Source: Candidatus Omnitrophota bacterium (GTDB lineage: Bacteria; Omnitrophota; Gorgyraeia; Zapsychrales; Zapsychraceae). From it: a stretch of DNA of 34,146 nucleotides. This document shows, piece by piece, positions 1-34,146 of the stretch (within the stretch, counting starts at the first letter, position 1; every line of letters starts with the position of its first letter). The stretch spans positions 1-34,146 of the forward strand of contig JACROV010000096.1 in NCBI GenBank assembly GCA_016214285.1. The letters are read 5' to 3'. The translations under genes and the position numbers were made by a program. The notes beneath the pieces are model-generated. The model worked only from the letters and a program-made list of their open reading frames with translations, ran no database searches and was not told the DNA's origin.

Positions 1-167
1 ACGAGAGATTTGATCCATGGGCTTGGCCCTCCGGATAATTAAGATAGTTGATTTCCTGGGGGGAGGCAAGCACAAAAATCAGAACTCTCTGTAAAAACAG
101 AACTTAAGAAGATCAAAAGCTAAAACTTTTGACAATACGCCTAGAAATACAGAGGCATTAAATATGA

Positions 168-896
168 ATGATGAACAGCGAGTGCCGTGTTATGGCAACT
201 AATACTCAAAATATTTGTGAGGCACAAGACTTAGGCCTTATTGACTACGCCGCCTCGTACGGGATCCAGAAAGAGTGCGTGGCGCGGGTGTTGGCAGGCG
301 GGGCGCAGGTCTTGCTTTTGTGCGAGCACCCGGCTGTGATCACGCTCGGCCGGCTGGCGCAAGAGGCGAACATTTTAAATCTGGAGGCGATCAACCGTCA
401 GGGCATCCGCGTTGTCCCCATTGACCGCGGGGGGGACGTGACCCTGCACGCGCCCGGGCAGTTGGTGGTTTATCCGATCCTGAACCTCGCGCCCTGCCCG
501 CCTGTCCCGCGGAGCGGGACCTACTCGGCAGGCAGGCAGGGTAGCCGCGACTTACGGCTCTATATGCATAAGCTGGAACAAGTTACCATTGCTTTATTGA
601 AGAGTTTTGATATAGTGGCTAGTAGATTTTCCGGGAAAACAGGCGTTTTTGTGGGGCCGGATAAAATTGTTTCCTTGGGAATTGGTGTTCGCAAGTGGGT
701 GACGTACCACGGCTTGGGCCTCAACGTCAATACGGATTTAAAATTGTTCGAATTGATCAAGCCATGTGGTCTGGATGTTCGCATGACTTCGATAGCCCGG
801 ATCAAAGGTAACCCGGTTGATATGAGCAGGGTTAAACAGCAATTGGTCGAATGTTTCAAAAAGGGATTTGGTTATGAGTTTTGTTACACTGCCTGA
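168..896 (+). CDS. lipB: Lipoyl(octanoyl) transferase LipB
   Basis: RGGDVTLHAPGQLVVYPILNL, GVFVGPDKIVSLGIGVRKWVTYHGLGLNVNTDL and IKPCG motifs typical of LipB; contains an atypical in-frame insertion APCPPVPRSGTYSAGRQGS. Confidence 0.93.
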   Translation: MMNSECRVMATNTQNICEAQDLGLIDYAASYGIQKECVARVLAGGAQVLLLCEHPAVITLGRLAQEANILNLEAINRQGIRVVPIDRGGDVTLHAPGQLVVYPILNLAPCPPVPRSGTYSAGRQGSRDLRLYMHKLEQVTIALLKSFDIVASRFSGKTGVFVGPDKIVSLGIGVRKWVTYHGLGLNVNTDLKLFELIKPCGLDVRMTSIARIKGNPVDMSRVKQQLVECFKKGFGYEFCYTA

Positions 897-1104
897 ACTG
901 GGTGAAGGAATAGAAAAAGCCACGGTGGCCTGCTGGCATTATAAAGTGGGCGATCGTGTTACGCAAGACGATGACGTGGTGGAAGTCGTCACCGACAAGG
1001 CCGTGTTTAACGTCGTTGCCGGAGCTTCCGGGATTCTGCGGGGGATCCTGGTCAGAGACGGTCAGGAAGTCAAAATCGGCGAAGCGCTCGCGGAGATCGA
1101 ATGA
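874..1104 (+). CDS. Free-standing lipoyl-domain (biotinyl/lipoyl attachment) protein
   Basis: LPELGEGIEKATVACWHYKVGD...EVVTDKAVFNV with E2-type DKA lipoyl-lysine motif; the whole protein is one domain; ATG at 874 preferred over TTG at 868; ATGA overlap with next gene. Confidence 0.88.
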   Translation: MSFVTLPELGEGIEKATVACWHYKVGDRVTQDDDVVEVVTDKAVFNVVAGASGILRGILVRDGQEVKIGEALAEIE

Positions 1105-2288
1105 GTAAACAACGCGTATTGCTCATGTATATCTCAAAGGTTTCCGGACACCGGCAGGCAACGGTCGCCATCCAGCAGGCCCTGCGCCAGCTTGATCCTG
1201 AGATAGAAGTGCCGGCCATCAACGGTTTCGGCTACACTTATCCGATCCTGGAGAAGATCGTCAACAAGGCCTACCTGAGCGTCATCAAAAGGACGCCGAA
1301 AGTCTGGGATTATCTCTACGATAACCCAAAGATCGTCAAAAATTCGCAGTCGATCCAGAATTTCCTCCATAAAACCAGCCATGAAAAAATTGAGAAACTG
1401 ATCCAGCGCCACCGGCCGCAGGCGATCGTCTGTACGCAGGCGTTCCCCTGCGGTATGGTCGCGGACTATAAAATATCCCATAATCTCGATATCCTGCTCA
1501 TCGGTGTCCTGACGGATTTTTCGCCGCATTCGTACTGGATCAATGAAGGAGTGGATTATTACGTGGTGCCTTCCGAAGAAGTCAAGGAGCGGTTGGTGGT
1601 CAAGGGGGTCGCGCCCGAGCGCGTGCGGGTCTACGGGATTCCGCTGCGCCCCCGGTTCAACGAGCCGGTCGACCGCATTGCGATCGCTGAAAATATGGGC
1701 TTGGACCCGAATGTGCCGACGATCCTGGTGATGGGCGGCGGACAGGGCTTGGGGCCGATCAAAAAGATCGTCAAGGCGCTGGGGAAGATGAATATGTTCG
1801 TCCAGATCATCGTCCTTTCCGGGGTCAATAAAAAGATCGTGAACAGCCTGCGGCGTTACGCCGCCAAGGCGGATAAAAAGATCCTGGTCTTCGAATTCGT
1901 CACTAATGTCGAGGAGCTGATGACGTTGGCGGATCTCATTGTCACCAAGCCCGGTGGCATGACCACCGCCGAAAGTCTCACCAAAGGACTGCCGATGGTG
2001 GTCATCAATCCGATCCCCGGACAAGAGATGCGTAATACCGACTTTTTGATCCAGCAGGGCATTGGCATCCGCGTGCATGACGTCGATGATATCGGGGGGG
2101 AAGTCGAGGTGCTTTTACGCTCGCCCGAACGTCTCGCCGCCATGCGCAAGGCGGCCTTGGCGCATGCCAAACCGCACGCTTCTTTGGACATCGCGCGGTT
2201 GATCCTGGGGGCCTCCTCCTCCGGACAACAGGCGCCCACCGCCCGGATCCATTTAACGCCGGAACTCACCGAGAAGGCTTTCCCCTGA
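1101..2288 (+). CDS. MGDG synthase/UgtP-like glycosyltransferase (GT28 type)
   Basis: N-terminal SGHRQATVAIQQAL, LTDFSPHSYW, C-terminal LVMGGGQGLG and VTKPGGMTTAESLTKGLPMVVINPIPGQE motifs. Confidence 0.88.
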   Translation: MSKQRVLLMYISKVSGHRQATVAIQQALRQLDPEIEVPAINGFGYTYPILEKIVNKAYLSVIKRTPKVWDYLYDNPKIVKNSQSIQNFLHKTSHEKIEKLIQRHRPQAIVCTQAFPCGMVADYKISHNLDILLIGVLTDFSPHSYWINEGVDYYVVPSEEVKERLVVKGVAPERVRVYGIPLRPRFNEPVDRIAIAENMGLDPNVPTILVMGGGQGLGPIKKIVKALGKMNMFVQIIVLSGVNKKIVNSLRRYAAKADKKILVFEFVTNVEELMTLADLIVTKPGGMTTAESLTKGLPMVVINPIPGQEMRNTDFLIQQGIGIRVHDVDDIGGEVEVLLRSPERLAAMRKAALAHAKPHASLDIARLILGASSSGQQAPTARIHLTPELTEKAFP

Positions 2289-2301
2289 AAGGGACACAGG
2301 T

Positions 2302-3345
2302 ATGTTCAAATATTATCTTTATAGGTTCGCGCGGTTTCTTGTCAACCGATTATCGTTGGTGACGTCCTATAAACTGGGCGTTATTTTATCGGATATCCAG
2401 TATGTTTGTTCTTTCCGGGACCGGCGCGCGGTGCGCAATAATTTACAGAAGATCCTGCCCGCCGGGGCGGACCTATCGGCCATGACCCGGGAGGTGTTCC
2501 GGAACTTCGGAAAATATCTGGTGGAGTTCCTCCGGATGGACGGGATGGTCAATCAGGATTTTATCGCGCGTCGGGTCAAGATCGAGAATATTGATCGGAT
2601 CGCGCGGGCGCTGGAAAAAGGCAAAGGGGCCATTATCATGACGGCGCATATCGGCAACTGGGAGCTCGGCGCGGTTTTGCTCAATATGCTGGGGTATCCT
2701 CTGATGGCGGTCACCCTGCCGCATAAAGAACGTCCCGTTAATGACCTGTTTAATCATCAGCGCGAGGTTCACGGGATCACAGTCGTAGCGACCCATAACG
2801 CCATTCGTAAATGTATGGAACAGCTTAAGAGTAACAAGATCATTGCCATCGTGGGCGACCGCGACTTTACGGTCAAAGGCGGCGAATTGATCGATTTTCT
2901 CGGGGCCAAGGCGTTGATCCCCAAAGGGGCCGCCATATTCTCGAAAAAAACCGGCGCGCCGATCATCCCGACATTTTTGATTCGTGAACCGGATGGCACG
3001 TTCCGGCTTTCTATCCTCGAGCCGATGTTTCCTCCGAAGGAGAAGGAGGCGGATGCGGAGGGCCTTCCCCCGGCAGGCTCCTCCCGCAGGGAGCCTCTCG
3101 GCCTGTGGCCAAAGGCTCCCTGCGGGGAGGAGGAAGAAGAGGCGGTCCGAAGGATCATGCGCCGTTATCTGGCCGTCATCGAAGACCAGATCCGCCGCTA
3201 TCCGACGCAGTGGCTGCTTTTTCGAGAATTCGCCGTTTCTTCCGTTCCGTTCCGGAATGGAACGGAACGGAACAGAGCGGAAAAAACGAATACCCAGGAT
3301 ATGAAAAACCTGCCTGACCGTAGACAGGAATTATCAGCGTATTGA
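2302..3345 (+). CDS. Lysophospholipid acyltransferase family (LpxL/HtrB-like)
   Basis: MTAHIGNWELGAVLL (HX4E motif), GDRDF, GAAIFSKKTGAPIIP, YPTQWLLF; carries an in-frame palindromic insertion and a palindrome-encoded C-terminus. Confidence 0.85.
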   Translation: MFKYYLYRFARFLVNRLSLVTSYKLGVILSDIQYVCSFRDRRAVRNNLQKILPAGADLSAMTREVFRNFGKYLVEFLRMDGMVNQDFIARRVKIENIDRIARALEKGKGAIIMTAHIGNWELGAVLLNMLGYPLMAVTLPHKERPVNDLFNHQREVHGITVVATHNAIRKCMEQLKSNKIIAIVGDRDFTVKGGELIDFLGAKALIPKGAAIFSKKTGAPIIPTFLIREPDGTFRLSILEPMFPPKEKEADAEGLPPAGSSRREPLGLWPKAPCGEEEEEAVRRIMRRYLAVIEDQIRRYPTQWLLFREFAVSSVPFRNGTERNRAEKTNTQDMKNLPDRRQELSAY

Positions 3346-3347
3346 TT

Positions 3348-4043
3348 ATGGCAAAAATTTGCGTCCTAATTCCGGTTCTTAACGAAGCCCAGACAATCGC
3401 CACGGTGGTCAGTTCCCTGCGCGCCCAGAACCTCGATGTCGTGGTCATCGACGACGGTTCGACGGATGATTCCGGCGCGATCGCCCGGCGCAACGGCGCT
3501 GCCGTCGTCCGTCATGAGATCAAGAATGGCAAGGGCCAGTCCTTGCGTGACGGGTTCCGTTACGCCCTTGAGCGCGGTTACGACGGAGTCATTACGATGG
3601 ACGGCGACGGACAGCATGACGCGGCGGACATCGGGCAATTCCTGCGGCTGGCCGCGAAGGAACGTCCCGGCATAATTGTCGGCAACCGGATGGCCGATCC
3701 CCGGGGAATGCCCTGCGTCCGGTATCTGACCAACCGGTTTATGTCGTCTTTGATCTCCAGCGCCTGCGGACAGCGTATTCCGGATACTCAATGCGGGTAC
3801 CGATATATCGATTCCCGTATTTTGCGTGAAGTGCCTTTGGCCTGCGATGGTTTCGAGATCGAGACCGAGATATTGATGAAATCCGCCAAACGGGGGTTTC
3901 GCGTCGATTCGGTGCCGGTCACGACGATCTATCGCGACGAAGAAAGCAAGATCAATCCCTGGAAGGACACGATCCGTTTTATCACGTATTTTATCAAGGA
4001 AATCCGTTCCCCGGCGCAGGGCGATGGAAAAGGGAACAGGTGA
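3348..4043 (+). CDS. Glycosyltransferase family 2 (DPM1-like)
   Basis: ICVLIPVLNEAQTIATVV, VIDDGSTDDS, ITMDGDGQHDAADI, FEIETEILMKSAKRGFRVDSVPV. Confidence 0.92.
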   Translation: MAKICVLIPVLNEAQTIATVVSSLRAQNLDVVVIDDGSTDDSGAIARRNGAAVVRHEIKNGKGQSLRDGFRYALERGYDGVITMDGDGQHDAADIGQFLRLAAKERPGIIVGNRMADPRGMPCVRYLTNRFMSSLISSACGQRIPDTQCGYRYIDSRILREVPLACDGFEIETEILMKSAKRGFRVDSVPVTTIYRDEESKINPWKDTIRFITYFIKEIRSPAQGDGKGNR

Positions 4044-4046
4044 TAG

Positions 4047-4787
4047 ATGATGAGCCAGAAAATTCTCTTGGCGGCAGAGATGGACAGCCGGTTGTTTTAC
4101 GGTATCCTGGCGGCTTCGTTCGTTGCTCACGGGACGCTCATCGCGGGATCATCGCTCCTTACTCATCGTATCAAGATCTTCGCGAAACCGGTTAAACCCA
4201 TCGAAGTGACCTATGAAACGATCAGGGAGGAGCCCGGGAAGCAACCGCAGAACAGTTTTAAAGAGGTGCAGATCGTCAAATCCAAAGAACTTTCCCCGGA
4301 ATTTCCGGTTGATGTCAAAGTCATTTCCCGGAAGTCTGATATTCTTTCTTCGACACATAACGATCTCCGTGAGCTGACAAGGCCGGCACAGCGCGTTGAG
4401 TCAAACGAAAAACAGATGCCCGGCATAAGATCTTTAGGCGGTGAACGCAAGATCACGGTACCACTGTTACAATCCGAGAAAATGACGAACCCTAGATATT
4501 TAGATTATACCCAGGGTATCCGTCAAAGCATCGAACGGCGGGCCTATCATTATGCGCGAAGCGCCGATTTTGCTTCCGGTGAAGTTTATCTGACCTTTGT
4601 TTTGACCTCAACGGGAGCTTTGGGCGCGGTTAAGATCATTCCGGAAAAGACACATGCCAGCGCTTATTTGCAGAATATAGGCATACGCAGTATCCAGGAA
4701 TCCGCGCCGTTTCCGCCGTTCCCGCCCGACCTCGCGTTCCCGGAACTGACCTTCAACGTGATCATTTCTTTTGAGCTCGAGGAATGA
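4047..4787 (+). CDS. TonB C-terminal-like envelope protein
   Basis: N-terminal TM segment; C-terminal VYLTFVLTSTGALGAVKIIPEKTHASAYL...SAPFPPFPPDLAFPELTFNVIISFEL. Confidence 0.75.
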   Translation: MMSQKILLAAEMDSRLFYGILAASFVAHGTLIAGSSLLTHRIKIFAKPVKPIEVTYETIREEPGKQPQNSFKEVQIVKSKELSPEFPVDVKVISRKSDILSSTHNDLRELTRPAQRVESNEKQMPGIRSLGGERKITVPLLQSEKMTNPRYLDYTQGIRQSIERRAYHYARSADFASGEVYLTFVLTSTGALGAVKIIPEKTHASAYLQNIGIRSIQESAPFPPFPPDLAFPELTFNVIISFELEE

Positions 4788-4801
4788 AGGAATGAGGGTA
4801 A

Positions 4802-4830
4802 TTGACAATAAGCAGCGAAGATGTTATTCT
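4802..4830 (+). promoter_or_regulatory. Sigma70-type promoter upstream of the DUF1844-like gene
   Basis: TTGACA (4802-4807) - 17 nt - TATTCT (4825-4830), 31 nt before ATG 4862. Confidence 0.65.
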
Positions 4831-4861
4831 AAACTCTGTCTTGGGAAAAGGAACGACCGTT

Positions 4862-5326
4862 ATGAATAGAGAAAAATCCGTCGACGAATCTTGGAAAGAA
4901 TCCGCCGCGCAGGAAAAAGAGCGGCTGGAGCATATAGCGCGCGGGGGAGGTGCGGATAAGACATCCGCCCGGGAAAATCCGCAGGCGCCAGCGCAATCTC
5001 CCGCGGGTTCCCGGCAGCCGTCCCAGCCCCAAGACGTTCCCTGTCACACGCACGAAGAGCCTCCCGGCGCCTACGAAGCGGATTTTGTCAATTACATCAG
5101 CAGCCTTGCCTACCAAGCGATGGTTTTCCTGGGAGAGATCCCCAACCCGGTCACGAACACCAGCGAAAAGAACCTGGAGCAGGCCAAATTTGTTATCGAG
5201 ACGCTCATTTTGCTTCAGGAAAAGACCAAAGGGAATTTGACCCGGAAGGAAAGCGACGTGCTTAACACGGCGGCATATGAACTGCAAATGAAATTTGTTG
5301 AAGTATCTGAAAAGGAAACGGTATGA
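4862..5326 (+). CDS. DUF1844-family protein
   Basis: NYISSLAYQAMVFLGEIPNPVTNTSEKNLEQAKFVIETLILLQEKTKGNLTRKE; start ATG 4862 preferred over the track's TTG 4802, which coincides with a -35 box. Confidence 0.82.
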   Translation: MNREKSVDESWKESAAQEKERLEHIARGGGADKTSARENPQAPAQSPAGSRQPSQPQDVPCHTHEEPPGAYEADFVNYISSLAYQAMVFLGEIPNPVTNTSEKNLEQAKFVIETLILLQEKTKGNLTRKESDVLNTAAYELQMKFVEVSEKETV

Positions 5327-5484
5327 TCGACAAGGTGCTGCTCACGATGTTGGCTTGTCCCGCCTGCCGTGGCGATGTCGAGGAAAAAAATGGAATGATC
5401 ATCTGCGCGAGCTGCGGGCGGCAATATCCGGTGCGTAACGGGATCCCCATTATGTTAGTTGATGAAGCCGAGAAGGGTAAATAG
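5323..5484 (+). CDS. Trm112-family zinc-ribbon small protein (53 aa, not in ORF track)
   Basis: Translation MIDKVLLTMLACPACRGDVEEKNGMIICASCGRQYPVRNGIPIMLVDEAEKGK*; CxxC...CxxC and YPVRNGIPIML typical of YcaR/Trm112; ATGA-coupled to the DUF1844 gene. Confidence 0.88.
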   Translation: MIDKVLLTMLACPACRGDVEEKNGMIICASCGRQYPVRNGIPIMLVDEAEKGK

Positions 5485-5548
5485 TAAATAGTGGATAGTA
5501 AATCGCTTACCATATACCATTCACCATATACGAAACGATGGGGGTAGT

Positions 5549-5989
5549 TTGAACAAAATCTTAGTCATCCACGGCCCCAACCTCAATTTGCTTGGCCAGC
5601 GTGAACCGGATGTTTACGGTAAAACGACCCTTGCGGAGATTAATCGTCGTTTGCAGAAGCTCGCTAAATCTAACCGCGTTGAACTTGAGATCGTCCAGTC
5701 CAATCACGAAGGCGAGATCGTGGATACGATCGGCCAGGCCAACAAACGCGGATTCAAGGCCATTTTGATCAATCCGGCGGCGTATACCCACACGAGTGTC
5801 GCCATCCGCGACGCGGTTGCCGCCGTGGCCATTCCGACCGTCGAGGTGCATCTGTCCAACATTTACGCGCGGGAAGAGTTCCGGCACACCTCGCTCATCT
5901 CGCCGGTCTGCCGCGGCCAGGTGAGCGGCTTTGGCGCCAACAGTTACGTCCTGGGATTAGAAGCCGTCATCGGTTTCATCAAAAAATAA
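5549..5989 (+). CDS. aroQ: Type II 3-dehydroquinate dehydratase
   Basis: [68 protein letters not shown]. Confidence 0.97.
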
Positions 5990-5998
5990 CCTTTCTTC

Positions 5999-7054
5999 GT
6001 GAATTCCCGGATCAAACAACTCATCAATACCTTCAAAACGCGTCATATCGACGCGCTTTTGGTCACCCAAGACACCAACATCGCGTATCTGACGCATTTT
6101 CCCGCCTCAGAATCGTGGCTGCTTGTTGGCAAACGCAAGGCGTCTTACATCACCGATTTTCGGTACATCCTTGAGGCTCGTAAGGGTTTAAAAGGGATCG
6201 GGGTTGTGCGCTACATTAAGAGTAAAGGTGAAACGCTTTTTCAGACCTGCCGTCATCAAAATATCCGTCGTCTTGGCTTTGACCCCAATCATGTGACCCT
6301 CGCCCAGTATCAGGCGCTCCAAAAACAAGGTCTTCGCCCGGGCAAATTGGTCGCGGCACCTCATTTGGTTGAAGCCTTGCGGGAAACCAAGGACGCGACA
6401 GAGATCAAATACATCCGGCAAGCCCTGGCCATCCATAAACAAGCCTATCAGCTGGTCAAAAATCTCATCCGCCCGAATGTGACGGAGCAAGATATCCTTT
6501 CGCGCCTGGAAAATTTCGTCCGGCATAAGGGGGTGCGGTTTTCCTTTCCGCCGATCGTGGCTTCGGGGCCGAATTCCTGCTATCCGCACGCCAAAGTTAC
6601 CGGCCGCAAACTTAAGAAGAACGATATTGTGCTGGTGGACATCGGGATTGAGGTCAAAGGTTATAAGTCCGACTTGACACGTATGTTCTTTTTAGGTAGA
6701 ATACCGCCGCTTGTTCAAAAAGTTAATGACGCTGTAGCGGTTGCGCAGCTTAAAGCTATCGAAAAGATACGTCCCGGTGTTCCCGTGGCGGAACTGGATC
6801 TGGCGGCACGTAACCATTTAGCAAAAAACGGGTTATCCCAATATTTCGGGCACGCACTCGGCCACGGGGTGGGACTCGATATCCACGAGTCACCGCGTCT
6901 GTCGCAATCTAACCCTGCGGTTCTCAAGGCAGGCATGGTCATAACGATCGAACCGGCCGTTTACATCCCGCACCGGTTCGGTATCCGTATCGAAGACATG
7001 GTTCTTATAACCCCAAAAGGATGTGAGGTATTAAGTGGCGATATCCATCAATGA
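5999..7054 (+). CDS. Xaa-Pro aminopeptidase / M24 family peptidase
   Basis: VLVDIGIEVKGYKSDLTRMFFLG, YFGHALGHGVGLDIHESPRLS, GMVITIEPAVYIP; GTG start. Confidence 0.93.
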   Translation: MNSRIKQLINTFKTRHIDALLVTQDTNIAYLTHFPASESWLLVGKRKASYITDFRYILEARKGLKGIGVVRYIKSKGETLFQTCRHQNIRRLGFDPNHVTLAQYQALQKQGLRPGKLVAAPHLVEALRETKDATEIKYIRQALAIHKQAYQLVKNLIRPNVTEQDILSRLENFVRHKGVRFSFPPIVASGPNSCYPHAKVTGRKLKKNDIVLVDIGIEVKGYKSDLTRMFFLGRIPPLVQKVNDAVAVAQLKAIEKIRPGVPVAELDLAARNHLAKNGLSQYFGHALGHGVGLDIHESPRLSQSNPAVLKAGMVITIEPAVYIPHRFGIRIEDMVLITPKGCEVLSGDIHQ

Positions 7055-7604
7055 GATCTCTTCCGAAGTAGGCATTCGCATCGACAATGATATTTACGCT
7101 GTATTGGAATATCACCACGTTAAACCCGGCAAAGGAAGCGCCTTCGTCCGGGTAAAGCTCAAGAACATCAAAACAGGCCAGGTTCTCGAACGAACGTTTC
7201 GCAGCTCCGAGCGGATTGAGGACGTTCCCCTGGAGGAAAGGCGGTTGCAGAATCTTTATCAAAGCGGTGATTTTTATCATTTCCTTGATAATACCACCTA
7301 CGAAGAGGTCCTCGTCCCCAAGGCCGTCATCGGAGAGAATGACGCGCGGTTCCTCCAGGAAAATCTTGAGGTGCGCGGTATCTGCCACAATAATGATATT
7401 TTGAAGATCGTCCTGCCGACATTTATTATCGCGGAAATTACGCACAGTGATCCGGGTATCAAAGGGGATTCGACGCGCTCGGGAACAAAGCCGGCCACAA
7501 TCGACACCGGCGCCACCATTTCTGTTCCATTGTTCATTAATACCGGAGATCGCATTAAGATCGATACCAGAACCGGAACTTATGTCGAGAGGGCACAAAA
7601 ATGA
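7035..7604 (+). CDS. efp: Translation elongation factor P
   Basis: EYHHVKPGKGSAFVRVKLKN domain I tip, domain III PLFINTGDRIKIDTRTGTYVERAQ. Confidence 0.95.
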   Translation: MAISINEISSEVGIRIDNDIYAVLEYHHVKPGKGSAFVRVKLKNIKTGQVLERTFRSSERIEDVPLEERRLQNLYQSGDFYHFLDNTTYEEVLVPKAVIGENDARFLQENLEVRGICHNNDILKIVLPTFIIAEITHSDPGIKGDSTRSGTKPATIDTGATISVPLFINTGDRIKIDTRTGTYVERAQK

Positions 7605-8056
7605 ACCTTAAAGAAATCCGGGAAATCATCAATCTCATGAATGAGCACGATCTTTCGGAGATAGAGCTCGAGCGCGAAGGCACCAAGGTCAAGATCAAGA
7701 AAACCCAGGGCGAAGCGATGGAGGTCGTGCGCCGCCAGCCGCCGGATTATTCCATTGAAACGCACGTTGTCGCCCAACCCGGTTCCTCCGGAGAGAAAGC
7801 CGCAGGGACCTCCGGCCGCAAGGAGATCAAATCCCCGATGGTCGGAACATTTTACCGCTCACCCTCACCGGAAGCGCCCGTGTTCGTGGAGATCGGGCAG
7901 ACCGTGGAGATCGGGCAGGTCGTGTGTATCGTGGAAGCCATGAAGCTGATGAACGAGATCAAATCCGAAGTGCGCGGCAAGATCGTCGAGATCCACATCG
8001 AGAGCGCCCAGGCGGTCGAATTCGGGCAAACATTATTTTCGGTAGAACCTCTATAA
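7601..8056 (+). CDS. accB: Biotin carboxyl carrier protein of acetyl-CoA carboxylase
   Basis: Ends with IKSPMVGTFYRSPSPEAPVFVEIG...VCIVEAMKLMNEIKSEVRGKIVEI. Confidence 0.96.
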   Translation: MNLKEIREIINLMNEHDLSEIELEREGTKVKIKKTQGEAMEVVRRQPPDYSIETHVVAQPGSSGEKAAGTSGRKEIKSPMVGTFYRSPSPEAPVFVEIGQTVEIGQVVCIVEAMKLMNEIKSEVRGKIVEIHIESAQAVEFGQTLFSVEPL

Positions 8057-8065
8057 AAATTTGAT

Positions 8066-9427
8066 ATGTTTTCAAAAATATTAATAGCCAATCGCGGTGA
8101 AATTGCTCTGCGCGTCATCCGCGCCTGCCGTGAAATGAACATCCAGACGGTGGGCGTCTATTCCGAATCGGACAGCGATTCCCTTCACGTGCGCTTCGCC
8201 GATGAGGCGGTGTGCATCGGCCCGGCCGCGAGTCTGGACAGTTATCTGAACATCCCCGCCATCATTTCCGCCGCCGAGATCACTGATGTGGAAGCCATTC
8301 ACCCCGGGTACGGTTTTCTCGCCGAAAACGCCCATTTCGCGGAGATCTGCGAATCGTGCAACATTACCTTTGTCGGGCCTTCGCCACAGGCTATTCGCGC
8401 GATGGGGGACAAGGTCGTCGCCCGCGAATCGATGCGCAAGATCGGCGTCCCTTTAACGCCGGGATGCAAAGGGGTCGTCACCACCAAAGAGGAAGCGATC
8501 GCCATTGCCAAGGCTATCAAATATCCGGTCATCATCAAGGCCGCGGCCGGCGGCGGGGGCAAAGGCATGCGGGTCTGCCATAACGACGTGGCGCTGGTCA
8601 GCTCTCTGACCGTCGCGCAAAGCGAGGCCGAGGCGAATTTCGGCAATGACACCGTCTATATCGAAAAATATATCCAGAACCCGCGGCATATTGAATTTCA
8701 GATCATCGCCGATGGGCAGGGGCACACCATTCATTTGGGGGAACGCGATTGCAGCATTCAGCGCCGACACCAGAAACTGCTGGAGGAAGCCCCTTCACCG
8801 GCCCTCGATGAAGAATTGCGCCGAAAAATGGGGGAGATGGCGGTCAAGGCCGCGCAAAGCGTAGATTATAAAGGGGTGGGCACCATCGAATTCCTGCTCG
8901 ATGAAGACGGCAATTTTTATTTTATGGAAATGAATACGCGCATTCAGGTGGAGCACCCGGTTACCGAAATGGTCACCGGCATCGATATTGTCAAGGAACA
9001 GATCAAGATCGCCGCGGGCGAGCCGCTGAAGATCAAGCAGGAGGACGTCAAGATCCGCGGGGCTTCGATCGAATGCCGCATCAACGCTGAGGACCCGTAT
9101 AATAATTTTATTCCTTCCCCGGGCAAGATCGAGGAATTGAACTTGCCCGGCGGACCCGGCGTGCGCATCGATACCCACATCTATCAGGGCTACAAGATCA
9201 GTCCTCATTACGACTCGATGGTCGCCAAACTGATCACGTTCGGCAGGACCCGCCAGGAGGCGATAGACATTATGCGCCGTGCTCTCGAGGAATTCTATGT
9301 CGCGCCGATCAAGACGACCATCCCGCTGCACAAGGAGATCGTCAGCCATCCATCGTTTTTGAAAGGCGATGTCACGACGCATTTTCTGGAGAAAATATTG
9401 AAAACCGACGCGGAGGCCCACAAATGA
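8066..9427 (+). CDS. accC: Acetyl-CoA carboxylase biotin carboxylase subunit
   Basis: [73 protein letters not shown]. Confidence 0.98.
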
Positions 9428-9780
9428 AGCAGCCCTATGAGATCGATCTGGGAGTCGTTCATATCCATAAAAATGTGGTAGCGGACATCGTCGCTTCCAC
9501 CGTCGCGGACGTTGATGGCGTGAGCTTGATCCCGAAGAGCTTCGCGGAAAACTGCGGCGAACTTTTTGGACAAAAGGTTGTGGCGGGGGTCACGGTCAAT
9601 GTCGATGAAAATAGCGATGTTAGCGTCGATATACAAGTGGTCGTCCGTTACGGGATGAACATCCCCGACATTGGGCGGCATATCCAGGATGTGGTAAGAT
9701 CAATTGTCCAGAAAACCGTGGATATCAGCCTTAAAGAGATCAACGTTAATATTCAGGGCATAGAGAGGGGGCAAAAATGA
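9424..9780 (+). CDS. Asp23/Gls24 family envelope stress protein
   Basis: [28 protein letters not shown]...[30 protein letters not shown]. Confidence 0.88.
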
Positions 9781-10391
9781 ACCTGTTTACCCGCGCGGCC
9801 ATACTGTTCTATGTGACGATCATCCTTTTTCTGGGATGTTTTGCCATCCTGTACGTGTTCAATGTGCTTGCCTATAAAGATATCGTGGACCTGCTTTATA
9901 TTACTTATCTGGACGATAACCTGCGTGTCGCCGTAGGGTGTATCGCGGCAGGATTATTATTCATCAATTTTATCCTGTATCGCCAGCTCGACGTCAACGC
10001 TCATAAAGAGAAGATCATTGCTTTTGACAATCCTTCCGGACGGGTCAGTGTCGCCTTGGCGGCGCTGGAAGACCTGATCCGGCGCACTATTTCCCGCTTT
10101 CCCGAAGTCAAAGAGAGCAAAGTGGACATCCGGGCATCGAAGCGGGCGTTGAGCGTCAAGATCCGCCTGGTGCTGTGTTCCGAAGTCAATATCCCCGAGT
10201 TGACCTCCATCGTCCAGGAAACGGCAAAGCGAAAGATCCAGGACATTATCGGTCTGGACGAACCACTGAATATTTCCGTTTATATCAGCAAGATCCTCGG
10301 GGATGTCGTCAAAGACAAGAAATCCGGCAAGAAGGAAGATCCAGAACAACGCCCCGGAGTTCAGGTGCCGTTCCAGGGCTATAGGGCTTAA
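9777..10391 (+). CDS. AmaP-like alkaline shock membrane anchor protein
   Basis: Two N-terminal TM segments followed by an Asp23-like domain GRVSVALAALEDLIRRTISRFPEVKESKVDI; ATGA overlap with the Asp23 gene. Confidence 0.78.
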   Translation: MNLFTRAAILFYVTIILFLGCFAILYVFNVLAYKDIVDLLYITYLDDNLRVAVGCIAAGLLFINFILYRQLDVNAHKEKIIAFDNPSGRVSVALAALEDLIRRTISRFPEVKESKVDIRASKRALSVKIRLVLCSEVNIPELTSIVQETAKRKIQDIIGLDEPLNISVYISKILGDVVKDKKSGKKEDPEQRPGVQVPFQGYRA

Positions 10392-10396
10392 AGACT

Positions 10397-11422
10397 ATGC
10401 AAAAGATCGGTATTTTAACCGGTGGGGCCGATTGTCCAGGATTGAATTCCGTGATCCGGGCCGTGGTCCACAAGGCTATGCTCGAAGGGTATGTGGTCAC
10501 CGGTATCAAGAATGGCTGGATGGGGCTCGTTGAAAATGACATGCGCATTGTGGATCTGCGGTTGACCTCGGGGATCCTCGATCGCGGCGGGACGATCCTG
10601 GGCACGAGTCGCTTGATCCCCCCTTTGGATAAAGCCCAAACGGCGTTGATCCATGAGAATTTTAAGCGTAGCGGCATGGACGCCGTTATCGCCGTCGGCG
10701 GGGAAGACACGCTTAAGATCGGGTTGGAGTTGTATAAACAGCACGCGATCCCTGTCGTGGGCGTTCCCAAATCCATTGATAACGCGCTTTCCGGAACGGA
10801 TTATGCTTTCGGTTTCGACACGGCGGTCAACGTGGCCACGGAATGTATTGACCGTTTGCACACGACCGCCGAAAGCCATCACCGCATCATGGTCATCGAG
10901 GTCATGGGCCGTTACACGGGCTGGATCGCCCTTGAGGCGGGGATCGCCGGCGGTGCGCACATTATTTGTGTTCCCGAACTTCCCGTTAAGATCAGCGATA
11001 TCTGCGATTTGCTCAAAGCCCGTCATAAACGCGGCAAGACTTTTAGTATCGTGGTCGCTTCGGAAGGAGCGAAGATCCTGGGATACGAAACGCCTTTTGA
11101 AGGCGAAGACCGCCGTAGCGGCCACAGGATCGGACGTGTCGGGGAGGTACTGGCGAATCTGATCGAAGAGAGTACCGGCTACGAAACGCGCGTCAGTGTT
11201 TTAGGACACATCCAGCGCGGCGGTACGCCGACGGCATTCGACCGGATCATCGGCACACGGTTCGGATTTAAGGCCGTGGAAATGGTCATGGTGAAGAAAT
11301 TCGGGGAAATGGCAAGCCTGCGCGACAACAAAATGTGCTCGGTCAAGATCGAAGAGGCGGTGCGCCAGCATAAGACGATCGATGAAGACTTGTTCGCCCT
11401 TGCCAAAACGTTTTCCGTTTGA
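10397..11422 (+). CDS. 6-phosphofructokinase (residue pattern suggests PPi-type)
   Basis: IGILTGGADCPGLNSVIRAVV, AVGGEDTLK, VPKSIDNALSGTDYAFGFDTAV, EVMGRYTGWIAL, LGHIQRGGTPTAFDR. Confidence 0.9.
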   Translation: MQKIGILTGGADCPGLNSVIRAVVHKAMLEGYVVTGIKNGWMGLVENDMRIVDLRLTSGILDRGGTILGTSRLIPPLDKAQTALIHENFKRSGMDAVIAVGGEDTLKIGLELYKQHAIPVVGVPKSIDNALSGTDYAFGFDTAVNVATECIDRLHTTAESHHRIMVIEVMGRYTGWIALEAGIAGGAHIICVPELPVKISDICDLLKARHKRGKTFSIVVASEGAKILGYETPFEGEDRRSGHRIGRVGEVLANLIEESTGYETRVSVLGHIQRGGTPTAFDRIIGTRFGFKAVEMVMVKKFGEMASLRDNKMCSVKIEEAVRQHKTIDEDLFALAKTFSV

Positions 11423-11444
11423 GCCTAAAAGGATTGTATATTGT

Positions 11445-12008
11445 ATGAAGAAAGATATCGAACGGATTTTTCACGAATCCATCCGCGTCAAAGAAGAAAC
11501 CCTCAAAAACAATAGCGACAAGATCGTTGAAGCCGTTGAATCCATCCGGGAACTTTTTAGTCGAAACGGCAAGATCTTCTTTTTCGGTAATGGCGGCTCG
11601 GCCGCTGACAGCCAGCATATCGCGGCGGAATTCATCGGCCGGTTCAAGAAAGAGCGACGGGCTTTACCGGCGATCGCCCTGACGACCGACACATCGATCT
11701 TGACCGCGCTGGGTAACGACTACAGTTTCGATATCATTTTCGCCCGCCAGATCGAAGGGCTCGCTCAACACGGCGATCTGGCCTTCGGCATCTCCACGAG
11801 CGGCAAATCCAAGAACGTCATTGAAGGGATCAAACAGGCGAAGAAAATGGGATTAAAGACGATCTCATTGACCGGGCGTAGCGGCGGGAAACTGGCTCCA
11901 CTCACGGATATCAGCATTATTGTTCCTTCTTCGGAAACAGCCAGGATCCAGGAATCGCATCTGTGCGTCGCCCACGCGATCTGTGAACTGGTGGAAGAGA
12001 AAATTTAG
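11445..12008 (+). CDS. gmhA: Phosphoheptose isomerase (SIS domain)
   Basis: FFFGNGGSAADSQHIAAEFIGRFKKERRALPAIALTTDTSILTALGNDYSFD, SGKSKNVIEG. Confidence 0.9.
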   Translation: MKKDIERIFHESIRVKEETLKNNSDKIVEAVESIRELFSRNGKIFFFGNGGSAADSQHIAAEFIGRFKKERRALPAIALTTDTSILTALGNDYSFDIIFARQIEGLAQHGDLAFGISTSGKSKNVIEGIKQAKKMGLKTISLTGRSGGKLAPLTDISIIVPSSETARIQESHLCVAHAICELVEEKI

Positions 12009-12018
12009 GCACACGGGT

Positions 12019-12528
12019 GTGGATACGCATAAGAAAATTGTTGGTTTAAAAACGTTGCAACGCATCCTTGCCCGGTTAAGACGTCAGGGCAGAACGGTCG
12101 CTTTTACCAACGGGTGCTTCGATATTTTACATTTCGGCCACGTACAATATTTAGAGAAGGCGAAAGGCCATAACCGCGTCCTTATCATCGGACTTAATAG
12201 CGACCGGTCGGTGCGCAAGATCAAAGGGCCGCAGCGGCCGATCGTAGCGCAAAACGCGCGGGCGGCCGTGTTGGCGGCGTTGGCCTGTGTCGATTACGTG
12301 ACGATATTTCCCGAAGATACCCCGCAAAAGCTTATTGCCGCGCTCAAGCCTGATGTCCTTGTCAAGGGTGCCGACTGGAAGGGCAAAGAGGTCGCCGGCA
12401 GCGACGTTGTCCGCAAATACGGCGGCAAAGTGGAATACGCCCGCTACGTCCCGCGGTATTCATCGACGAACATTATTGACGCGGTTCTTCTTCTTCGAGG
12501 AAGAAGAAAGTGCCAATGCGCCGCATGA
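12019..12528 (+). CDS. D-glycero-beta-D-manno-heptose 1-phosphate adenylyltransferase (HldE C-terminal/RfaE2-like)
   Basis: VAFTNGCFDILHFGHVQYLEKAK, LNSDRSVRKIKGPQRPI, KGADWKGKEVAGSDVV, YSSTNIID; GTG start 12019. Confidence 0.92.
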   Translation: MDTHKKIVGLKTLQRILARLRRQGRTVAFTNGCFDILHFGHVQYLEKAKGHNRVLIIGLNSDRSVRKIKGPQRPIVAQNARAAVLAALACVDYVTIFPEDTPQKLIAALKPDVLVKGADWKGKEVAGSDVVRKYGGKVEYARYVPRYSSTNIIDAVLLLRGRRKCQCAA

Positions 12529-12932
12529 AGGACGAAAAACTCTATCGCGTGATGGACGCGAACCTCAACCGGGCCAAAGAGGGATTGCGGGTTTGCGAGG
12601 ATATTTGCCGGTTCGTGTATGACCATCGGCAGTGGACGGATGGTTTTAAAACGATCCGTCATCAATTGACCGACGCGGCAGCCGGGATCGGGGTCCTGAA
12701 GTTGGTGGCCGCGCGTCATATCGAAGGCGATGTGGGCAAGAAAACGGTCAACAGCGAACTTGCCCGCGAGAATGTTGATGATATTTTTTATGCCAACGCG
12801 CAGCGGGTCAAGGAATCGATCCGCGTGCTGGAAGAATTCGCGAAATTGAAGGACCGGCGCGTCGTTGAAGATTTTAAGAAATTACGTTACCGCATGTATG
12901 CCATTGAGAAGAAAATCACTGCGCAAGGCTGA
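12525..12932 (+). CDS. ThiD2-like domain protein
   Basis: YRVMDANLNRAKEGLRVCEDICRFVYDHRQWTDGFKTIRHQL, NAQRVKESIRVLEEFAKL; ATGA overlap with upstream gene. Confidence 0.78.
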   Translation: MKDEKLYRVMDANLNRAKEGLRVCEDICRFVYDHRQWTDGFKTIRHQLTDAAAGIGVLKLVAARHIEGDVGKKTVNSELARENVDDIFYANAQRVKESIRVLEEFAKLKDRRVVEDFKKLRYRMYAIEKKITAQG

Positions 12933-13551
12933 ATTGTATTTGATCCTGGACCGTCAGGTCAATAACGACGGCCGGTTATTTGAAATAACCCGGGAATCCA
13001 TTCGCCACGGAGTGGATATTATCCAGTTGCGGGATAAACTCGGGACCGCGCGGGACACCCTGAGGTGTTTTAAAGGGATCCTGCGCGAGGTCAATGGCCG
13101 CGTGCCGGTCATTATGAACGATCGCGTTGACCTGGCGATCGCGGCGGGCGCCGATGGGGTTCATCTTGGTCAAGATGACGCTCCCATCAAGGCCGCGCGC
13201 CGGATGCTTGGAAGCAGGGCCGTGATCGGTGTGTCCTGTCAGAGTTACGAGCACGCCCGGCAGGCCCAAGCACAGGGAGCTGATTATATCGGATTCGGGT
13301 CGGTTTTTAAAACGCTCACGAAGCCCGGGCGCAACCCAATGAACCTGGATTTGTTAAAAAGAATTACCCGTGAGATCTTCATTCCCGTTTTTGCTATTGG
13401 CGGGATAACGGCAAGAAATATTCCGCTTTTACGGGCTATCGGCTGTCATCGTTTTGCTGTTTGTCGGGCCATTTGCCAGGCCCATAATATTAAGGAAGCG
13501 GTAAGTAATATCAGAAAAGAAATAAGGGTTGAAAATATTTCAGCAAATTAA
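12898..13551 (+). CDS. thiE: Thiamine phosphate synthase
   Basis: GVDIIQLRDK, VPVIMNDRVDLAIAAGADGVHLGQDD, IGVSCQSYEHARQAQAQGADYIGFGSVFKTLTKP, VFAIGGITARNI. Confidence 0.92.
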   Translation: MPLRRKSLRKAELYLILDRQVNNDGRLFEITRESIRHGVDIIQLRDKLGTARDTLRCFKGILREVNGRVPVIMNDRVDLAIAAGADGVHLGQDDAPIKAARRMLGSRAVIGVSCQSYEHARQAQAQGADYIGFGSVFKTLTKPGRNPMNLDLLKRITREIFIPVFAIGGITARNIPLLRAIGCHRFAVCRAICQAHNIKEAVSNIRKEIRVENISAN

Positions 13552-13566
13552 GATTATGGAGATGAG

Positions 13567-14616
13567 ATGAGGTCTTTTGAATACGGTTATTTCTTAGAGC
13601 AATCTATTTCGCAGGATATGCTTATGAGCGTTCGAGTGCTGGGTGAGCACCGCGGCCGCCAAAGTTTGTACCAAGAACAGTCCCCGCAGCTTCTGGAAAC
13701 TTTGAAACGCATCGCCATGATTCAAAGTGTCGAGTCTTCCAACCGCATAGAGGGCATTATCGTGGAGCGAGACCGGATTGAAGCGATTCTCGCCAAGAAG
13801 GCAAAACCGCAGGATCGTTCTGAGAAAGAAGTGGCGGGATATCGAAATGTCCTCGCCGAGATTCATGCCAATGCGGGCCGCCTCACGCTGTCGCCTGACC
13901 TTATTCTTCGGTTTCACCGGGAAATGTATGCTTTGAGCGGCGAAAAAGGCGGCCATTGGAAAGAGAAAGACAACGCTATTCTGGAAGTCCGTCCTGACGG
14001 ACGCCAAGTTGTCCGCTTTAAACCTGTTTCGGCTTTATCAACACCTTCTTTCATGAAAAAGCTTTGTCAGTTTTACCACCAGGCGATGAATGAACGCAAA
14101 GCCGAACCGCTTCTTATTATCGCCTCCTTTATTTTTGATTTTGAATGTATTCATCCTTTCCGGGACGGCAACGGCAGGATAGGGCGGCTTCTCACACTAT
14201 TACTTCTTTATCAGGCTGGCTACGAAGTGGGAAGATTCATCAGCTTGGAGCGAATCATTGAAGACAGCAAGGAAATCTATTACGAAACGCTATTAAAAAG
14301 TTCACAGCATTGGCATGAAGACAAACATGATCTTCGCCCCTGGTGGAATTATTTTCTTGGCACTCTGATTGCAGCTTATAAAGAATTTGAAGACCGGGTC
14401 GGGGTTATTACTTCTGCCCGAGGAGCGAAGCGGGATATGATTCGCCAGACGATTGAACGATTGCCGAGTCGCTTCCGTTTCAGCGAACTTCACCGTGCTT
14501 GTGCCGGAGTGAGTTACCCAACGCTGAAGCGTACTCTTTTCGATCTCAAACGCGAAAAGAAGGTCAGATGCCTTGGCAAAGGCCGCGATGCCGAATGGGA
14601 GCGAATAGGATCATGA
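13567..14616 (+). CDS. Fic family protein (probable AMPylase) with C-terminal winged-helix-like domain
   Basis: HPFRDGNGRIGRLL active-site motif; N-terminal SSNRIEG matching the class II inhibitory motif [S/T]xxxE[G/N]. Confidence 0.93.
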   Translation: MRSFEYGYFLEQSISQDMLMSVRVLGEHRGRQSLYQEQSPQLLETLKRIAMIQSVESSNRIEGIIVERDRIEAILAKKAKPQDRSEKEVAGYRNVLAEIHANAGRLTLSPDLILRFHREMYALSGEKGGHWKEKDNAILEVRPDGRQVVRFKPVSALSTPSFMKKLCQFYHQAMNERKAEPLLIIASFIFDFECIHPFRDGNGRIGRLLTLLLLYQAGYEVGRFISLERIIEDSKEIYYETLLKSSQHWHEDKHDLRPWWNYFLGTLIAAYKEFEDRVGVITSARGAKRDMIRQTIERLPSRFRFSELHRACAGVSYPTLKRTLFDLKREKKVRCLGKGRDAEWERIGS

Positions 14617-14765
14617 GCCATTAATAGGATCACGAAACGCCCATGTGATCCTATTGGCTAAAAGGGGTTGGGCTAAAAGGGACAGCGTTCCTTTTCCTTT
14701 TAGTAAAATAGAGGGGCATAAAATAGAGGGACACAATACTTAATTCTGGGATGACCCCATAAATG
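14605..14765. repeat. REP/palindromic repeat cluster downstream of fic
   Basis: AATAGGATCAC (14623-14633)/GTGATCCTATT (14645-14655) inverted repeat; GGCTAAAAGGG twice; AAAATAGAGGG twice. Confidence 0.6.
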
Positions 14766-14788
14766 AAATTCTACGGGGCTGGTTTTTT

Positions 14789-14859
14789 GCGGGCGTAGTT
14801 CAATGGTAGAACCTCAGCTTCCCAAGCTGGTGACGTGAGTTCGATTCTCATCGCCCGCT
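14789..14859 (+). tRNA. tRNA-Gly(CCC)
   Basis: GCGGGCG acceptor / CGCCCGC, GTTC-AATGGTA-GAAC D arm, TCAGC-TTCCCAA-GCTGG anticodon arm, GTGAG-TTCGATT-CTCAT T arm. Confidence 0.95.
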
Positions 14860-14979
14860 GAATTTGCTTTTTCAAAAAAAGTAAATAGGGTTATGCCTTT
14901 GATGAACAGTGCAACAGGATTTCGTGCCCATCGTATGCTGGAAGTGGTAGTCAAGGGCATAACCCTAAAAGTAAATTCA
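14859..14979. repeat. 121-bp MITE-like imperfect inverted-repeat element abutting the tRNA 3' end
   Basis: TGAATTTGCTTTT (14859-14871)/AAAAGTAAATTCA (14967-14979), 12/13 paired; AGGGTTATGCCTTTGA (14887-14902)/TCAAGGGCATAACCCT (14951-14966), 15/16 paired. Confidence 0.65.
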
Positions 14980-15032
14980 GCCCCCACGTAATGTTTTGAT
15001 TCGTTTGTTTTCCAAAACGAAACAGTGGGGGC
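14980..15032. repeat. Inverted repeat hairpin
   Basis: GCCCCCAC (14980-14987)/GTGGGGGC (15025-15032) with inner TTCGTTT (15000-15006)/AAACGAA (15015-15021). Confidence 0.55.
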
Positions 15033-15090
15033 TTGGAAAAGTAGAAACGGCAGGAGCAAGATGCTGAAAGTGGGGGACTGCAAGTCTGAT

Positions 15091-15774
15091 ATGTTTAAAA
15101 CATTTCGTTATAATATTCGATTGTCGTACCTTGTCATGCTTTTGGCGTTGGCAGCTTCCGGCTGCGCGACGGTCAACACAAAGAAAGATTACATCGTTGG
15201 CGGATTTCCGGAGAAGGGCCGCCAGGGAGTGTACCATAAGGTCAAAAAAGGTGAAACGCTCTGGAGCATCGCCAAGACCTATGATGTGTCGATAAAGGAG
15301 GTCATTGACTCTAACCGTATCCCCAATGTCGCCCGTGTCGAAGAGAACCAACTGGTCTTTATCCCGGGCGTTCACGCGAGCAAAGAAATTACCGTCAACA
15401 AGGCCGAGGAGAACGGTTTCGCCTGGCCGGTGCGCGGGAAACTGATAGGCTATTTCCACGAACGTAAAGGGGCGTACTTCAACAAAGGGATCGACATCCA
15501 GGCCAGGGAAGGGGACACCGTCCGGGCGGCCCGGCGCGGACAGGTGGTCTTCGCGGATTACCTGATGGGCTACGGTTATACGGTTATTTTGAGTCACGCG
15601 GATGAGTTCTTTTCCGTGTACGCGCGTAACGGCAAACTTCTTGTCGGGTTAAACGATTCAGTGCATCAGGGGCAGGACATCGCGCGGGTCGGTCAGGGAG
15701 ACAATCCGTCGCACGTGCATTTTGAGATCAGGAAACGATCGCTGGAAGACAATCCTCTTTATTACTTGCCATAA
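15091..15774 (+). CDS. LysM + degenerate LytM/M23 domain lipoprotein, NlpD-like
   Basis: Lipobox LAASGC; LysM YHKVKKGETLWSIAKTYDVSIKEVIDSN; NKGIDIQAREGDTV...HVHFEIRKRSLEDNPLYYLP; ATG 15091 gives a clean signal peptide. Confidence 0.88.
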   Translation: MFKTFRYNIRLSYLVMLLALAASGCATVNTKKDYIVGGFPEKGRQGVYHKVKKGETLWSIAKTYDVSIKEVIDSNRIPNVARVEENQLVFIPGVHASKEITVNKAEENGFAWPVRGKLIGYFHERKGAYFNKGIDIQAREGDTVRAARRGQVVFADYLMGYGYTVILSHADEFFSVYARNGKLLVGLNDSVHQGQDIARVGQGDNPSHVHFEIRKRSLEDNPLYYLP

Positions 15775-15893
15775 GAGGATAAGGCATATAAAATGACGAA
15801 CATTGATTGCACTGATTTTTTATTGATTATACACTGGCTACATCAGTGTAATCCCGGTCTTGGATAAATCAGTGAAATCAGTGATTTAATCGT

Positions 15894-17519
15894 ATGAGCG
15901 TACAACAGAATTTTTTTGGCCGTACGGCCATCCTGGAATTGTTGAAAAAAAGGGTCCTTGACCTTAAAGAGGGATACCGGCAGAACGTCGCCCTCTTCGG
16001 GAACCGTTATATCGGCAAGACCGCCATTCTCCGGCAGTTCCTCGCCAACCTCGACGAAGAGATCCCCGTGGTGTACATCGACGTGGAAAACAAGGATTTT
16101 CGTTCTTTCCTGGATCAATTCGTCGGCAGCCTGTTGTGCAATTACTCCCGCAGCCGCAAACTTCCCCTCTATGAAGACGTCGCGCTTCTTTTGGAAAGCG
16201 TCCAGGAGAGCATCCCCCATACCGTTTCGGTCATCCGCAAGATCTATAAAGATTATCACGCCAAGAAATTGAGCACGTCATTTCACGGGCTTTTAGCCTT
16301 GCCGGAGATCTTTACCAACGAGACCGGACGCGTCTGCGTTCTGGTTTTGGATGAGTTCCATCGCCTGGAAGAGGCCACCGTGCCCAACGCGTTCGCGCAT
16401 TTGGGTAAAAAGATTATGACGCAAAAAAAGTGTCTTTACGTGGTGACGAGTTCTCATCCGCAGCAAGCCCAAAAGGTCCTTTTGGAAAAATTGTCATTGC
16501 TTTTCGGTAATTTCGAGATGATTCCCGTGGACCCGCTTGACCCGCAGACGAGCCGGCAGTTCATCGAAGAAACCTTGCAGGGCATCATCATCAAAGAGCC
16601 GTTACGTGATTTCCTCGTTGATTTTACCGGAGGATATCCTCTTTATCTGCATCTGATTTGTAACGAACTGGTAAGTTTAAGCGTTTTACACGGCCAGGAT
16701 GAGGTCTTCATCCCTGTGTTGGCCCGGGCGGTCGAGAACACCATCTTCAACCGCTGGGGGCTTATCAGCCGGCATTTTGAATTGATGGTCCAGGAACTGG
16801 CCGCCGGCAAAGGCAACCAGATCATCCCCGCGCTTTTAATGAGCCTTGCCAACGATAAACATAAGGCGGATGATCTGTGCGCCGAACTGGGATTCAGGAA
16901 AAACCAGGTCACCGGGAAGATAAACCGTCTTAAAGAAGAAGGGGTCATTTTCAAGAACGGCAATTTTTATTATTTCCGGGACAAGCTTCTTAAATATTGG
17001 ATCAAATATATCTTCCAGCCGCGGTTAAAGGACATGGGAGGCGATCCGCAGCAGCGCCGGGAACGGTTCCACCAGGAGTTCCAGTCATGCGTAGAGAATT
17101 TCAACGTCACTTCCGCCAAGAACCTGCCGTTACGCATCATGGAATTGCTGTATTGTTTCGACAATGAGGCCTTTGACCTCAACGGCCGCAAGTATAAGCT
17201 CCCGGTGTTTCGGGAAATCGTCCCCTGGAAGATCAGCAATGAGCAGGGACAATCCTTGAACGTGATCAAGGCGTTGACCAACGAGGACGTATGGCTGATT
17301 GCGGTCAAGGGCGAGAACGTCAGCGAGGCGGAGGTCAGCGCGCTGTTGGAAGAATCCCGCAAGAACGCGCCCAAGCCCCAGCGGCATCTGATCATTTCGC
17401 TTAAGACCCTCGATGAGAATACGCGCTTGAAGGCGCTGCAGGAGCGTTGCTGGATATGGAACGAGGATGAGATCAACATCCTGTTGACCCTTTTTAATAA
17501 ACCCTACATTTCGCGATGA
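15894..17519 (+). CDS. AAA+ ATPase of the archaeal-ATPase-like (PF01637-type) group with C-terminal nuclease-fold-like domain
   Basis: FFGRTAILELL, Walker A GNRYIGKTA, Walker B VLVLDEFHRL, FTGGYPLYLHLI, wHTH KINRLKEEGVIF; C-terminal DVWLIAVKGENVSEAEVSALLEESRK. Confidence 0.8.
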   Translation: MSVQQNFFGRTAILELLKKRVLDLKEGYRQNVALFGNRYIGKTAILRQFLANLDEEIPVVYIDVENKDFRSFLDQFVGSLLCNYSRSRKLPLYEDVALLLESVQESIPHTVSVIRKIYKDYHAKKLSTSFHGLLALPEIFTNETGRVCVLVLDEFHRLEEATVPNAFAHLGKKIMTQKKCLYVVTSSHPQQAQKVLLEKLSLLFGNFEMIPVDPLDPQTSRQFIEETLQGIIIKEPLRDFLVDFTGGYPLYLHLICNELVSLSVLHGQDEVFIPVLARAVENTIFNRWGLISRHFELMVQELAAGKGNQIIPALLMSLANDKHKADDLCAELGFRKNQVTGKINRLKEEGVIFKNGNFYYFRDKLLKYWIKYIFQPRLKDMGGDPQQRRERFHQEFQSCVENFNVTSAKNLPLRIMELLYCFDNEAFDLNGRKYKLPVFREIVPWKISNEQGQSLNVIKALTNEDVWLIAVKGENVSEAEVSALLEESRKNAPKPQRHLIISLKTLDENTRLKALQERCWIWNEDEINILLTLFNKPYISR

Positions 17520-17998
17520 AGATCGGCGTCGTTTCGGATACGCATTCTTTGTTGATCCCTCCGGAAGTGATCAATGGCTTGAACAAAACGGATATGATCA
17601 TCCACGCGGGGGATTTTTGCACCGTGAAAGATGTCGAAATTTTCAGCCGGCTCAAGGATTTTAAAGGGGTTTACGGGAACATGGATGGCGCGGATGTCCG
17701 CAAAATCTTACCACGCCGCGAGATCCTCGAAATCGAAGGCGTGACGCTCGGCATATTCCACGGAGAAGGACCGAGAGAGTCGATCTTGGACGCGGTCCAT
17801 AACGCGTTCAATGACCGGAAGCTCGACGTGGTCGTTTTCGGCCATTCGCACCAACCCTTTAACAAGCAGATCGGCGACACGTTATATTTCAACCCGGGAA
17901 GTCCCAACGATATGGTCTCTGCTCCGTATTGCTCTTATGGTATTCTGGAGATCAAATCCGGCACAGTCACGGGAAATATCGTTAAGTTGAAAGGATGA
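17516..17998 (+). CDS. YfcE/MJ0936-family metallophosphoesterase
   Basis: VSDTHS, IHAGDF, VYGNMD, IFHGEG, VFGHSHQP, FNPGSPND. Confidence 0.93.
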   Translation: MKIGVVSDTHSLLIPPEVINGLNKTDMIIHAGDFCTVKDVEIFSRLKDFKGVYGNMDGADVRKILPRREILEIEGVTLGIFHGEGPRESILDAVHNAFNDRKLDVVVFGHSHQPFNKQIGDTLYFNPGSPNDMVSAPYCSYGILEIKSGTVTGNIVKLKG

Positions 17999-18498
17999 TC
18001 ATGGAAAGGCTTTGGGCCCCCTGGCGCGTCACCTATATCACGCAGATTGTCAAGAAGAGCAAAGGGTGCGTGTTTTGTACTATCTTTAAGCAAAAAAAAG
18101 ACGCGGAAAATTACGTTCTGACGCGCACGGCCCACGCGTATTCCGTCCTGAATATTTATCCGTACAATAACGGTCATATGCTGATCGTGACCAATCGCCA
18201 TGTAGACGATCTGGATAAACTGACGCGCGTTGAACGGGAAGACCTGTTCGATCTTTTACGGACGACCAAATCTTTGGTCCAGCGCTCGCTTAAGCCCAAA
18301 GGGTATAATATCGGGATCAATCTGGGCCGCGTCGCCGGGGCGGGGTTCCCCGGTCATGTGCATATCCATCTTGTCCCGCGATGGAAAGGCGATGTCAATT
18401 TTATGCCGGTGACCGCCCACACAAAAGTTTTATCCCAGTCCCTTGAGGCCCTATATAAGGAATTGAGCCGTGCTGCTTCGCACAAGAGAAGACATTGA
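17995..18498 (+). CDS. HIT-domain nucleotide hydrolase/phosphorylase
   Basis: ERLWAPWRVTYI, CVFCTI, YPYNNGHMLIVTNRHV, NIGINLGRVAGAGFPGHVHIHLVPRW. Confidence 0.93.
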   Translation: MIMERLWAPWRVTYITQIVKKSKGCVFCTIFKQKKDAENYVLTRTAHAYSVLNIYPYNNGHMLIVTNRHVDDLDKLTRVEREDLFDLLRTTKSLVQRSLKPKGYNIGINLGRVAGAGFPGHVHIHLVPRWKGDVNFMPVTAHTKVLSQSLEALYKELSRAASHKRRH

Positions 18499-19657
18499 AG
18501 AGTTAGAGGAAAAGATCCTTGCCCCGTACGCGATGAAGAGCAAAGATACGGACGGGAGGATATATGATGAGCCTAAACACGATGTCCGCACGTGTTATCA
18601 GCGCGACCGCGACCGCGTCGTCCACTGCGAGGCGTTCCGCAAGCTCGAATATAAAACGCAGGTCTTCGTCATTTTTGAGGGCGATTATTACCGCACGCGC
18701 TTGACCCACACCATCGAAGTCGCCCAGATCGCCCGAACGATCGGCCGGGCGTTGGCGCTCAACGAGGATCTCATCGAGGCCATCGCCCTGGCGCATGACC
18801 TGGGACATCCGCCCTTCGGGCACGCCGGGGAAGGCGCGCTTAATGAGATCATGAAATCCGCTAAAGTGCCCGGGTTCAATCATAACGTGCGCAGCTTTGA
18901 GATCGTCACAAAGTACGAAAAGCGTTATCCCGATTTTGACGGGCTCAATCTCACGGAAGAGGTTTTGGTCGGTATCTTGAAGCATCGCACCATCTATGAC
19001 AAGCCCGGCATCACGGGAGAATACGCCAACAAGGGACAGACCCTTGAGGCGCTCGTCGTTGACATCGCGGATTCCCTGGCGTATCTGTCGCACGATATCG
19101 ACGACGGGATCACCTCCGGGTGCATCAGCGAAGACGACCTGGCCGACAGTCAGCTTTGGAGAAAAGCCTACCAGCGCGTCGACCCGAGCCTTAATTCCAA
19201 AGATAAACAGATGTTCAAATACCAGATCGTCAAGGCCCTCATCGATATCCAGATGAAAGATCTTCTGGTGACCTCCAGTCAGCGGCTGGAGCAGCTGAAT
19301 TTGAAATCCTCCCGCGCGGTCAAAGATTATAATTTGAAAAATCCGGCGAATCCTGTTATTGATTTCAGTCCGGCGCTTAAAGAAGAGCGGGATTATCTGC
19401 AGACCGTGTTGAACAAAAAGCTTTATCATCATTACCGGGTGGTGCGCATGACGGACAAGGCCAACCGGATCATCCATGACCTCTTTGCGGTGTATAAGGA
19501 AAACCCCGCGCAATTGCCGTATTCGGTCTATCAAAGGGACAAACGTTACAGTGATACCGAAAAATATGAAATCATCGGCAACTACATCGCGTCGATGACG
19601 GACAGGTTCGCGCTCGATGAGCACAAAAAACTTTTCGACCCTTACCAAAAGGTATAA
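18470..19657 (+). CDS. dgt: dGTP triphosphohydrolase-like (HD domain)
   Basis: CEAFRKLEYKTQVF, RTRLTHTIEVAQIARTIGRAL, LAHDLGHPPFGHAGEGALNEIM, HDIDDGITSG. Confidence 0.93.
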   Translation: MLLRTREDIEELEEKILAPYAMKSKDTDGRIYDEPKHDVRTCYQRDRDRVVHCEAFRKLEYKTQVFVIFEGDYYRTRLTHTIEVAQIARTIGRALALNEDLIEAIALAHDLGHPPFGHAGEGALNEIMKSAKVPGFNHNVRSFEIVTKYEKRYPDFDGLNLTEEVLVGILKHRTIYDKPGITGEYANKGQTLEALVVDIADSLAYLSHDIDDGITSGCISEDDLADSQLWRKAYQRVDPSLNSKDKQMFKYQIVKALIDIQMKDLLVTSSQRLEQLNLKSSRAVKDYNLKNPANPVIDFSPALKEERDYLQTVLNKKLYHHYRVVRMTDKANRIIHDLFAVYKENPAQLPYSVYQRDKRYSDTEKYEIIGNYIASMTDRFALDEHKKLFDPYQKV

Positions 19658-20690
19658 GCTGATCCTTTCAGCCGTCCACATGATCTATAGGCTGGTGAAT
19701 TCCACCTATAACGTGGAGGAATTATCGCTGCGCCTGACGCGTCTGTTGTGCCAGTTCATCAAGGCCAGTTCGGCCAATATTTACCTGTTGGACAGTTCCC
19801 GCAAGAAGATCGCCCTGACCGCGATCTTCGATAATAAGATCAATATCCTGCTTAACAAAAAGAAACAGATGCAGAAACTTTCGGAAAAAGAAAAGAGGGT
19901 GGCCAGAGGATACGCGGTTTTTGAGAAACATCTGATCGGACTTCCGCTGGTGGCCGATGAGAACGTCGGGGCCGTCATTGTCCGCAGGGAAAGAAGCGAG
20001 CCCGCGTTCAGCGAGTTCGACAAAGAGATGCTCGCCATCGTGGCGGAACAATCCGTCACCGCCATCAAGAACATTCAGCTCTATCAAGACCAGCAGAAGA
20101 TCATCTTGGGGAGCATCCGGTTCATCGGCGAATTGCTCAAGCGGCAGGGGCACGCGCCGCTTACTACGCACACCCCGGTATATTTTAAGATCGTCAAATC
20201 CCTGGCAGAGCAACTCGCCGTCAGCCAGGAAGAGATCGACAACCTGTATTATGCCAGCGTGTTGCGCGACGCGGGAGCCATCGATGTTCCGTACAATATT
20301 TTGGCCAAGACAAGCCAGTTGACGCCGGAAGAATTCAAGGTCATCCGCGAGCATCCCGCCCAAAGCGTCGAATTGATCCGGCCCGTCGATTTTCTTCGTC
20401 CAGTACTGCCGATCATCTTGTATCGACGAGAACATTATGACGGCTCTGGATATCCGTCGGGCTTAAAACGCGAACAGATCCCTATCGGGGCGCGGATCAT
20501 GGCGGTCGTCGACGCTTTCGAGGCCATGACGCGCGATCGTCCGTACAAAATGAGGCTGTCGGTAGAAGAGGCGATCAGAGAACTGCGGATGAACAGCGGC
20601 ACGCAATTCGACCCCAGGGTCATTGACGCCTTTATCGTGTGCACGGGACAGAAAAAGTTCAGAAATTACTTGAGTTCAGCGAAGGGATAA
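19617..20690 (+). CDS. GAF + degenerate HD-GYP domain protein
   Basis: GAF-like N-terminus; REHYDGSGYPSGLKREQIPIGARIMAVVDAFEAMTRDRPYK; HD site reads LRDAGA. Confidence 0.85.
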   Translation: MSTKNFSTLTKRYKLILSAVHMIYRLVNSTYNVEELSLRLTRLLCQFIKASSANIYLLDSSRKKIALTAIFDNKINILLNKKKQMQKLSEKEKRVARGYAVFEKHLIGLPLVADENVGAVIVRRERSEPAFSEFDKEMLAIVAEQSVTAIKNIQLYQDQQKIILGSIRFIGELLKRQGHAPLTTHTPVYFKIVKSLAEQLAVSQEEIDNLYYASVLRDAGAIDVPYNILAKTSQLTPEEFKVIREHPAQSVELIRPVDFLRPVLPIILYRREHYDGSGYPSGLKREQIPIGARIMAVVDAFEAMTRDRPYKMRLSVEEAIRELRMNSGTQFDPRVIDAFIVCTGQKKFRNYLSSAKG

Positions 20691-20697
20691 ACGTATA

Positions 20698-21330
20698 ATG
20701 GAACGCACGATGAGCACTGAACATACCCAGATCGAACTTTTCCCTTTCTTGACCGGACGCGCCCACAGCCGGATCGCCAGACCACGCTACCTGTTAAAAG
20801 ACTTGACACTTTCGGTGGAAAATACTATTGTTTTATGTATTGTTTTCGTCATGGCGGTGGTTTTATTTTTTTCCTTCGGAGTGGAGAGAGGGAAGCAGAT
20901 CGTCAAGGGTGCCTTGGCGGAGCCTCCCGCGACCATAACGGTACTATCGCCCCCCGAAGAACCATCCGGCAAAGTTGTTGAGCGTTCTCTCGCGCCAGCC
21001 GGAAGTACGAAACCGCAGAAGAATACCACACCCGCTCCGGCGGCCGGCTCGCAGCAACAAAAGCAAACGCCGGCGGCAATAAATGCCGCTCCTTCTCTGG
21101 AGAAAAAAGAAAAAGGCACATTTACAATTCAGGTCGCTTCCTTTAAAGAAAAGGGAAAGGCCCAGATGGAGGCGAAGCGTTTGAAGTCAAAAGATTACGA
21201 AATATTCGTCCTTCCTAAGGGCAAGCACTCCATTGTTTGCATCGGAAAATTCGCGATCAAAGACGAGGCTACGGAATTCTCGAATAAATTAAAAAGCAAG
21301 TATAATGATTGTCTGGTAAGGAGATTATAA
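20698..21330 (+). CDS. SPOR-domain membrane protein
   Basis: TM segment NTIVLCIVFVMAVVLFFSFGV; C-terminal FTIQVASFKEKGKAQMEAKRLKSKDYEIFVLPKG. Confidence 0.85.
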   Translation: MERTMSTEHTQIELFPFLTGRAHSRIARPRYLLKDLTLSVENTIVLCIVFVMAVVLFFSFGVERGKQIVKGALAEPPATITVLSPPEEPSGKVVERSLAPAGSTKPQKNTTPAPAAGSQQQKQTPAAINAAPSLEKKEKGTFTIQVASFKEKGKAQMEAKRLKSKDYEIFVLPKGKHSIVCIGKFAIKDEATEFSNKLKSKYNDCLVRRL

Positions 21331-21332
21331 AT

Positions 21333-21617
21333 ATGTCGTTACATCCTTCTTTAAGAGTCGATTCTTCATCAACGCAGCAGCGCACCGTTTTGACGCGTAT
21401 TGAGCGTATCAAGGACCTTATGAAAAAAGGCCTTTGGAATGAATCTCAGCCCGTGACCGCGTTACCGAAAACGAAGATCATCAAGATCAAGACGGCCAAG
21501 GCGAAGAAGAAAGAAGAAGGCGCAGAAGGTGTTGCCGCCCCGGGCGCCGCTCCGGCCGCAGGTGTCGCCGCTCCGGCCGCGAAGGCAGTAGCAAAACCAG
21601 CAACAAAAAAGGCCTAG
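21333..21617 (+). CDS. Small basic protein (TIGR04137-like, PVC group) with Lys/Ala-rich tail
   Basis: MSLHPSLRVDSSSTQQRTVLTRIERIKDLMKKGLWNESQPVTALPKTKIIKIK then low-complexity AAPAAGVAAPAAKAVAKPATKKA. Confidence 0.75.
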   Translation: MSLHPSLRVDSSSTQQRTVLTRIERIKDLMKKGLWNESQPVTALPKTKIIKIKTAKAKKKEEGAEGVAAPGAAPAAGVAAPAAKAVAKPATKKA

Positions 21618-21623
21618 TCCAGA

Positions 21624-22541
21624 ATGCCTTACAAGTGTCGTTTCCTTAAAGTGAAACGAATTGTCGTGGTTTTTGCCGTTGCCTTCCTGGTTCCTGCCCC
21701 TGCGTTTGCCGCGCAGGAATCCTTCCCCTTTTTAGCCCAAGCGATCAACGAACGCGTCAATGTCCGCGCCGGACAAAGCCAGAACTTCGAAAAACTTTAC
21801 CAATTAGAAAAAGGTGAAGAAGTTATCGTCGTGGGCAAGGATTTCAGCTGGTATAAGGTCCAGATTCCTCCAAGTACGTATGTTTACATTAGCGACAAAT
21901 ATGTGCGTCTGGTCAACAGCATGCCTGTAGGCTCTTCCCCGCAGGCCGAGAGGCTCCCGGCGGGAGGAACCTCTGGCCTGCGGGAGGAGGGAGAGATCAT
22001 CGGTGACCGCGTGAATGTCCGGTCTTCCGCGAAGGTCGAGTCGACTATTCTGGGCCAGGTGGAAAAAGGGTCACGCGTTCGCGTTCTCGAGAAGATCCCT
22101 GGATGGTACAAGATCGCCCCGCCGGCACAGGTTTTCGGCTGGGTTGCCGACGGACTGGTAAAATTTAAATCCAGGGACATCACGGCGTATCATCCAAAGG
22201 AGAGGCATCAAGAAGGATCCCCGGCCGGCGAACCAGGCAGCGAGGCAAGCGAAACAAGCCAGGCGCCGCAACCCGCGACGCAAGGGGCAGCATCCGCCAA
22301 TTCCCAAAAGGTTTCGGTAACCGGAGTCCTGCGGTTATTACCGCCGCGCCAGGATAATATTGACGTGTCCTATGAACTGCTCATCCGCAACAAGTCCGCC
22401 TATTTTATTCAAGGTCCGCGCGCCATGTTCGACGATTTTGCCCGCCACACGGTCACGGCCGAGGGGGCGTTAAACGCCGATCTTGAAAAACAGTTTTTAA
22501 GGCCTGTCCTGAACGTTGCCCGGGTCCAATTGGTGTTGTAA
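21624..22541 (+). CDS. SH3b-domain exported protein (two SH3 repeats)
   Basis: Signal peptide; ERVNVRAGQSQNFEKLYQLEKGEEVIVV and DRVNVRSSAKVESTILGQVEKGSRVRVLEKIPGWYKI; palindrome-encoded linker between the repeats. Confidence 0.85.
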   Translation: MPYKCRFLKVKRIVVVFAVAFLVPAPAFAAQESFPFLAQAINERVNVRAGQSQNFEKLYQLEKGEEVIVVGKDFSWYKVQIPPSTYVYISDKYVRLVNSMPVGSSPQAERLPAGGTSGLREEGEIIGDRVNVRSSAKVESTILGQVEKGSRVRVLEKIPGWYKIAPPAQVFGWVADGLVKFKSRDITAYHPKERHQEGSPAGEPGSEASETSQAPQPATQGAASANSQKVSVTGVLRLLPPRQDNIDVSYELLIRNKSAYFIQGPRAMFDDFARHTVTAEGALNADLEKQFLRPVLNVARVQLVL

Positions 22542-22578
22542 GACGTTTTTGTAAGAGGATATAGAGGGGCATCCCTTC

Positions 22579-23202
22579 GTGATTCTTGAGATCATTTCTA
22601 TCGCAGTTATACTTTTTTTTGCCGTGGTGGTGCATGAATACGCCCACGGCTGGGCCGCGTATAAATTGGGTGACCCGACGGCAAAATTAGCCGGCCGCCT
22701 GACGCTTAATCCGATCATGCACGTTGACCCTGTGGGGACCATTTTTCTCCCGGGGGTATTGATCGCGTTACGCCTGCTGGGCATGAATACCTTTTTGTTC
22801 GGCTGGGCGAAACCTATCCCTGTCAATTTCTCAAGGTTGCGTAATCCCCGGAGGGATATGATGCTGGTCGGTTTGGCGGGGCCGGCGGTCAATGTCGTAA
22901 TGGCGGTTGCTATCAGCCGGTTGGCGCGGGTTCCCGCGTCTTTGGAGGTTTACAAATTCGTCGAAGCGGCGGTATTCATAAATCTGTTGCTGGCGACATT
23001 TAACATGATCCCGATCCCTCCGCTGGATGGTTCCCGGCTGGTCATGGGGCTGTTGCCACGGCAATTGGCGGTTCCCTACAGCCGGCTGGAACCGTATGGT
23101 ATATTTATCGTCATCTTGCTTGTTTCCGGCGGGATCCTGGATACCGTCGTAATCCCTGTCGTTGAATGGGCGGGAAGGTTATTGGGAGTACCATTTTCGT
23201 GA
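22579..23202 (+). CDS. Site-2 protease family membrane peptidase (M50)
   Basis: VVHEYAHGWAAYKLGDPTAKLAGRLTLNPIMHVDPVGT, NMIPIPPLDGSRL; GTG start. Confidence 0.93.
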   Translation: MILEIISIAVILFFAVVVHEYAHGWAAYKLGDPTAKLAGRLTLNPIMHVDPVGTIFLPGVLIALRLLGMNTFLFGWAKPIPVNFSRLRNPRRDMMLVGLAGPAVNVVMAVAISRLARVPASLEVYKFVEAAVFINLLLATFNMIPIPPLDGSRLVMGLLPRQLAVPYSRLEPYGIFIVILLVSGGILDTVVIPVVEWAGRLLGVPFS

Positions 23203-24284
23203 GAACGGTCAATGTTCCATTAAAAGAAAACGCCTACAAGATCGTCATCGGGCGCGGGATCCTGCCCCTGCTCGGTGCGGGGCTTAAATCATTGAAGATC
23301 GGCACCGACGCGGTCGTGATCACGAGTCCGGTTATCCGGCGCCACCACGGCCACGCTTTGGCCGCGGGCTTAAAAAAAGAAGGGTTCTCCGTAAAATTTT
23401 TTGAGGTCCCGGAGGGGGAACAAAGCAAATCCGCCAAAGTGGCGTTCCCGTTGATGGAGCGAATCGCCCGTCATGATTCCATGAGGGGGCTTTTTATTAT
23501 CGCCTTCGGAGGCGGTGTCATCGGTGATCTGGCAGGGTACGTGGCGGCATCTTACAAAAGAGGCGTGCCGTACGTCCAGGTGCCGACGACGTTCCTGGCG
23601 CAGATCGATTCGGCGATCGGCGGGAAAGTGGCCATTGATCTGCCTATCGGCAAGAATTTGATCGGCGCTTTTCATCAGCCGAAAGTGGTCTGGAGCGACG
23701 TGTCGGTTCTCGCAACGCTGGATCAACGGCAGATGCGTAACGGCCTGGCGGAAGCGGTCAAGTACGGTGTCATCGCGGACAAGAAATTATTCGCTTACAT
23801 CGCCCGGCATTACCGGCAGCTTTTAGACCTGCAGCCGGCGGCGCTGGAGCACGTCGTTGTTCGTTGCAGCCGGATCAAGGCCGGCGTGGTCGTGGCCGAT
23901 GAAAAGGAGACCAAAGGGATCCGTACCATTTTGAATTTCGGACACACGGTCGGCCACGCCCTCGAAGCGGCAGGCGGGTACGGCCGTTATCATCACGGCG
24001 AGGCAGTGGCCTTAGGCATGCGGGTGGCTGCGGAAATCTCACGCCAAAAAGGAATGATCTCCGCGGCGGATTGCGTAAAGTTTAACGGGATCCTTTCGGA
24101 CATCGGGTTACCAGCAAAGATCAAAGGAGTTTCACTGGCGAACATCCTGCGGATCATGCAACATGATAAGAAATTTTCGAAGGGCAAGAACCGTTTTGTG
24201 CTGGCGCAAAAGATCGGCAAGGTCAAAGTCGTTGCGGGCGTTTCTCCATCCATCGTTGAAAAAGCCATCCGGGCTTATCAGTAA
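23199..24284 (+). CDS. aroB: 3-dehydroquinate synthase
   Basis: GGGVIGDLAGYVAASYKRGVPYVQVPTTFLAQIDSAIGGKVAIDLPIGKNLIGAFHQPK, NFGHTVGHALE; GTG start 23199 overlapping the upstream gene. Confidence 0.96.
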   Translation: MRTVNVPLKENAYKIVIGRGILPLLGAGLKSLKIGTDAVVITSPVIRRHHGHALAAGLKKEGFSVKFFEVPEGEQSKSAKVAFPLMERIARHDSMRGLFIIAFGGGVIGDLAGYVAASYKRGVPYVQVPTTFLAQIDSAIGGKVAIDLPIGKNLIGAFHQPKVVWSDVSVLATLDQRQMRNGLAEAVKYGVIADKKLFAYIARHYRQLLDLQPAALEHVVVRCSRIKAGVVVADEKETKGIRTILNFGHTVGHALEAAGGYGRYHHGEAVALGMRVAAEISRQKGMISAADCVKFNGILSDIGLPAKIKGVSLANILRIMQHDKKFSKGKNRFVLAQKIGKVKVVAGVSPSIVEKAIRAYQ

Positions 24285-24297
24285 TCCGGGGTAATTG

Positions 24298-24987
24298 TCA
24301 GCGTCCCTGTTCCCGGACCTCCAGGATCGTAACGTTATCCCCATCGCGCAATTCGACCCTGTTCAAAGTGATCTTGTTTATCCTTTGGCCAGCGATGTAA
24401 TCCCCGACCTCGTAGATCTCCCCGTTGATCAAGGCGGCCATTTTGCTTTGGTCCATCATGATGCCGTTTAGGACAAGATTTTTAGCCGGCGCGCCCACTG
24501 AAAATTTTATTTCGGCCGGAGGTTCCCTCCCCGCAGCCATAGGTCCCCCGAGGGGGAGGAGCCTTTGGCTAGGGGCAAGGGACGCGCTCGCGGCGGGAAC
24601 GGGTTGCGGCAAGGAGGCCTCGGGTTTGGGTTGTGCCGTTATGGTGATACTTTTGCGGGCTGCTGGAGATCTTTTAGGATGCAGGGAGGAGCGGAATAGT
24701 TGCGGTTGGAAGATGAACAGGATCCACGCGGCCAGGCCTAAAACCAGGATCTCCGCGATCACGATCAGGTGCCAACGCTTGGTGGAAGTCCGTTTGGCCT
24801 GGGGCGCCGGGGTTGCCGCGGGCGCGGAAGAAGGCGCCGGCGTAAAGGGTTGCGCGGGTTGCGCCGCGGGGGACTGCCAGGCCTTCTGTCCCACGGAGAT
24901 CCGGTCGTCGGTGACGGTTACCGTTTTTTCTTTAAGATCATTGAGATTGGTTTGTGTCTTTTTTAAGGCCTCATTGATGATGCTCAT
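24298..24987 (-). CDS. GspB-like general secretion pathway protein
   Basis: MSIINEALKKTQTNLNDLKEK N-terminus, TM, C-terminal LVLNGIMMDQSKMAALINGEIYEVGDYIAGQRINKITLNRVELRDG; encodes a palindromic insertion. Confidence 0.82.
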   Translation of the reverse strand: MSIINEALKKTQTNLNDLKEKTVTVTDDRISVGQKAWQSPAAQPAQPFTPAPSSAPAATPAPQAKRTSTKRWHLIVIAEILVLGLAAWILFIFQPQLFRSSLHPKRSPAARKSITITAQPKPEASLPQPVPAASASLAPSQRLLPLGGPMAAGREPPAEIKFSVGAPAKNLVLNGIMMDQSKMAALINGEIYEVGDYIAGQRINKITLNRVELRDGDNVTILEVREQGR

Positions 24988-25802
24988 ACTAAAACAACCT
25001 CCTCCACGGATCGTTGCACGATGGTGTCATCGATGGTGTGCGTTTCGGCGATAAACCCGGCCAAAAGCGCGCGGTCGCAGAGGATATTGATCATCCGCGG
25101 CGTCCCTTTGGATTTTTCGTAAATAAGGTCAATGGCGCTGTCGGTAAACTGAACCCGATGTTTTGGATCCTCTGGTGATCGGGCGATGTTAAGGCGGTGG
25201 TGGATGTAGTCGCGCGCTTCCTGTTTGCTTAATGGCATAATATGGTAACGCACCGTGACCCTTTGATTGAGCTGGCGTAACGAAGAAAGTTTGAGCTTCT
25301 CGGCCAATTCCGGCTGGCCCATCAAAACGATCTGCAGGAGTTTCTCTTTTTCGGTTTCCAGGTTAGAAAGCAGGCGGATCTGCTCAAGCTGACGCACGCT
25401 TAAGTTCTGGGCTTCGTCGATGATGATGACCACGTTATGCCCGCGGCTGGTCTCTTGCAGCAGGAATCCGTTGAGCGCGTTGACCAGGGCGAATTTGTTT
25501 TTGAAATCCCCTTCGATGCCAAGATCATTGAGGATAATTTGCAAGAGCTGGACCGCGGAGAAATTCGGGTTCAGGATGAGGGCGGTTTTGACGTTTTTAT
25601 CAAGCTTGTTCAAAAGCATGCGGCAGAGCGTGGTTTTCCCGGTACCGATCTCTCCGGTAATGACGATGATGCCTTTGCGCTGCTGGATGCCGTAAAACAA
25701 ATGTGAGAACGCTTCAATATGGTGGGCGCTGGAAAAGAAGAAATCGGGGTCGGAGGTGACGTTAAAAGGGCTTTCGCGCAGATGGTAGAATTCCTTGTAC
25801 AT
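24984..25802 (-). CDS. ExeA/GspA-like AAA ATPase
   Basis: YHLRESPFNVTSDPDFFFSSAHHIEAFSHLFYGIQQRKGIIVITGEIGTGKTTLCR, VVIIIDEAQNLS. Confidence 0.93.
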   Translation of the reverse strand: MYKEFYHLRESPFNVTSDPDFFFSSAHHIEAFSHLFYGIQQRKGIIVITGEIGTGKTTLCRMLLNKLDKNVKTALILNPNFSAVQLLQIILNDLGIEGDFKNKFALVNALNGFLLQETSRGHNVVIIIDEAQNLSVRQLEQIRLLSNLETEKEKLLQIVLMGQPELAEKLKLSSLRQLNQRVTVRYHIMPLSKQEARDYIHHRLNIARSPEDPKHRVQFTDSAIDLIYEKSKGTPRMINILCDRALLAGFIAETHTIDDTIVQRSVEEVVLV

Positions 25803-25810
25803 TTGCCTGG

Positions 25811-25839
25811 ATTATAACATGTTGCCGCCATTTGGTAAA
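25811..25839 (-). promoter_or_regulatory. Promoter of the ExeA/GspB operon
   Basis: Minus strand TTTACC - 17 nt - TATAAT (25816-25811), 8 nt before the ATG. Confidence 0.55.
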
Positions 25840-25856
25840 TACCGGAGAAAAAATAA

Positions 25857-25884
25857 TTGTCACGGGGATGTATTATGCTATAAT
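25857..25884 (+). promoter_or_regulatory. Promoter of the first PilZ gene
   Basis: TTGTCA (25857-25862) - 16 nt - TATAAT (25879-25884). Confidence 0.6.
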
Positions 25885-25919
25885 GCACCCTGATGAACAT
25901 TCCCACGGATACCGGAGCA

Positions 25920-26255
25920 ATGGAACCTGCAGAAAAAAGGCGGTACAGTCGCATCGAGTTACGCCAACCTATCCAGTTCCAATCCCCAAATTCCGCGCTA
26001 GAGGGAGGATCGTTGTCATGTGATCTGAGCGAGGGCGGGGTGCGCGTCGATATGTACGACTTTTTACCTTTGGGCGCCGAGTTGACCCTGCGGATCTGCC
26101 TGGCTGTCGAAAAGATCGTCGAATATGCCGGCCGCGTGGTATGGGTACGAAAATATCCGTTCGCGGATCGTTATCAGGCCGGGTTGGAGTTTTCAGGAGA
26201 TAAGACGTTCCTGGCAGCGAAGAGGCAGCTTCATGAATTCATTGAAATTCAGTAA
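25920..26255 (+). CDS. PilZ domain protein
   Basis: RRYSR (RxxxR) and DLSEGG (DxSxxG) c-di-GMP motifs; ATG 25920 favoured because 25893 lies only 8 nt after the -10. Confidence 0.88.
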   Translation: MEPAEKRRYSRIELRQPIQFQSPNSALEGGSLSCDLSEGGVRVDMYDFLPLGAELTLRICLAVEKIVEYAGRVVWVRKYPFADRYQAGLEFSGDKTFLAAKRQLHEFIEIQ

Positions 26256-26302
26256 ATCTTGTTGGTGGTTTAATTCAATTTTTAAAAGGAGTTTAGGAAG
26301 TT

Positions 26303-26479
26303 ATGGCTGATGAAAAAGCGGTTCTAGAGGTCGGTAAGAATTGTGCCGAATGCAAAAAGCCCATGAAAAAGGCCAGGCGGTATTACCGTAACGGCGCGTA
26401 CTATTGCAACAAGAATTGTTTCAAGAAAAAGCTTGCGGGCGAAGGGTCTGAAGCCGAAGCAAAGGCAGAGAAGAAATGA
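26303..26479 (+). CDS. 58-aa Cys4 (zinc-ribbon/TRASH-like) microprotein, not in ORF track
   Basis: MADEKAVLEVGKNCAECKKPMKKARRYYRNGAYYCNKNCFKKKLAGEGSEAEAKAEKK*; CxxC...CxxxC; ATGA overlap with next gene. Confidence 0.8.
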   Translation: MADEKAVLEVGKNCAECKKPMKKARRYYRNGAYYCNKNCFKKKLAGEGSEAEAKAEKK

Positions 26480-26853
26480 TCCCGGCGGAGTACGCAGGAA
26501 ATGAGAGAAGAAAGGGCCAGAGGGCGTTGGCCCATATCCCGGTCAGGATCGCGCAAGAAGATGGAGATATCGTCACCGAGACATTGAATATCAGCCGTTC
26601 GGGCGCGTATTGCCAGGTCAATGACCGCGTCGAACTGATGACCAAGCTCAAAGTCCAGATCCTTCTTCCGGCGGCGCGTAAGAGCCAAAAACGTTCGAAG
26701 ACTATCCATTGTCGGGGCGTTGTGGTGCGCTGCGAGCCGTCCGCGCGCAACGGCCGTTTTGACGTCGCGATATTCTTTAACGAGATCGCGCAGCGCGACG
26801 CGGAATCCATCAATGATTATGTCGGTTCCTGTTTCGAGCAGGACCATGCGTGA
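26476..26853 (+). CDS. PilZ domain protein
   Basis: RKGQR (RxxxR) and NISRSG (NxSxxG) motifs. Confidence 0.85.
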   Translation: MIPAEYAGNERRKGQRALAHIPVRIAQEDGDIVTETLNISRSGAYCQVNDRVELMTKLKVQILLPAARKSQKRSKTIHCRGVVVRCEPSARNGRFDVAIFFNEIAQRDAESINDYVGSCFEQDHA

Positions 26854-26870
26854 GGAGGATATTTAAGGGT

Positions 26871-27032
26871 ATGGAGAATGCCATCACGGTCAGCCTCACG
26901 CCATTACAGGCGCTTCTTTCTTTGGCGTTCCAGATCTGGATCGTCGTTTTTCCCATTATTCTGATCCGTAAGATCAATTATTTGACGGACATCATCCAGG
27001 AACAGTCTGATTTGAACAAAGAAACATCATAA
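26871..27032 (+). CDS. Small single-TM protein
   Basis: MENAITVSLTPLQALLSLAFQIWIVVFPIILIRKINYLTDIIQEQSDLNKETS. Confidence 0.6.
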   Translation: MENAITVSLTPLQALLSLAFQIWIVVFPIILIRKINYLTDIIQEQSDLNKETS

Positions 27033-27035
27033 GGG

Positions 27036-27719
27036 ATGCACAGCGGCCATCCTCAAAGAATTATCCCCGTTCTATACGAGGATGAGTCATATATAGTCTT
27101 TGACAAACCGGCGGGCGTTTTGGTCATTCCGGCGCCCGGGGAAAAGAAGCAGACGCTGGTGGATATCGTCAACCGCCAGTACGCTCCCGCGCAAGGGTGG
27201 AAGCTGCACCCTTGTCATCGCCTCGACAGGGAAACCTCAGGCGCGATCATTTTCGCCAAGGGCAAGGGGCATCAGCAGGCGATGATGGCGCTTTTTCACA
27301 GGCAAGCGGTGAGCAAGAGATACATCGCGTTTGTCCACGGGAAGCTTCCCCATCACCAAGGCGAGTTGCGCAGCGCCATCCGGGACCTTGACCAGGTGAA
27401 ATTCCGGCGGGGCGCGAGCGCGAAACCGAGCGTGACGCGTTATAAGGTCATTGAAGAAAGAAAATCATTCAGCATTGTCGAGGTAACCCCGGTGACCGGG
27501 CGGACAAACCAGATCCGCATTCAGTTCGCGCAAATAGGGCATCCGCTGGTGGGAGAACGCAAATACGCGCGCGGTAAAGATTACCAGCTTCAGTTCCGGC
27601 GGGTCGCGTTGCACGCGCACGCGCTGGGCTGGGAACATCCGGTGTCCCATAAAAGAATAAACGTCACCGCGGAATTGCACCAAGACATGGAGGGGTTCAT
27701 TGCAAGAAACGGAAATTAA
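27036..27719 (+). CDS. RluA-family pseudouridine synthase
   Basis: LYEDESYIVFDKPAGVLVIP, HRLDRETSGAIIFAKGK, GRTNQIRIQFAQIGHPLVGERKYA. Confidence 0.95.
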   Translation: MHSGHPQRIIPVLYEDESYIVFDKPAGVLVIPAPGEKKQTLVDIVNRQYAPAQGWKLHPCHRLDRETSGAIIFAKGKGHQQAMMALFHRQAVSKRYIAFVHGKLPHHQGELRSAIRDLDQVKFRRGASAKPSVTRYKVIEERKSFSIVEVTPVTGRTNQIRIQFAQIGHPLVGERKYARGKDYQLQFRRVALHAHALGWEHPVSHKRINVTAELHQDMEGFIARNGN

Positions 27720-28014
27720 GGGAAAATCCCTCAACGAATTGTCGCGGCTGTGTCACCGCATCGCCGTGGAAAAAGGTTTTTGGGAGAAGGAGCGCAATAT
27801 CGGCGAGGCCCTGATGCTCATCGTCACCGAACTGGCCGAGGCCATGGAAGCGCATCGGATCCAGGATGAGGCAAATTTCAAAGAAGAGATCGCGGATAGT
27901 TTTATCCGCCTATTGGATTTGTGCGGCGGGCTTGGCATCGATATCGAAGAAGAGATTTATAAGAAGTCCACGAAGAACAAAAATCGGCCGTATAAGCACG
28001 GCAAGGTGTGCTAG
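27700..28014 (+). CDS. MazG-like nucleotide pyrophosphohydrolase
   Basis: LMLIVTELAEAMEAHR, EEIADSFIRLLDLCGGLGIDIEEEI. Confidence 0.85.
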   Translation: MQETEIKGKSLNELSRLCHRIAVEKGFWEKERNIGEALMLIVTELAEAMEAHRIQDEANFKEEIADSFIRLLDLCGGLGIDIEEEIYKKSTKNKNRPYKHGKVC

Positions 28015-28025
28015 ATAACGGTCGT

Positions 28026-28175
28026 AAATTAAATCACAAATCGCAAGCACCAAAGCACAAACAAACTTCAATGACCAAAATTACAAACATTAAAAAATTT
28101 GCCGAGATTTTTGGTCATTGTAAATTTGGTATTGGATATTGTTTGTCGTTTGGTATTTGTTTATTGTTATTTTCT
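28026..28175. repeat. AT-rich long palindromic repeat (CAAATC/ACCAAA type)
   Basis: CAATGACCAAAA (28069-28080)/TTTTGGTCATTG (28109-28120) perfect 12-bp arms, extended by diverged flanking arms. Confidence 0.65.
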
Positions 28176-28592
28176 CTAGCCGGATGCGCGAGCGTGACCA
28201 TTCCCAATTACATCCGCGACGAACATCCTTACCGCAAAACGTTTTATGCTCCCTTTGGCACGGTGCTGGACGCCGCGGTCCATGCCCTGGAGGATTCGGG
28301 CTGGAAGGTCGCCAAGACGACGGAACCCTCCGTCTTTGAGCGCAACAAAGACACGGATAAGCCCGGCGTCAAGCAGATCCTTCTTTTCACGGATGTCCGC
28401 GAGACGGCCCTGATCTTCGGGACGCGTTACGCCAGGATGAACATTTACGTGCAGTCCGCCGCCGATAATTCAACGGAAGTCGAACTGCGTTATTTGACGG
28501 TTACCTCCGCATCCTTGAAAAATTTTCAGAATTACCGCAATGACCGTTACACCGAGAAATTCTTTACCCGCATTGAATCTTTGCTAAAATAG
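28071..28592 (+). CDS. Uncharacterised lipoprotein (DUF3568-like)
   Basis: Lipobox LFSLAGC; FYAPFGTVLDAAVHALEDSGWKVAKTTEPSVFE...; signal peptide encoded by the palindromic repeat. Confidence 0.65.
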   Translation: MTKITNIKKFAEIFGHCKFGIGYCLSFGICLLLFSLAGCASVTIPNYIRDEHPYRKTFYAPFGTVLDAAVHALEDSGWKVAKTTEPSVFERNKDTDKPGVKQILLFTDVRETALIFGTRYARMNIYVQSAADNSTEVELRYLTVTSASLKNFQNYRNDRYTEKFFTRIESLLK

Positions 28593-28628
28593 CCCCATGA
28601 GTATTGCGTATAAACATTCCGGCCCCGA

Positions 28629-28919
28629 GGAATCTGAAAGATTCCCGGATTAGGTCCCCGAAATTTTTCTGAATTTCGGGGACGATTAAACCTTTGCGCC
28701 CAGATTCGCCATCGTTGTCAATGCCAACCCTTTTCGTTCACGTTCGCCCCTCCCCGCGGGGAGGGGCTCAAGTTCACTCCAAGGTTTGGCATTGACCGGT
28801 GACCTTTTTTTCGGGAAAGTTTGCCTCACTGTGAGCAGGGCATCGTGAGGCCGAGGCGGCCGAGGAGGCTCCCTGCGGGAGGGAAAATGAACGTCCCTGC
28901 CGAATAGTGAGGAAAACTT
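28629..28919. repeat. Four successive inverted repeats upstream of uvrB
   Basis: GGAATC-TGAAA-GATTCC (28629-28645); GTCCCCGAAATT-N6-AATTTCGGGGAC (28654-28683); GTCAATGCCAACC/GGTTTGGCATTGAC (28717-28796) enclosing CCCCTCCCCGCGGGGAGGGG (28747-28766); AAGTTTGCCTCACT/AGTGAGGAAAACTT (28817-28919). Confidence 0.8.
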
Positions 28920-28920
28920 C

Positions 28921-30900
28921 ATGGATAGATTCGTCCTTCAGAGCAAATTTAAGCCTGTCACGGAACAAATGGACGCGGTCGATAAGCTCGTGGGGGGCAT
29001 CGAAAAAGGCGGGCAGTCCCAGGTCCTTCTGGGCGTTACGGGAAGCGGCAAGACATTCACGCTGGCCAACGTCATTGAGCGCATCAACCGTCCCGCACTG
29101 GTCATTTCCCACAACAAAACATTAGCCGCCCAGTTGTACAGCGAGTTTAAAGAATTCTTCCCCAACAACGCGGTCGAATATTTTGTCAGCTATTACGATT
29201 ATTACCAGCCCGAGGCCTACGTTCCCCAAACGGACGTTTATATTGAAAAGGACGCTTCCATCAATGACAACCTGGATCGTCTGCGGCTGTCTTCGACCAC
29301 GTCGTTGATGTCCCGCCGGGATGTCTTGATCGTCGCCAGCGTTTCGTGCATTTACAACCTCGGGGCGCCGCAAGATTATAAGAAATTCCTGTTGTATCTG
29401 GAAGAAGGCCAGGCCATGGACCGTGACGCGGCGCTGCGCAAGCTGGTGGACATCCAGTATGAACGTAACGACAGCGACCTCGCGCGCGGGAAGATCCGTG
29501 TCCGGGGCGACACTCTGGAAGTATATCCGGCCTACAAGCAGGAAGCAGTCCGCGTCCAGTTCTTCGGCGACACGATCGAGAAGATATCGGCCATTGATCC
29601 TGTTTCCGGCAATGAGATCCAGCGTTTGACTAAAGTCGCCGTTTACCCGGCGAAACATTTTATCACCTCGCCTGATAACATCGACCGGGCGCTCGTCCTG
29701 ATCGAGGAGGAATTAGAACAGCGCCTGAAGGAACTTAAAAGCGCGGGGAAATATGCCCAGGCCGAACGGCTCGCCTCACGGACCAAATATGACATGGAAA
29801 TGCTCAAGGAGGCAGGATATTGCCACGGCATTGAAAATTATTCCTGCGCGCTTTCGGGCCGCGGGGAGGGAAGCCGGCCGTTTTGTCTGATAGACTATTT
29901 CCCTGAGGATTTTGTCACGCTCATCGATGAATCGCACGTGACTATCCCGCAATTGAATGGCATGTACGAAGGCGACAGATCCCGCAAGAAGACTTTGGTT
30001 GAATATGGATTTCGTTTGCCGTCTTGTCTGGATAACCGGCCGTTGAAGTTCAATGAATTCATGGGATTGATCAAACAGCGGATCTACGTTTCGGCGACAC
30101 CGGGGCCTTTCGAGAAAAAGGACAGCCACGCTAAGGTCGTTGAACAGATCATCCGTCCCACGGGGATCGTTGATCCGCCCATTGAGATCCGGCCGACCAA
30201 GGGGCAGGTCGATGATCTCATCAAAGAGATCAAAAAGCGGGCGAAGAAAGACGAGCGCGTGCTGGTGACCACGCTGACCAAACGCATGTCGGAAGACCTT
30301 ACCCAATATCTCGAAGAACATGGATTGAAAGTCAAATACGTCCATTCGGACATCGAAACGATCGACCGCATGCAGATTCTTAAAGACCTGCGTTTGAAGA
30401 AATTCGATTGTCTGGTCGGTGTTAATTTACTGCGTGAAGGATTGGACCTGCCAGAGGTTTCGCTGGTCGCTATTTTTGACGCGGACAAGGAAGGGTTTTT
30501 GCGTTCGCAGACTTCTCTTATTCAAGTATCCGGGCGGGCCGCGCGCAACATCAACGGCCTGGTCATCATGTACGCGGACCGTGCCAGCGCGGCGATGAAG
30601 GCAACTATCCGGGAATGCGACCGCCGCCGGAAGATCCAGACGGCGTTTAATAAAGGACACGGCATCACGCCCCGGACGATCCAAAAGGCCATCCGTAACG
30701 GCATTGAGGAATTGTCGCGCGAAGGGGCCCAGGAGCTGATTTTTGCCGTTGCGGGGCAAAATGAAGAGGAGTATACTCTAGCCAATCATATCGCGCGGAT
30801 GGAGCGCGAAATGGAACTGGCGGCGCGTAATTTGCAATTCGAGCGTGCGGCCATGATCAGGGACAAGATCAAAGAGATCAAAGGCGAAAAAATAAGATGA
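28921..30900 (+). CDS. uvrB: Excinuclease ABC subunit B
   Basis: GVTGSGKTFTLANVI, SYYDYYQPEAYVPQTDVYIEKD, YFPEDFVTLIDESHVTIPQLNGMYEGDRSRK, GVNLLREGLDLPEVSLVAIFDADKEGFLRS. Confidence 0.99.
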   Translation: MDRFVLQSKFKPVTEQMDAVDKLVGGIEKGGQSQVLLGVTGSGKTFTLANVIERINRPALVISHNKTLAAQLYSEFKEFFPNNAVEYFVSYYDYYQPEAYVPQTDVYIEKDASINDNLDRLRLSSTTSLMSRRDVLIVASVSCIYNLGAPQDYKKFLLYLEEGQAMDRDAALRKLVDIQYERNDSDLARGKIRVRGDTLEVYPAYKQEAVRVQFFGDTIEKISAIDPVSGNEIQRLTKVAVYPAKHFITSPDNIDRALVLIEEELEQRLKELKSAGKYAQAERLASRTKYDMEMLKEAGYCHGIENYSCALSGRGEGSRPFCLIDYFPEDFVTLIDESHVTIPQLNGMYEGDRSRKKTLVEYGFRLPSCLDNRPLKFNEFMGLIKQRIYVSATPGPFEKKDSHAKVVEQIIRPTGIVDPPIEIRPTKGQVDDLIKEIKKRAKKDERVLVTTLTKRMSEDLTQYLEEHGLKVKYVHSDIETIDRMQILKDLRLKKFDCLVGVNLLREGLDLPEVSLVAIFDADKEGFLRSQTSLIQVSGRAARNINGLVIMYADRASAAMKATIRECDRRRKIQTAFNKGHGITPRTIQKAIRNGIEELSREGAQELIFAVAGQNEEEYTLANHIARMEREMELAARNLQFERAAMIRDKIKEIKGEKIR

Positions 30901-31661
30901 TCCTGGCCGTTGACATAGGAAATACGACGATCGCCTGCGGGGTGTGCGCCGGCAGGAAGATCCTGGCCGTTTACCGTATGGATGCCTTCAGCGGCAAGGC
31001 GCGTTTGACCAAGGAGATGGAAAAACTGTGCGGCCGCATTTACCGTCAGTATCCGTCGTTGCGGGACGTCGTTATCTGCAGCGTTGTTCCCAAGGCATTG
31101 GCCATTGCCGAAGGGGTTATACGGCGCAAACTGCACGTAAAACCACTTGTGATCGGGCGCGATGTCAAAGTCCCGATAAAAAATAATTACAAGAACCCCC
31201 GCCAGGTGGGGCAGGACCGCCTGGTGGGCGCTTACGCGGCCAAGTGCCTTTATAAAGCGCCGTGTCTTATTATCGATTTCGGGACCGCGATCACCTTCGA
31301 TGTCGTTTCCGCGCGCGGGGAATATGAGGGGGGGATCATTATCCCGGGACTGCGACTATCGGCTGAATCACTGTTCCAGAAGACCGCATTGCTACCCAGG
31401 ATCGATGCCATCCGCGCGCCGCGGTCTTTAATAGGGAAGGACACCGTGGAAAGTATCCTCAGCGGGTTGTTCAACGGATATGGGGCCATGTGCCGCGGGT
31501 TGATCGACCAAATCGCCGGTACCATGTCCCGACGGCCCAAGGTCATCATCACCGGCGGCCACACTCGCCTGATGCAAAAATTCATCCGCAAGAAGATCGA
31601 TAAGATCGACCAGACCCTCGTTTTTAAAGGCATCGTTTTAGTCCATCAAAAAATATCTTGA
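30897..31661 (+). CDS. coaX: Type III pantothenate kinase
   Basis: ILAVDIGNTTIACGV, GQDRLVGAYAAK, LIIDFGTAITFDVVSARGEYEGGIIIPGL. Confidence 0.96.
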   Translation: MILAVDIGNTTIACGVCAGRKILAVYRMDAFSGKARLTKEMEKLCGRIYRQYPSLRDVVICSVVPKALAIAEGVIRRKLHVKPLVIGRDVKVPIKNNYKNPRQVGQDRLVGAYAAKCLYKAPCLIIDFGTAITFDVVSARGEYEGGIIIPGLRLSAESLFQKTALLPRIDAIRAPRSLIGKDTVESILSGLFNGYGAMCRGLIDQIAGTMSRRPKVIITGGHTRLMQKFIRKKIDKIDQTLVFKGIVLVHQKIS

Positions 31662-31710
31662 CAAAAATGTAATTTTTGTTAAATTAGCACTCTGCTGATT
31701 CCACTGCTAA
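31658..31710 (+). promoter_or_regulatory. groESL promoter with degenerate CIRCE operator
   Basis: TTGACA 31658-31663 and TAAATT-like -10; TTAGCACTC (31684-31692) - 9 nt - CACTGCTAA (31702-31710); right arm matches 7/9 of GAGTGCTAA. Confidence 0.75.
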
Positions 31711-31770
31711 ACGTCATTGCGGTGGTAGAAGTCTTTTAAAGTTCAACAAAATCTTCAAGGAGGTGGAGTG

Positions 31771-32061
31771 ATGGACATTCAACCGTTGGCAGACAGAATC
31801 GTGGTAAAACCTTTGGACGCTCAAGAGGTCACAAAGGGCGGCATCGTTTTGCCGGATACCGCGAAAGAAAAACCGCAGGAAGGAAAAGTGGTCGCGGTCG
31901 GTAAAGGTAAAGTTACCGAGGAAGGTAAGCTTAAAGCGCTCGAAGTGCGCGTCGGGGATCGCATTCTTTACGGCAAATACAGCGGCACCGAGATCACGAC
32001 AAAAGCGGGAGAAGAACTTCTGATCATGCGCGAGGATGATGTTTTCGCCGTCATGAAATAA
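31771..32061 (+). CDS. groES: Co-chaperonin GroES
   Basis: [44 protein letters not shown]...[15 protein letters not shown]-type SD. Confidence 0.98.
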
Positions 32062-32082
32062 ACATTGGGTTTAACCGGTTAA

Positions 32083-33750
<1,668 letters not shown>

Positions 33751-33753
<3 letters not shown>

Positions 33754-33966
33754 TTTTCCGAGAGCTCTCGGAAAATTACCCCGACGAATGCGGTGAAATT
33801 ATCTTCGACCATAATGTCATCGGAAAGTCGAAGAAAATTTCACTGCGGTTTATGAGTCGGGGTAATCGCCCCATGGTTTACGAGCTGGGGTAATTTGCCT
33901 CACCCTTCGAGGAGCCCAAAGAAATGATCGAAGAAAACCTCGTCATATCTTGCAAATCGGGGTAAC
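33751..33966. repeat. Structured repeat region downstream of groEL
   Basis: 28-bp perfect palindrome TAATTTTCCGAGAGCTCTCGGAAAATTA (33751-33778); ATTACCCCGAC/GTCGGGGTAAT (33775-33785/33856-33866); GGTTTAYGAGYYGGGGTAAT direct repeats; motifs exactly 100 nt apart. Confidence 0.8.
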
Positions 33967-33973
33967 AATCTAA

Positions 33974-34007
33974 AACCCCCGCACCAATCCGGTGCGGGGG
34001 TTTTTCT
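33974..34007 (+). terminator. Rho-independent terminator of groESL
   Basis: AAAACCCCCGCACC AATCC GGTGCGGGGGTTTTT. Confidence 0.93.
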
Positions 34008-34012
34008 TTGGT

Positions 34013-34146
<134 letters not shown>

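Follow-up and report, generated by a model that had tools for sequence, protein, structure and literature searches.

A probable mobile palindrome with a 21-nt unit, inserted in frame and nested in genes of one Omnitrophota genus

In a Candidatus Omnitrophota bacterium, the gene for an LpxL/HtrB-type lysophospholipid/lipid A acyltransferase (2302..3345, forward strand) carries an in-frame insertion of 63 nt (+21 codons; 3070..3132, forward strand) that has no counterpart in orthologues. Very probably it is a compound copy of a mobile palindrome that is short, non-coding and non-autonomous and that occurs in one Omnitrophota genus. Rickettsia supplies the best-known palindromic elements that lie in frame, and intragenic REPs are scattered elsewhere. 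Here the host belongs to a candidate phylum, the length is quantised, all six frames are used, the nesting is legible and site occupancy differs among sister species.

All coordinates refer to the window, the whole 34,146-nt stretch of contig JACROV010000096.1 (GCA_016214285.1) that was analysed. The source genome comprises 1.82 Mb in 104 contigs and its nearest public relatives are Omnitrophota MAGs. The evidence is entirely computational and the genus genomes used were MAGs, all of them fragmented and incomplete. Copy numbers of the 21-nt element were obtained from searches and from the loci surrounding the matches. Insert lengths were compared for 34 gene contexts with copies, searched in three sister genomes; for each gene-internal copy the length came from whichever of at most three relatives gave the cleanest comparison. 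Since DNA-level gap lengths are noisy against divergent relatives, lengths were taken from the closest relatives and from protein alignments. Nesting was tested by removal of 21-mers from compound inserts, with block-shuffled controls that were permitted looser matches.

The acyltransferase reading frame is uninterrupted from 2302 to 3345 and matches PF03279 (Lip_A_acyltrans, 2.3e-42), as expected from a preliminary description that had the gene remain open; the sequence, stem and translation of the palindrome were also as given there. Orthologues are present in 38/38 relatives. The closest (G005/UBA10147; same genus, 85-86% aa identity) has a clean, empty site, and the protein alignment shows the insert segment missing from all 32 orthologue sequences that extend across the site (from 28 genomes, of which four appear twice). 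An alignment with orthologues had been proposed as a check on the insertion, and all those compared lack the peptide segment. The insertion had been placed at 3061-3133; it stands as an insertion but is best placed at 3070-3132, 63 nt relative to the closest orthologue. It corresponds to about residues 257-277, after the core's last beta strand and before the C-terminal helix. The AlphaFold model of the protein, with PatA and LpxM as structural matches, has the insert as a low-confidence loop (pLDDT <50, residues 256-272) within a mostly confident fold. At the RNA level the palindrome folds with -51.2 kcal/mol (z = -3.65), and 0/200 shuffles were equally stable. The C-terminal tail of the gene, at 3238-3300, bears a second perfect hairpin with 14-bp arms, TTCCGTTCCGTTCC-ggaat-GGAACGGAACGGAA, and its length is unlike that in G005.

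Comparison of copies yields a sharply defined conserved block of 21 nt, here called type A (CCGRNAGGCTCCCTKCGGGAG), which is preceded by G in 29/35 units and followed by GAR (G in 33/35, A in 25/35, purine in 35/35). A type B unit is likewise 21 nt long (CCARAGGCTCCCTGCGGGGAG). The unit is a hairpin whose GC stem has 5 bp and whose loop has 3 nt, with the 5' arm CCGRN-AGG, and its preferred insertion target is G^GAR. No target-site duplication was resolved, the junction ambiguity being 0-2 nt. For 30 genes an internal copy could be set against an orthologue, and in these the orthologue site is empty; in 25 of the 30, comparison with at least one relative gives a net insert of 7, 14, 21, 28 or 35 residues. 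The five exceptions to the 21-nt rule are L115 (24 nt), L020, L027, L029 and the variable L006.

Lengths beyond 21 nt are accounted for by nesting. The acyltransferase insert decomposes into three nested units with 1 mismatch in 63 nt, against at least 9 mismatches in block-shuffled controls. Its outer unit, type A on the forward strand, begins with CCGGCAGGCTC at 3070..3080 and continues with CCTGTGG at 3102-3108 and GAG at 3130-3132; the decomposition joins the three parts to CCGGCAGGCTCCCTGTGGGAG, with 1 mismatch to the consensus. Enclosed in it are a type A unit in reverse orientation (CTCCCGCAGGGAGCCTCTCGG; 3081..3101, reverse strand) and a type B unit (CCAAAGGCTCCCTGCGGGGAG; 3109..3129, forward strand), each with 0 mismatches to the consensus, and both interrupt the outer unit at GG^GAG, a sequence similar to the preferred genic target. 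The preliminary description had recognised a nested palindrome and an inserted palindromic element, and both points hold; it had also taken the whole for one element of about 70 nt, which gives way here to three nested units of 21 nt, the long palindrome being attributed to repeated self-insertion.

The same description had mentioned sequence in common with other loci of the window, and two such loci were found. One is a second 63-nt compound copy (21924..21986, forward strand), in frame in the gene of an SH3-domain protein (21624-22541), which corresponds to a 21-residue gap in three same-genus orthologues and resolves into three nested units with 4 mismatches, where controls need 16 or more. 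The other is a single unit (28861..28882, forward strand; model match 28859-28885, E = 2.0e-4) in the spacer upstream of uvrB, which starts at 28921. Among the compounds 10/11 decompose better than all of their own controls: L004 does so with 0 mismatches against at least 4, and L009, a poor case, by a narrow margin. For L121 no decomposition into nested 21-mers was obtained.

We propose that the 21-bp unit copies itself to new places, favouring G^GAR. As its own arms contain the target GG^GAG, repeated insertions would nest and thereby form compounds of 42, 63, 84 or 105 bp. A gene that receives insertions gains 7n residues and escapes truncation, as 21 is a multiple of three and no more than one of a unit's six frames can contain a stop. 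Selection would retain insertions in loops that tolerate them and remove harmful ones. Transposition would be carried out by an enzyme acting in trans and would be near-neutral for the host; the genus MAGs examined yielded no mobilising enzyme. It is quite possible, if short of probable, that the mechanism is an undescribed one, in which an element of 21 bp, about two DNA turns and seven codons, carries its G^GAR target in its own arms and grows by 21s only.

The genic copies occupy every one of the six reading frames (forward 9, 8, 4; reverse 3, 5, 11). Only one frame of the unit can contain a stop, TAG, if the fifth base is T; four copies lie in that frame and none of them has the T. Hosts include AceE, MetH, UvrC, FtsH, TrpE, MoeA, NqrA and PriA, as well as a FadJ-like protein, a RecB-like helicase, protoporphyrinogen oxidase, Lgt and a ComEC-like protein. 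In AceE, 28 residues are inserted between PMPPMP and EGVRDG, where E. coli AceE is continuous. Judging from the preservation of frame, the inserts are apparently translated and form extra loops in the proteins. Yeast mitochondria have mobile GC clusters and byp elements, very short GC-rich palindromes in coding sequence, and the Omnitrophota element is like these in being a short palindrome within coding sequence and unlike them in that they are organellar. Byp elements are skipped by the ribosome and their length need not be divisible by three. Were ribosomes to hop over the Omnitrophota inserts as they do over byp elements or in T4 gene 60, the proteins would be unchanged, and hairpins with GGA-like flanking triplets do recall known bypass sites. 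Such hopping would not require a length divisible by three, yet every clean insert measured is a multiple of three; in addition, no in-frame stop occurs among the genic copies listed, and the TAG-capable frame holds only T-less copies; we regard it as very improbable.

The family comprises about 60 copies in the source genome. A genome search with the element had been suggested in the preliminary description, and the 73-nt query matched 74 pieces, which makes the element multi-copy. When one mismatch at most was allowed, the 14-nt core AGGCTCCCTGCGGG gave 59 matches in the source genome versus 0 for the reversed control pattern, far more than chance would give. With a 27-position model 66 matches were obtained in the source genome, 13-20 in each of four sister genomes and 0 in G004, the fifth sister genome. 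Each of 32 genomes from the same family or order gave 0-1. A strict pattern was present in 3/286 phylum genomes, namely the source genome, G005 and G297, the last belonging to another family. The element family is nearly confined to one genus. In G297, from another family of the order, one unit (L217) lies in frame in an XerC/D-like integrase gene (identified by eye); together with one further G297 copy it is the sole hint of the element outside the genus, and horizontal transfer to G297 is possible.

Most element sites are private to one species, for example the in-frame copies found only in G005 in alaS-, lpd- and uvrC-like genes (named by eye). Two sites are occupied in two species each: a radical-SAM site is occupied in the source genome and G003 and empty in G005 and G004, and a site in protoporphyrinogen oxidase is occupied in the source genome and G005 (62/63 nt identical) and empty in G003 and G004. 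The radical-SAM gene of the source genome (L118) has the element in common with G003 only, and the segment compared is ~97% identical to that of G003 (L166) and ~90% to that of the otherwise closer G005; gene exchange between species is possible. Fragmented and incomplete genomes such as these might be thought to generate the inserts by faulty assembly or binning. The family was found, however, in five separate MAGs, and two insertions stand at the identical gene position in two MAGs with element identities of 62/63 and 19/21 nt, and we give an artefact hardly any credence.

Conservation of two sites between species, along with the strength of the hairpins, would also be expected if the inserts were retained for a function, either as regulatory RNA hairpins or as useful protein loops. 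The copies nevertheless sit in unrelated genes, in six frames and both orientations and at mostly species-private sites, and 0 Rfam families were matched at threshold; below threshold only miRNA hairpins were matched, as any long stem would give. Retention for function is thus improbable as an explanation of the family.

Among known systems, the element works like the palindromic elements of Rickettsia (RPEs) and like intragenic REPs, yet it is probably a separate family, RPEs being judged here by their description. RPEs are about 150 bp long and form ten families in Rickettsia (PMC10969869). As with RPEs, dispersed palindromes lie in frame in unrelated and housekeeping genes, and orthologues can be without them; in-frame palindromes with frames kept were found in the 30 genes compared. 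The RPE-like behaviour claimed in the preliminary description is therefore borne out by empty orthologue sites, dispersed copies, kept frames and sites that differ between sister species, but the likeness ends with behaviour, since RPEs have another unit length, host phylum and tags. The Omnitrophota unit measures 21 nt and its compounds 42-105 nt, against ~100-150 bp for RPEs, insert lengths come in steps of 21, and the nesting can be read from the sequence. Prokaryotic MITEs are repeats that are short and non-autonomous and may become part of host ORFs (PMC10969869); they measure 70-300 bp, with terminal inverted repeats of 15-30 bp (PMC3733652). The Omnitrophota element is also short, non-autonomous and joined to ORFs, but its 21-nt unit lies far below the MITE size range and its compounds are explained by nesting. 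The Omnitrophota literature retrieved by a full-text search describes no such palindromic elements in its titles and abstracts.

REPs come closer in size. They are palindromes of 20-40 bp, often paired. Where GTAG/CGTC-tagged copies lie within genes, as in Opitutus terrae and Rickettsia conorii, the inserts encode 20-30 residues, in genes for DNA repair among others (PMC3733652). The 21-nt hairpin fits the 20-40 bp range and its units stand head-to-head in compounds. The element could accordingly belong to the REP family proper, where an IS200/IS605-like RAYT (TnpA-REP) inserts the hairpin via single-stranded DNA and inverted pairs form BIMEs. Size, hairpin, inverted pairs and dispersed copies agree with this, intragenic REPs are known elsewhere (PMC3733652), and the source genome has one Y1_Tnp fragment. 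REPs are mostly intergenic, however, whereas at least 30 of the 55 clusters examined here lie inside orthologue-aligned genes. REPs also have a fixed tetranucleotide tag, whereas in the Omnitrophota element no fixed tag and no RAYT linked to it were found and the quantum is exactly 21 nt: the bases before GCTCCC vary among the 35 type-A units (GCAG in 10, ATAG in 10, AGAG in 7, GTAG in 1), and CGTC is not among them. The only Y1_Tnp of the source genome is partial, at a contig end, on a contig with 0 units; G003 has 20 units and 0 Y1_Tnp, and G005 has 4 Y1_Tnp and fewer units than the source genome. In these incomplete genomes a link to Y1_Tnp/RAYT is unsupported, as Y1_Tnp does not correlate with the number of elements and is not flanked by units. 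We consider membership in the REP family unlikely.

Further hairpins were seen in the window and elsewhere. The lipB gene (window 168-896) has a 15-codon in-frame segment which is missing from three relatives and is built on a different hairpin at 504-522 (AGGTCCCGCTCCGCGGGAC) with a similar CCGAGTAGG arm; this hairpin has five exact genome copies and constitutes a second, smaller family of similar kind. Upstream of uvrB, a long imperfect palindrome with 43-nt arms lies at 28717-28796, and the unit in L024 lies within a similar GGTCAATGCCAA... arrangement. Intergenic copies such as L120 and L026 have a GGGAGGAG end directly before the likely start codon, which could serve as a Shine-Dalgarno sequence. 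L091 (G000 contig C43) bears a CCCTTCGACAAGCTCAGGG palindrome, which presumably occurs in many unrelated genomes.

Because the sites are quantised, nested and differently occupied, counting, dating and structural mapping can test both the ways in which selfish palindromes survive in important genes and the possibility that they give rise to new protein loops. Annotation of Omnitrophota genomes is affected, in that the inserts put unrelated-looking segments into conserved enzymes. If the reading with an undescribed mechanism is true, few known DNA elements that disperse would be as small as this one of 21 bp, and it would be a steady supply of seven-residue protein insertions with which nearly all frames are compatible.
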